DNA of 64,000 nucleotides, taken from the NCBI RefSeq assembly GCF_000519325.1, contig NZ_KI912613.1:1037369-1101368 (forward strand), written 5' to 3'. The stretch comes from Patulibacter minatonensis DSM 18081. GTDB lineage: Bacteria; Actinomycetota; Thermoleophilia; Solirubrobacterales; Solirubrobacteraceae. The notes beneath the pieces are model-generated. The model saw nothing but the letters and a program-made list of their open reading frames with translations, made no database searches and had not been told where the DNA came from. Positions 1 to 64,000 of the stretch are shown here, piece after piece. How positions within the stretch are numbered: the first letter of the stretch is position 1; each line of letters starts with the position of its first letter. A program made the translations under genes and the position numbers.

Positions 1-2289
1 GGACGCTTCCGGACGACGAACGCGTCGATCCGCATCGGCGGCTTCACCGCACTGTCGGGCGACGTCGACTTCTCGCTGCCCGAGGGCGGGAAGGGCGACG
101 AGAAGACGGTCCGCAGCATCGAGGTCCCGCAGAACGCCGCGCTCTTCGGGCTGAAGGTGCGCGGCTCGATCGCGCTGCGGATCGGGTACGCCGACGACGG
201 CTCGCACTACGCGACGTTCCCGCTGAACATCGAGCTGCCGTCGTCCTTCCGCTCCAGCCCGGCCCGTGACGCCGGCACCGTCACGGGCACGGCGTCCCTG
301 AGGGTCGACGAGGCCGGTGTCCGCTACGACGGACTGAAGATTCAGGCGAAGGACGTCTGGATCGGCCGCATCAAGGTCGTCGAGACCTGTTTCTCCTTCG
401 TGCCCTCCGGCGGCCAGTCGGTCGAGCCCTGCGCCGCCCCGGACCTCGACGGCAGCCCGTACATCACCTGTGCGACCGACACCGGCACCGACCGCTGGGA
501 CGGCAACGCCGTGATCCAGCTGCCGACGTCGAGCAACACGAAGCTGGCGGCGTTCGGCGGCCTCGCCGGCGGACAGGTGAGCAAGCTCGGCGGCTTCGTC
601 GACGACCTCGGCACCACCGTGCCGATCGTGCCCGGCGTCTTCCTCAACCGCGTCGGCGTCGGGCTGTGCCTGTCCCCGCCGCCGTTCAAGCTGCGCGGGG
701 ACGTGGGCGTCGCCGCGCTGCCGAGCCCCGCCGGTCCGATCCTGAACGTCAACGGCCACTTCCTGTACACCGACGCGACCGCCTCGGACCCGTGGTCGCT
801 GAACGTCGGCGGCAACGTCAAGGTGCTCGGCGAGGAGGTCGGGAGCGGCGAGGTGACGTTCAACGCGTGGGGCGACGTCGACTTCGCCCTGAAGGCGAAG
901 CTCGACCTCAGGATCGCCAGCATCGAGGGCGAGGCGGCCGGCTGGATCGAGCCGCGCAACGACCTCTTCAACGTGGAGGGGTCGCTCAGGGGCTGCATCA
1001 CCGGTCTGCCCTGCGCGACCGCGCGCGGGCTCATCTCGAGCTCCGGCGTGGCGGGCTGCCTCGACCTCGGGACCCTCGTCTTCTACGAGCCGGTGAACCC
1101 CCGCCAGGGCTCCTTCGGCTTCGGCTCGATCTCCTTCAGCACCCGCAGGGTCGAGGTGCCGATCAAGGGCGGCTTCGGCTACACGTTCGCGACGAAGAAG
1201 GTCGACCTGCTCGGCGGCTCGTGCGACTTCGGGCCCTACAAGGCGACGCGCGGCGGAGCGACCACCCGCGCGGCCACGCGCGACGTGGCCGCCGGCGCCC
1301 CGGTGACGACGCGCGGCGCGTCGACGACCGCCCCGGCCGCGGCGACCCCGCACCAGGCGGGCGCGGGGCTCTCCGAGGAGATCTCGAAGGGCACCAAGGC
1401 GGTGACGCTCCGCGTCGCCGGCGGCGCCGGACCGCCGAAGGTGGTCCTCCGCGGACCGGGCGGTACGACCATCACCTCGCCGGCCGCCACCGGCACCGCG
1501 CAGGTGAAGGGCCGCTACACGCTGGTCGAGAACCCGACGGACGGCACCACGAGCATCGTGCTCCTGAAGCCGGCCGCCGGGACCTGGACCGTCGAGGCGG
1601 CGCCCGGCTCGACCTCGACCCCGACGCGCCTGGACCGCGCCGACCTCGACGCGCCCCCGGTGCTGCTCGGGCAGACGCGGAAGACCAAGAAAGGGCAGGA
1701 GGTCTCGCTGACCTTCGCCGTGGCCGACGGCACCTCCGTCCGGCTGACCGAGCGGGGCCCGAAGATCGGCCGGACGATCATCGGCTCCGTGAAGGGCCGG
1801 CCCTGCCGCGGCGCGAGGCCGCTGCCCGACGGCCGTCGCCTGCGGTGCGTGACGACGACGTTCCGGCCGTCGCGCGGCCCCGGCGGCAGGCGGACGGTGC
1901 AGGCGGTCGTCTCGCGGAAGGGCATCGCGCTGAAGCGGGAGACCGTCGCGACGTTCACCGCGCCCCGCGAGACCCTGCCGCCCCTGCCGGGCGCCCTGCG
2001 CGCCCGACGGGTGAAGAGCGGCGCGCTGGTCGTCGTCTTCCCGAAGGTCCAGGGCGCCGTGCGCTACTCGGCCACGGCGGTCCTCAGCGACGGGCGGAAG
2101 CTCGGCTTCGACCTGTCGTCCAAGTGCCGCGCGGTGCGGATCCCGAGCGTGCCGAAGGGCATCCGGGCGACGGTGAAGGTCGCGGGCGTCCGCTACGACC
2201 TGAAGCCGGGCCGCTACCGCCAGGTCGTGATGTCGAAGAACAGCGAGTCGGCGGGGCCGTTCCGGAAGCTGCCCTACCCCTGCCGCTGA
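1..2289 (+). CDS. Probable exported beta-rich protein, C-terminal part (5' end outside window)
   Basis: The frame is open from the first base, so the start lies upstream; 762 residues are visible, ending in TGA at 2287-2289. The visible N-terminal two thirds alternate Gly, Val, Phe and Asp in a way typical of extracellular beta-sheet proteins, with scattered cysteines that could pair. A Thr/Ala-rich linker (about visible residues 414-455) separates this from a C-terminal part with Ig-like beta segments, many Lys/Arg and further cysteines, ending YPCR. This plan recurs in other exported proteins of the window (11034-13043, 13330-16044, 26717-28180). No catalytic motif was recognised. An exported or surface role is inference, because the signal peptide is not in view. 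Confidence 0.75.
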   Translation, partial: GRFRTTNASIRIGGFTALSGDVDFSLPEGGKGDEKTVRSIEVPQNAALFGLKVRGSIALRIGYADDGSHYATFPLNIELPSSFRSSPARDAGTVTGTASLRVDEAGVRYDGLKIQAKDVWIGRIKVVETCFSFVPSGGQSVEPCAAPDLDGSPYITCATDTGTDRWDGNAVIQLPTSSNTKLAAFGGLAGGQVSKLGGFVDDLGTTVPIVPGVFLNRVGVGLCLSPPPFKLRGDVGVAALPSPAGPILNVNGHFLYTDATASDPWSLNVGGNVKVLGEEVGSGEVTFNAWGDVDFALKAKLDLRIASIEGEAAGWIEPRNDLFNVEGSLRGCITGLPCATARGLISSSGVAGCLDLGTLVFYEPVNPRQGSFGFGSISFSTRRVEVPIKGGFGYTFATKKVDLLGGSCDFGPYKATRGGATTRAATRDVAAGAPVTTRGASTTAPAAATPHQAGAGLSEEISKGTKAVTLRVAGGAGPPKVVLRGPGGTTITSPAATGTAQVKGRYTLVENPTDGTTSIVLLKPAAGTWTVEAAPGSTSTPTRLDRADLDAPPVLLGQTRKTKKGQEVSLTFAVADGTSVRLTERGPKIGRTIIGSVKGRPCRGARPLPDGRRLRCVTTTFRPSRGPGGRRTVQAVVSRKGIALKRETVATFTAPRETLPPLPGALRARRVKSGALVVVFPKVQGAVRYSATAVLSDGRKLGFDLSSKCRAVRIPSVPKGIRATVKVAGVRYDLKPGRYRQVVMSKNSESAGPFRKLPYPCR

Positions 2290-2525
2290 GGCGGTGAGGA
2301 GTCGCGGTCCCGGCGTCGCGCGCGACGGGACCGCGGTCGGGGTGCGCCTCCCGGCGTCCTCCGCGGCCCGCTTCGACGTTCGCGTCGCCATCCGACGACG
2401 ACGTCACGTCGGGCCGACGAGCACGCCACCCCCGCCGGCCGGCACGCCCCGTGCGACGCTGCCCCGGCGCACGCGGTCTTGCCGCGCTTGCTTCCGCCCC
2501 CCCGGCCGTCGACGATCGGCGGTCG

Positions 2526-3464
2526 ATGACCGCGATCCGCACCACGGCTGCCTCGGAGCTGCTCGGCGTCTCCGCCAGCACGCTGCGCGGCTGGGAGCGC
2601 CGCTACGGCTTCCCCACGCCGCAGCGGACCGGCGGCGGGCACCGGCAGTACGACCTCGGCGAGATCGAGGCGCTGCGCGAGGCGATGGACCGCGCCCCCG
2701 ACGCGGCCACCGCGGTCGCCCTGGCGCGGCGCGACCACCAGCACGGCGACGGGCGCGACACCGGCGACCCGTTCGCGTCCTGGGAGCGCGACCAGGGCGC
2801 CGGGCGCTCACGCGGCGTCGCCTCCCCCGTCGACCGCCTGCGCCGCGCGCTCCGGCGCTACGACGAGGGCGACGCCGACCGCGTCGTCGAGGAGTCGCTG
2901 CACCTGCGGTCGCTGGAGCGCTCGGTCGACGAGCTGCTGCTGCCCGCGATCGACGCGCTCGACCGCGAGCACCCCGGGTCCGTCGAGTTCGCGTTCGGCT
3001 GGCGGTGGGCGCAGCGGTGGCTGGCCGCGGCGACCCGGACCGCGCCCCCTGCACACCGACCACACCTGGTGGTCGTGGTCGACGGCACCGACCACGGCTC
3101 GGTCGACGCGCTGCGCGTGCAGGCGCTCGACCTCGCGCTCCGGCGCGCCGGCGTCCTGCCGATCACCGTCGGCGCCGGCCTGCAGCCGACGGAGCTCTCC
3201 CGCGCCCTCGGCCGGATCGAGCCCGCGGCGCTCGTCCTCTCCGGCCGCGGGGTGCCGCTGGACCGGCTCGGGCGCCTCGTCTTCGCCGCCCAGCGCGCGG
3301 CCGGCGGGGAGCTGCCGGTCCTGGACTTCCACGGGCCGCTCGTCGAGGCCCGCACCACCGGCGTCGAGCGTCTGGACCCGGCGCCGCTGGTCGCCCGCTC
3401 GCGGCTGCTGCAGCTGCTCGACGGCGACGTCGAGCAGCCGATCCGCGTACGTCGCGGGCGCTGA
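2526..3464 (+). CDS. MerR-family regulator with CarH/LitR-like C-terminal domain, cobalamin-binding motif degenerate
   Basis: A 312-residue protein. Residues 6-50 form a MerR winged helix (ASELLGVSASTLRGWERRYG, then RTGGGHRQYD), which binds promoter DNA. After a linker, residues 100-300 follow the helical bundle plus Rossmann layout of B12-dependent CarH/LitR photoregulators. His190 in DGTDHGS sits where the cobalamin His ligand is expected, but the following Gly of the ExHxxG-type motif is absent and no Wx9EH motif is seen in the helical part. It may therefore have lost B12 or bind it differently. The ATG at 2526 was chosen because homology begins there; upstream in-frame sequence is low complexity. 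It is convergent with the gene ending at 3644. Targets are unknown. Confidence 0.8.
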   Translation: MTAIRTTAASELLGVSASTLRGWERRYGFPTPQRTGGGHRQYDLGEIEALREAMDRAPDAATAVALARRDHQHGDGRDTGDPFASWERDQGAGRSRGVASPVDRLRRALRRYDEGDADRVVEESLHLRSLERSVDELLLPAIDALDREHPGSVEFAFGWRWAQRWLAAATRTAPPAHRPHLVVVVDGTDHGSVDALRVQALDLALRRAGVLPITVGAGLQPTELSRALGRIEPAALVLSGRGVPLDRLGRLVFAAQRAAGGELPVLDFHGPLVEARTTGVERLDPAPLVARSRLLQLLDGDVEQPIRVRRGR

Positions 3465-3643
3465 GACGCGATCGCCCCGCACCGACGACGCTCCTTCGAG
3501 CGAGGTGACAGGGGTGGATCCACCATGCTCCGACCGCCCCGGCGGTACAAGGTCCGCGCGGTCCCGGACCGGTCCCACCGCCCGATGTGCTCGACCGGAC
3601 GTCCACCGGCGGCGTCGCCGCACGCGAACGTTCGGGCGGCAGC

Positions 3644-5158
3644 TCACCAGAGCGGCGGTTCGTCGCGTCGCTTCTCGGACCTCGACGGCCGGGCGTCCTC
3701 CACGTTCCGCCCCGCGGCACCCGGGTCGCGCCAGGCCGGACGCCCGCCCGGCGGGTCCGGTCGCTGCGTCCCTCCGCGCCACGGCGGCAGCTCGTCGCCG
3801 TCCCCGGTCGCGCGGCGGTCGCGCCAGGGCAGTCGCGGCCGATGCCGGGTCGGTGTCGGCTCCGCCGGGGGCGGCTCCTGGGGCCGGCGCCACGGGGGCA
3901 GGTCCTCCTCGCGCTCGACCGCGGACTCCCACGCCCGGGTCCGGTCGCCGCCCGGATCCGCGCTCCGCGGTCCACCGCGCCACGGCGGCAGGTCCGCGCG
4001 GTCGCGGGGCGCGTCGGCCGGGCGGTTCCACGCCGGCGTCCCGGTGCGCCCGCCGGACGCGGTCCGACGGACCGGCGCGGGCGCATCGATCGACGACCAG
4101 GCCGGGGCGTCGTCCCGGCGGGCGGGGGCGTCCCGGCGCGGCGGGGCGGGTTCGCTCGGCGGGGTCGGATCGCGGCGCGGCGGCACGTCCTCCCGCCGAG
4201 GGGTGGCCTGCCGCGGCGAGGCCGGTTCCCGGCGCGGCTGCGCGTCCTCCCGCGGAGGGGCGGCCTGCCGCCGAGGCGCCGTCTCCCCGCGCGGTGGAGC
4301 AGCCTCCGGCGGCGCGGTGTTCCGACGCGGGAGAGCGTCGTCGCGCGACGACGTCTCCCGTCCCGGCGCGGCGCCCTCCCGGGGACCGCCTCTCCGGGCG
4401 GGGCCGTCCTCCCGTGCGGCGTCGTCCCGTGCGGCCCGCGGGCCGGCAGCGGACGACGACGCGGAACGTGCCGTCCCGAGCCCGAGGCGCGCCGCGGGCG
4501 CGGGGTCGGCCGGCCGGGCGCGGCCCGACGACCAGGCCGGCGCGGGGCCGCCCGTCGTCGCGGTCGCGGTGCCGCCGCGGACGGCGCCCTGGTCGATCCG
4601 ACGCCAGTTCGCCGCCGGTGCGGGGCGGACCGGCGCGGGGCGCCCGTCGTCGGGACGGGACTCCGGCGGGGCCTCGCCGCGCCCGAGCCGGGCGTCGATC
4701 GCCGCGGGCCCCGACGAGGAGAGGAACAGGATCCACGACGCCCACGCGAGCGCGGCGACGAGCATGGTCCCGGGGACCCAGCCGTACCCGAGGTCGCCGT
4801 CGAACGCGCGGCGCAGGACGAACAGCAGCCCGACGAACGCCGTCGCGAGCCCGCCGACCGCCGAGTACCGGTCGCCCCGATCACCGCCGACGGGCGAGAT
4901 CCGCGCCGCGCGGACGAGCTCCCAGACGACCACCTCGAGCGCGAGGATCCAGGCCAGGACCCCGACCCCGCTCCACCCGTCGACCTCGAGCGTGACGCCG
5001 CGCGAGGAGTAGTGGAACCAGGGGAGGAACGAGACCGCGAACAGCAGCGCCGCGGAGCCCAGCAGCACCCTGCGGGGTCCCGAGAGCCGTTCCAGCGCCT
5101 GCAGCACCTTCCCTGTGTACCACGCCGACCGGGGGGCCATGCGCCGGTCGGCGACCAC
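3644..5158 (-). CDS. Membrane protein with long basic proline-rich tail carrying LPPWR repeats
   Basis: A 504-residue protein starting at GTG 5158. GGAG at 5166-5169 is well placed and the start follows the stop of the upstream gene by 4 bases, so the two are probably translated together. Residues 30-160 contain about four hydrophobic segments (for example VLLGSAALLFAVSFLPWF and MLVAALAWASWILFL). The remaining 340 residues are a disordered-looking tail rich in Pro, Arg, Asp and Ala, with recurring short motifs: DLPPWRGG, DLPPWRRP, ELPPWRGG, RLPWRDR, several PAW and a final PPLW. Such Trp/Pro motifs could be docking sites for a partner, but this is inference. I do not recognise the family. It ends facing the MerR gene. 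Confidence 0.7.
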   Translation of the reverse strand: MVADRRMAPRSAWYTGKVLQALERLSGPRRVLLGSAALLFAVSFLPWFHYSSRGVTLEVDGWSGVGVLAWILALEVVVWELVRAARISPVGGDRGDRYSAVGGLATAFVGLLFVLRRAFDGDLGYGWVPGTMLVAALAWASWILFLSSSGPAAIDARLGRGEAPPESRPDDGRPAPVRPAPAANWRRIDQGAVRGGTATATTGGPAPAWSSGRARPADPAPAARLGLGTARSASSSAAGPRAARDDAAREDGPARRGGPREGAAPGRETSSRDDALPRRNTAPPEAAPPRGETAPRRQAAPPREDAQPRREPASPRQATPRREDVPPRRDPTPPSEPAPPRRDAPARRDDAPAWSSIDAPAPVRRTASGGRTGTPAWNRPADAPRDRADLPPWRGGPRSADPGGDRTRAWESAVEREEDLPPWRRPQEPPPAEPTPTRHRPRLPWRDRRATGDGDELPPWRGGTQRPDPPGGRPAWRDPGAAGRNVEDARPSRSEKRRDEPPLW

Positions 5159-5162
5159 GGGC

Positions 5163-6227
5163 TCACTCCACGACGACGCGCGCCCAGACCGCCCGGTGGT
5201 CGCTCCCGGGGATCGGTCGGACCCCGGCGTTCGTCGTCGCCCAGCGGCCGCTGGTCAGGACGTGGTCGATCGCGGGCCGGACGATGCCGAGCGGTCCCCC
5301 GGTCCAGGTCGCCCGCAGCCCGCGTCCGACGTCGGACGCGGCGTCGCGACAGCCGGCTCCCAGGAGCGCGCGGAACGGCGAGTGGTCGAGCGTCGCGTTG
5401 AAGTCCCCGGCCAGGAGCTCGCCGTCGCGGCACGGCCGGCGCAGCGCGCGGAGGTCGCGGCGCCAGGCGGCCTGGGACGCCGCGGGGGGCGGCGGGAGCG
5501 GGTGGACCGCCGAGACGACGACCGACCGGGTGCGGCCGAGCGTCAACCGCACCCGCACCGCACCGTGCGAGTCCGGTCCCCCTGCAGGTGGCGCGGGCAG
5601 ACGCGCCGGGCGCAGGTGCGCGCTCACGAGCATCGACGTCGGCCGGGCCGAGCGGTCGTCGTCCGGGCCGCCCCGCGCGTCGGTGAACGCGACCCAGCGC
5701 AGGCCCGTCGCCGTCGACACCTCGCGGGCGTAGGCCCGTGCCGTCCGCGCGTTCGCCTCCGGCAGCGCCACGACCCGGGCGCCGGTCCGCCGCACGAGCA
5801 CCGCGACGGTCTCCGGCGTCGCCCGGGACGCGAAGACGTTGGCGCTCAGCACGGTCACCGCCGTGCCGCCGCTCGGCAGCGGAACGCCTCGGCCCAGCAC
5901 CCGCGGGGCGATCTGCCCGGCCGCCGCGAGTGCCGCGAGCAGCAGCAGCCCCGCGGGGACCGCCGGCAGCGGGCGGTCCTCCGGGCCGTCGACCCAGCGG
6001 GTCAGCCGGACCACGACGAGCCACCCGCACGCGACCACGACCGCCAGGACGACGAGCGGCACGCGCAGGGCGGCGAGCTGCGTGAACGGGGCCTGCGCGT
6101 CGAGGCGGTGGGTCCCGGGGAACGGCACCTCCGCGGACCACAGCACGAGGACCCCGAGGACGGCGACGGACCACGCGACGATGCTCGGGACGGCGGGCCG
6201 CATCGCCGAGGAGGATCGCAGGCGCAC
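5163..6227 (-). CDS. Membrane-anchored endonuclease/exonuclease/phosphatase (EEP) family protein
   Basis: A 354-residue protein. The first 110 residues hold about three membrane segments; the rest is an EEP-fold domain, the fold shared by DNase I, sphingomyelinases and phosphoinositide phosphatases. Visible family motifs in order are VLSANVF, ALPEAN (metal-binding Glu), AVHPLPP, GDFNAT (Asp/Asn), IDHVL and GSDHRAVWA (catalytic Asp-His). The hydrolytic site therefore looks complete and probably faces outward. The substrate cannot be told. The GTG at 6227 gives the longest protein; an in-frame ATG at 6203 is an alternative, and neither has a clear ribosome site. It lies 4 bp upstream of the LPPWR-tail membrane protein and about 100 bp downstream of thioredoxin. 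Confidence 0.85.
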   Translation of the reverse strand: MRLRSSSAMRPAVPSIVAWSVAVLGVLVLWSAEVPFPGTHRLDAQAPFTQLAALRVPLVVLAVVVACGWLVVVRLTRWVDGPEDRPLPAVPAGLLLLAALAAAGQIAPRVLGRGVPLPSGGTAVTVLSANVFASRATPETVAVLVRRTGARVVALPEANARTARAYAREVSTATGLRWVAFTDARGGPDDDRSARPTSMLVSAHLRPARLPAPPAGGPDSHGAVRVRLTLGRTRSVVVSAVHPLPPPPAASQAAWRRDLRALRRPCRDGELLAGDFNATLDHSPFRALLGAGCRDAASDVGRGLRATWTGGPLGIVRPAIDHVLTSGRWATTNAGVRPIPGSDHRAVWARVVVE

Positions 6228-6250
6228 CGGCCACGGACGCCGGAACGCGA

Positions 6251-6322
6251 TCGGGCCGCGCGATGCGCGGCCCGACGGGGGGCGGCCCGGGGGCCGCGGG
6301 TGCCCGGCCGCGAGGGCCGGGC
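6251..6322. terminator. Stacked GC hairpins between trxA and the EEP gene
   Basis: There is a perfect 11-bp inverted repeat with a 3-nt loop (arms 6251-6261 and 6265-6275). A second perfect repeat of 8 bp follows (arms 6302-6309 and 6315-6322, 5-nt loop), and a GC-rich palindrome lies between them. There is no T tract. The position just after the trxA stop on the minus strand suggests termination or attenuation before the EEP gene. Confidence 0.5.
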
Positions 6323-6329
6323 GGGCGGA

Positions 6330-6650
6330 TCAGACGCCGAGGATGCGGTCGATCTCGCCGTTCAGGCGGGGCTTCGGCATGGCGCCGACGATCTGCCCGG
6401 CGGGCTCGCCGTTCTTGAAGACGATCATCGTCGGGATCGACATGATCCCGTACTTGGCGGCCGTCTGCTGGTTGTCGTCCGTGTTCAGCTTGACCACGCG
6501 GACGTCGCTGCGCTCGGAGTCGATCTCCTCGAGCACCGGGCTGACCGCGCGGCACGGGCCGCACCAGGGGGCCCAGAAGTCGACGATCGTGGCCTGGTCG
6601 CTCTCGATGACCTCGGCCTGGAAGTTGCTGTCGGTGACGTCAGTCGCCAT
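6330..6650 (-). CDS. trxA: Thioredoxin
   Basis: A 106-residue thioredoxin of normal length, with WCGPC at residues 29-33 as the redox-active disulfide, an FWAPWC context and a cis-Pro (SIPTMIVF). It is a cytoplasmic dithiol reductant, reduced by thioredoxin reductase, which is not in the window. The ATG at 6650 is preceded by GAGGAGC at good spacing; a longer in-frame reading to 6713 has no support. A TATAGT hexamer on the minus strand (6712-6717) could be the -10 of its own promoter. Three hairpins follow the stop. Confidence 0.97.
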   Translation of the reverse strand: MATDVTDSNFQAEVIESDQATIVDFWAPWCGPCRAVSPVLEEIDSERSDVRVVKLNTDDNQQTAAKYGIMSIPTMIVFKNGEPAGQIVGAMPKPRLNGEIDRILGV

Positions 6651-6711
6651 CTCACTGCTCCTCGTTGGAACCGCACTCGATCCTCGCGGATCCGGACTGC
6701 TTCTGCCACCC

Positions 6712-6717
6712 ACTATA
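6712..6717 (-). promoter_or_regulatory. Candidate -10 element for trxA
   Basis: TATAGT on the minus strand sits in a short AT-rich island, rare in this window, about 62 bp before the trxA start. No TTGACA-like -35 is seen at the usual distance. The call rests on the hexamer and the AT island. Confidence 0.45.
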
Positions 6718-6800
6718 CAAAATGAAGCGAGGGGCCTCGTGGGCTCCGCACCACCGGCCGCGGACGTCGCGGCGGGGCGACCGGGCTCCCGGCGTCGAGG

Positions 6801-7613
6801 CTACCGGCCCGGGGTGCTCATCGAGGCCGGATCGTCCTCCGGCACCGACGCGCGGGCGCCGGCGGCGAGCGGCGCCCGCCACCGCGAGCGCCGGAGCGCG
6901 GGCACGAGGACGACGGCCTCGCGTGCGATCCGCCAGTTCATCTTCGACGAGCCGGCCGTGCGGTCGCGGAAGACGATCGGGACCTCGACGACCCGGAACC
7001 CGGAGCGGACCGTGCGCCACGTCAGCTCGACCTGGAACGCGTAGCCGACCGAGCGGACCGTCGGCAGGTCGATCGCCCGGAGCACGGCGGCGTCGAAGCA
7101 CTTGAACCCGCCCGTCAGGTCGCGCACCCGCAGGCCGAGGGTGACCCGGGCGTACCAGGAGCCGCCACGGGAGATCACCCGGCGCAGCAGCCCCCAGTCG
7201 CTGACGCCGCCGCCCGTGACGTACCGGGAGCCGAGCGCGAGGTCCGCGCCGCCCCGGACCGCGTCGAGCAGCCGCGCGAGGTCGCGGGGGTCGTGGGAGA
7301 GGTCGGCGTCCATCTCCATGACGTGCGTCGCGCCGGCCCGGAGCGCCACCTCGAAGCCCGCCAGGTACGCCGGCCCGAGGCCCTGGGGCCGCTCGCGGTG
7401 GAGCACCCGGACCTCGTCGGGGTGCGCGGCGGCGAGGCGGTCGGCGATCTCGCCCGTGCCGTCGGGTGAGCCGTCGTCGACGATGAGGATGCGGAATCCG
7501 TCCGGGCACGCGGCGGCGAGGGTCTCCCGGGAGAGCCCCACCACCCGCTCGACGTTCTCGGCCTCGTCGAACGTCGGGATGACCAGCCACGGGACGTGGG
7601 CGACCGTCGACAT
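6801..7613 (-). CDS. Polyprenol-phosphate mannosyltransferase-like GT2 enzyme (DPM1/Ppm1 type)
   Basis: A 270-residue GT-A enzyme. Motifs in order are VIPTFDEAENV, DDGSPDGT, METDADLSHDP-like (MEMDADLSHDP, containing the metal-binding DxD), LGSRYV and LTGGFKCF. This is the pattern of dolichol/polyprenol-phosphate mannose synthases, which move mannose (or glucose) from a nucleotide sugar to a lipid phosphate at the cytoplasmic membrane face for protein or glycan mannosylation outside. There is no C-terminal membrane domain, as in the soluble-catalytic subtype. The ATG at 7613 (MSTVAHVPWL) was chosen because the family begins there. It lies 100 bp downstream of the glycosyltransferase gene and may belong to the same transcript. 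Confidence 0.88.
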   Translation of the reverse strand: MSTVAHVPWLVIPTFDEAENVERVVGLSRETLAAACPDGFRILIVDDGSPDGTGEIADRLAAAHPDEVRVLHRERPQGLGPAYLAGFEVALRAGATHVMEMDADLSHDPRDLARLLDAVRGGADLALGSRYVTGGGVSDWGLLRRVISRGGSWYARVTLGLRVRDLTGGFKCFDAAVLRAIDLPTVRSVGYAFQVELTWRTVRSGFRVVEVPIVFRDRTAGSSKMNWRIAREAVVLVPALRRSRWRAPLAAGARASVPEDDPASMSTPGR

Positions 7614-7713
7614 CAGCGGGAACGGTAGACGCTGGCGACCGGGGAGGTGCCGCCGGTCCGTGCGAGCCCGCAGGCGCCGGAGGCCCGCCGGAGCGGTCGT
7701 GGCGCGGCGGCGC

Positions 7714-8760
7714 TCAGCCGAGCAGCGCCGGCAGCAGCTCGTCGCGGACGACGGCGTCGACCCGGTCGGCGTCGAACCGCTCGGCCAGCGACGCCCGCGC
7801 CCGCGCGGCGTCATCGGACCCCGGATCGCGTGGCGCGTCGAGCGCGGAGCGGATCGCGGCGGCGAGCGCCCCGGTGTCGTCGGGCCGGTCGACGACGAGC
7901 CGCGGCGCCGCGACGCGGGCGACCGCCAGCGCGACGTAGGCGCCGGGGGCCGTCGTCGTCACCAGGCGGCAGCCGGCAGCCAGGGCCTCGAGCTGGACGA
8001 GCCCGTGGTCCTCGCGTCGCGGGGCGATCACGAACGTCCGGGCATGGGCGAGGAGGTCCGCGAACGCCTCCGGGGCCAGCGGGCCCGCGTCGCGGACGCC
8101 CGGGGGGATCCCGGCAGGACCGGCGGCCGCGGCGACCGCCCCGGGCCGCGCGCCGCAGACGACGAGCTCCTCGCCGTCCCGCCGGGTGCCGCGCCAGGCG
8201 GCCAGGACGCGGTCGAGACCCTTCTTCCAGGGGTCCGCCGCGTAGGTGACGGCCGCGACGTCGCGCTCATCCCACGCGCGGGGCTCGGGCCCCAGGGCGA
8301 CCGGGGGCGGCACGACCACCGCGGGCGGGCGCGGGACCGGGACCTCGGCCAGCGCCTCCGCGGACTGCGGGACCAGCAGCGGGCTGCGGCGCAGCAGCAG
8401 GCGCTCGCGGGGGCGCTGCCAGACGCCGTGCCGCCCGGGGCGGTTGGCGGCCATCGCCGCGTCGAGCCGGATCGCACCCGGTCGCGGCCACAGGAGCGCG
8501 GCACCGACGCTCCCGTAGACGACGGCGCGCGGCCGGTGACGACGGAGGCCCTCCTGCGCGGCGTGGCGGGCGGCGAGCGCCCAGACGAGGTCGGTCAGCG
8601 CCAGCGTCCGGACGTTCCGCGGCGGGCGGGCGCGCACGACCGCGATCCGCGCGCCCGCGCGCTCGATCGCGCCGGCGAGCTGGTCGTCGACGGTGCGCAG
8701 GCCGGACGTCGACCCGAGCGAGACGAGCAGGACGTCGGCGGGGAGCCCGGCGGCGGTCAC
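7714..8760 (-). CDS. GT4-like glycosyltransferase
   Basis: A 348-residue protein. The C-terminal half has GT-B family features: WKKGLDRVLAAW, VVCGARPG, and EDHGLVQLEALAAG, which gives the EX7E motif that contacts the sugar nucleotide. The N-terminal half looks like an acceptor domain. Donor and acceptor are not predictable. The GTG start at 8760 shares GTGA with the stop of the upstream membrane protein (TGA 8759-8757), a sign of translational coupling. With otsB two genes upstream and a lipid-sugar synthase downstream, a role in envelope or trehalose-containing glycans is plausible, but this is inference. Confidence 0.82.
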   Translation of the reverse strand: MTAAGLPADVLLVSLGSTSGLRTVDDQLAGAIERAGARIAVVRARPPRNVRTLALTDLVWALAARHAAQEGLRRHRPRAVVYGSVGAALLWPRPGAIRLDAAMAANRPGRHGVWQRPRERLLLRRSPLLVPQSAEALAEVPVPRPPAVVVPPPVALGPEPRAWDERDVAAVTYAADPWKKGLDRVLAAWRGTRRDGEELVVCGARPGAVAAAAGPAGIPPGVRDAGPLAPEAFADLLAHARTFVIAPRREDHGLVQLEALAAGCRLVTTTAPGAYVALAVARVAAPRLVVDRPDDTGALAAAIRSALDAPRDPGSDDAARARASLAERFDADRVDAVVRDELLPALLG

Positions 8761-9293
8761 ACGCCGGCGGCGGACTGGCGCTTGTGCTCCGGGCGGTCGC
8801 GACGGAGCCCGGGCGTGCGGAGCAGCTTCAGCGGCGAGACGGGGCCGGTGCGCTCGACGAGGAACTCGACGCCGTCGCGCTCCTCGATCGCCTGCACCGC
8901 GGACTCCTGCTTGCGCCAGCCGAGCGCCCAGATCAGCAGGAACCCGGTGGCGACGCCCGCGACCTGCGGCAGCCAGATCGCCGCGACCCCGGACGCCATC
9001 GTCACGACGAACAGCGGCCAGAGGCGGTTCAGGAGCGTCAGGACCGGTCGTGGCTCCGGGAGCTGCTCGGCCGCCCGGGCCTCCGCCAGGACCTTCGCGA
9101 TCTGCGGGCTCGTCGCGTCGAGGGCGCCCGCCCGGATGCCGAACAGGCTCGCGAACAGCCACCAGATGCCGGAGATCACGGCCGGCATCGGGTCGCTGTT
9201 GACCTGCGCGTGCAGCACGACGAGCAGCCCGAGGACCGTCGCGGACGCGCCGGAGAGCAGGACGGTCGTGTGGAGGAGCTTGCGGAAGGTCAC
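8757..9293 (-). CDS. Small membrane protein of unknown function, coupled between otsB and a glycosyltransferase
   Basis: A 178-residue protein with three or four membrane segments: roughly residues 6-30 (VLLSGASATVLGLLVVLHA), 38-57 (ISGIWWLFASLFGIRAGA) and a longer hydrophobic stretch at 90-130 (FVVTMASGVAAIWLPQVAG, GFLLIWALGW). The tail is charged. The GTG start at 9293 overlaps the otsB stop by GTGA, and its own stop overlaps the next start by GTGA, so the three proteins should be made in fixed proportion. No family was recognised. A membrane partner for the downstream glycosyltransferase is possible. Confidence 0.75.
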   Translation of the reverse strand: MTFRKLLHTTVLLSGASATVLGLLVVLHAQVNSDPMPAVISGIWWLFASLFGIRAGALDATSPQIAKVLAEARAAEQLPEPRPVLTLLNRLWPLFVVTMASGVAAIWLPQVAGVATGFLLIWALGWRKQESAVQAIEERDGVEFLVERTGPVSPLKLLRTPGLRRDRPEHKRQSAAGV

Positions 9294-10123
9294 GGGAGCA
9301 GGAGCCCCTCGAGCATGGCACGGACGCCGTCGGTTCCCGCGACGGTGACGTCGGCCCCGTCCGAGACCTCCTGCGGTGCGCCGACGTCGACCGCCGCCAC
9401 GCAGACGGCGTGCGTCAGCGCCCCGGCGGACCGGAGCTCGCGCAGACCGGCGAACGCGTCGAGGTCGGTGCGGTCGTCGCCGGCGTAGAGCGCCGGGCCG
9501 GACGGGCGACCGTCGAGCAGCCAGCGTACGGCCGCGCCCTTGTCGAACGGGACGGGCGGCCGGAGCTCGAGGACCATGCGGCCGCGGTGCAGCACGAGCC
9601 CCTCGGCCTCGGCCCGCGCCCCGATCGACTCCGCGACGGCCTCCGAGGCGTCCTCGTCGTCGGCGCCGCGCCAGTGCAGCGCCTGGATCGGGCCCTTGTC
9701 CTCCAGCCGGAGGTCCCGGGCGGCGGGGCCGTCGTCCTGCGTGCCGGCCAGGAGGCCCTCGGCGAGCTCCCGGACGCGGGGCTCCCAGTCGGCGATCTCG
9801 GGCCGGACCTCGGGACCGTCGGCGCCGTGGCGGAGGATCTCCGTGCCGTGGTTGCCGACGTAGTGGAGGCCGTCGACGCCGACCATCGCGCGTGCGTCCT
9901 CCGTGCGCCGGCCCGTGATGCAGGCCACGAGCCCGTACCGCGCGACGACGGCGGCCACGACGGCGCGGGTCGCCTCCGGCACGGCCGCGTCGGCCGCCCG
10001 GGTGGTGATCGGAGCGAGGGTGCCGTCGACGTCGAGCAGGATCGCCGCCCGGTCGGGGTGCTCGCGCAGCGGGGCGAGCAGGTCGCCGTGTGGGCCGTCG
10101 GGCACGGGCGTAGTGTCGCGCAT
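9290..10123 (-). CDS. otsB: Trehalose-6-phosphate phosphatase
   Basis: A 277-residue HAD-superfamily enzyme that dephosphorylates trehalose 6-phosphate to trehalose in the cytoplasm. Motif I is LLDVDGTLAPI (Asp31 nucleophile, Asp33), followed by ITGR, VGNHGTE, the substrate-binding LEDKG and late GDDRTDLDAF with metal-binding aspartates, all typical of OtsB. Length is normal. The ATG at 10123 is preferred over an in-frame GTG at 10132; neither has a strong ribosome site. No otsA is in the window, so its substrate must come from a synthase elsewhere. It is first of three GTGA-coupled genes and is divergent from the TauE/SafE gene at 10171. Confidence 0.93.
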   Translation of the reverse strand: MRDTTPVPDGPHGDLLAPLREHPDRAAILLDVDGTLAPITTRAADAAVPEATRAVVAAVVARYGLVACITGRRTEDARAMVGVDGLHYVGNHGTEILRHGADGPEVRPEIADWEPRVRELAEGLLAGTQDDGPAARDLRLEDKGPIQALHWRGADDEDASEAVAESIGARAEAEGLVLHRGRMVLELRPPVPFDKGAAVRWLLDGRPSGPALYAGDDRTDLDAFAGLRELRSAGALTHAVCVAAVDVGAPQEVSDGADVTVAGTDGVRAMLEGLLLP

Positions 10124-10157
10124 CCCGGGCACCCCGGGTCCACCACCCGGCCCGGAC

Positions 10158-10163
10158 TACGAT
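10158..10163 (+). promoter_or_regulatory. Candidate -10 of a leaderless promoter for the TauE/SafE gene
   Basis: TACGAT ends 7 nt before the GTG start at 10171, so transcription would begin at or next to the start codon. No ribosome site is present. The same arrangement is seen at several other genes in the window. Confidence 0.5.
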
Positions 10164-10170
10164 CCCCCCC

Positions 10171-10950
10171 GTGGATCGACGTCGAACCGGAGCGATCGCC
10201 GGGATCGGCACCGTCGCGGGCCTCTTCAGCGGCCTGTTCGGGGTCGGGGGCGGCGTCGTGATGGTCCCGCTCCTGATCCTGCTGCTGCAGATGGACGAGC
10301 GCCGGGCGACCAGCACCTCGCTCGGGGCGATCGTCCTGATCGCGAGCGCGGCGACCCTGACCCAGGGCGCGTACGGGACCCTCCACGTGACCGAGGGCCT
10401 GCTCGTCGGCGTCCCCGCCCTCCTCGGGGTGCTGTCCGGGACCTGGCTGCAGCAGCGGATCCCGGCCCGCCGCGTCTCCCTGATCTTCGCGGTCCTCCTG
10501 ATCGCCGTCGCCATCAGCATGGTCCTCTCCAACGGCGACGCCGACGGCTCCGGCGGCGACCTCGATGCCGGCCGCGTCGCCCTCGCCGCCCTGTTCGGCT
10601 ACGCCGCCGGCGTCGTCTCCGGCCTGCTCGGCGTCGGCGGCGGCACCCTGTTCGTCCCGGGCCTGATCTACGTCCTGGGCCTCGGCCACGTCGACGCCGA
10701 GGCCACGTCGCTCCTGGCGATGGTCCCGATGTCGCTCCTGGGCGCCTGGCGCCAGCACCGCTACGGCAACCTCGAGCTCCGCACCTCGATCACGATGGGC
10801 CTCCTGGCGATCCCGGGCGCCCTCGTCGGCGTCGTCCTCGCCAACGCGTTGCCCGTCCGGGTCCTGGAGATCGGCTTCGCGCTGCTGCTGGTCTACGTGG
10901 CGCAGCGCCTGGGGCGGCGGGGGCTGCAGAAGGAGCCGGAGACGGCCTGA
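10171..10950 (+). CDS. TauE/SafE-family membrane transporter
   Basis: A 259-residue integral membrane protein with about eight hydrophobic segments. The two repeats of the family each carry the signature: GLFSGLFGVGGGVVMVP near residue 20 and GVVSGLLGVGGGTLFVP near residue 155. The family exports or takes up sulfite, sulfoacetate or other organosulfur anions. The substrate here is not predictable, since no sulfur gene is adjacent. The GTG start has no ribosome site, but a -10-like TACGAT precedes it. It is divergent from otsB. A 39-bp palindromic repeat follows the stop. Confidence 0.9.
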   Translation: MDRRRTGAIAGIGTVAGLFSGLFGVGGGVVMVPLLILLLQMDERRATSTSLGAIVLIASAATLTQGAYGTLHVTEGLLVGVPALLGVLSGTWLQQRIPARRVSLIFAVLLIAVAISMVLSNGDADGSGGDLDAGRVALAALFGYAAGVVSGLLGVGGGTLFVPGLIYVLGLGHVDAEATSLLAMVPMSLLGAWRQHRYGNLELRTSITMGLLAIPGALVGVVLANALPVRVLEIGFALLLVYVAQRLGRRGLQKEPETA

Positions 10951-10980
10951 CGCGGGTCGGGGCCGCGGCCGCCGTGGTCC

Positions 10981-11019
10981 GCGTCGGATCCGGGACCTCC
11001 GCGGTACACGATCCGACAC
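10981..11019. repeat. 39-bp nested palindromic repeat, copy 1
   Basis: This copy of the dispersed 39-bp element lies between the convergent genes ending at 10950 and 11034. Its arms are GCGTCGGATC and GATCCGACAC, with inner GCGGTAC. Flanking bases extend the outer inverted repeat to about 17 bp with one mismatch (TGGTCC before, GGACCA after). Other copies are at 16125, 16195 and 36983. It may act as a bidirectional terminator or a REP-like element. Confidence 0.85.
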
Positions 11020-11033
11020 GGACCACCGGCCCC

Positions 11034-13043
11034 CTACTTCCGGGGCAGCACCTTCAGGTTGAAGGTGGCCGCCAGCTTCAGGCCGTCCCCGGAGAAGGAC
11101 ACCTTCACCGTCGCCGAGTCGCCCCGGCGGAGGGTCCGGCGCATCGCCGCGGTCGGGCGCATCCGCACCGTGAACGACTTCCCGGCGGCGATGGTCAGCG
11201 TCCGGGAGCCGACGATCGAGCTCGTCCGGCGGACCAGGACCCGGACGCGGCAGGAGCCGGAGCCCTTGCCGCAGGCGACCTCGAACGCGAACCGGCCCTG
11301 GGAGTCGAGGCGCGCGGAGCGGGTGCTCGACGAGACCGTCTTCAGGACCGGCGCGGCCGGCGGGTCCGGGCTCGCGGGCGGGGCCGGTGCCGCGGGCGTG
11401 GTCGGCGCGTCCGGCGTCGTCGCGACGGGCGGCGTCGGCAGCGCCGGGACGACGATCGACACCGTGGTCGTCGTGGTCTGGCCCGCGGAGTCCGTGACGG
11501 TGGCGGTCAGCGGGACGGTGGTCCCGGCCTGCGCCGCGGTCGGCGTGTACGAGAACTCGTACGGCCGCGTCGACAGCGTGGCGACCGGCGCGCCGGCGGC
11601 GGTCAGCGTCACCGACCGGACCCCGAAGTCGTCCGACGCCCGGACCACCGGGGAGATCGTCGTGCCGACCGGGACGACGTCGCCCGCGGTCGGGTCGACG
11701 ATCGCGGCCTCGGGGGCCGCGTCGGGCGTCTTCGCCGGCAGCGCGAGGGCCGCGGCCGACGTGCGGAACGGGTCGGCGACGGTGCCGGCCTCGGTCGTCA
11801 GGCTCGGCGCCGCCGGGGTCCCGGCGTCGGTGCCCGAGCCGCCCTGGCAGAACGTCGTCGGGCTGCTGGGCGCGCCGAGGACGTTGCCGCCGGTGCGGAC
11901 CGGGCCGAGTGCGCATCCCCAGTAGTTGCCGGTGGCGAGCGCGGGGGCACCGGTGCGGATGGCGGCGTTGGCCGCGTCGGCGTTGTAGATCGCGAAGCCG
12001 TCGCCGCCGAACGTCGTGCCCGTGACCTGGAAGGCCCGGACGCCGGGGTTCGTGACGTCGTCGCCGGTGTCGGCGTCCGCGAGCAGCAGGCCGACGGAGG
12101 CCCGGGCGTTCGCGCTGCCCGTCCCCGCGACGCCGTTCCAGACGTCGACGATCTCGCTGCCCGTGACCCGGCCGCGCTGACCGGACTGGTACCGCACGCC
12201 GGTCTGGGTGCTCGCGGCGCCGCCCTTGGCACCGACGATCCGGCTGCGGAGCACCGAGCCGTAGGCGTTCACGTTCGAGCGCGTCGTGTTCGTGGCCGCC
12301 CCGTCCGCCCCTCCGACGGAGGCGTCGAAGAGGACCCCGCCCGCCCCGAAGCCGGTCACGAGGCTGTCCTCGACCGTCACCTGGCGGCGGATGCCGCCGA
12401 GGACGGCGCTCTGCAGCGAGTTGGTCTGGACGATGCCCCAGCCGTGCGGGCGGCCCGCGACGGCGTCGGCGGCGGGACGGCGGAGCGGCCCGACGACGCT
12501 CTTCGCCACGCGACCGGAGGTGTTGAAGAACGCGATGCCGGCCTCGGCGTAGGCGTCGGGCGACTCGACGGTGACGCCCGAGAGGTCGAGGAAGTTCTCG
12601 TTGTCGTCGGAGGACCCGAGCGTCTGGCGGTTGACGGAGATGACGTTGCCGCCGCCGTCGCGCAAGTACGGGACCGTGCCGGCGAGCGAGTCGCCGAGCT
12701 CGGCCGCGGGCATGATCGTGACCTTGTCGGCGCCCGCGCCCCGGATCGTCAGGGGCTTCGTGATCGTCAGGCCGTTCCGCGAGCCCTGCTGGGCGAAGCT
12801 CTGGGTGTTGCCGTACGGCGGGGTGGACTGCTCGCGGTACACGCCGTCGCAGATCACGACGGTGTCATGGGCGGCGGCCTGGTCGACCGCGTCCTGGATG
12901 GACGTGAAGCCGGCTGATGGGCACTGGGCGCGGTCGTCGTCGACCGTGTAGGTGGCGGCGCTCGCGGCGGCCGGTGCGGCCGCGCCGACGAGCACGACCG
13001 CGAGGAGGGTGCGCCGGAGTCGACGGAGGGGCGGAGACGTCAT
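11034..13043 (-). CDS. Secreted right-handed beta-helix protein with Ig-like and basic C-terminal domains
   Basis: A 669-residue protein. A signal peptide (RRLRRTLLAVVLVGAAAPAAASA, residues about 7-29) precedes a parallel beta-helix region (about 30-390) that opens with TYTVDDD, FTSIQDAVDQA and TVVICDGVY, the usual start of pectate-lyase-like helices. A low-complexity stretch leads to an Ig-like module (about 440-530: AAIVDPTAGDVV, PYEFSYTP), a Pro/Ala linker, and a C-terminal basic module with paired cysteines (VACGKGSGSCRVRV). No clear catalytic residues were identified, so it may bind or cleave polysaccharide. The ATG at 13043 was chosen because it begins the signal peptide. It is divergent from the secreted hydrolase at 13330; the shared region holds a large inverted repeat. 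Confidence 0.85.
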   Translation of the reverse strand: MTSPPLRRLRRTLLAVVLVGAAAPAAASAATYTVDDDRAQCPSAGFTSIQDAVDQAAAHDTVVICDGVYREQSTPPYGNTQSFAQQGSRNGLTITKPLTIRGAGADKVTIMPAAELGDSLAGTVPYLRDGGGNVISVNRQTLGSSDDNENFLDLSGVTVESPDAYAEAGIAFFNTSGRVAKSVVGPLRRPAADAVAGRPHGWGIVQTNSLQSAVLGGIRRQVTVEDSLVTGFGAGGVLFDASVGGADGAATNTTRSNVNAYGSVLRSRIVGAKGGAASTQTGVRYQSGQRGRVTGSEIVDVWNGVAGTGSANARASVGLLLADADTGDDVTNPGVRAFQVTGTTFGGDGFAIYNADAANAAIRTGAPALATGNYWGCALGPVRTGGNVLGAPSSPTTFCQGGSGTDAGTPAAPSLTTEAGTVADPFRTSAAALALPAKTPDAAPEAAIVDPTAGDVVPVGTTISPVVRASDDFGVRSVTLTAAGAPVATLSTRPYEFSYTPTAAQAGTTVPLTATVTDSAGQTTTTTVSIVVPALPTPPVATTPDAPTTPAAPAPPASPDPPAAPVLKTVSSSTRSARLDSQGRFAFEVACGKGSGSCRVRVLVRRTSSIVGSRTLTIAAGKSFTVRMRPTAAMRRTLRRGDSATVKVSFSGDGLKLAATFNLKVLPRK

Positions 13044-13100
13044 GGGATGCGGTGCACCTCGGTGCGTGGTCGACAGTGATCGGCGATGAACGATGTCCAC

Positions 13101-13138
13101 GCGTTGGATATCTCTGCTTGAACTGCAGAATCCAACGC
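13101..13138. promoter_or_regulatory. Nested palindrome and candidate bidirectional promoter
   Basis: A perfect 9-bp inverted repeat (GCGTTGGAT at 13101-13109, ATCCAACGC at 13130-13138) encloses a second one (TCTGC 13113-13117, GCAGA 13125-13129). On each strand TTGGAT is followed after 16 bp by a plausible -10 (CAGAAT at 13126-13131 on plus, AGATAT on minus). This AT-richer element lies between the two divergent exported-protein genes and could be a shared promoter with an operator. Confidence 0.55.
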
Positions 13139-13193
13139 ACAGGGGCCGGTACGGCGAGCCGGAACTCTAGGCGCAAGCCCTCGCGACGTTGGA

Positions 13194-13250
13194 ATCCGGT
13201 GTGTTCTGTACGCCGCGTCTCCGTCTGTCCGGATGGCGTACGAACGTTCG
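13194..13250 (+). ncRNA. Candidate structured 5' leader (possible H-type pseudoknot) of the secreted hydrolase gene
   Basis: Two interleaved inverted repeats are present: ATCCGG 13194-13199 pairs with CCGGAT 13229-13234, and GTACGCC 13208-13214 pairs with GGCGTAC 13235-13241. The 3' halves touch, so both stems could stack as an H-type pseudoknot. A perfect palindrome CGAACGTTCG follows at 13241-13250. The structure would lie in the mRNA leader, about 80 nt before the GTG at 13330. It could instead be a cluster of protein-binding sites. Confidence 0.35.
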
Positions 13251-13329
13251 GTTCTGCGTCCATACGGTTGTCGGCGGTCCCGTGGCTCCCGCTGCGGCGA
13301 CGGTCCTCGTCATCCATGCACGGAGAACT

Positions 13330-16044
13330 GTGAACATCGCCCGCGCCCCCCTCGGGGCTCTATCCGCCACGGTGCTCGCGCTCGTGGCCGTCCTCCTGGC
13401 GGCCGTCCCATCAGCCGCCCGCGCCGCCGACCCGGACCCGATGCTGCGGGGGCCGTACGGCTTCACCACCTCGGAGAACGCGCCGTCGAAGAACTTCACG
13501 GCCGGCACGGTCAACCTGCAGGAGCCGAACGCCGCCGGCGGCGCCACGACCGGCCCGGCCGCCGCGGCCTCGCTGCAGATCCGCGGCTCGCTCTACACCC
13601 CGGTCGGACGCACCGAGCGCTCGCCGGTGATCGTGCTGGTCCACGGCAACCACGGCTCGTGCGACACGGGCGCCGCGCCGAACTGCACGGTCTTCAAGCG
13701 CAACGACCGCGGCTACGCCTACCTCGGCGAGAACCTGGCCACCTGGGGCTACACGGTCGTCTCGATCGATCAGGACCAGCTCATCTACTACCAGGACCAG
13801 AACATGGCGAAGGGGATGCACCAGCGTCGCCTGCTGATCGCCGCCACCCTGGACGCCCTCTACAAGGCCGACGCCGAGGGTCTCACGGGCCCCGACCAGA
13901 ACATCGGCGACTCGCTGAAGGGCAAGCTCGACCTCACGCGCATCGGCCTCATGGGCCACTCCCGCGGCGGCGACGCGGTGACGAGCTTCATCGACTACAA
14001 CCGCACCCGCCCGGCCCCCGGTCGGCGGTACCCGCTGCGCGGCGTCATCGCGCTCGCGCCGACCGACTACGAGCGCCGCGCGCCGACGAAGGTGCCGTTC
14101 CTCTCGATCCTCCCGCAGTGCGACGGCGACGTCTCCAACCTGCAGGGCGCGCGCTTCTACGAGCGGGGCCAGCAGGCCGACCCGGACAACCCGTTCCCGC
14201 TGCTCCAGGTGGGCGTCCTCGGCACGAACCACAACTGGTACAACAGCGTCTGGGCCGCCGACGGCGAGGACAGCAACCCCAACGACGCCGCGTGCGCCGT
14301 GTCGCAGCCCAACAACCTCCGCCTCAGCGGCGGGCGCTCGGTCAACGACCCGGCCCTGCCCACGCTCGACCGCGGAGCGAGCCCCGGCGGTACCTACACC
14401 TTCAACAACCGCGGTGACGGCAACCCGGCGCTGATGGGGGACCAGGAGCGCGTCGGTCTCTCGCTGATGTCCTCGTTCTTCCGGCGCTACGTCGGCGGCG
14501 AGGGCGCGTTCGACCGATTCATGACGGGCGAGCGCAACGCCGACGGCCTGTCCGAGCTGCCGGAGACCGCCTGCCCGAACCAGCAGGTCTCGTTCGGCAC
14601 GCCGGCGACCGGCACCGACGGCACCCGGATCGCGTGCAACGAGCGGACCCTGACCGACTACGTCGCCCCCGCCTCCGAGCGCGAGGACGTCATCGGCCCG
14701 GACGCCGACACCCCGCTGACGACCAGCGCGGTCGGCACGGCGCTCGTCTCGAGCGGCTTCGCCAACCCGTTCACGGCCGACGGCGGCGTGCTGCCGGTCC
14801 CGGCCACGACGACCACCGGGCTCGACTGGTGCAACCCGGAGCCCGACGACTTCGCCCCGGCGCAGATCGGCAAGCCGTCCTACCCGACCGCGAAGAAGGC
14901 GTGCCCGCTCCCGGGCGTCGCCGCCCTCGGCGGACAGGCCGGCCAGCGCGAGAACGGCCCGGTCAACCAGTCCTACGGCCTGCAGCTCTCGGCCGCCTGG
15001 GAGAACCCGGTCGGCACGACGGGCAAGCCGGCGACGATCGCGACGCGGATCCCCGCAGCCGACGGTGACGTCTCGGGCAAGAAGGCCCTCGCGCTCGCCG
15101 CGGGCGTGAACTTCTTCGACCCGCGCAACATCGACCCGCTGAACCCGGACCGCAGCGCGATCACCGCCGCGACCCGCGTCGGCTCCGCGGCGGAGTGGGC
15201 CCCGACCACCTGGACGCAGGACTTCACCATCGCGGTGACGGACGCGGCCGGGCACGAGGGGACCGTCTCGGCGGCGAGCCAGCGCTACGGCAACGCGCTG
15301 CAGCCGTCGGTCGGCTCGACCACCAGCAAGGTCCACATCCTGCTGCACGAGATCCGCGTCCCGCTCGGCGACTTCGCCGCCCAGGGCGTCGACCTGAAGA
15401 CGGTCCGGAAGGTCGAGCTGCGCTTCGGCGAGGCCGGCAAGCCGGCGCAGGGCTCCGTCCAGCTGGCGGACGTCCGGTTCCAGGAGGACACGGCGGGCAC
15501 GAAGGTCCTCGTCGACGACGCGGCCGCCGACGGTCCGTCGACGGGTCCCGCGACGTCGGGCCCGAGCCCGGCGACGATCCTCGCCTCCTCCCCGCGCGCC
15601 GCGGCCTCCCCGGCGCTCCCGGACGCGATCGGCGTCGACGGCGTGACGACGGTGACGAAGGCCGGCGCCTGCGTCGACCGGACCGCACCGCGGACCAGCG
15701 GCGTGAAGGTCGCGCTGAAGGGCCGGAGGCTCACGGTCTCGGGCAGGGCGACCGACGCGGGCTGCGTCACGAAGACCCGCTCGGCCGCCAAGGGGCGCGT
15801 GACGTCGGTGCAGGTCACGCTCGCGAAGGCCGCGGGCAAGAAGGTCCGGTTCGTCCGCGGCACCGGCGCGCTGTCGAAGCCGATGGCGAAGGCCAGCGCG
15901 GTCGCGCTGGTCGCGAAGGGCACCTCGAGCTGGACCCTGAAGCCGACAGGCCGCCTGGCGAAGGGCCGCTACGCGATGACGGTCCGCGCCTACGACGCGG
16001 CGGGCAACGTGCGGGCGAGCACCCGCACGGTGACCGTCCGCTGA
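13330..16044 (+). CDS. Large secreted alpha/beta-hydrolase with C-terminal Ig-like domain
   Basis: A 904-residue protein starting at GTG 13330 with GGAG 5 bases upstream. A signal peptide (about residues 1-33, SATVLALVAVLLAAVPSAARA) precedes an alpha/beta-hydrolase domain: VIVLVHGNHGS (oxyanion), MGHSRGGDAV (Ser nucleophile in GxSxG), LPQCDGDV (probable Asp) and GTNHNWYNS (probable His). The layout resembles secreted esterase/lipase or polyester-hydrolase folds. A long central region (about 420-780) is of unknown function, and the last 120 residues form an Ig-like module (KGRRLTVSGRA to YDAAGNVRA). The substrate is unknown. It is divergent from the beta-helix gene; the leader may be structured. 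A hairpin and two copies of the 39-bp palindrome follow. Confidence 0.85.
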   Translation: MNIARAPLGALSATVLALVAVLLAAVPSAARAADPDPMLRGPYGFTTSENAPSKNFTAGTVNLQEPNAAGGATTGPAAAASLQIRGSLYTPVGRTERSPVIVLVHGNHGSCDTGAAPNCTVFKRNDRGYAYLGENLATWGYTVVSIDQDQLIYYQDQNMAKGMHQRRLLIAATLDALYKADAEGLTGPDQNIGDSLKGKLDLTRIGLMGHSRGGDAVTSFIDYNRTRPAPGRRYPLRGVIALAPTDYERRAPTKVPFLSILPQCDGDVSNLQGARFYERGQQADPDNPFPLLQVGVLGTNHNWYNSVWAADGEDSNPNDAACAVSQPNNLRLSGGRSVNDPALPTLDRGASPGGTYTFNNRGDGNPALMGDQERVGLSLMSSFFRRYVGGEGAFDRFMTGERNADGLSELPETACPNQQVSFGTPATGTDGTRIACNERTLTDYVAPASEREDVIGPDADTPLTTSAVGTALVSSGFANPFTADGGVLPVPATTTTGLDWCNPEPDDFAPAQIGKPSYPTAKKACPLPGVAALGGQAGQRENGPVNQSYGLQLSAAWENPVGTTGKPATIATRIPAADGDVSGKKALALAAGVNFFDPRNIDPLNPDRSAITAATRVGSAAEWAPTTWTQDFTIAVTDAAGHEGTVSAASQRYGNALQPSVGSTTSKVHILLHEIRVPLGDFAAQGVDLKTVRKVELRFGEAGKPAQGSVQLADVRFQEDTAGTKVLVDDAAADGPSTGPATSGPSPATILASSPRAAASPALPDAIGVDGVTTVTKAGACVDRTAPRTSGVKVALKGRRLTVSGRATDAGCVTKTRSAAKGRVTSVQVTLAKAAGKKVRFVRGTGALSKPMAKASAVALVAKGTSSWTLKPTGRLAKGRYAMTVRAYDAAGNVRASTRTVTVR

Positions 16045-16051
16045 GGACGCG

Positions 16052-16083
16052 CGCCGCGGCCGTCCTCCGGGGCGGCCGCGGCG
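16052..16083. terminator. GC hairpin after the secreted hydrolase gene
   Basis: A perfect 10-bp inverted repeat (arms 16052-16061 and 16074-16083, 12-nt loop) starts 7 bp after the stop codon. No T tract is present. Confidence 0.5.
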
Positions 16084-16124
16084 GGTGGGGCGCGGGCGGC
16101 GTGAGCGGGGGACGGCCGCCCACC

Positions 16125-16163
16125 GTGTCGGATCCGGTACCTCCGCGGTACGCGATCCGACAC
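16125..16163. repeat. 39-bp nested palindromic repeat, copy 2
   Basis: This is the cleanest copy: outer arms GTGTCGGATC and GATCCGACAC, inner GGTACC and GCGGTAC. It lies between convergent genes (stops at 16044 and 16259), 70 bp start to start from copy 3. Confidence 0.9.
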
Positions 16164-16194
16164 AGCGGGCCCCGGGCAACCGCCCTCGTGGTCC

Positions 16195-16233
16195 GTGTCG
16201 AGTTCGGTACCTCTGCGGTACACGATCCGACGC
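16195..16233. repeat. 39-bp nested palindromic repeat, copy 3
   Basis: This copy has the same length and orientation as copy 2, with left arm GTGTCGAGTT and right arm GATCCGACGC. Two adjacent copies share one convergent intergenic gap. Confidence 0.85.
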
Positions 16234-16258
16234 GGCCGGCCCGCGCTGCGCCGCGCCC

Positions 16259-17152
16259 TCAGCCGTTCCCGAGCCCGTGCTCCAGCGCGTCCTTGATGGT
16301 CGCGTCCAGCGCGTTGAGGCGGTGGAGCGTCGCGGCCTCGGCGGAGCGGAAGCGGCCGCCCGCGCGCTCGGCGCCGTGGTGGGTGAGGACGCAGTGGGCG
16401 AGGTGCATCCAGCGGGTCTCGTCGACGCCGGCGCGGCGGGCGGGCTCGGCGATGATCCGCAGGCCGAGCTCGATGTGGCCGAGCATCTCTCCCTGCTCGG
16501 TCCGCCCGATCTCGGCCGCGTAGGTGAACTCGCGGGTGCGTCCGAGGTCGTGGACGATGCAGGCCGTCAGCAGGAGGTCGCGGTTCAGGCCCGGGTGGTG
16601 GACGCACGCCTCCTGTGCGAGCGCCCCGACCGCGACGGTGTGCTCGAGCAGCCCGCCGAGGTAGCTGTGGTGTCCGCCGATCGTGCACGGCGCGAGGCGC
16701 CAGCGGCGGCGCAGGGCCTCGTCGCCGAGCAGCTCGCGCAGCAGCCCGCCGAACGTGTCGTCGCCGACCTCGCCCGCCAGGCCCTCGAGGAAGCCGTCGA
16801 GCTCGTCGAGGTCGCGGTAGGCCGTCGGCAGGAACTGGGTCGGATCGATCTCCGCCGGGTCCAGCCGCTTGACGACCGTGAGCTCCGCGACGAGCTCCTC
16901 GCGGTAGCGGTCGACCGTGCCCGCGACCTGGACGACGTCCCCGCGCTGGAACGCGGCGTCGAGCCGGTCGACGTCCTTGAAGATCCGGGCCGGCATCGTG
17001 CCGGTGCGGTCTCGCAGGTCGAGCGCCAGGTACGCACCACCGGAGCGTCCCTGGGAGCGGTCCTTCCGGATGCACGCGAAGGCGCCGGCGATGCGGTCGC
17101 CCGGCCCGAGGGCTGCGAGGGAGGCGGGTGCGGGAGGCGGAGGCGTGGACAC
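16259..17152 (-). CDS. YhaM-like 3'-5' exoribonuclease (OB fold plus HD domain)
   Basis: A 297-residue protein. Residues 14-100 form an OB-fold nucleic-acid-binding domain (GAFACIRKDRSQGRSGGAYL, RTGTMPARIF, GDVVQVAG). Residues 145-290 form an HD phosphohydrolase domain: HHSYLGGLLEHT, CIVHDLGRTREF (catalytic HD) and LAHCVLTHHG. This order is that of YhaM/CBF1, which trims RNA or single-stranded DNA 3' ends. Length matches the family. It starts at GTG 17152 without a visible ribosome site and diverges from the PAC2 gene. Confidence 0.88.
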   Translation of the reverse strand: MSTPPPPAPASLAALGPGDRIAGAFACIRKDRSQGRSGGAYLALDLRDRTGTMPARIFKDVDRLDAAFQRGDVVQVAGTVDRYREELVAELTVVKRLDPAEIDPTQFLPTAYRDLDELDGFLEGLAGEVGDDTFGGLLRELLGDEALRRRWRLAPCTIGGHHSYLGGLLEHTVAVGALAQEACVHHPGLNRDLLLTACIVHDLGRTREFTYAAEIGRTEQGEMLGHIELGLRIIAEPARRAGVDETRWMHLAHCVLTHHGAERAGGRFRSAEAATLHRLNALDATIKDALEHGLGNG

Positions 17153-17252
17153 GAGGTCGGGTGGCGGAGGACCTGATGGGCCCGCGGTGCACGAAGCATC
17201 CCGCGCGGACGCCGTTCGCTACCGCCCGTAGCCATCTTGTACCGTCAATCGG

Positions 17253-18218
17253 ATGATTCCCCTTCGTTGGGACGACCGCCCGGTCGGGTTGCGAGACCCG
17301 GCTCTGGTGTGCGCGTTCACCGGCTGGACCGACGCAGGGGACTCCGCCAGCTCGGCGGTCGGTGTGATCTCGCGCCGGCTCGGTGCGCAACGCTGCGCCA
17401 CCGTCGACCCGGAGCTGCTGTACACGATGCAGTCGTACCGGCCGCACATCACCATCCGCGACGGCATCGCGACGGACATGGACTGGCCGACGGTGGAGCT
17501 GCGCGCCGCCGTCGTCCCGACCGCGCGCCGCGACCTGATCCTCGTCACGGGCCCCGAGCCGGCGATGCGCTGGCAGTCGCTGTCGGAGACGCTGATCGAG
17601 ACGGCCAAGAGCCTCGGCGCGACGTTCGTCGTCACGCTCGGCGGCCTGCTCTCCGACGTGCCGCACACGCGGCCGGTGCCGATCACCGGCGTCGCCACGG
17701 ACCCGGACTCGATCACCGCGCTCGGCGCGATGCTGCCGGACTACGAGGGGCCGACCGGCCTGACCGGCGTCGTCCACCACGAGGCCCAGAAGCAGGGCCT
17801 GCAGGCCGTCACCCTGCTGGCGCACGTGCCGCACTACGTCGCGGGCGTGCCGAGCCCGAAGGCGACGCTCGCGCTCGTCGAGGCCGTCGAGGCCCTGACC
17901 CAGGTGCCCGTCCCGACCGCCCGCCTCCGCGCGGCGTCGGAGCGCTACGAGCAGCAGGTCTCCGAGGCCGTCGAGCGCGACCCGGAGCGCCGCGAGCTCC
18001 TCGAGCGCCTGGAGCAGATGGCCGACCTCCGCGACGTCATCGGCGACGACGACTCCGAGGAGGACCTCGCCGAGGCCGCCGAGGCCCAGATCCAGCTGAA
18101 CCTCGGCGAGCTCCCGACGGGTGACGTCATCGCCGACGACTTCCTCGAGTTCCTCCGCGAGCAGGACCACACGGCGCCGGACGAGGACGACGACGAGGAC
18201 GCGGACCATCGGGACTGA
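17253..18218 (+). CDS. PAC2 (proteasome assembly chaperone) family protein
   Basis: A 321-residue protein. It shows the bacterial PAC2 pattern: FTGWTDAGDSASSAV at residues 22-36, TMQSYRPHITI, DLILVTGPEPAMRW, GGLLSDVPHTRP, and VTLLAHVPHYVAGVPSP near residue 200. A C-terminal acidic tail (DDDSEEDLAE, then DEDDDEDAD) follows. Actinobacterial PAC2 proteins are often encoded away from the proteasome, and their role is not settled. No proteasome subunit is in the window. The ATG at 17253 has no ribosome site, but TACCGT ends 7 nt before it (17240-17245), a leaderless pattern. Confidence 0.9.
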   Translation: MIPLRWDDRPVGLRDPALVCAFTGWTDAGDSASSAVGVISRRLGAQRCATVDPELLYTMQSYRPHITIRDGIATDMDWPTVELRAAVVPTARRDLILVTGPEPAMRWQSLSETLIETAKSLGATFVVTLGGLLSDVPHTRPVPITGVATDPDSITALGAMLPDYEGPTGLTGVVHHEAQKQGLQAVTLLAHVPHYVAGVPSPKATLALVEAVEALTQVPVPTARLRAASERYEQQVSEAVERDPERRELLERLEQMADLRDVIGDDDSEEDLAEAAEAQIQLNLGELPTGDVIADDFLEFLREQDHTAPDEDDDEDADHRD

Positions 18219-18269
18219 CCGACCCGCCCCCGGAGCCACCCGCGGGTGGATGCCGGGTGGTCGAGGCTC

Positions 18270-21200
18270 TCAGGTCTCGGCGGCCGGGCAGGTCAGCTGG
18301 TAGTCGCAGATCGCGCAGGTCTCGTACGACGGGGTCGGCTCGAAGTCCTGGGCGAGGATCGCGCCGCCCACGCGGCCCACGGTCTCGGTGATCCTGTCCC
18401 GCTCGCTGCCCTCGGCGTCGAGCGGGGTCTTCACGTCGTCGAGGATGTAGTGGTAGCTCTGGCGCGGGGTCTCGATGCCCCACGCGTCGACGGCGGCGAC
18501 CGCGTAGAGCTGCAGCTGGACGTCGTCGCGCAGCTGCTCGGGCGTCCGCGGGCGACCGGTCTTGTAGTCGACGAGCTCGTAGGCCCCGTCGGGGTGCCGG
18601 TCGACGCGGTCGACACGCCCCCGCAGCGTGTGGTCGCCGAGGCGGAACTCGAAGCCGCGCTCCAGCCAGACGGTCTCGGAGTCCTCCGCGGACGTGCGCG
18701 CGTGGTATCGGGCCATCGAGTCCTGGGCGCGCGACCACAGGCGCGCCTCGTCGGCCACGCCCTGCAGGCCCGAGCGCCGCCAGCTCGCCGCCAGCAGCTC
18801 CTGCAGCTCCGCGAGCTCCGTCCCCCCGCGGCCGTGCCAGCGCTCGAGCACCTGGTGGACGACGATGCCGAACCGCTGCGCGACGGTCGGCTGCTGCGGG
18901 ATCCGCAGCACGCGGTTGAACTTGTAGCGGAGCGGGCAGGACCCGTAGACGAAGAGGTCGCCCGCGCTCATCACGACCCCGTCGTCGCGCAGCGGCAGGA
19001 ACGGCTCGAGCGACGGCTCGCCGCGACCGGCGGCGCGACGCTCGGCGGTTTGGCTCGCGGCGGAGAGGATGTCCTCCTCCAGCGACGAGCTGAGCAGGAT
19101 CTCCTTCTGCTGCGCGGTCGCCGCCTGGTGGATCGCGCCGTCGATGCCCGGCATGGCGGCGGAGACGTCCTGCCCGTCGGGCCGGTTGATGAGCGCCGCG
19201 ACCTTCATCAGCTCGAGGTACCGCGTGACGCCGTGGGCGACGTCGAGGTCGGTGTCCATCCGCAGGTCGCCGAGGCGCGCGCCGATCGTGGCGACGTCCC
19301 GCAGGAGCTCGTCGCGCAGCGTCCGGAACGTGGCGTGCAGGGTGTCGTCGGGGCCGAAGAGGCGCTCGTCGTACTCCTCCCACTCGCCGTCGACCGCGCG
19401 CCGCGCGTCCTCGACCAGGGGCGACGGCTCCCGCGCCGCGCCGCTGGTGGCGAGCTCCGGGTACGCGAGGACGACGCCCTCGCGCGCGCGGGTCATCGCG
19501 ACGTGCAGCGCCCGCCGGGCCTCGTCGACGGCGATCCCGCGCGACGGGTCGGCCTGGGCGTCGGCGCCGGCCTGCAGCACCCCGCCGCCGACGCGGTCGT
19601 CGCCGAGCAGCTCGTCGGGCAGCGGGTCGACGAGCCGCCGACCGGCAGCCGCGCCGATCGCCCCCAGGCGCGACGACTGCAGCCCGAGGACGAAGACGTG
19701 GTCGAGGTCGAGGTCGGCCGCGGCCTCCAGCGGCAGGACGCGCACGACGCCGCCGCGGGAGGGGCGCCCGTCGGCCCCGTCGCGACGGTCGCCGGTGCCG
19801 GGACCCGCCGACGGCCTGCGGTCGCCCGTCCCCGCGGCCGCCCCGGCTGCCGCGACCGGTCGCGCGTCGCGGTGCCCGGCCGGGTCGAGCTCCTCGCCGT
19901 GCGGGTCGCCCTCCATCCCCGCCGCGAACGGCACGGCCTCGACCTTGCCGTCCGGGTCGCCGCCGGCCTCGGCCAGCAGGATCAGCCAGCGCGCGAAGTC
20001 CCGGGCCGTCGCCTGCGGGGCGATCCGCACGTGGCGCTCGGCGAGCTGCCCGACGCGGGCGAGGTCCCGCAGGCGCAGGGCGACGTCGCCGCCCTCGCCG
20101 AACAGCTGCTGCCGGCGCAGGCCGAGGTGCTCGACGAGCCGGTGGACGAACTGGTCGGGCGGCGTGACGTCGAGCGCCCGCGTGGCGCTGCGGTAGAGGC
20201 GGAGGAACGCGGCGACGCGGTCGCGGGCCTCCGGCGCCATCTGCGGCGACTCCATCGACGCGGCGAGCGCGCCGACGAGGTCCATCCGCCGGCGCCGCGC
20301 GAGCTGCATGCAGCGCGCCAGGTCGGCCGGCCGCAGGTCGATCGGCGGGCGGGCGAGCGCACGGCTGACGGCGGGCGCGTCGGACGGGTCGACGAGGAGC
20401 CGGAGCCACGCGAGGACGTCGCGGACCTCGACGCGCTCCAGGAACGCGCCGGCGCCCCCGAGCCGCGCGGGCACCGCGAGCTCCTCCAGCGCCGCCACGA
20501 CCGGCCCGGCCTCGCGGCGCACCGACGTGACGAGCACCGCGATGCGCTCCGGCCGGGCCCCGTCGCGGAGCAGGCGCTCGACCTCGCCCGCGACGGCCTG
20601 GGCCTGCGCGCGCTCCGACGCCGCCCGCCAGAACCGCACGCGTCCGCCCGACGGGGCGTGCCAGGCGTGGACGGTCCGGTCGGCGGCGGGCTCGACGACG
20701 GCCTCCGCGGCGCGGAGCACGCGCTCGGGGCTCCGCCACGACCGCTCGAGGGTCACGGTCCGCAGGTCGGGGTAGGTCGCCGCGAGGTCCCGCAGGTTCT
20801 TCGCCGCAGCGGCGCGCACCCGGCGCGTGGCCTGGTCGTCGTCGCCCGCGGCCGTGAGCGCCGTGCCCCCGCGGGCGAGCGCGTGGAGCAGCCGCATCGC
20901 CGCCGTCGGCAGGTCCTGGATGTCGTCGACGAGGAGCGCCTGGAACGACGACCCGATCCGCGCGCGGACCCGGGCGGTGCGGGCGTCGACCTCGGCCCGG
21001 GCGACCCCGGCGAGGCGGCCGGTCGCTGAGGGTCCGTCGGTGTGCAGCGCGCCGCCGGTCGCCGGCCCGCCACCGGCCGGCGCGCCGTCCGATCCCCCCG
21101 GGCCCGGTCCGGATGACGGCCCCCTGGCGGCCGGACCGCCGTCCGTCCCCTCGAGCAGCCGCACGAGGTGCAGGAGGAGGTCGCCGTGGTCGATCAGGCC

Positions 21201-21824
21201 GCGCTCGCGCAGGACCCGGTCGTGGAGCCGCATCAGGGCCGCGAACTCGCGCTCGCGCGGCGCGCGCGGGTCGACGTCGGCCAGCCCGGCGGCCCACCGG
21301 CCCAGGGCGTCGGCGTCGACGAGCGACTCCTTCAGGCGGTCGATGCGCGCGACCGCGCCGGCCAGCAGGCCGACGTGCCCGCGGCCGCCGGAGCCGCCGT
21401 CGTGGTGCAGCAGCCCGAGCTCCTCGCGGTGCTCCAGGAGCAGTGCCACGCGCTCGGTCCGGGTGGCCGGGACGACGAACGGGTCGACGCCGGCCTCGGC
21501 GGCGACGTCGCGCAGCAGCCGGTGGCCGAGGTCGGGGAGCGTCGTGACGACGACGTCGGCGGCGGCCGCCCCGAGACGCTCCTCCAGCCGGCGTCGCGTG
21601 CGGGCCGCGGCGGCGGGCGTCGCGCCGAGCAGCGCGATCCTCGTCGGGTCGACGCCGGCGGCGGTCACGAGCCACGCGGCGCGGGCGGCGAGGGCGACGC
21701 TCTTGCCGGTGCCCGCGGTCCCGCGCACGAGCAGCGCGCCGCCCGTGCCACCGCGCCCGGCGTCGGCGTCGCCGTGCGTGGCGACGCGGACCTGGGCGTC
21801 GGAGAGTCCGTCGAGGGGTTCCAT
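18270..21824 (-). CDS. UvrD-like helicase fused to a RecB-type Fe-S nuclease (AdnA/AdnB-like)
   Basis: An 1184-residue protein. Residues 35-42 are Walker A (GTAGTGKS). Residues 298-304 are Walker B (LVDDIQD, with Asp in place of the usual Glu), followed by GDDDQATRR (motif III) and later helicase motifs ending near DEARRALHVAMTRARE (motif VI). The C-terminal part is a RecB/PD-(D/E)XK nuclease: RGRVDRVDR, ELVDYKTGRP (Asp1086, Lys1088). Four cysteines, one in YGSCPLRYKF and C1170, C1173, C1179, form the iron-staple pattern of AddB/AdnB. Such enzymes resect double-strand breaks. AdnA and AdnB normally lie side by side, but no second subunit is adjacent here. Two Gly/Ala-rich low-complexity inserts (about 225-270 and 655-700) interrupt the domains. 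Confidence 0.88.
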   Translation of the reverse strand: MEPLDGLSDAQVRVATHGDADAGRGGTGGALLVRGTAGTGKSVALAARAAWLVTAAGVDPTRIALLGATPAAAARTRRRLEERLGAAAADVVVTTLPDLGHRLLRDVAAEAGVDPFVVPATRTERVALLLEHREELGLLHHDGGSGGRGHVGLLAGAVARIDRLKESLVDADALGRWAAGLADVDPRAPREREFAALMRLHDRVLRERGLIDHGDLLLHLVRLLEGTDGGPAARGPSSGPGPGGSDGAPAGGGPATGGALHTDGPSATGRLAGVARAEVDARTARVRARIGSSFQALLVDDIQDLPTAAMRLLHALARGGTALTAAGDDDQATRRVRAAAAKNLRDLAATYPDLRTVTLERSWRSPERVLRAAEAVVEPAADRTVHAWHAPSGGRVRFWRAASERAQAQAVAGEVERLLRDGARPERIAVLVTSVRREAGPVVAALEELAVPARLGGAGAFLERVEVRDVLAWLRLLVDPSDAPAVSRALARPPIDLRPADLARCMQLARRRRMDLVGALAASMESPQMAPEARDRVAAFLRLYRSATRALDVTPPDQFVHRLVEHLGLRRQQLFGEGGDVALRLRDLARVGQLAERHVRIAPQATARDFARWLILLAEAGGDPDGKVEAVPFAAGMEGDPHGEELDPAGHRDARPVAAAGAAAGTGDRRPSAGPGTGDRRDGADGRPSRGGVVRVLPLEAAADLDLDHVFVLGLQSSRLGAIGAAAGRRLVDPLPDELLGDDRVGGGVLQAGADAQADPSRGIAVDEARRALHVAMTRAREGVVLAYPELATSGAAREPSPLVEDARRAVDGEWEEYDERLFGPDDTLHATFRTLRDELLRDVATIGARLGDLRMDTDLDVAHGVTRYLELMKVAALINRPDGQDVSAAMPGIDGAIHQAATAQQKEILLSSSLEEDILSAASQTAERRAAGRGEPSLEPFLPLRDDGVVMSAGDLFVYGSCPLRYKFNRVLRIPQQPTVAQRFGIVVHQVLERWHGRGGTELAELQELLAASWRRSGLQGVADEARLWSRAQDSMARYHARTSAEDSETVWLERGFEFRLGDHTLRGRVDRVDRHPDGAYELVDYKTGRPRTPEQLRDDVQLQLYAVAAVDAWGIETPRQSYHYILDDVKTPLDAEGSERDRITETVGRVGGAILAQDFEPTPSYETCAICDYQLTCPAAET

Positions 21825-21879
21825 GGCGAGGACCGTCCGGCGCGGTCGCGAGGATCGCGGGACGCCGGGGTCGGCCCTC

Positions 21880-21885
21880 TAGGAT
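21880..21885 (+). promoter_or_regulatory. Candidate -10 of a leaderless promoter for the inositol-phosphatase-like gene
   Basis: TAGGAT ends 9 nt before the ATG at 21895, within the 70-bp divergent gap shared with the helicase-nuclease gene. No ribosome site is seen. Confidence 0.5.
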
Positions 21886-21894
21886 AGGTCGCTG

Positions 21895-22761
21895 ATGCCT
21901 TCCTCCCCGCAGCCTGCTCCCGAGACGTGGATCGCCGCGTTCAACCGGGCTGCGGACCGCGTCCGGGATCGCCTCGACGCCGTGACCTCGACGCCCGACC
22001 GGCTCCGCGAGACCGGCACGACCGGCGAGGGAGGCGACCGCACGCTCGTGATCGACGCCGAGGCCGAGGACCTGGTGTTCGCCGAGCTGCACGCGCTGCA
22101 CGACGAGGGCGCCCGGTTCACCGTGCTGTCCGAGGAGCGCGGCGTCGTCGACCTGGGGTCGCCGGACGTGCTGGTCGTCGTCGACCCGATCGACGGCTCG
22201 ATGAACGCCAAGCGCGGCATGCCGCACCACGCCGTCTCGATCGCGGTCGCCGAGGGGCCGGGCGTCGCGCACTCCGGCACGATGGCCGACGTCGTCTGCG
22301 GCCTCGTCGCGGACCTCGGCCCCGGCGAGCGCTGGACCGCGATCCGCGGCGTCGGCGCGTGGCTCGACGGCGTGCCGATCGTCGCGCCCGCCGCCGAGCG
22401 CCTGACCGAGGGCGGCAAGCTCGAGCTCGTCGCCATCGAGTCCGCGCACCCCGCCCACGTGATGGCGTCGGGCGAGGCCCTGCTCGAGCACGTCCACCGC
22501 CTGCGCGCGATCGGCGCCATCGCGATCTCCCTCTGCGCCGTCGCCGGCGGCCGCGTCGACGGCATGGCGTCCCTGTGGCGCTGCCGCGCGTTCGACGCCG
22601 CCGCCGGCCAGCTGATCGTCCGCGAGTCCGGTGGCCTCGTCGCCTTCGGGGACCTCGACGCGCCGCTCTCCGCCCCGCTGGACCTCATCGGTCACGGCCC
22701 GGTGGTGGCAGCGCGCTCCGCCGAGGGCCTCGCGCGCGTGGCCACGCTCCCGCACGACTGA
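21895..22761 (+). CDS. Inositol-monophosphatase-family phosphatase
   Basis: A 288-residue protein. Metal-binding motifs of the family are visible: LSEE (residues 78-81), VVDPIDGSMN (about 96-104, usually DPIDGT) and WRCRAFDAAAG, which holds the third-motif Asp. It probably hydrolyses a phosphate from inositol phosphate, fructose bisphosphate, histidinol phosphate or PAP; the substrate cannot be told. Sequence up to DPID is somewhat divergent (a short insert, GTTGEGGDRT). It begins 70 bp from the helicase-nuclease on the other strand, and a 61-bp repeat array follows its stop. Confidence 0.88.
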   Translation: MPSSPQPAPETWIAAFNRAADRVRDRLDAVTSTPDRLRETGTTGEGGDRTLVIDAEAEDLVFAELHALHDEGARFTVLSEERGVVDLGSPDVLVVVDPIDGSMNAKRGMPHHAVSIAVAEGPGVAHSGTMADVVCGLVADLGPGERWTAIRGVGAWLDGVPIVAPAAERLTEGGKLELVAIESAHPAHVMASGEALLEHVHRLRAIGAIAISLCAVAGGRVDGMASLWRCRAFDAAAGQLIVRESGGLVAFGDLDAPLSAPLDLIGHGPVVAARSAEGLARVATLPHD

Positions 22762-22780
22762 GCGCGGCACGGGGTCGGCC

Positions 22781-23132
22781 CCCGGGGGTCGATGCGTCTC
22801 GCCCCACCGAACGACGGACCATCGCCTCGGGGGGCGGCGGAGCCGGGGGTCGACGCGTCAAGCCCCACCGAACGACGGACCATCACCTCGGGGCGGGCCG
22901 AGGGCCGGCGTCGATTCGTCGATCCTGGCCGAACAACGGACCATCGCCTCGCGGGGCGGCGGAGCCGGGGGTCGACACGTCGAGCCCCACCGAACGACGG
23001 ACCTTCACCTCGGGGGGCGGCGGAGCCGGGGGTCGCCACGTCAAGCCCCACCGAACGACGGACCATCACCTCGGGGGGCGGCGGAGCCGGGGGTCGCCAC
23101 GTCTCGCCCCACCGAACGACGGACCATCACCC
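22781..23132. repeat. Tandem array, six copies of a 61-bp unit
   Basis: The core CCACCGAACGACGGACC recurs at 22804, 22865, 22926 (degenerate), 22987, 23048 and 23109, exactly every 61 bp. A GGCGGAGCCGGGGGTCG segment sits between cores. The unit length is not a multiple of 3 and stop codons differ between frames, so it is not a coding repeat. It starts about 20 bp after the stop at 22761 and ends about 420 bp before the histone-like gene. Copies differ by a few bases, with the third most diverged. Confidence 0.95.
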
Positions 23133-23193
23133 GCGGCAGCCCTGGAGCGAGCCGGAATCCATGTGACGTCGCACACGCAGAGCGCCACGACCG

Positions 23194-23207
23194 CGAACAG
23201 TTGTTCG
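23194..23207. promoter_or_regulatory. Perfect SOS-box-like palindrome (CGAAC-N4-GTTCG)
   Basis: CGAACAGTTGTTCG matches the known Gram-positive/actinobacterial LexA pattern of CGAAC and GTTCG arms four bases apart. It lies 344 bp before the histone-like gene. A related everted pair, GTTCGA 23228-23233 and TCGAAC 23243-23248, is close by. Confidence 0.5.
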
Positions 23208-23452
23208 TGCAATCGCCTCGCTCCGGCGTTCGAGCGGACGGGTCGAACCGTCGACCACCCGGCGGGCCGCCCGCCCGCGCCCAGTACCCCTGAAATCGCC
23301 TCCCAGCAGGGAGATCCTGGCTCACGGCCGGTCCGGATGGTCGCCCCGACGACCGCCGCACGGCTTCCACGGACCCCCGCCCCCGACCGCGAACGACGGC
23401 GAACGCATCGCGTACGCCGTCCGATCCGCGGTGCAACGGGGCCGGGACGTCG

Positions 23453-23481
23453 TTGTAAGAACAGACGTTCGTCGATACATT
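23453..23481 (+). promoter_or_regulatory. Promoter of the histone-like gene with a LexA-like site inside the spacer
   Basis: TTGTAA (23453-23458) and TACATT (23476-23481) are separated by 17 bp, an optimal sigma-70-type layout. GAAC-N4-GTTC (23459-23470) starts at the first spacer base, so a repressor bound there would block RNA polymerase. Just downstream are palindromes CTTAG-AA-CTAAG (23489-23500) and AGCAGC/GCTGCT (23499-23520). Confidence 0.6.
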
Positions 23482-23550
23482 GGATGAACTTAGAACTAAG
23501 CAGCTTCCTCCGAGGCTGCTCCGTCCGCAGCCCCGACCCCGAGGATCCCC

Positions 23551-24600
23551 ATGGCCGACACCCCGAACACCACCAGCACCAGCACCACGAGCTCCGCCGC
23601 CGACAAGCCGGCCACCAGCACGGCCAAGCCTGCCGCCGCGAAGCCCGCCGCCGCCAAGTCGACCACGGCCTCCAAGCCCGCCGCGAAGCGCACCACGGCC
23701 GCGAAGCCCGCCGCCAAGCGCACCACCACGCGTCGCACCGCCGCGAAGCCCGCCGCCAAGCGCACCACCGCCCGCACGCAGGCCGCCGGCGCGAAGACCT
23801 CCGCCAAGGCCACCGCCACGCAGGCGTCCGGCGCCGCGAAGTCGGCCACCAAGGCCGCCGCCCCGAAGGCCTCCGCCGCCAAGGCCTCGGCCAAGCGCAC
23901 GAAGACGCAGGCCACCGGCGCCGCCAAGACCGCCGCGAAGAAGACCGCGACGACGACGAAGGCCAAGGCCCGCACCGCGGCCACGAAGGCCAAGAAGACC
24001 GACGCCGCCAAGGCGACCGAGTCCCGCATCGTCGCCGCGCGCCGCGTCGCCGCCGACTTCTACGCCGCCGCGCCGAAGAACCTCGAGGAGGCCCAGAAGC
24101 AGGCCGTCGAGGTCCGCGAGCTCGCCACGAAGCGCGTCGAGGCGTACACCGAGAAGGCCCAGGTCGTCTCCGAGAAGGCCGCGCTCATCAGCACGGGCGC
24201 CGTCCTCGAGGCCAAGGACGCCGCGGCCAAGGAGCTCGTCGCCCGTCGCGACGCCGCCACCAAGCTCGTCGCCGACCGTCGCGCCGCCGCCACGAAGCAG
24301 GCGCAGGCCCGTCGCAAGGAGCTCGACAAGCAGCTGAAGACGTTCGAGAAGCGCGGCGCCAAGGCGAAGGCCGACCTCGAGCGCGACCTCACCCGCACCC
24401 GCACGCAGATCGAGCGCGAGCTCCGCGAGCGCCGTGCCGCCGTCGAGGCCCGCATCAACGACCTGCCGTCGACGCCCGCCGAGCTGCGCACCGAGCTGCC
24501 CAAGCTCCGCGGCGAGGTCGAGGCCCGCGTGACGAAGGCCCAGAAGCAGGCCGCCGAGTACGCCGGCCAGGCGCGCGAGCGCGTCCTCGCCCTCGTCTAG
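23551..24600 (+). CDS. Histone-H1-like / HBHA-like Lys-Ala-rich nucleoid or surface protein
   Basis: A 349-residue protein. Residues 1-160 are almost only Ala, Lys, Thr, Ser and Pro, with repeated AAKP and AAKRTT blocks like histone H1 tails and the C-terminal tails of actinobacterial HU. Residues 160-349 are a long, highly charged helical region (for example KELDKQLKTFEKRGAKAKADLERD) that should form a coiled coil. Mycobacterial HBHA has the same two parts in reverse order. DNA compaction is the simplest role; surface adhesion is the alternative, although no signal peptide is seen. GAGGA precedes the ATG. The promoter holds an SOS-like site, and a strong hairpin follows the stop. Confidence 0.8.
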   Translation: MADTPNTTSTSTTSSAADKPATSTAKPAAAKPAAAKSTTASKPAAKRTTAAKPAAKRTTTRRTAAKPAAKRTTARTQAAGAKTSAKATATQASGAAKSATKAAAPKASAAKASAKRTKTQATGAAKTAAKKTATTTKAKARTAATKAKKTDAAKATESRIVAARRVAADFYAAAPKNLEEAQKQAVEVRELATKRVEAYTEKAQVVSEKAALISTGAVLEAKDAAAKELVARRDAATKLVADRRAAATKQAQARRKELDKQLKTFEKRGAKAKADLERDLTRTRTQIERELRERRAAVEARINDLPSTPAELRTELPKLRGEVEARVTKAQKQAAEYAGQARERVLALV

Positions 24601-24678
24601 AGGAGCCATCCCGGGCCCGCGCCCAGGGGCGGCGCACCCGGACGGTCGCGCCGGCCTCCCGGCGCACCAGCAGCACCT

Positions 24679-24706
24679 CGCGATCCCGGCCCCGGCCGGG
24701 ATCGCG
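24679..24706. terminator. 12-bp perfect hairpin after the histone-like gene
   Basis: Arms CGCGATCCCGGC and GCCGGGATCGCG enclose a 4-nt loop. It lies 78 bp after the stop at 24600 and about 80 bp before the Mrp gene's -10 candidate. No T tract follows. Confidence 0.6.
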
Positions 24707-24782
24707 GCGTTCCGGGCCCTCCGGCACCGGACCACGGTCCGCCCCCGCCGGGACCCGCGACGGGGCCGGGCCGCGAGCGTGC

Positions 24783-24788
24783 GACAAT
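24783..24788 (+). promoter_or_regulatory. Candidate -10 of a leaderless promoter for mrp
   Basis: GACAAT ends 7 nt before the ATG at 24796. If used, it makes the upstream in-frame ATG at 24787 untranslated. Confidence 0.4.
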
Positions 24789-24795
24789 GGAAGGT

Positions 24796-25941
24796 ATGCC
24801 TACGCGCGAGGACATCCTCGAAGCCCTGAAGTCGGTGATCGACCCCGAGCTGAAGAAGGACGTGGTCGAGCTCGGCATGGTGCGCGAGATCACGATCGGC
24901 GAGGGACGCGTCGACGTGATGATCTCCCTCACGACGAACGGGTGTCCGCTCCGGAACCACTTCGTCGTCGCGGTCCGCAAGGCCCTCCGCGGCCTCGGCG
25001 TCGAGGAGTCGGGCGTCGAGTTCGACGTGCTCTCCCCCGAGGAGAAGGCCGCGCTGCAGAAGAAGCTCGGCATCCAGGGCTCCCTGCCGGCCGGCGAGAA
25101 CGTCTCGCTGATCAAGAACGTCATCTGCATCGGCTCCGGCAAGGGCGGCGTCGGCAAGTCCAGCCTGACCGTCAACCTCGCCGCCGCGCTGGCGTCCGAG
25201 GGCAAGTCCGTCGGCGTCCTCGACGCCGACGTCTGGGGCTACTCGATCCCGCGCATGTTCGGCCTCGGTGCCGAGCGTCCGCCGGTCTCCGCCGAGCGCA
25301 AGATCCTCCCGCTGGAGTCGCAGGGCGTGAAGGTCATGTCCATCGGCTTCTTCGTGCCCGAGGACTCCGCGGTCGTCTGGCGCGGCCCGATGCTCCACAA
25401 GGCGCTGAACCAGTTCCTCGACGACGTCGAGTGGGGCGAGCTCGACTACCTCCTGATCGACCTGCCGCCGGGCACCGGCGACGTCTCGATGACGCTGGCG
25501 CAGCTCCTGCCGCAGGCGCAGTTCCTCCTCGTCACGACGCCGCAGCCGGCCGCGCAGAAGGTCGCCCAGCGCGCCGCCGAGATGGCCACGAAGGTCCAGC
25601 TCGGCCTCATGGGCGTCATCGAGAACATGTCCGGCTTCACCACGCCGGACGGCGAGCGGTACCCGATCTTCGGGGACGGCGGCGGGCAGGACCTCGCCGA
25701 CCAGCTCGACCTCCCGCTCTTCGGCAAGGTGCCGCTGACGATGGCGCTGCGCGAGCAGGCCGACGCCGGCGTCCCGCTCGTGTCGGTGAACCCGGACGAC
25801 GCGGCCGCGCAGGCGATCCGCCACATCTCCCGCGGCATCATCGCGTCGACCCCGGAGCTCCCGCCGATCCTGGCCGAGCTCCCGCCGCTGATGCCGGTCC
25901 TCCAGAACGAGCCCAAGGGCGCCTCGCTCCCCATGGCCTGA
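24796..25941 (+). CDS. mrp: Mrp/ApbC-type P-loop ATPase, Fe-S cluster carrier
   Basis: A 381-residue protein. Residues 1-85 form a MIP18/DUF59 domain (VIDPELKKDVVELGMV, NGCPLRNH). From about residue 105 it is a Mrp/NBP35 ATPase with the deviant Walker A GKGGVGKSS, DADVWGYSIP, LLIDLPPGTGD (Walker B) and GVIENMSG. The family carries or inserts [4Fe-4S] clusters into apo-proteins in the cytosol. The CxxC near the C-terminus found in many members is not present. An in-frame ATG at 24787 would add three residues; 24796 is preferred because of the -10-like element. It is monocistronic by layout. Confidence 0.92.
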   Translation: MPTREDILEALKSVIDPELKKDVVELGMVREITIGEGRVDVMISLTTNGCPLRNHFVVAVRKALRGLGVEESGVEFDVLSPEEKAALQKKLGIQGSLPAGENVSLIKNVICIGSGKGGVGKSSLTVNLAAALASEGKSVGVLDADVWGYSIPRMFGLGAERPPVSAERKILPLESQGVKVMSIGFFVPEDSAVVWRGPMLHKALNQFLDDVEWGELDYLLIDLPPGTGDVSMTLAQLLPQAQFLLVTTPQPAAQKVAQRAAEMATKVQLGLMGVIENMSGFTTPDGERYPIFGDGGGQDLADQLDLPLFGKVPLTMALREQADAGVPLVSVNPDDAAAQAIRHISRGIIASTPELPPILAELPPLMPVLQNEPKGASLPMA

Positions 25942-26109
25942 GGTCCGGGCCGCGGGGCCCGCAGGACCGGCGCCCGTGGGCGCCGCGACCATCACCCGGA
26001 TCGTCAGTCGGCCGCCGCGAGGCGGCCGTCGTCGTTCCCGGCGGGCGCGGATCGGCGTCCCCGCGCGCGAACGTCCCGGTACCCCCTGTGGATGCGCCCC
26101 GGCCAAGAC

Positions 26110-26122
26110 AGGACCGAGTCCT
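26110..26122. promoter_or_regulatory. Short inverted repeat followed by T-rich DNA
   Basis: AGGAC and GTCCT (3-nt loop) are followed by GATTTCTTGTTT. This is a weak intrinsic-terminator shape, in the 223-bp gap between mrp and the first carbonic anhydrase. TCCTGAT is directly repeated here (26119 and 26134). Confidence 0.35.
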
Positions 26123-26164
26123 GATTTCTTGTTTCCTGATCGGATTTCCGCCATTGTCGGCCGC

Positions 26165-26662
26165 ATGAGCACGACCGACGACCTCCTCGAGAACGCCGCC
26201 GCCTACGAGGCGAGCTTCGACAAGGGCGAGCTCCCGCTGCCGCCCGCCAAGAAGATCGCGGTCCTGGCGTGCATGGACGCCCGCCTGAACCCCTACGGGC
26301 TGCTCGGGCTCAGCGAGGGCGACGCCCACGTCATCCGCAACGCCGGGGGCGTCGTCACCGACGACGAGATCCGCTCGCTCGCGATCTCCCAGCGCCTCCT
26401 GGGCACCGAGGAGATCGTCCTGATCCACCACACCGACTGCGGCATGCTCACGTTCACGGACGACGAGTTCAAGAAGAGCGTCCAGGACGACGTCGGCATC
26501 AAGCCCGAGTGGGCGGCCGAGGCGTTCCCCGACCTCGACGAGGACGTCCAGCAGTCGATCGCCCGCATCAAGGCGAGCCCCTTCATCCCGAGCAAGGACA
26601 GCGTCCGCGGCTTCGTTTACGACGTGCACACGGGCGGCCTGCGCGAGGTCGCCGCGGCCTGA
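26165..26662 (+). CDS. Beta-class carbonic anhydrase (first of two paralogs)
   Basis: A 165-residue enzyme interconverting CO2 and bicarbonate. Zinc-site motifs are ACMDARL (Cys36, Asp38, Arg40) and HHTDCGM (His89, Cys92), with IRNAGGVVTDD between. It resembles the short subclass typified by mycobacterial Rv1284. The ATG at 26165 has CATTGT ending 7 nt upstream (26152-26157), a leaderless-type promoter, and no ribosome site. It is convergent with the secreted propeller gene, with a 12-bp hairpin between. A close paralog lies at 28328-28843. Confidence 0.93.
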   Translation: MSTTDDLLENAAAYEASFDKGELPLPPAKKIAVLACMDARLNPYGLLGLSEGDAHVIRNAGGVVTDDEIRSLAISQRLLGTEEIVLIHHTDCGMLTFTDDEFKKSVQDDVGIKPEWAAEAFPDLDEDVQQSIARIKASPFIPSKDSVRGFVYDVHTGGLREVAAA

Positions 26663-26671
26663 GGCGGGACC

Positions 26672-26703
26672 CGGTCCGCGGCCCACCCGGCGGCCGCGGA
26701 CCG
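26672..26703. terminator. Bidirectional terminator-like hairpin between convergent genes
   Basis: A perfect 12-bp inverted repeat (arms 26672-26683 and 26692-26703, 8-nt loop) lies 9 bp after the carbonic anhydrase stop and 13 bp from the stop of the gene on the other strand. Confidence 0.6.
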
Positions 26704-26716
26704 ACCGTCGCCGGGC

Positions 26717-28180
26717 TCACCCCCGCAGCGCGACCGTCCGCTTCGTCGCGACCTTCTTCGCGCCCGTCGGGGTCACCTCGACGACGACCTTCGTCGTCCG
26801 CCCCTTGCGCACGACCTTGCGCCCGGTCGCCGAGAGCTTCACGACGATCGTCCCGGTCCTCCCCGGCGACAGCGTGTAGCGGCCCGTCCCCGTCACGGTC
26901 CGGACCGCCTTCTTCCCGCGACCCCCGACCCGGACCTTCGACGCGGTGCGCAGGCGGAACGTGCCGCGGCAGCGCTCCGCCGCGGTCGCCGGGCACGCGA
27001 CGCGCACCGGGATCCGGCCCTTCGCCTGCCGGAGCGTCCCCGCGGGGACCGTCGGCCCACCGGCCGGCGTCGGCCCACCGGTGCCGCCTCCGCCCGTGAC
27101 GAGCTCGTCCCGGGTCAGGCGGGTGATGCGGTTGGCGTTCTGGTCGACGAACCAGAGCGCCCCGTCGCCGCCGAAGGCGACGTCATCGGCGCGGCGGGCA
27201 CCGAGCGGCAGGACGCTCACGGCCCCCGCCGGCGTGACGCGGCCGATCACCTGGTCGTAGCCCTTGCTGCCGAACCACGCCGCGCCGTCCGGGCCGATCG
27301 CGATGCTCGAGGGGGCGACGCGGTCCCCGACCTTCCACTCCTGCGCGGCGCCGTCCGGCGTCATCCGGCCGATCGCGCCGTTGCCGGGCTTCGTGGCGAA
27401 CGTGCCGCTCGACAGTCGCGCGAACCACATCGCGCCGTCCGGCGCCCCGGCGAGTGCCGAGAACGCGAAGCCGTCCGCCGTCGGCAGGTTGACGTTCGTC
27501 GCGCCGTCGAGCTCGATCCGCTTGAGCGCCGACCCCTTGTACGCGCACCACATCTTCCCGTCGGCGCCCGGCGCCAGGAGCCCGTCGAAGTCGCAGTCGG
27601 GCGTGCCGCCGGCGGTCGTGGAGGCCTGTGGCGGGGCGAAGCGGGTGATGCCGTCCCCGAGGCTGTCGGACACCCAGACGGAGCCGTCCGGCGCGGCCGC
27701 GATGTCGTTCCCGCGTCGCAGGCCGGGCTGCGGGTCGTCGAAGTCGCCCGCACCGCCGCGGGCGGTCAGGTCGACGTAGGACCCGGCCGTGGCCTGCCCC
27801 GGCACCGCCGGGTCGATCACGAAGACGCGCGCGTGGGCGTCGGACAGGACCCAGACGCGGCCGTCGGCGGCGACGGTCAGCTCTTCCGGGCCGTACGTCC
27901 CGTCCCACGGCACCGACCACTCGGTGATCTGGCCGCTCGTGGTGATGCGCCCGACCTTGCCCTTCTTCTCCTCCGTGAACCAGAGGCTCCCGTCCTTGCC
28001 CGTCGCGATGTCGTGCAGCCCGGCGTCCGAGGTCGGGACCGGGAAGTCCTTGATCTCCGCGGACGCCGGCAGCGCGCCCACGCCGACGCAGGCGATCGCG
28101 GCCGCGGTGACGGTCAGCGCGCGGCGACCGGGCCGGAGGACGGGCGGGACTGAACCGCGGGGGGCGGAGCGGAGCGACAT
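26717..28180 (-). CDS. Secreted beta-propeller protein (Vgb/NHL-like) with basic C-terminal domain
   Basis: A 487-residue protein starting at ATG 28180. A signal peptide (LTVTAAAIACVGVGALPASA) ends near residue 41. Residues 42-350 hold repeated blades with GSLWFTEE, GKVGRIT, DGRVWVLSD, GSVWVSDS, GAMWFARL, GAAWFGSK and GALWFVDQ, the pattern of virginiamycin B lyase-like and NHL propellers. The His/Glu residues needed for Vgb lyase activity were not identified, so a binding role is likelier. The last 120 residues are a basic Ig-like module with two cysteines (VACPATAAERCRG). It sits between two carbonic anhydrase paralogs, convergent with the first and divergent from the second. Confidence 0.85.
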   Translation of the reverse strand: MSLRSAPRGSVPPVLRPGRRALTVTAAAIACVGVGALPASAEIKDFPVPTSDAGLHDIATGKDGSLWFTEEKKGKVGRITTSGQITEWSVPWDGTYGPEELTVAADGRVWVLSDAHARVFVIDPAVPGQATAGSYVDLTARGGAGDFDDPQPGLRRGNDIAAAPDGSVWVSDSLGDGITRFAPPQASTTAGGTPDCDFDGLLAPGADGKMWCAYKGSALKRIELDGATNVNLPTADGFAFSALAGAPDGAMWFARLSSGTFATKPGNGAIGRMTPDGAAQEWKVGDRVAPSSIAIGPDGAAWFGSKGYDQVIGRVTPAGAVSVLPLGARRADDVAFGGDGALWFVDQNANRITRLTRDELVTGGGGTGGPTPAGGPTVPAGTLRQAKGRIPVRVACPATAAERCRGTFRLRTASKVRVGGRGKKAVRTVTGTGRYTLSPGRTGTIVVKLSATGRKVVRKGRTTKVVVEVTPTGAKKVATKRTVALRG

Positions 28181-28327
28181 CGGGGGACCTCGGAGCTCGT
28201 TCGGGGGATCGCGCCGGAGCGCGTTGCGGACATCCTGCCGGACGGACGGTGCTGCGCCAACCGTCATGTGGCGGACCGACCGGCCCGCATAGGATCGGGG
28301 ACGACCACGAACCCGACCCGACGCTCC

Positions 28328-28843
28328 ATGACCGACGAGACCCCCGCCCCGTTCACCCCCGAGATGCTCGAGTCCGCCAAGGCGTTCCCCGGCCGCTACG
28401 CGCCCTACGACTCGGCGGCTCCCGTCCGCCACGTCGCGGTCGTCGCCTGCATGGACGCCCGCCTGGACCTCTTCGGCCTCTTCGGGCTGCAGACCGGCGA
28501 CGCGCACCTGATCCGCAACGCCGGCGGCGTCGTGACCGACGACGTGATCCGCTCGCTCGCGATCTCCCAGCGCAAGCTCGGGACGCGCTCGGTCGTGCTC
28601 GTGCACCACACGGGCTGCGGCATGCAGACGTTCTCGGACGACGAGCTGAACGCCGAGCTGCAGGCCGAGACCGGCTACAAGCCGACCTGGTCGCCCGAGT
28701 CGTTCAAGGACCTCGAGGAGGACGTCCGGCAGTCGCTGCGCCGCGTGCGCTCGAGCCCGTTCATCCCGCACACGGACGACGTCCGCGGCTTCGTCTTCCA
28801 GGTCGAGGACGGCGGCCTGCGCGAGGTCGTCCTGGAGGACTGA
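28328..28843 (+). CDS. Beta-class carbonic anhydrase (second paralog)
   Basis: A 171-residue enzyme with zinc motifs ACMDARL (Cys41, Asp43, Arg45) and HHTGCGM (His94, Cys97). Large parts match the copy at 26165-26662: GDAHxIRNAGGVVTDD, IRSLAISQR, SPFIP and the C-terminal GGLREV. Residues 1-30 differ and are less charged. The ATG at 28328 is preferred; TAGGAT at 28290-28295 could be its -10. It is convergent with the ferredoxin gene. Gene duplication with later insertion or rearrangement around the propeller gene is the simplest history. Confidence 0.93.
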   Translation: MTDETPAPFTPEMLESAKAFPGRYAPYDSAAPVRHVAVVACMDARLDLFGLFGLQTGDAHLIRNAGGVVTDDVIRSLAISQRKLGTRSVVLVHHTGCGMQTFSDDELNAELQAETGYKPTWSPESFKDLEEDVRQSLRRVRSSPFIPHTDDVRGFVFQVEDGGLREVVLED

Positions 28844-28854
28844 GCGCCGGCGCT

Positions 28855-28889
28855 CGGCGGAGCGCACCCGGAGCGGGTGCGCTCAGCCG
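28855..28889. terminator. Bidirectional terminator-like hairpin, carbonic anhydrase / ferredoxin
   Basis: There is a 15-bp stem with one mismatch (arms 28855-28869 and 28875-28889, 5-nt loop) in the 47-bp gap between convergent stops at 28843 and 28891. Confidence 0.65.
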
Positions 28890-28890
28890 T

Positions 28891-29151
28891 TCAGGACGCG
28901 AAGTACTTGATGTTCTTGTCCACGAACGAGGCCCACTCGTCCGGGATCTGATCCTCGGCGAACACCGCGTCGACCGGGCACGCCTCGACGCACGCGTCGC
29001 AGTCGATGCACTCCTCAGGATCGATGTAGAGCTGCTCCGCCGCGTCGTAGTCGGGCTCGTCCGGCGTCGGGTGGATGCAGTCGACCGGGCAGACCTCGGT
29101 GCACGAGTTGTCCTTCGTGCCGACGCAGGGCTCGGCGATCACATAGGCCAT
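28891..29151 (-). CDS. fdxA: Ferredoxin with [3Fe-4S] and [4Fe-4S] sites
   Basis: An 86-residue protein. The cysteine pattern Cx7Cx3CPVDC (first half) plus CIDCDACVEACP (second half) is that of seven-iron ferredoxins such as actinobacterial FdxA. It carries electrons at low potential in the cytoplasm. The ATG at 29151 has GAGGAA at good spacing; longer in-frame readings have none. It is divergent from the NAD-binding gene at 29345 and convergent with a carbonic anhydrase. Confidence 0.95.
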   Translation of the reverse strand: MAYVIAEPCVGTKDNSCTEVCPVDCIHPTPDEPDYDAAEQLYIDPEECIDCDACVEACPVDAVFAEDQIPDEWASFVDKNIKYFAS

Positions 29152-29332
29152 TGACGATTCCTCAACCTGGTTGCTCTTCGGGTGTTGCGGCGAAGCATAA
29201 CGGCGGGAACCCGCGGTGCCACGGGCCCCACCGGACGTTCGTACCGTCGGTATCCCTAACTCGGACCCGCCCGGGCGGTCGCCCGGGGCCGGACCGTGCC
29301 GGGGGCGCACAGAGGACTCCCCCGACGGTGCG

Positions 29333-29338
29333 TACGCT
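29333..29338 (+). promoter_or_regulatory. Candidate -10 of a leaderless promoter
   Basis: TACGCT ends 6 nt before the ATG at 29345. No ribosome site is visible. Confidence 0.45.
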
Positions 29339-29344
29339 GCAGGG

Positions 29345-30229
29345 ATGATCCTCCTCACCGGGGCAACGGGAGCGACCGGGCGGCGTGTCCTCGATCGCCT
29401 GCTCGCACGCGGGCATCGGGTGCGCTGCCTCGTGCGCAACCCGTCCCGCCTGGGCTCGCGCCGCGTGGACGTCCAGCTGTCGCTGTGGAACCTGACGGAC
29501 AACCGGCTGCCCGGGGGCGCCCTCCGCGGGGTCGACACCGTCGTGCACCTCGCGGGTCCGCTGAGCGATCAGCCGATCGGCCAGCTCGAGGAGCTGAACG
29601 CGACCGCCAGCTGGCGGCTCGCGGACGCCGCCGCGACGGCCGGCGTCGAGCACTTCGTGTACGCCTCCGCCCTCGGTGCGGGCGGGGCGGCGGGCTGCCG
29701 GTTCCTCCGCGCCAAGGAGGTCGGCGAGCGGGTCGTCGCCGGTGCCGGCGCCACCGGCGGGATGGGCGTGTCCGTCGTCGCGCCGTCCCTGATCCTCGCG
29801 CGGGGCCAGCGCTGGGCCTCGTGGGCGCAGGCGTTGTCGCTGCTGCCGATCGTCCCCGTGCCCGCGCGGTCCCCGGGTCGCTCGCGGCCCGTGTCCGCGG
29901 CGGACGTGGCGGACGCGATCGTCGCGGTCGTCGAGGGGGACGCACCGAAGGTCGGGAGCCCCGCGCGCCACGAGCTCGCGGGTCCCGACGCCTACGCCGT
30001 CAGCGACCTCGTGCCCGCCCTCCACACCGTGGTCGGCCGCGAGCGCCCGACGATCGCGCTGCCGTCGTGCGTGCTGAACGCCGCCGTCGCCGTCCTCGAG
30101 CGCCCCGGCGCCGCGGACCGCGAGGAGCTCGCCGTCCTCACGTGCGACACGACGGGCCGCCACGGCACCCGCGACCTCGAGGCCCTCGGCGTCCGGCCGG
30201 GTGGCATCGTGGAGGCGCTGGCGGGCTGA
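29345..30229 (+). CDS. NAD(P)-binding atypical short-chain dehydrogenase (NmrA/NDUFA9-like)
   Basis: A 294-residue Rossmann protein. It begins MILLTGATGATGRRVL (dinucleotide-binding GxxGxxG), followed by CLVRNPSR, VDTVVHLAGP, HFVYASALG and a later FLRAKEVGE with the Lys of the atypical SDR group. Members act as complex I assembly factors, quinone or isoflavone reductases or redox sensors; the function here is not predictable. The start codon has a -10-like TACGCT 6 nt upstream. It is convergent with the amidase, with only 4 bp between stops inside the palindrome CTGAGGCCTCAG. Confidence 0.85.
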   Translation: MILLTGATGATGRRVLDRLLARGHRVRCLVRNPSRLGSRRVDVQLSLWNLTDNRLPGGALRGVDTVVHLAGPLSDQPIGQLEELNATASWRLADAAATAGVEHFVYASALGAGGAAGCRFLRAKEVGERVVAGAGATGGMGVSVVAPSLILARGQRWASWAQALSLLPIVPVPARSPGRSRPVSAADVADAIVAVVEGDAPKVGSPARHELAGPDAYAVSDLVPALHTVVGRERPTIALPSCVLNAAVAVLERPGAADREELAVLTCDTTGRHGTRDLEALGVRPGGIVEALAG

Positions 30230-30233
30230 GGCC

Positions 30234-31796
30234 TCAGGTCCGGGCGAGCGGCGCGATCGGTGCCGGCCCGGCCGCCGCCTCGAGCTGGGCGGCGAGGGCC
30301 AGCAGCTCGGCCTCGCCGCCCGGGCGCCCGATCAGGTGCGTCCCCACGGGCATCCCGGCCGCGTCGTCGCCCTCCGGGCGGACGGTCAGCGGCAGCGTGA
30401 TCGCCGGCTGGCCGGTCACGTTGCAGATCGCCGCGAACGGGCTGAAGAGCGCTCCGTCGGCGAACCCCTGCCGCGGATCCGGGCCGTCGGGGTCCAGGGC
30501 GTCGACCGGCGGCGGGGCCGTCGCCAGGGTCGGGGTGAGCAGCACGTCGTAGTCCGCCGCCCAGGTCAGGACGCGGCGCGCGACCCCCTGGATCTCCGCG
30601 TCGGCGAGCAGGAGGTCGACGGACGGGAGCGCGAGCGCGTCCTGGTAGAGCGCCCAGGTCAGGGACTCGACCTCGTGCGCCTCCACCTCCCGCCCCCGGC
30701 GCCGCCCGATCGCGCGGACCTGGGACGCGACACCCGCACCGAACGCGGTCCCGAACAGGTCGAGCAGCCCGGGGATCCGCCACGGGGCCGCGACCTCCTC
30801 GACGTCGTGGCCGAGCCGCCGGAGGAGGTCCGCGGCACGATGGACGCCCGCCGCGTCGGCGGCGGACGCGACGGGGCCGCCGTCGCTCCCCGCCGGGGTG
30901 CCGGGTCCCGGAGCCGGATCTGCCGCGGAGGCCCGCGACGCGCCGCTCCCGTGCGCCGAGCCGGACGCGGACGCCGGGATGCCGAGCGCCGGGTCGAGGG
31001 TCAGGCCGATCCGCAGCGGGCGGACGTCGCCGACGGTGCCGCGGCGCGCCTCGTCCGCGAACGGCCGGGTCGGCGTCGGCAGCGGCGCGAGGTCGCCGTC
31101 CTCCGGGCCCGCGAGGACGTCGAGCGTCGCCGCCGCGTCGGCCACGGTGCGGGTCAGCATCCCGTCGCAGACCAGGAGGTGCCAGCCGAGGTCGGGGCCG
31201 AGCGGCACGCGTCCGCGGGACGGCTTCAGGCCGACGAGCCCGCAGGCCGCCGCCGGGATCCGGATCGAGCCGCCGCCGTCGTTGCCGTGGGCGGTCGGCA
31301 ACATGCCCGAGGCCACCGCCGCGGCCGCCCCGCCGGACGACCCGCCGGCCGCGCGCTCGAGGTCCCACGGGTTGCGCGCCGCGCCGAACCTGCGGCCGCG
31401 GGTGACGGGGGTGACGCTGAACTCCGGCAGGTTCGTGGAGCCGAGAACCACGAAGCCGGCGGCGCGGAGGCGCGCGGTGACGTGGTGGTCGACGGTCGCG
31501 GCGGTGTCGGCGATCGCGGCGCCGTAGGTGATCCGGCGCCCCGCGACGGCCCGGTTGTCCTTCATCGCCGTCGGGACGCCCGCGAACGGCCGCGGGTCGC
31601 CGGGCCGGATCGCGGCCGCCTCGGCCAGCGCGTCCTCCGCCCACAGGTCGACCAGCGCGTTCACGCGGCCGTCGAGCGCCTCGATCCGCTCGATCGCCAG
31701 ACGCACGAGCTCGACCGCGGAGACGGCGCCCGTCCGGACGAGGTCCGCGAGCTCCGTGGCGGGCCGGAGGAGCAGGGACGCGTCGGCGGACGGCAT
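30234..31796 (-). CDS. Amidase signature family enzyme
   Basis: A 520-residue enzyme. The Ser-cisSer-Lys triad of the family is visible: Lys79 in PTAMKDN, the Ser pair in AGGSSGGAAAA (residues 150-160) and the nucleophile Ser177 in GGGSIRIPAA. It hydrolyses an amide bond of unknown substrate in the cytoplasm. An Ala/Gly/Ser-rich insert at about 275-305 is likely a surface loop. No gatB or gatC neighbours, so a tRNA amidotransferase role is unlikely. The ATG at 31796 has TAGCGT on the minus strand (31803-31808) ending 6 nt before it. Confidence 0.9.
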   Translation of the reverse strand: MPSADASLLLRPATELADLVRTGAVSAVELVRLAIERIEALDGRVNALVDLWAEDALAEAAAIRPGDPRPFAGVPTAMKDNRAVAGRRITYGAAIADTAATVDHHVTARLRAAGFVVLGSTNLPEFSVTPVTRGRRFGAARNPWDLERAAGGSSGGAAAAVASGMLPTAHGNDGGGSIRIPAAACGLVGLKPSRGRVPLGPDLGWHLLVCDGMLTRTVADAAATLDVLAGPEDGDLAPLPTPTRPFADEARRGTVGDVRPLRIGLTLDPALGIPASASGSAHGSGASRASAADPAPGPGTPAGSDGGPVASAADAAGVHRAADLLRRLGHDVEEVAAPWRIPGLLDLFGTAFGAGVASQVRAIGRRRGREVEAHEVESLTWALYQDALALPSVDLLLADAEIQGVARRVLTWAADYDVLLTPTLATAPPPVDALDPDGPDPRQGFADGALFSPFAAICNVTGQPAITLPLTVRPEGDDAAGMPVGTHLIGRPGGEAELLALAAQLEAAAGPAPIAPLART

Positions 31797-31802
31797 GCGA
31801 CG

Positions 31803-31808
31803 ACGCTA
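31803..31808 (-). promoter_or_regulatory. Candidate -10 of a leaderless promoter for the amidase
   Basis: TAGCGT on the minus strand ends 6 nt before the ATG at 31796. No ribosome site lies between. Confidence 0.45.
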
Positions 31809-31902
31809 GCTCAGCCGGGACCGGTCACCGTCCCGCCACCGTGGTGCGGGCGGTGTTCCGTATCGTGGTCGGGGCAGGATCGAAGCGACGGAGGACCCGC
31901 AG

Positions 31903-32985
31903 ATGACGGATCAATGGCGTTCCGGGCTCGAGGGCGTGGTGGCGTTCCAGACCACGATCGCCGAACCGGACAAGGAAGGCGGCGCCCTCCGCTACCGCGG
32001 CGTGGACATCGAGGACCTCGTCGGGCACGTGCCGTACGAGCGCGTCTGGGGTCTCCTGGTCGACGGCTCCTTCGATCCGGGCCTGCCGTTCGCGGAGCCG
32101 CACCCGCTCACCGTCCGCTCCGGCGATCCGCGCGTCGACGTCCAGGCGGCGCTGGCGATGCTCGCGCCCGAGTGGGGCTTCAAGCCGCTGATCGACACGA
32201 CCGACGAGGAGGCCCGCGACGAGCTGGCCCGCGCGTCCGTGATGGCGCTGTCGTTCGTCGCCCAGTCCGCCCGCGGCGGGGGTCGGCCCCCGGTCCCGCA
32301 GGCCGCGATCCGTGAGGGCTCGACGCTGGCCGAGCGGTTCCTGATCCGGTGGCGCGGCGAGTTCGACCCGCGGCACGCGAAGGCCGTCGACGCCTACTGG
32401 ATCTCCGCCGCCGAGCACGGGATGAACGCCTCGACGTTCACCGCCCGCGTGACGGCGTCGACCGGCGCCGACGCGGCCGCGGCGCTGTCGAGCGCGGTCG
32501 GTGCGCTGTCCGGCCCGCTGCACGGCGGCGCGCCGTCGCGCGTGCTGGCGATGCTCGACGGCGTCGAGAAGTCCGGCGACGCCCTGGCCTGGGTGAAGGC
32601 CGCCCTCGACAAGGGCCAGCGGCTGATGGGCTTCGGGCACCGCGTCTACCGCGCCGAGGACCCACGCGCCCGGGTGCTGCGCCGCACCGCGAAGGAGATC
32701 GACGCCCCGCGGTACGAGGCCGCCGTCGCCCTCGAGGAGGCCGCGCTCGGCGAGCTGCACGCCCGCAAGCCCGACCGCGTGCTCGCCACGAACGTCGAGT
32801 TCTGGTCTGCGGTGATCCTCGACTCCGCCGAGGTCCCGTCGCAGCTCTTCACGCCGATGTTCACGTGCGCGCGCGTCGCCGGGTGGTCGGCGCACATCCT
32901 CGAGCAGAAGCGCGAGGGCCGGCTGATCCGCCCGACCGCGAAGTACGTCGGCGAAGCCCCCCGGTCCGTCGCGGACGTCGGCTGA
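31903..32985 (+). CDS. Citrate synthase family enzyme with Glu at the catalytic Asp position
   Basis: A 360-residue enzyme of the short Gram-positive-type group. It should condense acetyl-CoA with oxaloacetate to citrate (or a 2-methylcitrate-type reaction). Family motifs are YRGVDIEDL, AAEHGMNASTF (His172), GALSGPLHGGA (His207) and MGFGHRVYR (His246). The usual catalytic Asp of NVDFYS is Glu299 here (NVEFWSAVILD). GGAGG lies 8 nt before the ATG. The M50 protease gene starts 2 bp after its stop, so the two are likely cotranscribed. Confidence 0.9.
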   Translation: MTDQWRSGLEGVVAFQTTIAEPDKEGGALRYRGVDIEDLVGHVPYERVWGLLVDGSFDPGLPFAEPHPLTVRSGDPRVDVQAALAMLAPEWGFKPLIDTTDEEARDELARASVMALSFVAQSARGGGRPPVPQAAIREGSTLAERFLIRWRGEFDPRHAKAVDAYWISAAEHGMNASTFTARVTASTGADAAAALSSAVGALSGPLHGGAPSRVLAMLDGVEKSGDALAWVKAALDKGQRLMGFGHRVYRAEDPRARVLRRTAKEIDAPRYEAAVALEEAALGELHARKPDRVLATNVEFWSAVILDSAEVPSQLFTPMFTCARVAGWSAHILEQKREGRLIRPTAKYVGEAPRSVADVG

Positions 32986-32987
32986 CC

Positions 32988-34154
32988 GTGGGCGGTCAGC
33001 TGCACCTCGGGCGCCTCTTCGGCGTCCCGATCGTCGCCGGGTTCTCCTGGCTCCTGTGGATCTTCGTCGCGCTGTACCTGATGGCCGGGTTCTTCCCGGA
33101 CGAGATCGCTCCGACCGAGGGCAAGGCGTACCTGCTCGCGGTGATCGTGGTCTTCCTCTACGTGATCGCGCTCGTCGGTCACGAGTTCGGGCACGCCCTG
33201 ATGGCGCGGGCGTTCGGGATCGAGACGGAGCGCGTGGAGCTCTGGGCGCTCGGCGGCCTGGCGCACCTGTCGCGGGGCGCGCGGTCGCCGAAGGAGGAGT
33301 TCTTCGTCGCCGCCGCGGGGCCGGCGGTGACGCTGCTGGCGGCCGTGATCGCGGGGGTCGTCGTCGGGATCGTGGACGGCTTCGACCTGCAGACGCTGTG
33401 GCAGATCGGGACGCTCCAGTACTCGGGGAGCACCGCCGTCAGCTCGATCGCGGGGATCATCCTCTTCTTCGAGGGTCTGGCGCTGATCTTCAACCTGCTG
33501 CCCGCGCTGCCGCTTGACGGCGGCCGGATCGCCCGGTCGATCGTGTGGAAGGCGACCGGCGAGCCCGCCCGCGGCACCGCCTTCGCCGCGCAGGCCGGCA
33601 AGGTCCTGGCGGTTTTCCTCGTCGGCGCCGCCGTCTGGCTCGTCGCCGACACCGGGAGCACCTTCAACGGCCTGATGGCGCTCTTCCTCGCGTACTTCAT
33701 CTGGCAGAACGCCCAGGCCGCGGCGATCCCGACGGAGCGCCGGAAGGCCGCCCCGAGCCTCGTCCCGGCCTCCGCGGTGATGGACCGCTCGCCGGTCTGG
33801 GTCGCGGCGACGGACACCGCGTCCGAGGCCCACGAGCACACCTTCGGGCCCCACGAGGTCGACTGGGCGGTCGTCCTCGACGACGAGGGCCGGCTGAAGG
33901 GCATCCTGCCCGCCCTGCGGGTCCGCGACGAGCTCGACGCCGGCCGCCCGACCACCCCGGCCGGCCGGCTCCTGACCGGCGGCCGCACCGCCTCGGTCCG
34001 CGACGACGTCCTGCTCCACAAGCTGTTGAAGGACAAGGACCTCGAGCGCCTCGGCGCGCTCCCCGTCGTCGACGGCGACGGGGTCCTCGTGGGCGTCGTG
34101 TCGCGCGAGGCGGCGCGGCAGGCGCTGGTGGTGGAGGGCGGGCTCCGGACGTAG
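32988..34154 (+). CDS. Site-2-protease-like M50 metallopeptidase with C-terminal CBS domain
   Basis: A 388-residue protein starting at GTG 32988. It has about six membrane segments. HEFGH at residues 65-69 is the zinc site inside the membrane, and NLLPALPLDGGR near residue 170 supplies the third ligand. The C-terminal 120 residues (from about 262) form a CBS pair (SAVMDRSP, DWAVVLDDEGRLKGIL, LPVVDGDGVLVGVVSRE) that may sense a nucleotide. Such proteases cut membrane-bound proteins, often anti-sigma factors; no target is evident. It follows citrate synthase by 2 bp. Repeat DNA follows the stop. Confidence 0.92.
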   Translation: MGGQLHLGRLFGVPIVAGFSWLLWIFVALYLMAGFFPDEIAPTEGKAYLLAVIVVFLYVIALVGHEFGHALMARAFGIETERVELWALGGLAHLSRGARSPKEEFFVAAAGPAVTLLAAVIAGVVVGIVDGFDLQTLWQIGTLQYSGSTAVSSIAGIILFFEGLALIFNLLPALPLDGGRIARSIVWKATGEPARGTAFAAQAGKVLAVFLVGAAVWLVADTGSTFNGLMALFLAYFIWQNAQAAAIPTERRKAAPSLVPASAVMDRSPVWVAATDTASEAHEHTFGPHEVDWAVVLDDEGRLKGILPALRVRDELDAGRPTTPAGRLLTGGRTASVRDDVLLHKLLKDKDLERLGALPVVDGDGVLVGVVSREAARQALVVEGGLRT

Positions 34155-34176
34155 GGCGCGGGTGGGGCGGCGTCGC

Positions 34177-34258
34177 GGATCGTTGCCGCCGGGCGGCGCG
34201 CACCCGCGGCCGCGCGGTCCCGGCGATCCGCTGCTGCGGATGGTTGCCGCCGGGCGGC
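34177..34258. repeat. Two-copy 61-bp repeat with GCCGCC hairpin
   Basis: GGATCGTTGCCGCCGGGCGG (34177) and GGATGGTTGCCGCCGGGCGG (34238) are 61 bp apart. Each contains the palindrome GCCGCC/GGCGGC. It lies at the start of the 562-bp convergent gap, just before the longer array at 34303. Confidence 0.8.
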
Positions 34259-34302
34259 AGGGACCTGCAGCGACTCGGGCAGGTGGGACCCATCGTCAGC
34301 GT

Positions 34303-34640
34303 GGTCCGCGCTGCTGCGGCCACGGCGCAGGAATGTGCGCCACGGTCGACGGGGTGCCGTGGCGGCGTGCGTTGCTGCGGTGAGGGCGCAGGAATGCGCG
34401 CCGGACCCTGCGGAACCGGGGGAGTGGCGTGCGTTGCTGCGGTGAGGGCGCACGAATGCGCGCCGGACCCTGCGGAACCGGGGGAGCGGCGTGCGTTGCT
34501 GCGGCGACGGCGCACGAATGCGCGCCGGACCCTGCGGAACCGGGGAGCGGCGTGCGTTCCTGCGGTGAGGGCGCACGAATGCGCGCCGGACCCTGCGGGA
34601 CCGGGGTAGCGGCGTGCGTTGCAGCGGCACGAACCACGAC
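34303..34640. repeat. Tandem array, six copies of a 61-62-bp unit with internal hairpin
   Basis: The GCTGCGG core (one copy reads CCTGCGG) recurs at 34313, 34374, 34436, 34498, 34559, then a partial copy ends the array near 34640. Most units contain GCGCACGAATGCGC, a 5-bp stem with a CGAA loop, then GCCGGACCCTGCGGAACCGG. The array lies in the gap between convergent genes (stops at 34154 and 34717). Its sequence is unrelated to the 61-bp array at 22.8 kb. Confidence 0.93.
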
Positions 34641-34716
34641 CGTCGCCCCGGGCCCTCCGCCCGTCCGACGACCACCCGCCGGCACTCCGTCCTCCGACGA
34701 CCACCCGCCGCGACCG

Positions 34717-36168
34717 TCAGGCCGCCGGCCGGACCGGCCGCGTCGTCCGACGACCCGGGGCGGGCAGCGGTCGGCCGGACGCCGAGGCCGGTCGGCCGGA
34801 CGCCGAGGCCGGTCGGCCGGACGCCGAGGCCGGTCGGCCGGACGCCGAGGCCGGTCGGCCCGGTGCCAGGGTCGGCCGGGTCCTGGCGGGGCCGGCGAGC
34901 CGGCCCCGCACGCCGCGGAGCAGCGGCTGCTCGAACAGGTGCCACGAGGCGGCCGCGAGGAGGATCGCGGGGCCACCGACGGCGGCGGTGGTCAGCCAGA
35001 CGTCGTCGGTCGGCAGGAGCCCGTGCGCCTGGAGACCGAGCAGCACCGGGTAGTGCCACAGGTAGATGCCGTAGGAGCAGGTGCCGAGGTACGCCAGCGG
35101 GCGCCACCCGAGCGGACGCGGCGCGTGGACCGTCGAGCACGCGACGCAGACCGCGGCGAACCCGACGGCGGCGGGCAGATCGCCCAGCGCACCGTACAGC
35201 GGCGCGCCGAGCCGACCGCTGCCGTGCGCCCAGACCAGCGCAACACCTGCCACGAGCAGCGTCCTCGCGGCCCACCGCGGCACCGTCCGCCCCTCGACCA
35301 GCACCCGCGCCGCCATGCCGACGCAGAACAGGCAGAGGACGTCGGGGAGGACCGTCCGGATCACCGGCGAGGTCGCGTTGTGCCCGGTCCACGCCGACCA
35401 CCCGACGGAGGCGCCGGTCAGGGCGAGGAGGACCGCGAGCTGCGGACCGCGGCCGGAGGTGCGAGTGCGGCTCCGGGCGGTGCCGCGGGAGGGCCCGGCG
35501 TTCGTCAGGGTCGTGCGCCGTCGTCCGCCCCGGACCCGGTCCGTGGCGCGCGTTCGCGGCGCAACGCCCAGGCCCGTCAGAAGCGGGTGCCGCGGGCGCG
35601 GCCGCACCGTCGCGTCGCCCGTGGTCGCCCGCCGGCCGCCCGGGCCCCACGCGCCGCGGAGGACGTCCCCGAGACCGACCGCCAGCAGCGCGAGCAGCCC
35701 GATCAGCGGCACGACGGCGTAGAAGGTGACCTCGACCGCCAGCGACCAGGTCGGCGGGTTCAGCATGCCCGCCATGTCGCCCGAGTAGTTCTGGGCGAGG
35801 ACCGCGAAGCCGAGGAGGCGACCGTCCTCGACGAGCCGGGGGTGTCCCGTGCCGTGGAGCAGCACGACCGCGGCGACGATCGTCAGCCAGTAGAGCGGCA
35901 GGATCCGGGCCGCCCGCAGGGCGTAGAACCGTCCGAGCGACGGTCTCCGCGCCGCGGGGTCGACCGCGGCGCGGGCCCACGGCGCGTAGACGAGGAACCC
36001 CGACAGGACGAAGAACAGCGGCACGCCGAGCGCGAGCTCGTCCCACCAGATCCCGAGGACCTCGCGCGGGTGGCCCGAGTACTGCCACGAGTGGTGCGCG
36101 ACGATGCCGATCGCCGCGAGCGCACGCAGCCCGTCGAGGGCGGGGCGTCGCGTGGTCTCCCGGGGCAC
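34717..36168 (-). CDS. Acyltransferase-3 family membrane protein (OafA/YrhL-like)
   Basis: A 483-residue protein. It starts with LDGLRALAAIGIVAHHSWQY (catalytic His in the first segment), then PLFFVLSGFLVY, the Arg-rich FYALRAARILPLYW and about ten membrane segments, the pattern of enzymes that O-acylate sugars, peptidoglycan or lipids across the membrane. Two oddities are an Arg/Thr-rich soluble insert (about residues 175-245) and a tail with tandem GRPASAS heptads. The GTG at 36168 has GGAG within a few bases. A paired palindrome lies upstream and repeat arrays lie downstream. Confidence 0.9.
   Translation of the reverse strand: MPRETTRRPALDGLRALAAIGIVAHHSWQYSGHPREVLGIWWDELALGVPLFFVLSGFLVYAPWARAAVDPAARRPSLGRFYALRAARILPLYWLTIVAAVVLLHGTGHPRLVEDGRLLGFAVLAQNYSGDMAGMLNPPTWSLAVEVTFYAVVPLIGLLALLAVGLGDVLRGAWGPGGRRATTGDATVRPRPRHPLLTGLGVAPRTRATDRVRGGRRRTTLTNAGPSRGTARSRTRTSGRGPQLAVLLALTGASVGWSAWTGHNATSPVIRTVLPDVLCLFCVGMAARVLVEGRTVPRWAARTLLVAGVALVWAHGSGRLGAPLYGALGDLPAAVGFAAVCVACSTVHAPRPLGWRPLAYLGTCSYGIYLWHYPVLLGLQAHGLLPTDDVWLTTAAVGGPAILLAAASWHLFEQPLLRGVRGRLAGPARTRPTLAPGRPASASGRPASASGRPASASGRPASASGRPLPAPGRRTTRPVRPAA
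34768..34872. repeat. 21-bp in-frame tandem repeat in the acyltransferase tail
   Basis: The 21-bp unit is repeated perfectly or nearly so at 34768, 34789, 34810 and 34831, with a degenerate fifth copy at 34852. On the minus strand it encodes GRPASAS heptads in the acyltransferase C-terminus. The near identity points to recent expansion by slippage. Confidence 0.9.
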
Positions 36169-36284
36169 TCCTCCACCCTCGGCCCCGGGGCTTCAGCGCA
36201 GATGAGTGCGGCGTCGGAACTGTTCGAGAGTCCGATGAGACCGTTCACAGGAACGGGTCGGGGGGCGAGTCGGAGGTCATCGAT

Positions 36285-36299
36285 GGTCGGATGCCGACC
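36285..36299. repeat. 15-bp palindrome GGTCGG-ATR-CCGACC, copy 1
   Basis: GGTCGGATGCCGACC is a 6-bp perfect inverted repeat with a 3-nt centre, preceded by GTCATCGAT. Its partner is at 36357, 72 bp on. Both lie between marR (stop at 36425) and the acyltransferase start. Confidence 0.8.
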
Positions 36300-36356
36300 A
36301 CGAACGACCCCCGGTCCGGACCCCGACGGTCCCGGCGAAGCGCTGCGGTCACCGAT

Positions 36357-36371
36357 GGTCGGATACCGACC
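36357..36371. repeat. 15-bp palindrome, copy 2
   Basis: GGTCGGATACCGACC, preceded by GGTCACCGAT. The identical 15-mer occurs at 53485 and 53547. Confidence 0.85.
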
Positions 36372-36424
36372 GGAGGTGCCCCCGCGAGCCCACCCGGCAC
36401 CTCGCCGGCACCTCGCCGCCGCCG

Positions 36425-36874
36425 TCAGCCGCCGCCGCGGAGCCCGTCGACGACGCGCTCGAGCGTCGCGGCGAGCTGGGCCAGCTCGTCCTCGTCGAGG
36501 CCCGCCAGGGCGGCCGGCGGGGCCGCGAGCCGCCGCTCGACCTCGGCCCGGACCCGGACCCCGGCGACGGTCAGGGCGAGGACCTTCACGCGGCGGTCGC
36601 CGGCGGCGGGACGGCGCTCGACGAGGCCCCGCTTCTCGAGCCGGTCGACGATCCCCGTGACGTTGCCCTTGTCGCAGGACAGGGCGCACGCGAGCGAGCC
36701 CATCGGCTGCGGCTCGTCGGGGTCGAGGTGCCGCAGCGCCGCGAGCTGGGAGGGCGGGAGGTCGAGGTCGCGGGCGACGTCGGAGCCGTCGCACCGGCGG
36801 AGCTCGACCAGGGCCGTCAGGTGCCCCCAGACGACGACCGCGTCGGCCGTCGTCGTGTCGTCGGGAGCGGCCAT
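36425..36874 (-). CDS. MarR-family transcriptional regulator
   Basis: A 149-residue winged-helix protein. LDLPPSQLAALRHLDPDEP, GSLACALSCDKGNVTGIVDRLEKRGLVERRPAAGDRRVK gives the helix-turn-helix and wing (DRR motif), with dimerisation helices at both ends. It contains one Cys in the recognition-helix region (LSCDKG), which could be redox sensitive, but this is speculation. The ATG at 36874 begins the family homology; TATCCT on the minus strand (36883-36888) ends 8 nt before it. No obvious target gene is divergent. The acyltransferase follows downstream after a paired palindrome. Confidence 0.88.
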   Translation of the reverse strand: MAAPDDTTTADAVVVWGHLTALVELRRCDGSDVARDLDLPPSQLAALRHLDPDEPQPMGSLACALSCDKGNVTGIVDRLEKRGLVERRPAAGDRRVKVLALTVAGVRVRAEVERRLAAPPAALAGLDEDELAQLAATLERVVDGLRGGG

Positions 36875-36982
36875 CGGGACCGAGGATAGTCGGCGCCCAT
36901 GTCGGGTGGACGGCCGGCGCGCGGCCGGGGCACACCCCAGGAGCGACAGCCCGACGCCGGCGCTCGTGCCGGGCGGCGGTGC

Positions 36983-37021
36983 GTGTCGGGTTCGGTACCT
37001 CGGCGGGACACGATCCGACAC
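36983..37021. repeat. 39-bp nested palindromic repeat, copy 4
   Basis: The arms are GTGTCGGGTT and GATCCGACAC with GGTACC inside. It lies in the 309-bp gap downstream of groEL and upstream of marR (both on minus). Confidence 0.85.
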
Positions 37022-37072
37022 GCACGGCGGTGATCGTGCCGGCCGGCGGAGCCCTCCCGACCGCCCGGAACG

Positions 37073-37102
37073 ACGGACGGCCGCCCGAGGGCGGCCGTCC
37101 GT
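37073..37102. terminator. Strong hairpin downstream of groEL
   Basis: A perfect 14-bp inverted repeat (arms 37073-37086 and 37089-37102) with a 2-nt centre lies about 80 bp after the groEL stop. It has no T tract on the minus strand. Confidence 0.6.
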
Positions 37103-37183
37103 CTGGTCCCTCTCGTCCGCCGCGCTCGGCGGCCGACGGGTGGGACCGGGTCCTCAGGCACCGGATCCGGTGCCGAGGGGTGG

Positions 37184-38833
<1,650 letters not shown>

Positions 38834-38860
38834 TCAGTCTCGGAGGGAGGACGACCGGCG

Positions 38861-39160
38861 TCAGCCGGTCACCTTCGCCAGGACGTCGCTCTCGCGGAGG
38901 ACGAGGAGCTCCTCGCCGTCCACCTTGATCTCGGTGCCGCCGTACTTCGAGTACAGGACCTCGTCACCGACGGCGACGTCGAGCGGGATGCGCTTCTCGC
39001 CGTCCTCGTCCCAACGGCCCTGGCCGGCGGCGAGGACCTCGCCCTTCTGGGGCTTCTCCTTGGCGGTGTCGGGGAGCACCAGACCGCTGGCGGTCGTCTG
39101 CTCCTCGTCGATGGCACGGACGATCAGGCGATCGCCGAGCGGCTGCAGCGAGATGGACAT
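38861..39160 (-). CDS. groS: Co-chaperonin GroES (10 kDa)
   Basis: A 99-residue lid of the GroEL chamber. It shows [38 protein letters not shown] (mobile loop and roof) and [28 protein letters not shown]. The ATG at 39160 starts the family homology. First gene of the groES-groEL operon, with a promoter and two CIRCE operators upstream. Confidence 0.98.
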
Positions 39161-39200
39161 ACGGGTCCCTCCGGGCTTCGTGTTGCGTGAAAGACGGCTG

Positions 39201-39227
39201 TCGGCACTCTCACCAGGAGAGTGCCAA
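39201..39227. promoter_or_regulatory. CIRCE operator 1 (downstream of the groES promoter)
   Basis: GCACTC and GAGTGC arms lie 9 bp apart within TCGGCACTC-N9-GAGTGCCAA, matching the CIRCE consensus bound by the HrcA repressor. It lies just after the predicted transcription start. hrcA itself is not in the window. Confidence 0.92.
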
Positions 39228-39236
39228 CGTGGGGCC

Positions 39237-39264
39237 AGCATAGCGGGCGGCGCCTTCCGGTCAA
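39237..39264 (-). promoter_or_regulatory. groES-groEL promoter
   Basis: On the minus strand TTGACC (39259-39264) and TATGCT (39237-39242) are 16 bp apart, a housekeeping-sigma layout. It is bracketed by the two CIRCE elements. Confidence 0.8.
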
Positions 39265-39270
39265 GCCACG

Positions 39271-39297
39271 TTGGCACTCTGGTCACAAGAGTGCCAA
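39271..39297. promoter_or_regulatory. CIRCE operator 2 (upstream of the groES promoter)
   Basis: TTGGCACTC-N9-GAGTGCCAA is a perfect inverted repeat, 70 bp from CIRCE 1 (start to start), just upstream of the -35. Confidence 0.92.
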
Positions 39298-39690
39298 GGC
39301 TCGTGCAGGACCTTCGCGGTGTGCCGTCCGCCGGAGTCGAGGACGCAACGCCCGGCCGCAGCCGACCCGGCGGACCCGAGATTCCCTCCCGTTCCAGCGG
39401 TTTCCCGGCGCAGGCGGTCGTCCGGGGAGCGGACGTGGCGGCGTGGGCGTGGGTCGACCACCGCCTCCTGCGACGGCACGGGCCGGCTGCGCGGACGGCC
39501 CCGGGCCGGGGAACGCCGCCGCGGAGACCGGTGCCCGGCCCGTGCTCGCCTCCCGCCCTGCACCCACGATCGGCCGCCCGGGCGGTCGCTGAACCCCGCG
39601 GGAGCCGATCCGGCGATGAGCCGATGGTGCGCCGCGCCGTCCGGCCAGGATCGTTGCGCTCGCTCGGGGCGGGCGACGACGGTGCGCCGC
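39298..39690. other. Intergenic region before the collagen-like gene
   Basis: Apart from the CIRCE element that borders it, this 393-bp stretch shows no convincing gene. An open frame continues upstream of 39691 but is Arg/Pro-rich and has no family features. Only a weak GACGGT (39678-39683), 7 nt before the start codon, suggests a promoter. Confidence 0.5.
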
Positions 39691-40725
39691 ATGCCTACAG
39701 TCCACAGCGAGCCCACGCCGCCCGAGGCCCCCCGCCGACGGTTCCGCCCCACCTATTCCGGCGCCGTCGCGACGTCCGCCCTGTTCATCGCCCTGGGCGG
39801 CACGAGCTACGCCGCTGCGACCGAGCTCGGCCGCCACGCCGTCGAGTCGCGGAACATCGCGCCGGGCGCGGTCGGCAACTCGAAGATCGCCTCCGGCGCG
39901 GTCACGGGCAACAAGCTCAAGGACGACGCGATCACGAGCGCCAAGGTCGCCGACGGTTCGCTCCGGGCGAGGGACTTCGCGATCGGTGATCTTCCGGTGG
40001 GCGCCACCGGCGCGCGCGGCCTGCCCGGCCCGAAGGGCGACACCGGGTCGACGGGTCCGGCCGGTGCGACGGGCAAGGCGGGGAAGGACGGCGAGAACGG
40101 CGCGCCCGGGGAGGACGGTGGCACGGGCGACAAGGGGGACGACGGCGCACCCGGCGCGAAGGGCGACAAGGGCGACGACGGCGCACCCGGCGCGAAGGGG
40201 GACAAGGGCGACCCCGGCGACGGGACCGGCTTCACGACGTTCGGCACCGGGACGGCGACGACGATCGCGGGCGGGCTCTCCGGTCAGGGCGTGTTCCTGC
40301 CGCTGAACGGCGGCGCGCCGACCGCGCCGACGGGCTCCGTCAGCGGAGGCGCCGACGCCGCCGAGGCCGTGAAGGTCGCGACCATCCTGCCGCGCGGCAC
40401 GTCGATCACGTCGGTGCGGTTCGGCTACCGGCTGAACACGTCGCTGGCCCTCATCGGCTCCACGATCAACCTGCGAGCGCAGGTCTACAGCGCGTCGGAC
40501 TACGGCGGCACGCTCCAGCCCGTCCCCGGGACGTCGTGCACGGCGACCCCCTCGCTGACCGGCATCGCAGCCGTCGGTACGACCGGCTCCGGCACGTGCA
40601 CCGGCCTGGACGTCCCGCTCCAGGCCGGCGACCCCGCGATCGTCGTGGTCACCGCCGAGGCCGTGGGCCTCACGCTCGTCAACTCCCTGCCGATCTCGAC
40701 CTCGGTCGCGGTCGGGACGAACTGA
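39691..40725 (+). CDS. Exported collagen-like (Gly-X-Y) repeat protein
   Basis: A 344-residue protein. The N-terminus has a hydrophobic segment ending [14 protein letters not shown], a start common in exported Thermoleophilia proteins to my knowledge. Residues 45-95 hold short repeats [22 protein letters not shown], split here as [11 protein letters not shown] and [10 protein letters not shown]. About residues 105-180 are uninterrupted Gly-X-Y triplets ([26 protein letters not shown] twice), which should form a collagen triple helix. A C-terminal globular beta domain (about 190-344) with two cysteines may trimerise it. It is probably a surface fibre. A hairpin follows. Confidence 0.85.
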
Positions 40726-40729
40726 TCGC

Positions 40730-40755
40730 GGACGGGCCTGACACGACGCCCGTCC
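40730..40755. terminator. Terminator-like hairpin between convergent genes
   Basis: A perfect 8-bp stem (GGACGGGC and GCCCGTCC) with a 10-nt loop lies in the 37-bp gap between stops at 40725 and 40763. Confidence 0.6.
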
Positions 40756-40762
40756 CGGTGCC

Positions 40763-42994
40763 CTACTTGACCGTCAGCACCTTGCTGATGGTCGAGAGGT
40801 CGGTGCGGTCCGCGAGGACCGCCCCGCGGTACCAGGCCTGCACGCCCTTCTGGGTCTTCGAGAGCTTCACGGAGACGCGGAAGCTGCCGTCGGCGTTCGG
40901 GGTCACCGAGCGCAGGACGGACGTGTCCTTGCCCGCGCCGCGGTAGGCGACGAGCGTCACGGGCTCGTCGTCGGCCGCGCCCTTCAGGACGCCGACGACG
41001 GTGAGGCTCCGCGTCCCCTTCCTGCCCTTCTTCGGCTTGCCGGCCGTGCGCAGCGTCAGCGCCGGGGCCTTCGACTTCAGCAGCGAGCCGTTGCGGAAGA
41101 CCGCGCCGAGCACGCTGTCCTGGAGCACGACGCCGGACCCGAACACCGAGGCGACCGGCGGGGTGGTGGCCCCCGGGGTCGGGAGCACACGGAGGGTCTT
41201 CGCACCGTCGCGGGTCACGAACGCACCGGCGGGCGTGATCAGGACGCCGCTCTGGTCGGACGAGAACTCGAGGCTCGGGTCACCACCGCCGCGGGTGTCG
41301 GGGCCGGCGGCGCCGAGGTTCGGGGCGATCGCGCGGCGCTTGAACGTCTTCGCGCCGTCGGTCGAGCGGTAGAGCGTGCGGCCGTCGAGCGCGAACGCGG
41401 TCTTCGCGGAGACGAGCTGGACGTCGTCGCTCGAGGCGGGGAGCTTCGACTGCTTCCACGCCTTGCCGCCGTCGGTGGAGCGGACGACGAGCAGGCCCTT
41501 GCCGCGCCTGCCCCAGGCGACGACCGTGTTCCCCTGGGCGGCGACGCTCGTGAACCCGCGGCCCTGCAGGACGTTCGACTCGACCGGTGCGGGCTTCGCC
41601 GGGTCGGTCAGGCGGACGACGCCGCGCGCGCCGACCACGATCGGGGTCTCGCCGGAGACCGCGAGGGCGGCCGGCTTGATCGCCGAGACGTCGGCGAGCT
41701 TCGCCCAGACGCCGTTCTCGAGGCGCTGCAGCGTGCCGTCGTCGGCGAGCGCGACGAGCTTGCCGCCGGCCGACGCGACGCGGGTCAGGTTCGGGGTCGC
41801 GGGCAGCGCGACGTCGCCCCAGGTCGCGCCGTGGTCGGAGGACACGTGCAGCCGGCCGACGCTCGCGATCGCGAGGAGCCCGTGGACGCCGAGCGAGCCG
41901 GTGCGGTCGTCGCCGGAGGCCAGCGGCCGGTAGGCGGTGGCGCCGGCGTCGTCTGTGCGCAGGACCTGCGTGCCGCCGCTCGCGGGCTTCGTGATGCCGA
42001 CGATCGCGTCGGCCGCGGGACCGGTGACCTCGGCCGCGGGCAGGGCCGCGACGCGGGCGCCGAAGGCGTCGCCGTCGAAGCGCAGTGCGCTCTGTCGCGC
42101 GGGGTCGCCGGCGGCGGTGACGCCGACGACGCACCCGCCGGCGGTGCCACAGACGACGTTCTTCACCGTGACGCCCGTGGCGCCCGGCAGGTCGTCCGGG
42201 ATCGGCACGACGCGACGGGTGAACGTGGCGCCCTGGTCGGTCGAGACGAGGACCACGTCGCCCGCGCCGACGACGATCGCGCCGTCCGCGCGCTTCGCCA
42301 GCCCGGCGATCGAGGGGAGCGCGTCGACGAGCGGCGCGGCGTCCGCGTCGGTCGGCGGGCCGGGCACCTTGACGCCCTGCCACGAGGCGCCGCCGTCGAC
42401 GGTCCGCTGCAGGCCGAGGCCCGCGGCGCCGGCGACGACCGTGCGGAAGCCGACGTTCTGGTCGAGCGCCAGCTGCGGTCCGCGCTCACCGGCGTTGGCG
42501 ACGGTCCACGTCTTCCCGCCGTCGACCGTGCGCCACGTCTTCTTGTCGCTCGACGCGAACGCGACGTCGGGGCTCGCGACGGTGACGGAGAGGTTCGACC
42601 CGGAGCACCCCGCGAGGGGGTCGCCGGCCCAGGTCAGGCCGCGGTCCTCGGAGTGCCGGACGCGGCAGGAGTCGGCGAGCAGCAGGCGGTCGGGACCGGC
42701 GGCGGCGATCGCCAGGCCGGCCGCGTCGCCGCCGTTGATCTCGACCCGGCCGACGCGCGATCCGGCGGCGGAGGTGACGGCGATCGGGACGCGCTGGTCC
42801 TTCACGTCGGAGCCGAGGATGGCGGTCGTCGTGCCGCTCGCGGAGACGTGCGAGGGGGTGCCGACGCCCAGCGACGCTGGTGCGTCCCAGCCCGTGAACG
42901 TCGTCGCCGCGGGGGTCGCCGCGGAGGCCGCGGCGGGCATCGCAGCCACGCCGAAGGTGGCGGCCAGTACGGCCGCTTCTCGATGGAAACGCAT
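40763..42994 (-). CDS. Secreted BNR/sialidase-like beta-propeller protein
   Basis: A 743-residue protein with AGGAGC before the ATG at 42994. A signal peptide (AAVLAATFGVAAMPAAASA) ends near residue 25. Residues 40-620 contain many Asp-box (SxDxGxTW-like) repeats: SEDRGLTWAG, TVDGGKTWTV, TVDGGASWQG, STDQGATFTR, SSDHGATWGD, STDGGKAWKQ and STDGAKTFKR. These mark sialidase/sortilin/photosystem-assembly propellers, but no sialidase catalytic Arg triad was identified. The C-terminal 100 residues are an Ig-like module (TLRTAGKPKKGRKG to VLTVK). It may bind glycans or proteins outside the cell. It is convergent with the collagen-like gene. Confidence 0.83.
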   Translation of the reverse strand: MRFHREAAVLAATFGVAAMPAAASAATPAATTFTGWDAPASLGVGTPSHVSASGTTTAILGSDVKDQRVPIAVTSAAGSRVGRVEINGGDAAGLAIAAAGPDRLLLADSCRVRHSEDRGLTWAGDPLAGCSGSNLSVTVASPDVAFASSDKKTWRTVDGGKTWTVANAGERGPQLALDQNVGFRTVVAGAAGLGLQRTVDGGASWQGVKVPGPPTDADAAPLVDALPSIAGLAKRADGAIVVGAGDVVLVSTDQGATFTRRVVPIPDDLPGATGVTVKNVVCGTAGGCVVGVTAAGDPARQSALRFDGDAFGARVAALPAAEVTGPAADAIVGITKPASGGTQVLRTDDAGATAYRPLASGDDRTGSLGVHGLLAIASVGRLHVSSDHGATWGDVALPATPNLTRVASAGGKLVALADDGTLQRLENGVWAKLADVSAIKPAALAVSGETPIVVGARGVVRLTDPAKPAPVESNVLQGRGFTSVAAQGNTVVAWGRRGKGLLVVRSTDGGKAWKQSKLPASSDDVQLVSAKTAFALDGRTLYRSTDGAKTFKRRAIAPNLGAAGPDTRGGGDPSLEFSSDQSGVLITPAGAFVTRDGAKTLRVLPTPGATTPPVASVFGSGVVLQDSVLGAVFRNGSLLKSKAPALTLRTAGKPKKGRKGTRSLTVVGVLKGAADDEPVTLVAYRGAGKDTSVLRSVTPNADGSFRVSVKLSKTQKGVQAWYRGAVLADRTDLSTISKVLTVK

Positions 42995-43301
42995 CGGTGC
43001 TCCTGGGGTTCGGGACCGCCACGCGCGGTCGATGCCATGAGAACCCGGCGGATCGCGGAACGATGCGGCGCCCCCTCGAAATAGGTGCGCGAACGCTCCT
43101 CGCGGCTGGTCCCGGGCACCCGCCCGGCGGCCCTGGCCGGTCGTGCCGCCGGGCCGTGGGACCGGCCCGGACGCGCAGCGCCCCGGCCGTGGGGACGACC
43201 GGGGCGACAGGGCGCTGGGGGCTTGGTGGGGCCGGGCCGCGGGGGCGGCCCGGGCCGGGGCGGTCCCGGCGGGCGGGACCGCTCCGTGGGCCGGCGGGGT
43301 C
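42995..43301. other. Gene-free gap between the BNR protein and the MFS gene
   Basis: These 307 bp are very G-rich near 43185-43300. Apart from the hairpin at 43260-43282 I see no gene, repeat array or recognisable promoter. Confidence 0.5.
43260..43282. terminator. Terminator-like hairpin after the MFS gene
   Basis: A perfect 9-bp stem (GCGGTCCCG and CGGGACCGC, 5-nt loop) lies about 20 bp after the MFS stop on the minus strand. Confidence 0.55.
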
Positions 43302-44972
43302 CTAGTGGAGGACCGGCTCGCGGACCTGCGGGGCGGCGCTGCGGGGGTCGTCGCCCTCGCCGCCCTCGCCGTCGTCGCCCGCGTCGGCGGCCTGCGCGGC
43401 GGCGGCCTCGGCGGCGAGCTCGATGCCGCTCTTCGTGCCGAGCGCCTTCTCGCGGAGGAACCAGACCGCCGCGAAGGCGACCAGGCCGAGCGGGGCGGCG
43501 ATCAGGAAGATCTCCGCCACACCGGTGCCGTAGGCGTGCTCGACGACCTCACGGACGGGGACCGGCAGCGCGCCGACGTCCGGGATCGTGCTGCCGCTGG
43601 GGGCGCCGCCACCCTCGACGCCGCGGGCGGCCAGGCCGTCGGCGGTGGACGAGGCGACCTTCGAGCCGAGGATCGCGCCGAGGACCGACACGCCGATGGC
43701 GCCGCCGAGCGAGCGGAAGAAGGCGATCAGGGCCGACCCGGCGCCGATCTTGTCCGCGGGGATCACGTTCTGGACGGCGAGGATCAGGTTCTGCATGACG
43801 AGGCCGATGCCGACGCCCGCGACGAACATGAACGCGCCGACCTCGACGAGGCTCGTCTTCTCGTCGATCGTGCCCATCAGGCCGAGTCCGGCGGCCAGCG
43901 CCAGGGTGCCGGCGAGCATGAAGCGCTTGTAGCGCCCGGTCTGCGAGATCCGGCGACCCGACAGGGTGGACGAGCCGAAGAGGCCGACGACCATCGGGAT
44001 CGTGAGCAGGCCGGAGGCCGTCGGGCTGTAGCCGCGGGCGAGCTGCATGTACTGGGTCAGGAACAGGGTCGTGCCGAACATCGCGACGCCGACGGCGACC
44101 GAGGCGATGACGGCCATCACGACGGTGCGGTTCTCGAACAGGTCGAGCGGGACGAGCGGCTCGGGGGCGCGGCGCTCGACGAGCACGGCGGCGATCAGGA
44201 GGACGATGCCGCCGATCACCATGGCGCCGGTCTGCCAGCTCATCCAGTCGAAGTTCTTGCCGGCCAGGGACACCCAGATCAGCAGCGAGGCGACGCCGGC
44301 GGCCATGAAGGTGCCGCCGAGCACGTCGATGTGGACGTCGTCGCGGCGCTTGAGCGGGAGCTTCAGCTCGCGCTGCAGCAGGACCAGGGCGAAGAGGGCG
44401 AACGGGACGCCGACGAAGAAGCAGGCGCGCCAGCCGATGCCGTCCGTGAGGACGCCGCCGATGACGGGACCGGCGACGGTGCCGAGCCCGAAGACCGCGC
44501 CGAGGTAGCCCATGTAGCGGCCGCGCTCACGGGGCGAGACGAGGTCGGAGAGGATGACCTGGACCAGCGCGGTGAGGGCACCGACGCCGACGCCCTGCAG
44601 CGCGCGGCAGGCGATCAGCCAGGTGGTCGACGTGGCGAAGCCGGCCAGGATCGAGCCGGTCAGGTAGATGATCAACCCGAGCTGGATCAGCTGCTTGCGG
44701 TTGAAGAGGTCCGACATCTTGCCCCAGATGGGGGTCGAGATCGTCATCGTCAGCAGGGTCGCGGTGACGACCCAGGTGTAGGCGGACTGGCCGCCCTTCA
44801 GGTCGGAGATGATCTCCGGCAGCGCGGCCGAGACGACCGTGCTCGACAGGATCGCGACGAACATCGCGAGCAGGAGGCCGGAGAGGGCCCGGAGGATCTG
44901 GGCGTGGGACATCTGCCCCGCCGCGGCGGCCGGCGCGCCGGCGCCCGCGGGGGTGGGTTCAGGACTGCTCAT
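43302..44972 (-). CDS. MFS drug/proton antiporter, DHA2 (14-segment) family
   Basis: A 556-residue integral membrane protein with about 14 hydrophobic segments. It shows LFNRKQLIQLG, CRALQGVGVGALTALVQVILSDLVSPRERGRYMG, split here as CRALQGVGVGAL and SPRERGRYMG, and GPVIGGVLTDGIGWRACFF (motif C of drug exporters). It should pump a hydrophobic toxic compound out using the proton gradient. The acidic C-terminal tail is cytoplasmic. Its ATG overlaps the stop of the upstream marR gene (ATGA at 44972-44969), so both come from one MarR-controlled transcript. Confidence 0.93.
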   Translation of the reverse strand: MSSPEPTPAGAGAPAAAAGQMSHAQILRALSGLLLAMFVAILSSTVVSAALPEIISDLKGGQSAYTWVVTATLLTMTISTPIWGKMSDLFNRKQLIQLGLIIYLTGSILAGFATSTTWLIACRALQGVGVGALTALVQVILSDLVSPRERGRYMGYLGAVFGLGTVAGPVIGGVLTDGIGWRACFFVGVPFALFALVLLQRELKLPLKRRDDVHIDVLGGTFMAAGVASLLIWVSLAGKNFDWMSWQTGAMVIGGIVLLIAAVLVERRAPEPLVPLDLFENRTVVMAVIASVAVGVAMFGTTLFLTQYMQLARGYSPTASGLLTIPMVVGLFGSSTLSGRRISQTGRYKRFMLAGTLALAAGLGLMGTIDEKTSLVEVGAFMFVAGVGIGLVMQNLILAVQNVIPADKIGAGSALIAFFRSLGGAIGVSVLGAILGSKVASSTADGLAARGVEGGGAPSGSTIPDVGALPVPVREVVEHAYGTGVAEIFLIAAPLGLVAFAAVWFLREKALGTKSGIELAAEAAAAQAADAGDDGEGGEGDDPRSAAPQVREPVLH

Positions 44973-45499
44973 CGGGACTGCTCCTCGTGATGCGCGTCCG
45001 CGGGGTGCGCGGACGTGAGGGTGGGGTCGGCCGCGGGGCGGTCGGCCGGGACGTAGGTGGGGCGGGCGTCGCACCCGGAGAACGCCTCACGCAGGCGGAC
45101 GATCCCGTCCGCCAGGCCGGTGACCTCGTCGTGGTCCCAGTCGGCGACGGCGATGCCGAGCGCGTCGAGGAGGCGCTGGTGCGCCCCCGCGAGCTTCGCG
45201 GTCCCGTCGTCGGTGATGGCGACGAGGCTCGAGCGGCCGTCGTGCGGGTCGGCGACCCGGTCGACGAAGCCCTCGTCCTGCAGGGCCTGGATCTGGCGGC
45301 TGGCGACCGAGAGGTTGACCTGCACGTCGGCCGCGACGTCGCTGATGCGCGCCGGGCCGATCCGCTCGACCGCGCTGAGGACCATCAGGCCCGCGACGGC
45401 GTGCTCGCCACCGGCGAACCGCTGGAGCTCGCGCCGAAGGGCGGAGAGGTTGTAGAGCGCGTGGGCGAGCTCGTCGATGTCGTGGGCGGTGTGGGCCAT
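44969..45499 (-). CDS. MarR-family repressor of the efflux operon
   Basis: A 176-residue winged-helix regulator. Core: AVERIGPARISDVAADVQVNLSVASRQIQALQDEGFVDRVADPHDGRSS, with helix-turn-helix and wing (DPHDGRS). A 25-residue His/Asp/Pro-rich tail follows. The ATG at 45499 starts the homology. It probably represses its own promoter, which carries paired inverted repeats, and is released by the substrates of the coupled MFS pump. This is the usual autoregulated MarR-pump design. Confidence 0.9.
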   Translation of the reverse strand: MAHTAHDIDELAHALYNLSALRRELQRFAGGEHAVAGLMVLSAVERIGPARISDVAADVQVNLSVASRQIQALQDEGFVDRVADPHDGRSSLVAITDDGTAKLAGAHQRLLDALGIAVADWDHDEVTGLADGIVRLREAFSGCDARPTYVPADRPAADPTLTSAHPADAHHEEQSR

Positions 45500-45512
45500 G
45501 GGTTGCGATACC

Positions 45513-45560
45513 TGCTTCCTGCAAGCAAGTATACCCACAACTGCTTGCTTTACGCAAGCA
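45513..45560 (-). promoter_or_regulatory. marR-MFS promoter with two inverted-repeat operators
   Basis: On the minus strand TTGCGT (45552-45557) and TATACT (45528-45533) are 18 bp apart. Operator A, TGCTT-N5-AAGCA (45513-45527), lies just downstream of the -10. Operator B, TGCTTGC-N5-GCAAGCA (45542-45560), covers the -35. Both share TGCTT/AAGCA half-sites, typical of MarR binding. Confidence 0.8.
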
Positions 45561-45691
45561 CGTAGTTCCCGGGCGTGTCCGGGCGTCCGTCCGGGCCGCT
45601 GGCCCGGCGCCGGGGACCCGCCCGCCCGGCCCACGCCGCGGACCACCGCCCGGCCCGGGTCGGGCGGTCGACGGGCCCGGGGCGGACCGCC

Positions 45692-46390
45692 CTACCAGCC
45701 GACGCTGCCGTGGCAGTCGGTGTAGGTGCCCGTCGGCCCGTCGGCGGCGACGGTCGCCATCGCCACGATCGCGTCGGTGCCCTCCTCGACCGTCTGCGGG
45801 CCGCTGTTCCCGTTCAGGTCCGTCGCGGTGTAGCCGGGGTCCACGCAGTTGACGCGCAGGTCGGGGAGCGCCGCCGCCCACTGGGTGGTCAGCATGTTCA
45901 GCGCCGCCTTCGACGACGTGTAGGCGGGTGCCTGGAAGCTGCTCTCGATGCGGTCCGGGTCCGAGGTGGCCTCGTGCGAGCCGAGGCCGCTGGAGACGTT
46001 GACCACCACGCCCCCGGTGCCCGCCTGCAGCAGGGGCAGGAACTTCTGGAAGACGCGCACGGGCCCGAAGACGTTCACCGCGTAGACGGCCTCGACGTCC
46101 TCCGCGGTGACCTCGCCGACGGGGTCCTGACCGCCGGCGACACCGGCGTTGTTGATCAGGACGTCGAGGGTGCCGCCGGTCGCCGCGGACACCTCCTCCA
46201 CCGCGCGGCCGACGCTCGCGTCGTCGGTGACGTCGAGGACGATGTGGCGGGCCCCGAGGGCCTCCGCGGCCTCGCGACCGCGCTCGGGGTCGCGCGCCCC
46301 GACCCAGACGTCGTGGCCGTCGGCGAGGAGCCGCCGGGCGGCCTCGCGGCCGAGGCCCTTGTTCGCGCCGGTGATGAGGATGGTCGACAT
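45692..46390 (-). CDS. Short-chain dehydrogenase/reductase (classical SDR)
   Basis: A 232-residue protein. TGANKGLG (residues 7-14) binds NAD(P), LINNAG is the structural Asn motif, Ser lies in NVSSGLGS, and YTSSK gives the catalytic Tyr and Lys, so the active site is complete. The substrate is an unknown alcohol or carbonyl. AGGAC precedes the ATG at 46390. It stands alone between the marR operon and the hydroxyacid dehydrogenase. Confidence 0.92.
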   Translation of the reverse strand: MSTILITGANKGLGREAARRLLADGHDVWVGARDPERGREAAEALGARHIVLDVTDDASVGRAVEEVSAATGGTLDVLINNAGVAGGQDPVGEVTAEDVEAVYAVNVFGPVRVFQKFLPLLQAGTGGVVVNVSSGLGSHEATSDPDRIESSFQAPAYTSSKAALNMLTTQWAAALPDLRVNCVDPGYTATDLNGNSGPQTVEEGTDAIVAMATVAADGPTGTYTDCHGSVGW

Positions 46391-46490
46391 GTCCTCATGC
46401 TCGCGCGGACGGGTCCCGGGCCCCATGGACAGGGCCATCGCGCCGACGGCGGATCCAACCCGCCGGCACGAAGGGCGCGGGCCGTCGGCC

Positions 46491-47474
46491 TCAGCCGCGC
46501 AACGGCGGGACCACGTTCGGTGCCGTCCTGCCGGCCAGGACCGCCGCGATGTTGCGGAGCGCCATGTGGGTCATCGCGGTCCGGGTCTCGAGCGACGCGG
46601 ACCCGAGGTGCGGGAGGCAGACGAGGCGCGGCTCGTGGAGGAGCGGGTCCGCCGGGTCGCGGAGGGGTTCTGTGGCGAAGACGTCGAGCCCGGCGGAGTG
46701 CAGCCGGCCCTCGCGCAGGGCGGCGAGGAGGGCGTCCTCGTCGACGACCCCGCCGCGCGCCGTGGAGACCAGGGTGCCCTCGGGACCGATGAGATCGAGC
46801 TCGCGGGCGCCGATCAGGTCGGCGGTCTCCGGGGTCTTCGGCACGTTCAGCGACACGACGTCGGAGCGCTCGAGCAGCTCGTCGAGACTGACCGCCTCGG
46901 CGATCCCGTCGGCGGGCTTCGGGCTGCGGCTGTGCTGGACGACGGTCATCCCGAAGCCCGCGGCGCGCCGGCCGACCGCGGAGCCGATGTCGCCGTAGCC
47001 GACGATCCCGAGCGTCGCGCCCGCGACCTGGAGGCCGAGGAACGACCGCGGATCGAACGCGCCCCATTCCCCGGCGCGGGTGGTGTCGAGCGCCGGGACG
47101 AGCAGCCGGCGCGCCATGAGGATCAGCGCGAACGCGACGTCGGCGGTGGCGTCCGCCAGCACCCCGGGGGTGTGGGTCACGACGACCCCGCGCTCGCGGG
47201 CGGCGTCGAGGTCGACGTTGTCGAAGCCGACCGCCACCAGCGCGACGACCTTGATCTGCGGGTTCGCGTCGAAGAACTCCGCGCCGACCTGGTCGGGCGT
47301 CGAGACGACCAGCGCGTCGCAGCCGGCGGCCAGGTCGCGGAGGCCGGCGGCGTCGGGGGACGCGCCCTCGTCGGGGAGCACGAGCTCGGCGCCGTCCGGC
47401 AGCGGCGCGTCCTCGAGCCCCGGGTATCCCCGGCGGGAGAGCGCGATGCGGACGGTCGGGGCGTCGGACGTCAT
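46491..47474 (-). CDS. D-isomer-specific 2-hydroxyacid dehydrogenase (glyoxylate/hydroxypyruvate reductase-like)
   Basis: A 327-residue enzyme. IVGYGDIGSAVGRRA is the NAD(P) fold. STARGGVVDE gives the catalytic Arg, DVFATEPL the Glu and LPHLGSAS the His, as in glyoxylate reductases and phosphoglycerate dehydrogenase. It reduces a 2-keto acid to a D-2-hydroxy acid. The ATG at 47474 has TAGCGT on the minus strand ending 7 nt before it (47482-47487). The threonine aldolase gene lies upstream on the same strand, 117 bp away, so a shared glycine/glyoxylate role is possible. Confidence 0.93.
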   Translation of the reverse strand: MTSDAPTVRIALSRRGYPGLEDAPLPDGAELVLPDEGASPDAAGLRDLAAGCDALVVSTPDQVGAEFFDANPQIKVVALVAVGFDNVDLDAARERGVVVTHTPGVLADATADVAFALILMARRLLVPALDTTRAGEWGAFDPRSFLGLQVAGATLGIVGYGDIGSAVGRRAAGFGMTVVQHSRSPKPADGIAEAVSLDELLERSDVVSLNVPKTPETADLIGARELDLIGPEGTLVSTARGGVVDEDALLAALREGRLHSAGLDVFATEPLRDPADPLLHEPRLVCLPHLGSASLETRTAMTHMALRNIAAVLAGRTAPNVVPPLRG

Positions 47475-47590
47475 GCGCGGGACGCTAGCGGCGTCGGGGT
47501 TCGATCCCGGTCCAACCGTCGGTGCGCCGCGGTCGGGCGGAGGGTCGACCGGTCCGCGACGGCCCGCTCGTCGCCGCCGCACGGAGCGCG

Positions 47591-48628
47591 TCAGGCCCCG
47601 ACGGCGGACCCGCACGTCGCCGCGACGGCGTCCGCGAACGCGTCGACCTCGTCCGGCGTCGTGTCCCAGGAGCACATCCAGCGGACCTCGCCCGTCGACT
47701 CGTCCCAGGTGTAGAAGCGGAACTCCTCGAGCAGCCGGTCGGCCACGCCGTCGGGCAGGAGCGCGAAGACCGCGTTGGCCTGCACGCGCTGGGTGAGCGT
47801 CACGCCCGGGACGTCCTGCACCGCCGCGGCCAGGCGGGTGGCCATCGCGTTGGCGTGCGCGGCGCTCGTGCGCCACAGCTCGCCCTCGAGCAGCGCGACG
47901 ACCTGCGCGGCGAGGAACCGCCCCTTCGACGCGAGCTGGAGGGTCTGCTTGCGCAGGTAGGTCGTGCCCTCGCCGACGCCGTCGGTCAAGAGGACGAGCG
48001 CCTCGGCGCCGAGCAGCCCGTTCTTCGTGCCGCCGAACGACAGCGCGTCGACCCCCAGGTCGGTCGACGTCGCGGCGAGCGGGACGCCCAGTCCCGCGGC
48101 GGCGTTGGCGATCCGGGACCCGTCGACGTGGAGCAGCAGGTCGTGCGCGTGGGCGTGGTCGGCGAGCTCGCGGAGCTCGCCGGGCTCGTAGCGGGTGCCG
48201 AGCTCGGTGCTCTGCGTGACCGATACGACGCGGGGCTGGACCGCGTGCTCGTCGCCGACGCGCGTCAGGTGCCGGTCCACGAGTCCGGGCGTGAGCTTGC
48301 CGTCGGGGGTCGGGAGGGTCAGGAGCTTCGTGCCGCCCATCGACTCGGGCGCGCCGCCCTCGTCGACGTTGACGTGGGCGGTCTCGGCGCAGATCACGCC
48401 CTGCCACGGCCGGCAGAGCGCCCGGAACGCCAGGACGTTCGCCCCGGTGCCGTTGAAGACGAGCCAGGACCGGGCCGTCGGCCCGAGGTGCCGGCGCAGG
48501 AGCTCCTCCGCCCGCGCCGTCCAGGGGTCCTCGCCGTACGCGACGGCGTGGTCGACGTTCGCGTCGGCGATCGCCGCGAGGACCTCGGGGTGGACGCCCG
48601 CGTAGTTGTCGGAGGCGAAGCCCTTCAT
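47591..48628 (-). CDS. Low-specificity threonine aldolase-like PLP enzyme
   Basis: A 345-residue PLP-dependent fold-type I enzyme. It begins FASDNYAGVHPEVL, has FNGTGANVLA, LLLHVDGSRIANAAAGLG (Asp that binds the PLP ring) and SFGGTKNGLLGAE, where the Lys carries PLP. It should cleave threonine to glycine and acetaldehyde, or a related beta-hydroxy amino acid. GAGGA or a GAGGAT -10 precedes the ATG at 48628. Confidence 0.9.
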   Translation of the reverse strand: MKGFASDNYAGVHPEVLAAIADANVDHAVAYGEDPWTARAEELLRRHLGPTARSWLVFNGTGANVLAFRALCRPWQGVICAETAHVNVDEGGAPESMGGTKLLTLPTPDGKLTPGLVDRHLTRVGDEHAVQPRVVSVTQSTELGTRYEPGELRELADHAHAHDLLLHVDGSRIANAAAGLGVPLAATSTDLGVDALSFGGTKNGLLGAEALVLLTDGVGEGTTYLRKQTLQLASKGRFLAAQVVALLEGELWRTSAAHANAMATRLAAAVQDVPGVTLTQRVQANAVFALLPDGVADRLLEEFRFYTWDESTGEVRWMCSWDTTPDEVDAFADAVAATCGSAVGA

Positions 48629-48725
48629 CGCCCGATCCTCGCATCCGGGGCGTGCGACCCCGTCGCCCGGGGACGCCGCCCGCCGGTGCCTCCCGGCCCG
48701 GCCCCGTCGTGCGGACCGGTGCCCC

Positions 48726-50876
48726 TCACGCGGCGACCGCGGCCGAGGCCGCCGAGACCCGCTCCGGCCGCTCCAGCGCCGGCGCCATCTTCAGGCGCAG
48801 CGACGTGTAGAAGATCGAGAGCGGGAACTCGTCGTCGAGGACCTCGTCGACGTGGACCCGCGGGTCCTCGACCTCGGCCAGCGGCTGCGACGCCCAGACG
48901 GAGCCCGCGGCCGGCGGGACGTACGTGGCGACCAGCGCGTGGGCGGCGCGCCAGTGCCCGAGCTTCGTGCGGTCGATGCCCTCGCGGTAGAGGTCCTCGA
49001 CCAGGGTGCGGAGCTCCAGGACGCCGTCGGCGACGTGGTCCCAGTCGATCGACAGGCGGTTGTCCGTCCAGTGCAGCCGGCCCGTCCGGTGCAGGTAGGC
49101 GAACAGGAGCTGTCCGCCGAGCCCGTCGTAGTTCCGCACCCGCGTGCCCGTCACCGGGAAGCGGAAGAGACGGTCGAGCAGGATCGCGCGCTGCGCGTCG
49201 CGGGCGACGGCGACGCCCTGCCGCTCGAGCAGCACGGACTCGCCGAACGCGGTGAGGTCGCAGCGGAGCTCCTCCAGCGCGTACATCCAGTACGGCATGC
49301 GCTGGCGGATCATGAACGGGTCGAACGGCAGGTCGCCGTGGCTGTGCGCGCGGTCGTGGACGAGGTCCCACAGCAGGTAGGCGTCCTGCGCCGCGCGCTG
49401 CGAGGCGCACAGCGCCGCGACGTCCGGCGGCAGGTCGAGCCGCAGGATCCCGGCCGCGGCGGTGACGGTGCGACGGAAGCGCTCGGCCTCGCGGTCGCAG
49501 AAGATCCCGCCGAAGTGGTTGGCCGCGCGCTCGGCCACCGAGACCGTCTCGGGGAACAGCACTGCGCACTCCGAGTCGTAGCCCGAGGTGTGGTCGACGA
49601 AGGTCACCGGGACGAACTTCGCGTTGTCGTACCGCTCGCGCTCCAGGTGCGCGAGCCACGCCGGCCACGGCACCCGGACGAGCAGGGCCTCGAACGCGGT
49701 GTCGCGCGAGCCGTTCTGCTTGTACATCGGGAACAGCACGAGGTGCTCGACGCCGTCGCGACGCTCGAGGTCGGGGCGGAACGCCTCGAGCGACGGCCCG
49801 AAGTCCGGCACGCCGAACCCGTCGTCGGCCCAGTGCCGGAGGTCGTCCACGACGGCGGCGAGGTACGCGGACTGGTGCGGCAGGTGGGGCGCCAGGGCCT
49901 GCACCGCGGCGACGACCTCGCGGACCTGGTCGGCGGCCTCGGCGGTGTGGCGGTCGCCACCCGCCGCGACGTCGATCGCGCCGTCGGGCCGCTGCAGCGC
50001 GCGCAGGGCCTCGACGGCACCGACGAGCGCCGACCAGGCCGGGTCGGTGAAGGCGGAGGACGGCTCGTCCGCGCCCTCGTCGGCCATCGACGGCGCGGCG
50101 AGCCACGACGTCAGGTTGCGGAGCAGGGTCTCGTGGTCGCCGTCGCCGAGGCAGTCGTCGCCGAAGAGGTCGGAGTCGCCCAGGACCGCGACGCGGCCGG
50201 CCCCGGCGGACGCCACCGCCGCGAGCGGGGCGTCGGGGGTCGAGGCGGTCGCCGACGTCCGCAGCAGCGCCCGCGCGCCGCCCGCGAGGTCGAGGGTGGC
50301 CGCCCGGTAGAAGCACGCGCTCGAGACCCCGGCCAGGAGGTCGACACCGCCGATGCGCCCCGCGGCCCCGCGGACCGGCGCGGCGAGCACCCAGTGCGGG
50401 GCACGGTCGTGGTGCGCGTAGTCCGAGACGACCTCGTTGTGGACGGCGATCCCGTACGGGGCGAGGAGCTCGGTGACGTTGTTGCCGTACTTCTCGTGCT
50501 CCTCCTCCGCCAGGACGAGCAGGCCGCCGCCGGCCGCGACGAACGCGTGGATCGCGTCGAGCTCCTCCGCGCGCAGGAGCGGACCGTCGCCGGGCACGGT
50601 CCGCTCCCAGCGGGGCTCCGACGGATGCGCGATGACGAGCACGTCGACGTCGGCGAGCACCGCGGGCGTGAGGACCCCCGCGGTGTGCGCCCGGACGTCC
50701 AGGTCCCACCGCCGCAGGCGCTCGGCGGCCTGCGCGTAGGAGGAGTCCTCGGGGTGCGACGGCTGCATCTCGCGCGCCACGTCGGGGCGGATCGTCCACG
50801 CCTCGCGGTGCGCCTCGTCGAACAGGACCCGCGCGAGCGGGTGACGGGTGGGCACCGGGGGGATGTCGAGGCTCAT
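48726..50876 (-). CDS. DUF6421-like protein fused to a DUF4350-like N-terminal domain
   Basis: A 716-residue protein. Residues 14-280 begin RVLFDEAHREAW and contain VLVIAHPSE, AFVAAGGGLLVLAEE and RVAVLGDSDLFGD, a flavodoxin/GATase-like fold similar to DUF4350. Residues 300-700 resemble DUF6421 as I recall it: RAAQDAYLLWDLVHDRAHSHG and ALEELRCDLTAFGES, split here as LLWDLVHDRAHSHG and LEELRCDLTAF. The HDxxH and EELRCD residues may bind a metal. No activity is known to me. The ATG at 50876 begins the first domain. It diverges from an Lrp/AsnC regulator gene with 79 bp between, so that regulator probably controls it. Confidence 0.7.
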   Translation of the reverse strand: MSLDIPPVPTRHPLARVLFDEAHREAWTIRPDVAREMQPSHPEDSSYAQAAERLRRWDLDVRAHTAGVLTPAVLADVDVLVIAHPSEPRWERTVPGDGPLLRAEELDAIHAFVAAGGGLLVLAEEEHEKYGNNVTELLAPYGIAVHNEVVSDYAHHDRAPHWVLAAPVRGAAGRIGGVDLLAGVSSACFYRAATLDLAGGARALLRTSATASTPDAPLAAVASAGAGRVAVLGDSDLFGDDCLGDGDHETLLRNLTSWLAAPSMADEGADEPSSAFTDPAWSALVGAVEALRALQRPDGAIDVAAGGDRHTAEAADQVREVVAAVQALAPHLPHQSAYLAAVVDDLRHWADDGFGVPDFGPSLEAFRPDLERRDGVEHLVLFPMYKQNGSRDTAFEALLVRVPWPAWLAHLERERYDNAKFVPVTFVDHTSGYDSECAVLFPETVSVAERAANHFGGIFCDREAERFRRTVTAAAGILRLDLPPDVAALCASQRAAQDAYLLWDLVHDRAHSHGDLPFDPFMIRQRMPYWMYALEELRCDLTAFGESVLLERQGVAVARDAQRAILLDRLFRFPVTGTRVRNYDGLGGQLLFAYLHRTGRLHWTDNRLSIDWDHVADGVLELRTLVEDLYREGIDRTKLGHWRAAHALVATYVPPAAGSVWASQPLAEVEDPRVHVDEVLDDEFPLSIFYTSLRLKMAPALERPERVSAASAAVAA

Positions 50877-50942
50877 GGCGATGGCGTCAACGCTACGGGC
50901 CCCATGATCCGCTGTCGATGCCGACCTGCGTCGAATTCGTGT

Positions 50943-50948
50943 CAGAAT
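50943..50948 (+). promoter_or_regulatory. Candidate -10 for the Lrp/AsnC gene and divergent control region
   Basis: CAGAAT ends 7 nt before the ATG at 50956. GAATTC or GAAT half-sites recur at 50933, 50945 and 50974, possibly regulator contacts in the 79-bp divergent gap. Confidence 0.4.
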
Positions 50949-50955
50949 CGTGCAG

Positions 50956-51399
50956 ATGGATGACATCGACCGCCGAATTCTTGCGCTGCTCCTCGAGGAC
51001 GGACGGCGGACCTACGACGACGTCGCCGCGCACGTGTCGCTGAGCGCCCCGTCGGCCAAGCGGCGCATCGACCGGCTGCGCGCGTCAGGCGTCCTCCGGG
51101 GCTTCACCGCGTCGATCGACCACGGGGCGCTCGGCTTCCAGACCGAGGCGCTCGTCGAACTCTTCTACGGTCCGGCGGTGCAGCTGGACGAGGTCGCGGC
51201 GTCGCTGCGGATCCGGCCGGAGGTCGTCGAGGCGTGGAGCGTCACGGGCGAGGCCGACGCGATCGCGCGGGTCCGGACGAAGGACAACCTCGACCTCGAG
51301 CGCCTGATCCGCGACCTGCAGCGCGACGGCCAGGTCGTCCGCACCCGCTCGCAGATCGTGCTCTCGCGGCTGGTGGGCCCGGGCGAGCCGGGCCAGTAG
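50956..51399 (+). CDS. Lrp/AsnC-family transcriptional regulator
   Basis: A 147-residue protein. DDIDRRILALLLEDGRRTYDDVAAHVSLSAPSAKRRIDRLRASGVLRGF is the typical N-terminal helix-turn-helix (split as DDIDRRILALLLEDGRRT and LSAPSAKRRIDRLRASGV). It is followed by a RAM ligand-binding domain (VVEAWSVTGEADAIARVRTKD). It should sense an amino acid or similar effector. The GTG at 50950 would add two residues; ATG 50956 fits the leaderless -10. The divergent DUF6421-like gene is the likely target. Confidence 0.93.
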   Translation: MDDIDRRILALLLEDGRRTYDDVAAHVSLSAPSAKRRIDRLRASGVLRGFTASIDHGALGFQTEALVELFYGPAVQLDEVAASLRIRPEVVEAWSVTGEADAIARVRTKDNLDLERLIRDLQRDGQVVRTRSQIVLSRLVGPGEPGQ

Positions 51400-51421
51400 A
51401 GCAAGGCGTCGACGTGGAGCG

Positions 51422-51820
51422 TCAGTTCTGGGCGCCGCCGATACCGAGGCGCGCGTCCGCGAAGCCCGGCGGGCTCGAGATGATCTGGCTGAAGCGGACG
51501 ACGGTGACGATGTCGTCCTGCGTGACCGTGCGGCCGTAGATCTGCTCGAGGAAGTGGATGAGCTCGTCGTGCCGGCGGAACTCCGGGTTGTCGTGCTCGA
51601 TGTCGCGGGGCGAGAGGTCGCGGACCCGCTTGACCTCGACCGCGTCGATGACGGCGTCGAAGATCTTCTCGCGCGGGGAGAACTGATACCCGATCGTCAC
51701 GAGGACCGCCTGGTTCTTGCGGTACTTGTGGGACTTGTCGCCGAGCCGGATCGTGGCGGTCTTGCGGCCCCGCTTCAGCTGGTCGGCGAAGATGCGGGAG
51801 TAGAAGTTCAGGACCTGCAT
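51422..51820 (-). CDS. ASCH-domain protein
   Basis: A 132-residue protein. LNFYSRIFADQLKRGRKTATIRLGDKSHKYRKNQAVLV (split: FYSRIFADQLKRGRKTATIR and GDKSHKYRKNQAVLV) matches the ASCH beta-barrel, related to PUA RNA-binding domains; EHDNPEFRRHDELIHFLEQIYG follows. Some ASCH proteins are ribonucleases or hydrolyse acetylcytidine; the role here is unknown. It is convergent with the Lrp/AsnC gene and lies 63 bp downstream of the Nudix gene. Confidence 0.85.
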   Translation of the reverse strand: MQVLNFYSRIFADQLKRGRKTATIRLGDKSHKYRKNQAVLVTIGYQFSPREKIFDAVIDAVEVKRVRDLSPRDIEHDNPEFRRHDELIHFLEQIYGRTVTQDDIVTVVRFSQIISSPPGFADARLGIGGAQN

Positions 51821-51883
51821 GCGGGGCGAACCCTAACGGCCGGGGGTGCCCCTGGCCATGGATTGCACGGATCGGCCCGCTTT

Positions 51884-52573
51884 TCAGGCGCCCGGGGTCC
51901 GCGCCATCGCCTGGGCGACCATCTCGCGGTCGCCGGGGAACGCGAGCTCGTCGAGCGCCTGCTCGAGCGGCATCCAGTAGGCGCGGGTGACCTCGAAGCC
52001 GTCGGCGATCGGCTCGCCCTCGACGTGCGCGCAGAGGTACATGCGGACGGTCTTGCGGATCCGCTTGCCCTCGCGCTGGTACCAGTAGACGACCTCGCCC
52101 AGGCGGGCGGTGATCGACGCGGAGACCGACGTCTCCTCCCAGATCTCGCGCAGCGCTGCGGTCGGCGGGTCCTCGCCCTCCTCCGGGTGGCCCTTGGGGA
52201 GGGTCGCGATCGTCCGGCCGTCGGGGCGGACGGGGTTGATGACGAGGCACGCGCCGTCGCGCACGACGACGCCGCCGCAGGAGAACTCCTTCTCGGCCGG
52301 CGGCTTCCCGCCACCGGTGCCCGGGCCGCGGCCCCGGCCGCCACGACGACGCCGCCGCCCGCCGCGGGCGCCGGTGGCCGCGGACGTCGGGGCGTCCTTC
52401 TTCGCGCCGTCTTGTCGACCACCGGGCGCGTTCCTGCCGCCGTCCCGGGGGCCGTCGCCGCCTGCGGACTGCTTCTTCGACTGGCCCTCCGCGGACGGAC
52501 CGTCACCCGGGGAGCCGGGTGCGGCGTCCGTGGCGGGGCGACCGGATCGTCGTCCCCGCCGGCGGCGGGCCAT
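51884..52573 (-). CDS. Nudix hydrolase with a long basic N-terminal tail
   Basis: A 229-residue protein. Residues 1-90 are disordered and very basic (MARRRRGRRSGRP, later GGRRRRRGGRGRGPG). Residues 92-229 are a Nudix domain: CGGVVVRDG, and the Nudix box GHPEEGEDPPTAALREIWEETSV (GxxxxxExxxxxxxREUxEExxU; the last Gly is Ser). It cleaves a nucleoside diphosphate-linked compound. The tail could bind nucleic acid or anionic membranes. The ATG overlaps the upstream crp-like stop (TGATG at 52575-52571), so expression is coupled to that regulator. Confidence 0.88.
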   Translation of the reverse strand: MARRRRGRRSGRPATDAAPGSPGDGPSAEGQSKKQSAGGDGPRDGGRNAPGGRQDGAKKDAPTSAATGARGGRRRRRGGRGRGPGTGGGKPPAEKEFSCGGVVVRDGACLVINPVRPDGRTIATLPKGHPEEGEDPPTAALREIWEETSVSASITARLGEVVYWYQREGKRIRKTVRMYLCAHVEGEPIADGFEVTRAYWMPLEQALDELAFPGDREMVAQAMARTPGA

Positions 52574-53286
52574 CAGTACACGTAGCGGTCCAGCGCCGCC
52601 GGATCGTGCACGAGGATGCGTCCCCGGCCCTGCTTCAGCACGCCCGCCCGCTCGAGGACGGCGAGGAACCGGCTCGCGGACTCGCGCGAGCTGCCCGCCA
52701 GCTGGGCGATGTCCGCCTGCGTGATGCGGATCTCGACCTCGGGGTCCTCGTTGCCCTCCTCGCGCGCCTGCTCGACGAGGCGGGTCATCACGCCCGCGAC
52801 ACGGGACTGCACCGTCTGGAACGACTGGCGGGAGAGGCGCTCGTTGGCCTCGCGCAGCCGGCGGCCGAGCGCGACCACGAGCTTGGCGGAGATGTCGGGG
52901 TGCTCGCGCATCAGTCGGCGCATGTCGCCGGCGAGGATCGCGAGGGCCTGGACGCGGTCCAGTGCCTCGACGGTGGCGGAACGCCGGTCGGTGTCGAACA
53001 TCGCGAGCTCGCCGAAGATGTCGCCGGTGCCGAAGTGCGCCAGCGTGATCGCGCGGCCGTCGGGGTGGTGGCGCACCGCGCGGCAGTGGCCCTCCTTCAC
53101 GACGTAGCAGGTGTCCGACTTGTCGTTCTCCCGGAAGATCACCTGCTGCGGTGAGAATCGCCGGGGGACGGCGACCTCCGCGACACGCTGGAGATCTTCG
53201 GGCGCGAGGGTCTCGAAGACCGGTACGCGGCCCAAGAGCTCGAGCGTGGGATCGATGTCGTTGACCTGATGCTCGGTGGCGCCCAC
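52573..53286 (-). CDS. Crp/Fnr-family transcriptional regulator
   Basis: A 237-residue protein. A cyclic-nucleotide-binding barrel holds the phosphate cassette GDIFGELAMFDTDRRSATVEAL (split: GDIFGELAMFDTD and RRSATVEAL), whose Glu and Arg-Ser contact cAMP. A long helix (LREANERLSRQSFQTVQ) leads to a winged helix with ADIAQLAGSSRESASRFLAVLERAG. It resembles actinobacterial Crp. The start is GTG 53286. An imperfect palindrome TGTGA-N3-CCACA at 53291-53303 on plus could be an autoregulatory site. The Nudix gene follows with a TGATG overlap. Confidence 0.92.
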   Translation of the reverse strand: MGATEHQVNDIDPTLELLGRVPVFETLAPEDLQRVAEVAVPRRFSPQQVIFRENDKSDTCYVVKEGHCRAVRHHPDGRAITLAHFGTGDIFGELAMFDTDRRSATVEALDRVQALAILAGDMRRLMREHPDISAKLVVALGRRLREANERLSRQSFQTVQSRVAGVMTRLVEQAREEGNEDPEVEIRITQADIAQLAGSSRESASRFLAVLERAGVLKQGRGRILVHDPAALDRYVY

Positions 53287-53484
53287 CCCATGTGATTACC
53301 ACACACAACGGTCGGACGCGACGAATTGCTCGGACGTCCTCGCGTCCCTGTGTGATCTCTGGACACTCCTGGACGGCGTCCTGACGGGGCGGAGCGGACG
53401 ACCGGGTCCGGCCCTGGAGGATGTGACGATCCGGTGACCGACGGAGCCTCGGGCGGTGTGGGTCAGGATTCCGGGGTCACCGAT

Positions 53485-53499
53485 GGTCGGATACCGACC
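53485..53499. repeat. 15-bp palindrome GGTCGGATACCGACC, copy 3
   Basis: Identical to copy 2 at 36357, and preceded by the same GGTCACCGAT. It lies 62 bp before copy 4. Confidence 0.85.
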
Positions 53500-53546
53500 G
53501 GAGCTGACCTCGACGCTCCCCTCGACGTCCTACCGCGGTCACCGAC

Positions 53547-53561
53547 GGTCGGATACCGACC
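53547..53561. repeat. 15-bp palindrome, copy 4
   Basis: Identical 15-mer preceded by GGTCACCGAC. A degenerate GGTCACGGACGACGG follows 60 bp later, so the pair may be part of a decayed 60-62-bp array. Confidence 0.85.
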
Positions 53562-53683
53562 AGGACCGACCCCGCCCCTCCCGCCCGGGCCCGCGGCGGT
53601 CACGGACGACGGACCAGGGACGCGGCCCGGGTGGGGCGGGCGACGAGCGGGGGCACCGGGCACCGGCCCGGTGCCCCTCCCTC

Positions 53684-55144
53684 TCACGCCTCGTCGATCA
53701 CCGTCTGCCGCCGGCGGGCCTCGCCGCGGCGCCGGAGCGCGAGCCCCAGGCCGCCGAGGGCGATCAGCGGGAGGACGATCACGCCGCCGATCAGCACGAC
53801 GCCGCCGCCGACCTCGAGCACGCGGCCCGCGTCGTGCCAGGCGTCGCCGATGCCCCACCTGCCGTCGTCGACCGCCGGGACGGCCTCGTCCTCGGCGGCC
53901 TTCGTCGTCGTCAGCCGCAGGTCGATCCGGGACGTCGCGGTCTGGCGCCGGAGCTGGTCGACCTGGCCCTGCAGCGACGCGACCCGCGAGCTCAGGAGCG
54001 TCAGCTCGCGTCTCCGGGCGGCGCGCTTGGCCGGATCGACGGTCTTCGCCAGCGCCAGCCGCGCCGCGGCGCGGTCCGAGCGCAGATCGGCGAGCTGGTC
54101 GGCCAGGGACGTCGCCTGGTCGGTGACGTCGGTCGACGAGCGCTCCAGCCGGACAGGCCGGCCGATCTTCGAGAGCGCCGCGACGGTGCTGTCGAGCCGC
54201 CGCGTCGGAACGACGACCTGGAACGTCCCTCCGGCGCGGGACCCGCGCTCGCGGACCTCGGACGACCCGAGGTAGCCCCCGGCGTCCTGCACGATCGTCA
54301 TGACCCGCTCGGCGGACGTCGCGACGTCGCCCGGGTTGATGCGGACGGTCTGCTCGACGTCCTTGATCACGCGGCGGGGGGCGTCGAGGGGGGCCTGCTT
54401 GGTGGTCGGGGACGGGGCGATCTCGCGGGACAGCCGCGAGACGCCGTCGGACGGTGCCTCATCGGTCGTGGACAGCGCGCGCGGGGACGGACTCGCGACG
54501 GCGCCGGAGTCGATGCCGTCGCCGGACGACGAGCGCAGCTCGGTGCTGTCGGCGCTCTGACGGCCCGTCTCCCCCGCGGACGAGCCGGAGGTCGTCGAGG
54601 GCGCAGCCGACGCCGCGGACCCCGCGGTCGTCGCGGACTCGGATGCGGCACCCGCCGACGAGCCGCCCGCGCTCGTGGACTGCGCCATGGCGTCGACCGT
54701 CGGCCGACCGCTCCCGTCGTCGCCCTTCACCACCACCCCGACCGGGATCGCGACCGCGACGACCGCCGCGGCCGCGAGGCCCAAGCGCCAGCGACGGTCG
54801 GCGGGCATCCGGCCGACGATGGTCCGGCGCTGCGGGGCCTCCTTGGCGGCCTGGACGCGCTCCTCGAGACGCATCTTCGCGCCGACGTCGAGCTCCGGGC
54901 GGGCGGCGCGGACGTCGGCGACGAGGGCCAGCAGCTCGGCGTCGAGCTCGTCGGCGTCGCTCGTTCCGGGAGCGCTCGGCCCGCCGGCGCCGTCGGACCC
55001 TCCGGCGTCGGTGATCCGCGGGCCGTCGGGGTCGGCGGACCGGCGCGCGGCGTCCGGGTCCGCGACGAACGCGTGGAGCGCGGCGTCGAGGCGGTCGAGG
55101 TCGTCCTCGACCTCGGGGGTCAGGCGGGGCTCAGAGCGCAGCAC
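53684..55144 (-). CDS. DUF4349 membrane protein, probable sigma-factor-associated regulator
   Basis: A 486-residue protein. An acidic cytosolic N-terminus (1-120) precedes a membrane segment near residue 125 (LGLAAAAVVAVAIPVGVVV). A Ser/Thr/Ala-rich linker (150-260) follows, then a DUF4349 domain (about 270-430: RINPGDVATSAERVMTIV, GTFQVVVPTRRLDSTVAALSK, a coiled coil) and a C-terminal membrane segment. It starts at GTG 55144, inside the last 14 bp of the ECF sigma gene. The position and membrane topology are those of an anti-sigma factor, but no ZAS motif is present; that role is inference. Confidence 0.82.
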   Translation of the reverse strand: MLRSEPRLTPEVEDDLDRLDAALHAFVADPDAARRSADPDGPRITDAGGSDGAGGPSAPGTSDADELDAELLALVADVRAARPELDVGAKMRLEERVQAAKEAPQRRTIVGRMPADRRWRLGLAAAAVVAVAIPVGVVVKGDDGSGRPTVDAMAQSTSAGGSSAGAASESATTAGSAASAAPSTTSGSSAGETGRQSADSTELRSSSGDGIDSGAVASPSPRALSTTDEAPSDGVSRLSREIAPSPTTKQAPLDAPRRVIKDVEQTVRINPGDVATSAERVMTIVQDAGGYLGSSEVRERGSRAGGTFQVVVPTRRLDSTVAALSKIGRPVRLERSSTDVTDQATSLADQLADLRSDRAAARLALAKTVDPAKRAARRRELTLLSSRVASLQGQVDQLRRQTATSRIDLRLTTTKAAEDEAVPAVDDGRWGIGDAWHDAGRVLEVGGGVVLIGGVIVLPLIALGGLGLALRRRGEARRRQTVIDEA

Positions 55145-55682
55145 GGACGGCCTCCCTCAGATGGTTCAGGACGCGGTGCAGGCGGCTGCCCGCGTTCGTG
55201 GTGGAGATGCCCAGGACCTCACCGATCTCGGCGTTCGTGAGGCCGGCGTGGAACTTCAGGCCGACGAGCTCGCGGTCGCGGCCGGGGAGGGCGTCGATGG
55301 CGCGGGCGACGGCGGCTGCGCGGTGGGCGGCCTCGTCGCGGTCGGCCAGCGCCTCGGCGTGGTCGGGGACCGCGGTGTCCGGTGGGTCGTGCGTGAGCTC
55401 GGCCCCTCGACCGCGGCGGCGGAGCTCGTCGACGCAGGCGTTGCGGGCGATCCCGAAGATCCAGGCCCGTGGCTCGCCGCGCCGGGGGTCGAAGCGGCCG
55501 CGGCGACGCAGGGCGCGCTCGAACGTGACGGCGACGACCTCTTCCGCGGCTGACGGATCCCGCACGACGGTGCGGGCGTAGGCGTGGAGGTCGTCGGCGC
55601 AGGAGCGCCAGAGCGCTTCGACGTCGAGGGGCGGGGATCGCGTCATGGCCGACGGCAGCACGGCTGTTGCTGTCTCGCTCAT
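55131..55682 (-). CDS. ECF-type sigma factor
   Basis: A 183-residue protein. Region 2: LHAYARTVVRDPSAAEEVVAVTFERALRR, FDPRRGEPRAWIFGIARNACVDELRRR (split: DPSAAEEVVAVTFERALRR and RAWIFGIARNACVDELRRR). Region 4: LPGRDRELVGLKFHAGLTNAEIGEVLGISTTNAGSRLHR (split: AGLTNAEIGEVLGISTTNAG). It directs RNA polymerase to a small regulon. The ATG at 55682 is preferred; an in-frame ATG at 55646 is an alternative and neither has a clear ribosome site. The 14-bp overlap with the DUF4349 gene suggests coupled synthesis with its regulator. A GTGACA palindrome array lies upstream. Confidence 0.92.
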   Translation of the reverse strand: MSETATAVLPSAMTRSPPLDVEALWRSCADDLHAYARTVVRDPSAAEEVVAVTFERALRRRGRFDPRRGEPRAWIFGIARNACVDELRRRGRGAELTHDPPDTAVPDHAEALADRDEAAHRAAAVARAIDALPGRDRELVGLKFHAGLTNAEIGEVLGISTTNAGSRLHRVLNHLREAVRAAL

Positions 55683-55769
55683 GGGGACACTACGGGCGAC
55701 CTCCGGAGGCGTCACGGAATTCGTGTCGACGGTGTGCGCGATGGGCCGGACTGCGGATCCGGCGAGGAG

Positions 55770-55892
55770 CACGTGACAAGGGTCCTCCACGCCGAGGGGC
55801 CTGTCACGTTGTCGGCGTCGGGGCAGGGAGAACGTGACAAGGCCTCGACCGGACGCGGGTGGTTGTCACGTCGTCCCTGTTCGGACGTGAAC
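55770..55892. repeat. 61-62-bp repeat of paired ACGTGACA/TGTCACGT sites
   Basis: ACGTGACAAGG occurs at 55771 and 55832 (61 bp apart). The inverse TGTCACGT occurs at 55802 and 55864 (62 bp apart), so the motif alternates orientation about every 30 bp. A partial copy, ACGTGA, is at 55885. The region lies between the sigma-factor start (55682) and the stop at 55930. It could be a terminator-like structure or a cluster of operator sites for the sigma gene. Confidence 0.85.
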
Positions 55893-55929
55893 GGGCGTCG
55901 GCGCGGCGGCGCGGCGGCGCGCCCCGCCT

Positions 55930-56958
55930 TCACCCGTCCTGATCGACCAGCAGCACCAGCTTCCCCGGAACCGTCTGGGACTCGAGCCGCCGGTGGGCCT
56001 CGGCGATCTCGGCAAGCGGGAGCGTCGTGACCTCCGGCGTGAGCGAGCCGTCGGCGACGAGCGCGACGAGCGCCGCGAGGTCCTCGCGCAGCGCCGCCGG
56101 GTCCTTGTCGGCCGCCCCCGTGCGCCCGGCGATCACGTACATCGGCACGGCTGCCCCGCGCGTCAGCTTCGCCTTCGCGAGCGCGGCGCCGTGGCGACCG
56201 AGCAGGCCGATCCGGCCGAAGCCCTTCCCCGCGCCGAAGCCGACGCCGTAGCTGACGACGGTCCCGTCCCTCCGGGTCATGCGCCGCGACGCCGCGAGCT
56301 GCGGGCCCCCGACGGCGTCGAACGTGGCATCGACGCCATCGGGCGCGTGCCGGCGGACGGCGGCCTCGACGTCCTCGGCGCGCCGGTCGACCGGGATCCC
56401 GCCGCGAGCCTCGACGAGCGCGGTCCGGTCGCCCGAGGCGGTGCCGATCGCGCGGATCCCGGCGAGCGCGCAGAGCTCGAGCAGCGCCGTCCCGACTCCG
56501 CCCGCCGCGCCGAGCACGAGGACCGTGCCGCCCTCCGGCACCGCCGCGACCCGGTGGAGCATCTGGTGCGCGGTCACGTAGTTGAGGACCAGCGCGGAGG
56601 CGGACGCGGCGTCGACGTCGTCCGGGATGGGCACCGCCCAGGCGGCCTTCGCGACCGCGTGGGTCGCCGAGGACCCGCTGACGGTGAGCGCCGCGACGCG
56701 CGAGCCGACGGCCGGCGCCGTCGTCCCCGGGCCGGCCGCGACGACGCGCCCGACGAGGTCGTACCCCGGTGTGAACGGCAGCTTCGGCGTCTCCGGGTAG
56801 AGGCCCTGGCGCATCAGGACGTCCGCGTAGGCGACCCCGACCGCCTCGACGGCGACGAGCACCTCGCCGGTCCCGGGGTCGGGCGTCGCGACCTCCTCGA
56901 GAAGCAGGTTCTCGGGCCCGCCGTGCTCGCGGACGACGACGGCGGTGGTGCTCGGCAT
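55930..56958 (-). CDS. Quinone-oxidoreductase-like medium-chain dehydrogenase/reductase
   Basis: A 342-residue enzyme of the zinc-free QOR branch. AYADVLMRQGLYPETPKLPFTPGYDLVGRV (split: LMRQGLYPETPKLPFTPGYD), VLNYVTAHQML and LGAAGGVGTALLELC (NADPH-binding GxxGxxG) are visible. It lacks the catalytic-zinc Cys/His set. It probably reduces a quinone or enone with NADPH. CAGACT on the minus strand ends 6 nt before the ATG at 56958. GTGACA palindromes follow its stop. Confidence 0.92.
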   Translation of the reverse strand: MPSTTAVVVREHGGPENLLLEEVATPDPGTGEVLVAVEAVGVAYADVLMRQGLYPETPKLPFTPGYDLVGRVVAAGPGTTAPAVGSRVAALTVSGSSATHAVAKAAWAVPIPDDVDAASASALVLNYVTAHQMLHRVAAVPEGGTVLVLGAAGGVGTALLELCALAGIRAIGTASGDRTALVEARGGIPVDRRAEDVEAAVRRHAPDGVDATFDAVGGPQLAASRRMTRRDGTVVSYGVGFGAGKGFGRIGLLGRHGAALAKAKLTRGAAVPMYVIAGRTGAADKDPAALREDLAALVALVADGSLTPEVTTLPLAEIAEAHRRLESQTVPGKLVLLVDQDG

Positions 56959-57137
56959 GACCGGAGTCTGGCGGAACGCGGGCCGTCGGTCAGGAGGTCC
57001 TGCGTCCTCGTGGGCGCGCGCGGACGGGCCGGGACGCCGGACGTGCGCCGGCGCGTCTCGCCGGACGCGGCCGCCGGACGCGGACGCCGGACGCGCCCGG
57101 GCCGGAGCGCCGGCGGCACCCGGCCGACGACCGGCGC

Positions 57138-57899
57138 CTACCAGCGCAGCAGCCGCGGGTCGTTCGAGGTGACGCCCGTGACGCCGCAGGCGCGGATCGC
57201 GTCGGCGCGGTCGGCGTCGTCGACGGTCCAGACGTACAGCTCTCCCGCGGCGGTGACGGCCCGGGCGAAGGACGGCGTGATCAGCGACCAGTGCGCCATC
57301 ACCGCGTCGATCCGTCCGGTGCGGAGCTCCCGGACGAGGATCCGCGGGAGCGCGCGGCGGAGCCCGAGGATCGCGCCCGCGACGGGCACGCGGGCCCAAC
57401 GGATCTGCGACCAGTCGCGGGAGACCTTCGGCACCGAGCGGCCGATCCGGACGCCGGGGTCGACCGCCCGGAGGGCGCGGAGCGTCGCGGTCTCCGTCGA
57501 CGACACCAGCGTGCGGCCCACGAGGTCTCGGTCCCGGAGGGCGGCGACGATGGCGGCCTCGTCTCCGGGGACCTTCGAGTCGAGGTTGATGCCGAGGTGC
57601 GCGAGGTCGGGCTCGCAGAGGCGGTCCAGCGCCTCGGCCATCGTCGGGGCGTCGGGTCGCGCGGCGAGGTCGACGGGGTCGTGGGCGAGGCGGAGTCCGC
57701 CTCGGCCGTCGGGCAGCGCGTCGAACTCGACGACGTCGACCCCGAGCGTCGCGGCGTGCTCGATCGACGCGATCGTGTTGCCCGGCACGACCGCGTGGCA
57801 GCCCATGTGCCCGAAGCGCAGGGTCCGCCCCTCGGCGCGGGCCGCGGTGCCGGGCCAGGGGGTCGGGGGCGACGTCAGCGCGTCGTCGACGGTCGGCAT
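57138..57899 (-). CDS. Divergent glycerophosphodiester phosphodiesterase-like protein
   Basis: A 253-residue TIM-barrel protein. The GDPD pattern is recognisable but altered. HRG is FGHMGCH, PENT is VPGNTIAS, VEFDAL keeps the ExD metal ligands, LAHDP keeps the second His, and the usual ExK strand reads INLDSK with Asp. WTVDDADRADAIRACGVTGVTSNDP is the standard end (split: YVWTVDD and GVTGVTSNDP). It may cleave glycerophosphodiesters or be a substrate variant. The start is ATG 57899. It is followed 179 bp upstream by the quinone reductase gene on the same strand. Confidence 0.82.
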   Translation of the reverse strand: MPTVDDALTSPPTPWPGTAARAEGRTLRFGHMGCHAVVPGNTIASIEHAATLGVDVVEFDALPDGRGGLRLAHDPVDLAARPDAPTMAEALDRLCEPDLAHLGINLDSKVPGDEAAIVAALRDRDLVGRTLVSSTETATLRALRAVDPGVRIGRSVPKVSRDWSQIRWARVPVAGAILGLRRALPRILVRELRTGRIDAVMAHWSLITPSFARAVTAAGELYVWTVDDADRADAIRACGVTGVTSNDPRLLRW

Positions 57900-57951
57900 G
57901 GGCGCATCGTCGCCGACACGGGCGTGCGCCGGGTGACGCCGGGGTGACGCG

Positions 57952-58731
57952 TCACGACTGGCACCCCGTGCACCAGTACGTCGGGCGGTTGTCGTCGCCG
58001 AGCTGGCGCTTGCTGATCGGGGTGCGGCAGCGGGGGCAGGGCTCGCCGTCGTGGCCGTAGACCTGCTTCGGGCGCAGGTGGGTGCCGAGCTTCGCGCAGC
58101 GCTGGATGCGGGGCGCGGTCCAGGCGATCATCGCGGTGAGGTCGTCGTCCGGGGTCGCCGAGATCGGCTTCGTGGGGTCGACCCGCTGCGCCCAGCACGC
58201 CTCGCTCTTCCAGACGTTCCCGATCCCGGCGACGGTGCGCTGGTTCAGGAGCGCGTCGCCGACGGGGCGCGACGGGTCGTCCTGGCGGAGCCGGAGGAGG
58301 ACGCGCTCGGGGTCGACCTGCGCGGGCACGCAGATGTCCGGGCCCAGGGCGCGCAGCCGCGGGTCGGTCGCGATCTGGTGGTGGGTGCGGAGCTCGAGGA
58401 ACGGCCCGTCGAACTCGATGACGTCCTTGTCGCCCCGGCCCAGGACGAGCCACGCGCGGCGCGGTGCCCGCGGCCACTGGTCGCCGGTCGTCCGCACCGC
58501 CCACGACCCGGTCATCCGCAGGTGGCTGTGGAGCGCCAGGTCCCCCTGGAAGAAGATGAGGAGGTTCTTGCCGCGGGCCTCGATCCGCTCGACCGTCAGG
58601 CCCTTCAGCCGCTTGTCCCACCGCTTGTCGCGCGTGCGCTCGCTGGGGCTGTGCACCCGCTCGATCGGGCCGCCGAGGAGGACGGGGCGGAGCCGCACCG
58701 CGGCGTGGTGGATGGAGTCGCCCTCGGGCAT
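57952..58731 (-). CDS. Fpg/Nei-family DNA glycosylase (Nei2-like)
   Basis: A 259-residue base-excision-repair enzyme. The mature N-terminus PEGDSIHHAA supplies the Pro1 nucleophile and catalytic Glu. LHSHLRMTGSW, the helix-two-turn-helix ALLNQRTVAGIGNVWKSEACW and a CPRC...CTGC zinc finger are typical. It removes oxidised pyrimidines (endonuclease VIII activity). The ATG at 58731 is fixed by the PEGD motif. TAGCCT on the minus strand (58740-58745) ends 8 nt before it. A 61-bp repeat array lies upstream. Confidence 0.95.
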   Translation of the reverse strand: MPEGDSIHHAAVRLRPVLLGGPIERVHSPSERTRDKRWDKRLKGLTVERIEARGKNLLIFFQGDLALHSHLRMTGSWAVRTTGDQWPRAPRRAWLVLGRGDKDVIEFDGPFLELRTHHQIATDPRLRALGPDICVPAQVDPERVLLRLRQDDPSRPVGDALLNQRTVAGIGNVWKSEACWAQRVDPTKPISATPDDDLTAMIAWTAPRIQRCAKLGTHLRPKQVYGHDGEPCPRCRTPISKRQLGDDNRPTYWCTGCQS

Positions 58732-59049
58732 CGCGGTCGAGGCTACGGGGCGGGGGTCGCGGGTGGACGTCGGCCGTCTCCCGGGTCCGAAGGCGTGCCC
58801 GAGCGGTGATGCTCGCGAGAGCGCCGGGGTGCTGCGGGTTCCTGCGGTCCAGCGGCACCTTCCTGCAGCGCGCCGTCCGACCGCGCCGGGTGCTGCGGAT
58901 TCCTGCCGTCCAGCGGCACCTTCCTGCAGCGCGCCGTCCGACCGCGCCGGGTGCTGCGGATTCCTGCCGCCCAGCGGCACCTTCCTGCAGCACTCGCCGC
59001 GCGCCCGCGGACGTCGATGCGTGCCGGGAGGTCGGCCGGTCGCCGGGCG
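58732..59049. other. Gap holding the Nei promoter and a 61-bp array
   Basis: These 318 bp hold a leaderless-type -10 (58740-58745), the three-copy array at 58826-58992 and no supportable gene. Confidence 0.6.
58826..58992. repeat. Tandem array, three copies of a 61-bp unit
   Basis: GGTGCTGCGG recurs at 58828, 58889 and 58950, exactly 61 bp apart. Copies two and three are nearly identical. The unit contains TGCCG/CGGCA (5-nt loop) and TTCCTGCAGC. It lies between the Nei start and the cobK stop, both on the minus strand. Confidence 0.93.
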
Positions 59050-59844
59050 TCAGCCGGTCGACCCCGCCGCGGAGCCGGCGGATCGACCTCCCAGCGCCAC
59101 GCCCACCGCCGCGACCGCGTCGGCCGCCGTCCCCACGACGTCGATCGTCGTGCCGGTCGGCACCGGCGGACGCCGCACCATCAGGACGGGGATCCCTCGC
59201 TCGCGGGCGGCGTCGAGCTTCGCGCGTGTCGCGTCGCCGCCGGAGTCCTTCGTGACGACGAGGTCGATCGCGTGGTCGGCGAGGAGGCGGCGCTCGTCGT
59301 CGAGGGCGTACGGGCCGCGGGCGAGCAGGACCTCGTGGTGCGGGGGGACGCGTCCCTCGGGCGGCTCGATCGAGCGGATCAGGAACCACGCGTCGGTCAC
59401 CTCCGCGAACGCCGCGACGCCCTGCCGTCCCGTCGCGAGGAGCACCCGCCGGCCGAGGCCCTCGACGCGCGCCGCCGCGTCCGCGAGGTCGTCGGCGTCG
59501 TGCCAGTCGTCCCCGGGCCCGGGCGTCCACCCCGGGCGGCGGAGCGCGACCAGCGGAGTGCCCGTCGCCGCGCACGCGTCGGCCGTCCCTTGCGAGATCC
59601 GCTCCGCGAACGGGTGCGTCGCGTCGACCACCGCGCGGACGTCGTTCGTCGTCATCCACGCCGCGAGGTGCTCCGCCCCGCCGAACCCGCCGACGCGGAT
59701 CTCACCCGGGAGCGCCGGCGTCCCGGCGACGCGCCCCGCCAGCGACGTGATCGGGCGGACGTCGTCGCGGACGTCGAGGAGGCCCGCCAGGTCGCGGGCC
59801 TCGGTCGTCCCGCCGAGGATCAGGACGGTCGCGGCCCCGGTCAC
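59050..59844 (-). CDS. cobK: Precorrin-6A reductase (CobK/CbiJ)
   Basis: A 264-residue enzyme that reduces precorrin-6A (or the cobalt form) in corrin-ring synthesis. Motifs: LILGGTTEARDLAGLL, VVDATHPFAERIS, LLATGRQGVAAF and VTKDSGGDATRAKLDAARE, all typical of CobK. It starts at GTG 59844; no ribosome site is seen and the exact start is uncertain. No other cobalamin gene is in the window, so it stands apart from any cob cluster. Confidence 0.92.
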   Translation of the reverse strand: MTGAATVLILGGTTEARDLAGLLDVRDDVRPITSLAGRVAGTPALPGEIRVGGFGGAEHLAAWMTTNDVRAVVDATHPFAERISQGTADACAATGTPLVALRRPGWTPGPGDDWHDADDLADAAARVEGLGRRVLLATGRQGVAAFAEVTDAWFLIRSIEPPEGRVPPHHEVLLARGPYALDDERRLLADHAIDLVVTKDSGGDATRAKLDAARERGIPVLMVRRPPVPTGTTIDVVGTAADAVAAVGVALGGRSAGSAAGSTG

Positions 59845-59998
59845 GCCGACCGCCGACCCGACGTCCCCGCGCAGTGACCGCTTCGACCGCGGCCCGCCAC
59901 CTCGGACCGTCGACCGTCTCGCACCCGGCGGCACGGGCCCCGCCGCCGACCGCTTGAAGCCTCGGCGGCCCCCCGAAGAAGGAGCGAGGAGGCGCCGG

Positions 59999-62900
59999 TC
60001 ACGCCCGCGCCAGGTACTTCGTCGGCGCCGAGCGGAAGCCCGCCGGGACCAGGAGCGGCTCGAGCGGGTGGCCGATGACCTCGAGGCCGTCGATGCGCTC
60101 GAGCTGGAGGCCCTTGCGCGGCAACGAGCCCGCCTTGCCCGTCTGGATCGCCTCGACCAGCGCCGCGAAGGCGATCGGCAGGCGCGGGTCGTCGTAGTGC
60201 ACGAGGACCTGGAGCGCCTTGCCCGAGCGGTCGACGAAGAGGATCGGGTCCGGGCCGACGAGGACGACCCGGGCGCCCTGCGCGCGCTGGGGCCGGGGCT
60301 CGTTGGCGGTCGACGGGCGCTCGAGCTGGGTGGTGCGAGCACCCTCCTCCCGGTCCCCGCGCGGCGCCGGCAGCTCCGGCCACGGCAGCAGCGTCCCGTA
60401 GGGCTGCGCCGGGTCGGTGGCGTCGAGGGTCGTCGCCGGGAGCGGGCGACCCAGGCTGTCGACGGCGTTGACCTCGCCGTCGGGGCCGTGGACGTCCGGG
60501 ACCGCCTGGCCGCGGAGACGCTCGACCGCCCCCGGGAGCGCGAACTGGGCCCCGCCGAGGCCCTCGACGAAGTAGCCGCGGCGGCAGACGCCGAGGGTCT
60601 CGAGCGCCCCGAAGCTGTCGTAGAGCGTCGAGAAGCCGCCCGCGATGCCCTCGGCCTTCACGTGCTCGCGGGTGACGATGCCGTGGCGCTCGAGGAGCAG
60701 CTCGGCGAGCGTGCGCCGGCGCAGGCCCGGATCGACCGCGCCGCCGTCGAGCGGGACGAAGAGGGGCGCGGTCAGCGAGAACCGGCCCTGGGTGGAGGTC
60801 GTCTGGGCGCCCGTCGGCCGCGGACCGAACCGCCGGCGGCCGCCCGCGCGCGTACCGATCCCCGACCGGGCGGCGGCCGGCTGGGGCTTCTGGGCCTTCA
60901 TCCCCGCACGACCGGCACGCAGCGGCGCGAAGACGTCGCACGTGACCTCGCCCGCCCAGATGAGGTCCCAGAGCGCGTCGCGCAGGTGGGCGGTGTGCTC
61001 GGGCAGCGCGCCGAGGACGTCCGAGAAGAACATCGACCGCGACGCGAGCAGCCGGCGCAGCGCGTCGTGGACCGGACCGGAGGGACCCGGCTGATCGGCC
61101 TGGCCTCCCGGGCCGGTGCCCCGGGGCGAGCCGTTCGGTCCGGCCGCCGCCCCGCCGGATCCCGGCACGCCCGGGCTCCCATCTGGTCCACCCGACTCGA
61201 GCGCGCGCCGCCCCGCGCTCATCGGCGCCCCGGCCGCCGGCAGCGAGATCGACGCGTCGCGCGCCGCCCGGCCGGTCGGCGGCCCGATCACGGCGCTGTC
61301 CTCGCGGAAGTAGAACGCGACCTTGCCGCCGCCCCGGCCCAGCGCACCGGCGCCGACCCAGACGACCTCGCCCGACGCGCACAGGCCGTCGAGCCACGAC
61401 GGGGAGTAGGCGCCCAGGCGACGCGGGAGGACCTCGTGCTCCCACAGCTCGACCGGCAGCGCCAGACCCTGGAGCGGGACGAGGACCTCGCGCAGGCGGT
61501 CCGGCCCCGCGCCGGCGGGGCGGTAGCGGTCGACGCCCTGCCAGGTCTGCGAGAACGAGACGAGCGCGCGCGGGTCGGCCGGCTCGATCTCCTGCCGCAG
61601 GACGGCGAGCGACATCCGCCGCAGGCGCCGGAGGACCTCGGGGTCGCAGTGCTCGGTCTCGGTGCCGCCGGGGCGGATCTCGCCGCGGACGAGCTCGTCC
61701 TCTCGCAGCAGCTCGCGCAGGACGGCGGTCGGGTCGACGCCGTAGCGGGCGTGCAGCTCGTGGTCGACGAACGGCCCGTGCGTCGCCGCGTACCGGATCA
61801 CGAGTCGCCGGAGCGGATCGCGGACGTCGTTCAGGAAGACCTCGGGCAGGCCGCCGGGCGGGACCGCGCCGAGCGCGTCGCGGTAGAGGCCGGCGTCGTC
61901 GGCGGCGATCCAGCGCTGCTCGCCGCCGATGCGCATGCGAATCGCGCGGCGCTGGCGCTCGAGGTCGTCGAGCCACGCGGTCGCGGCGGCGCGGCGCTCC
62001 TCGAGCGAGCCGACGTCGGCGATGTCGGAGTCCTTCGGAGCGCCGTCCGGCCCGCGGCCGTCGGCGGCCGACGCCCGGGCGAGATCGCCGTCGGTCGCAT
62101 GTCCGCCGCCGTCCGGACCGCCGCCGTTCGAGCCGTCGGCCCCGTCGGAACGCCCGCCTGCCCGTCCGTCGCGCCCCCCGTCCCGGTCCCACGCCGCCGA
62201 CGACAGCGAGCCGATCGCCACGCGGTCGAGGATCTCCTCGTCGGTCAGGTCGCCGACGCGGCGGAGGACCTCGCCCAGCGCGTCGGCGTTGCGGGCGCGG
62301 GTCTTCGGCGAGCGGTGCTGGAGGTCGGCCTCGAGCTGGGCCAGGGCGCCCTCGTCGAGCAGGTCGCGCAGCTCGTCCTGGCCGAGGAGCTCACGGAGCA
62401 GGTCGCGGTCGAGCGAGAGGGCCGCCGCGCGCCGCTCGGCGTTCGGGGCGTCCCCCTCGTACATGTAGGTCGCGATGTAGTCGAACAGCAGCGAGCTGGC
62501 CATCGGCGACGCGGTGCCGGTCTCGACCTCGACGATCGTGATCTCGCGGCTCTGGAGCTTGCTCAGCAGGTCGATCAGGCCCGGCACGTCGAGGACGTCC
62601 CGCAGGCACTCGCGGTAGGTCTCGAGGATGATCGGGAAGTCCGGGAACGTCTGGGCGACCTCGAGCAGCGACTGCGCCTTCAGCCGCTGCTGCCAGAGCG
62701 GCGTGCGCTTGCCGGGCCGGGCCTTCGGGATCAGGAGCGCGCGGCCGGCGTTCTCGCGGAAGCGCGCGCCGAACAGGGCGCTGGTGCCGAGCTCGGAGAC
62801 GATCAGATCCTCGACCTCCTCGGGCTCCGGGACCAGCAGCTCGAGCACGCGGTCCCACCCCGCACCCATGCCGCGGCCGCCGTCGTCGGGGAGGCTGAGT

Positions 62901-64000
62901 CCTGCGTCGACGCCGGACCCGCCCGCCGCCTTCGCGCCGGCGTCGTCCCCATCCCCGACCGGCGTCCCGAACCCGGCGTCCGCCACCGCGCTCGCCGCCT
63001 TGCCGGCGTCGAACCCGTCCTCGAACGGATCGTCCCCGAACGACACGCCCTGCCCACCGGTGTCGTCGATGTCGGGGAGGTGGATGATGATGCCGTCGTC
63101 GGACCAGATCGCGTCGGCCTCGAGGCCCATCTCGTCGCGGATCCGGCGCGACGCCGCGAGGCCCCAGGCGGCGTGGACGCGGCCGCCGTACGGGGAGAGC
63201 AGGCAGACGCGCCAGTCGCCGATCTCGTCCTTGAAGCGCTCGATGACGAGGGTCTGGTCCGACGGGATCACGCCCGTCGCGTCCTGCTGCTCGGTGAGGA
63301 AGTCCAGGAGGTTCCGCGCCGCGAGGGGGTCGAGGTCGTAGTCGCGGACGAGCGTGGCCTCGTCCTCGCCGACGGCCCAGCGCGAGAACGCGCCGATGGC
63401 CTCGCCCAGCGCCTTCGGCCGGCCGCGCTGGTCGCCGCGCCAGAACGGCACCGCGCCCGGGGCGCCCGGTGCGGGGGTGACGACGACCTTGTCGCGGCCG
63501 ATCTCCTCGATCCGCCAGGTCGACGCGCCGAGCAGGAACGTCTGGCCGGCGCGGGCCTCGTAGACCATCTCCTCGTCGAGCTCGCCGACGCGGCGGCCGT
63601 CGGGGAGGACCACGCGGTACATGCCGCGGTCGGGGATCGTTCCCGCGTTCGCGATCGCCAGCCGCCCGGCGCCCTTCCGCGGGCGGATCGTCTGGCCGAC
63701 GCGGTCCCAGACCACGCGCGGCCGCAGCTCGGCGAAGTCCTGCGACGGGTAGCGCCCGTCGAGCATGTCGAGCGTGCGCTCGAACAGCTCGCGCGGCAGG
63801 TCGGCGTACGGGTACGCGCGGGTGACCAGCGCGAAGACGTCGTCGACGGCGATCGCGGGCTCGGCGTCGTCGTCGGTCGTCTCGGTGTCGGAATCGACAG
63901 AGGCCGCGATGGCGACGATCTGCTGGGCGAGGACGTCGAGCGCGTTCTTCGGGACGACCGTCGGCTCGATCAGCCCCTCGCGCATCCGTCGCACGACGAC
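59999..64000 (-). CDS. lhr: Large helicase-related protein Lhr, C-terminal part (5' end outside window)
   Basis: More than 1331 residues are visible; the frame stays open to the window edge and the RecA-like ATPase motifs lie beyond it. The visible N-terminus has PKNALDVLAQQIVAIAAS, the sequence that follows the last helicase motif in Lhr, then the Lhr core winged-helix and beta-barrel (RPRKGAGRLAIANAGTIPDRGMYRVVLPDGRRVGELDE, split: RLAIANAGTIPDRGMYRV). The C-terminal extension (from about 560) carries AlkZ-like winged helices (RYAATHGPFVDHEL, GIVTREHVKAEGIAGGF). Lhr is a 3'-5' DNA helicase used in repair. Three Gly/Asp-rich inserts (about 315-380, 600-660 and 925-990) interrupt the domains. 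Confidence 0.92.
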   Translation of the reverse strand, partial: VVVRRMREGLIEPTVVPKNALDVLAQQIVAIAASVDSDTETTDDDAEPAIAVDDVFALVTRAYPYADLPRELFERTLDMLDGRYPSQDFAELRPRVVWDRVGQTIRPRKGAGRLAIANAGTIPDRGMYRVVLPDGRRVGELDEEMVYEARAGQTFLLGASTWRIEEIGRDKVVVTPAPGAPGAVPFWRGDQRGRPKALGEAIGAFSRWAVGEDEATLVRDYDLDPLAARNLLDFLTEQQDATGVIPSDQTLVIERFKDEIGDWRVCLLSPYGGRVHAAWGLAASRRIRDEMGLEADAIWSDDGIIIHLPDIDDTGGQGVSFGDDPFEDGFDAGKAASAVADAGFGTPVGDGDDAGAKAAGGSGVDAGLSLPDDGGRGMGAGWDRVLELLVPEPEEVEDLIVSELGTSALFGARFRENAGRALLIPKARPGKRTPLWQQRLKAQSLLEVAQTFPDFPIILETYRECLRDVLDVPGLIDLLSKLQSREITIVEVETGTASPMASSLLFDYIATYMYEGDAPNAERRAAALSLDRDLLRELLGQDELRDLLDEGALAQLEADLQHRSPKTRARNADALGEVLRRVGDLTDEEILDRVAIGSLSSAAWDRDGGRDGRAGGRSDGADGSNGGGPDGGGHATDGDLARASAADGRGPDGAPKDSDIADVGSLEERRAAATAWLDDLERQRRAIRMRIGGEQRWIAADDAGLYRDALGAVPPGGLPEVFLNDVRDPLRRLVIRYAATHGPFVDHELHARYGVDPTAVLRELLREDELVRGEIRPGGTETEHCDPEVLRRLRRMSLAVLRQEIEPADPRALVSFSQTWQGVDRYRPAGAGPDRLREVLVPLQGLALPVELWEHEVLPRRLGAYSPSWLDGLCASGEVVWVGAGALGRGGGKVAFYFREDSAVIGPPTGRAARDASISLPAAGAPMSAGRRALESGGPDGSPGVPGSGGAAAGPNGSPRGTGPGGQADQPGPSGPVHDALRRLLASRSMFFSDVLGALPEHTAHLRDALWDLIWAGEVTCDVFAPLRAGRAGMKAQKPQPAAARSGIGTRAGGRRRFGPRPTGAQTTSTQGRFSLTAPLFVPLDGGAVDPGLRRRTLAELLLERHGIVTREHVKAEGIAGGFSTLYDSFGALETLGVCRRGYFVEGLGGAQFALPGAVERLRGQAVPDVHGPDGEVNAVDSLGRPLPATTLDATDPAQPYGTLLPWPELPAPRGDREEGARTTQLERPSTANEPRPQRAQGARVVLVGPDPILFVDRSGKALQVLVHYDDPRLPIAFAALVEAIQTGKAGSLPRKGLQLERIDGLEVIGHPLEPLLVPAGFRSAPTKYLARA

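What the first reader, a model, noticed from the sequence alone, without database searches (positions are those of the whole stretch)
23194..23481. SOS-box-like sites control a histone-H1/HBHA-like gene
GAAC-N4-GTTC occupies the spacer of a good TTGTAA-N17-TACATT promoter, and a perfect CGAAC-N4-GTTCG lies 265 bp upstream with further GTTCGA/TCGAAC half-sites between. LexA in Gram-positive bacteria binds this pattern. DNA-damage control of a DNA-compacting protein would be notable.
Basis: partly seen in the sequence, partly recalled or inferred. Interest (0 to 1): 0.68.

Follow-up and report, generated by a model that had tools for sequence, protein, structure and literature searches.

The report
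LexA-controlled histone-H1-like gene in Solirubrobacterales
In soil actinobacteria of the order Solirubrobacterales, the switch that turns on DNA-repair genes after damage (LexA) very probably also controls a gene for a basic, histone-H1-like protein, so DNA packaging or protection may be an old part of their damage response.

Summary
The two GAAC-N4-GTTC sites (23195-23206 and 23459-23470) are the two best matches in the 64-kb window to a LexA-box matrix trained only on other sites of the same genome. The genome (genus Patulibacter) uses this motif as its SOS box: it lies before lexA, recA, dnaE2, two dinB genes, an imuB-like gene, uvrA, uvrB, ruvC and others. The promoter box shares its 13-base core GAACAGACGTTCG with the box before lexA. 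The promoter box, not the distal one, is deeply conserved: 54 of 59 orthologous loci have a strong LexA-like box upstream (shuffles give 0.08). It usually sits in the -35/-10 spacer, and often there is a second box about 43 or 108 bp upstream. The pattern reaches the second family of the order. The gene family was found only in Solirubrobacterales (14 of 14 order genomes, 0 of 65 others in the class). It matches no known family: a basic KPAAKRTT-repeat N-terminus and a long helix. "HBHA-like" is not supported; "H1-like" holds by composition only. LexA repression is inferred with high confidence. DNA compaction is untested. The distal site at 23194 is of uncertain role.

The parts
23193..23208 (.). 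distal LexA-box-like site GCGAACAGTTGTTCGT, about 343 bp before the start codon
   Evidence: score 20.5, best in window; no counterpart in the two closest relatives L042 and L043
23457..23472 (.). proximal LexA box AAGAACAGACGTTCGT in the promoter spacer; core GAACAGACGTTCG identical to the box before lexA
   Evidence: score 19.7; conserved in orthologs
23453..23458 (+). -35 element TTGTAA (TTTACA in most other genera)
23476..23481 (+). -10 element TACATT, 17 bp from -35
23490..23499 (.). palindrome TTAGAACTAA just after the -10; only TTAGNNCTAA in the 5.5-Mb genome; TTA-N4-TAA at this place in 37 of 65 promoters
   Evidence: function unknown
23541..23544 (+). ribosome-binding-site-like GAGG, 6 bp before ATG
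   Evidence: by inspection
23551..24600 (+). histone-H1-like gene, 349 aa, pI 10.8; residues 1-157 Ala/Lys/Thr-rich with KPAAKRTT repeats, 158-349 long helix

Best explanation
The gene at 23551-24600 belongs to the SOS regulon of a Patulibacter species. In undamaged cells a LexA dimer sits on the GAAC-N4-GTTC box in the spacer of its promoter and blocks RNA polymerase. After DNA damage RecA triggers LexA self-cleavage and the gene is switched on. Its product, with a very basic histone-H1-like N-terminus and a long helix, then most likely coats or bridges DNA and compacts or shields the nucleoid during repair. Shown by sequence: the sites, the genome's LexA motif, the promoter placement and the order-wide conservation. 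Inferred: LexA binding, induction by damage, DNA binding by the protein, and its role. The confidence given is for LexA control; for the DNA-compacting role it is about 0.4.
For: Genome motif: 20 exact CGAACN4GTTCG sites, 0 of the reversed control; neighbours include lexA, imuB-like, dnaE2, dinB, ruvC, uvrA, uvrB, SMC/RecN-like, HRQ1-type and DEAD helicases, radical SAM protein; recA and a second dinB carry a box with one flank changed. The matrix trained without this gene ranks both sites top of the window. Orthologs: strong boxes in 54 of 59 upstream zones against 0.08 in shuffles; 4.0 per kb there against 0.009 elsewhere in the same loci. lexA itself carries the same box in 21 of 22 relatives. 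Box present before one copy in all five sampled genomes of the second family, and as a perfect CGAAC..GTTCG in a divergent genus. Streptomyces venezuelae LexA binds tCGAAC-N4-GNNCGa (PMC9380542).
Against: No binding or expression data exist. In most other genera the left half of the proximal box is CAAAC, and in a few CGTAC; LexA's tolerance of these is untested. One Patulibacter relative (L044) has lost the left half. The promoter holds other conserved elements (TGTAAC, TTA-N4-TAA), so a further regulator may act. No test of DNA binding by the protein.
Confidence: 0.82

Rival explanations
1. The conserved spacer element is the operator of a different regulator with a LexA-like palindrome (CAAACANNTGTTCG), and LexA acts only through the upstream box or not at all.
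For: Left half deviates in a consistent way in most genera (CAAAC, CGTAC); neighbouring elements are also conserved.
Against: The deviating bases overlap the -35 hexamer TTTACA, which explains them. Patulibacter has GAAC..GTTC, divergent genera have perfect CGAAC..GTTCG, and many promoters carry a second canonical box.
Confidence: 0.1
2. LexA controls the gene, but the protein organises storage or polyphosphate granules on the nucleoid (like PhaF or AlgP) instead of compacting damaged DNA.
For: H1-like repeats joined to an amphipathic helix recall PhaF and AlgP (found; AlgP: PMC9239181); weak apolipoprotein-type helix matches.
Against: No phasin match among the families listed; SOS control of a granule protein has no obvious rationale.
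Confidence: 0.2
3. Chance motif matches in a GC-rich intergenic region.
For: With one mismatch allowed, the count in the window is near expectation.
Against: Genome-wide and comparative tests.
Confidence: 0.02

Closest known systems
LexA/SOS regulon of Actinobacteria (e.g. Streptomyces venezuelae, PMC9380542)
   Same: Box tCGAAC-N4-GNNCGa; core targets such as lexA, recA and dnaE2; radical SAM photoproduct-repair type genes
   Different: The S. venezuelae paper's main text never mentions nucleoid or histone; here an H1-like gene has a box throughout an order
Histone-H1-like bacterial proteins AlgP and PhaF (Pseudomonas)
   Same: Lys/Ala/Pro-rich repeat segment joined to a helical segment (layout of PhaF and AlgP from memory)
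   Different: Basic segment at the N-terminus, no phasin domain found, SOS-type promoter, found only in Solirubrobacterales
HBHA (mycobacterial heparin-binding haemagglutinin)
   Same: Helical coil plus Lys/Ala/Pro-rich segment (from memory)
   Different: Reverse order of segments; no family match; soil bacteria
RecN-dependent DNA supercompaction after damage (E. coli, PMC12462666)
   Same: SOS-linked condensation of the nucleoid, the proposed outcome
   Different: RecN is SMC-like; this protein is not

Membership tests
LexA/SOS regulon | Operator matches the LexA motif of the same genome | tested here: met
   13-base core identical to the lexA box
LexA/SOS regulon | Operator overlaps the promoter so that repression is possible | tested here: met
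   box in the 17-bp spacer, 23453-23481; transcription start not mapped
LexA/SOS regulon | Operator conserved in orthologous promoters | tested here: met
   one congener (L044) has a degenerate box
LexA/SOS regulon | LexA binds and the gene is induced by damage | not testable with these tools
   needs bench work
HBHA | Family profile match | tested here: not met
   no Pfam or NCBIfam match; I did not check that either library holds an HBHA model
HBHA | N-terminal coil followed by Lys-rich C-terminus | tested here: not met
   basic repeats are at residues 1-157, helix at 158-349; HBHA layout from memory
Eukaryotic linker histone H1 | Winged-helix globular domain | tested here: not met
   only the tail-like composition is shared
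Phasin (PhaF type) | Phasin domain | tested here: not met
   full protein no match; not among the 25 families listed for the helical part

The most novel reading that the evidence does not exclude
An order-specific chromatin protein is a core, ancestral member of the SOS regulon in Solirubrobacterales: damage switches on an H1-like protein through a promoter that in many species has two LexA boxes about 4 or 10 helical turns apart, and the protein condenses or shields the genome during repair.
Probability: 0.4. Interest if true: 0.75.

Novelty: new member of a known kind. Interest (0 to 1): 0.62.

Why it matters
SOS regulons are usually lists of repair polymerases, nucleases and division inhibitors. 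A histone-like protein under an old, order-wide LexA promoter would link genome packaging directly to the SOS response, and would name a testable candidate for damage tolerance in abundant but little-studied soil actinobacteria. It also gives a function-suggesting context to a protein family without a name.

Tried and rejected
HBHA and linker-histone membership: no profile match. Distal site as operator of a divergent gene: no convincing gene or promoter there, and in relatives with two boxes no convincing divergent gene was seen in the loci inspected. Half-sites as operators: common words, no support. Structure: AlphaFold gives mostly one long helix with pTM 0.34, so no fold search was made; sequence search of solved structures gave only designed bundles and generic helices. 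Literature: no paper found on LexA in Thermoleophilia beyond one metagenome survey, none joining histone H1-like with SOS and LexA. Two whole-genome searches failed on the server side.

Full report
Observation. The two sites are in the sequence as described: CGAACAGTTGTTCG at 23194-23207, and GAACAGACGTTC at 23459-23470 inside TTGTAA-N17-TACATT (23453-23481). The exact GAACN4GTTC occurs at no other place in the 64-kb window. The gene they precede is 23551-24600, 349 aa.

The motif is the LexA box of this genome. The window lies in a complete 5.52-Mb genome. CGAACN4GTTCG occurs 20 times there and its reversed control not once. One site is about 45 bp before the DNA-binding domain of the single lexA found, and a GAACN4GTTCG site lies about 130 bp before recA. 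Other sites lie before or at the start of an imuB-like gene, dnaE2, two dinB genes, ruvC, uvrA, uvrB, an SMC/RecN-like gene, an HRQ1-type helicase, a DEAD helicase, a radical SAM protein and a nuclease-domain protein. Several further sites lie inside genes or beside genes without a repair link and were left unassigned. A matrix built from 15 sites, without the gene in question, gives the two reported sites the two highest scores in the window, 20.5 and 19.7; the next is 16.3, inside the mrp coding gene, then 12.0. Fourteen of the 15 training sites lie by repair-linked genes; the other (L013:14098) lies inside the same gene cluster. The 13-base core GAACAGACGTTCG of the promoter site is the same as before lexA.

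Comparative test. The helical part of the protein finds relatives in 40 of 61 genomes of the family. In two congeners the arrangement is TTGTAA-GAACAGGTGTTCG-N4-TACATT. In other genera the usual form is GGTTTACAAACANNTGTTCG followed by a TAnnnT -10 element; the A of CAAAC falls in the -35 hexamer. I pooled these loci with 50 loci from named genomes and removed duplicates. Of 59 loci, 54 have a score of at least 16 in a zone of about 300 bases upstream; dinucleotide shuffles give 0.08 on average and at most 1. The density is 4.0 per kb in the zone and 0.009 per kb elsewhere in the same loci. The zone was set after seeing where the sites lie, and related species are not independent, so the shuffle figure overstates certainty. 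Thirty-six loci carry two or more boxes (score 10 or more), most often 43 bp or 102-109 bp apart. A class-wide draw of 79 genomes then finds the family in 14 of 14 Solirubrobacterales and 0 of 65 others. All five sampled genomes of the second family have a box before one copy, and genus g14, whose copies were missed by the first search, has TCGAACATCTGTTCGC and TCGAACGTCTGTTCGC. Two second copies lack a good upstream box. lexA has the same type of box in 21 of 22 relatives checked. In one congener (L044) the left half of the proximal box is lost though lexA keeps its box.

The protein. Residues 1-157 hold 27 Lys, 8 Arg, 4 acidic residues and 55 Ala, with KPAAKRTT repeats and no aromatic residue; the whole has pI 10.8. 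Residues 158-349 are predicted as long helices. The conserved core is L..VG..L..RD ... FE+RG ... ER ... R...ER. No Pfam or NCBIfam family fits. "Histone-H1-like" is right for composition; HBHA and linker-histone membership are not met. In most loci inspected the gene is followed by an mrp/apbC-type gene.

Mechanism. Most likely LexA occludes RNA polymerase by sitting between -35 and -10, and damage lifts this. Upstream boxes in other genera may strengthen repression. The distal box of the window, 264 bp upstream of the proximal one, has no counterpart in the two closest relatives and may be a lineage-specific auxiliary site or chance. The role of the protein, condensing or shielding DNA, rests on composition and regulatory context only.

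Known work. Streptomyces venezuelae LexA binds tCGAAC-N4-GNNCGa (PMC9380542); CGAACRNRYGTTYC is the Gram-positive consensus discussed in PMC2248561. The S. venezuelae paper does not mention nucleoid or histone. I found no paper on this in Thermoleophilia in the library searched. DNA compaction after damage is known through RecN in E. coli (PMC12462666). AlgP and PhaF are H1-like proteins tied to granules.

Noticed in passing
window 23490-23499: Palindrome TTAGAACTAA just after the -10; the only TTAGNNCTAA in the 5.5-Mb genome, and TTA-N4-TAA recurs 17-29 bases after the box in 37 of 65 promoters (34 of 4596 60-base tiles overall). Possibly a second operator or a 5'-mRNA element.
   Followed up: partly
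about 20 bases upstream of the -35 in relatives (TGCAAC at the matching place in the window, near 23433): Conserved TGTAAC element upstream of the -35 in most relatives; unexplained.
   Followed up: no
window 22782-23192: 61-bp tandem repeats (six in register) between the inositol-monophosphatase-like gene and the distal box, with CCGAACGACGGACCATC; one more two-copy array at genome position 4823321.
   Followed up: partly
window 23499-23520: Predicted 5'-UTR hairpin AGCAGCUUCCUCCGAGGCUGCU; congener L042 has AGCACCUUCCCCGAGGUGCU at the same place, with paired changes.
   Followed up: no
L044: A Patulibacter relative keeps the promoter but has lost the left half of the box while its lexA keeps one: a natural test of SOS control.
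   Followed up: no
L050, L053, L074, L101 and others: Two LexA-like boxes about 108 bp apart (10 helical turns); 43 bp in other genera.
   Followed up: partly
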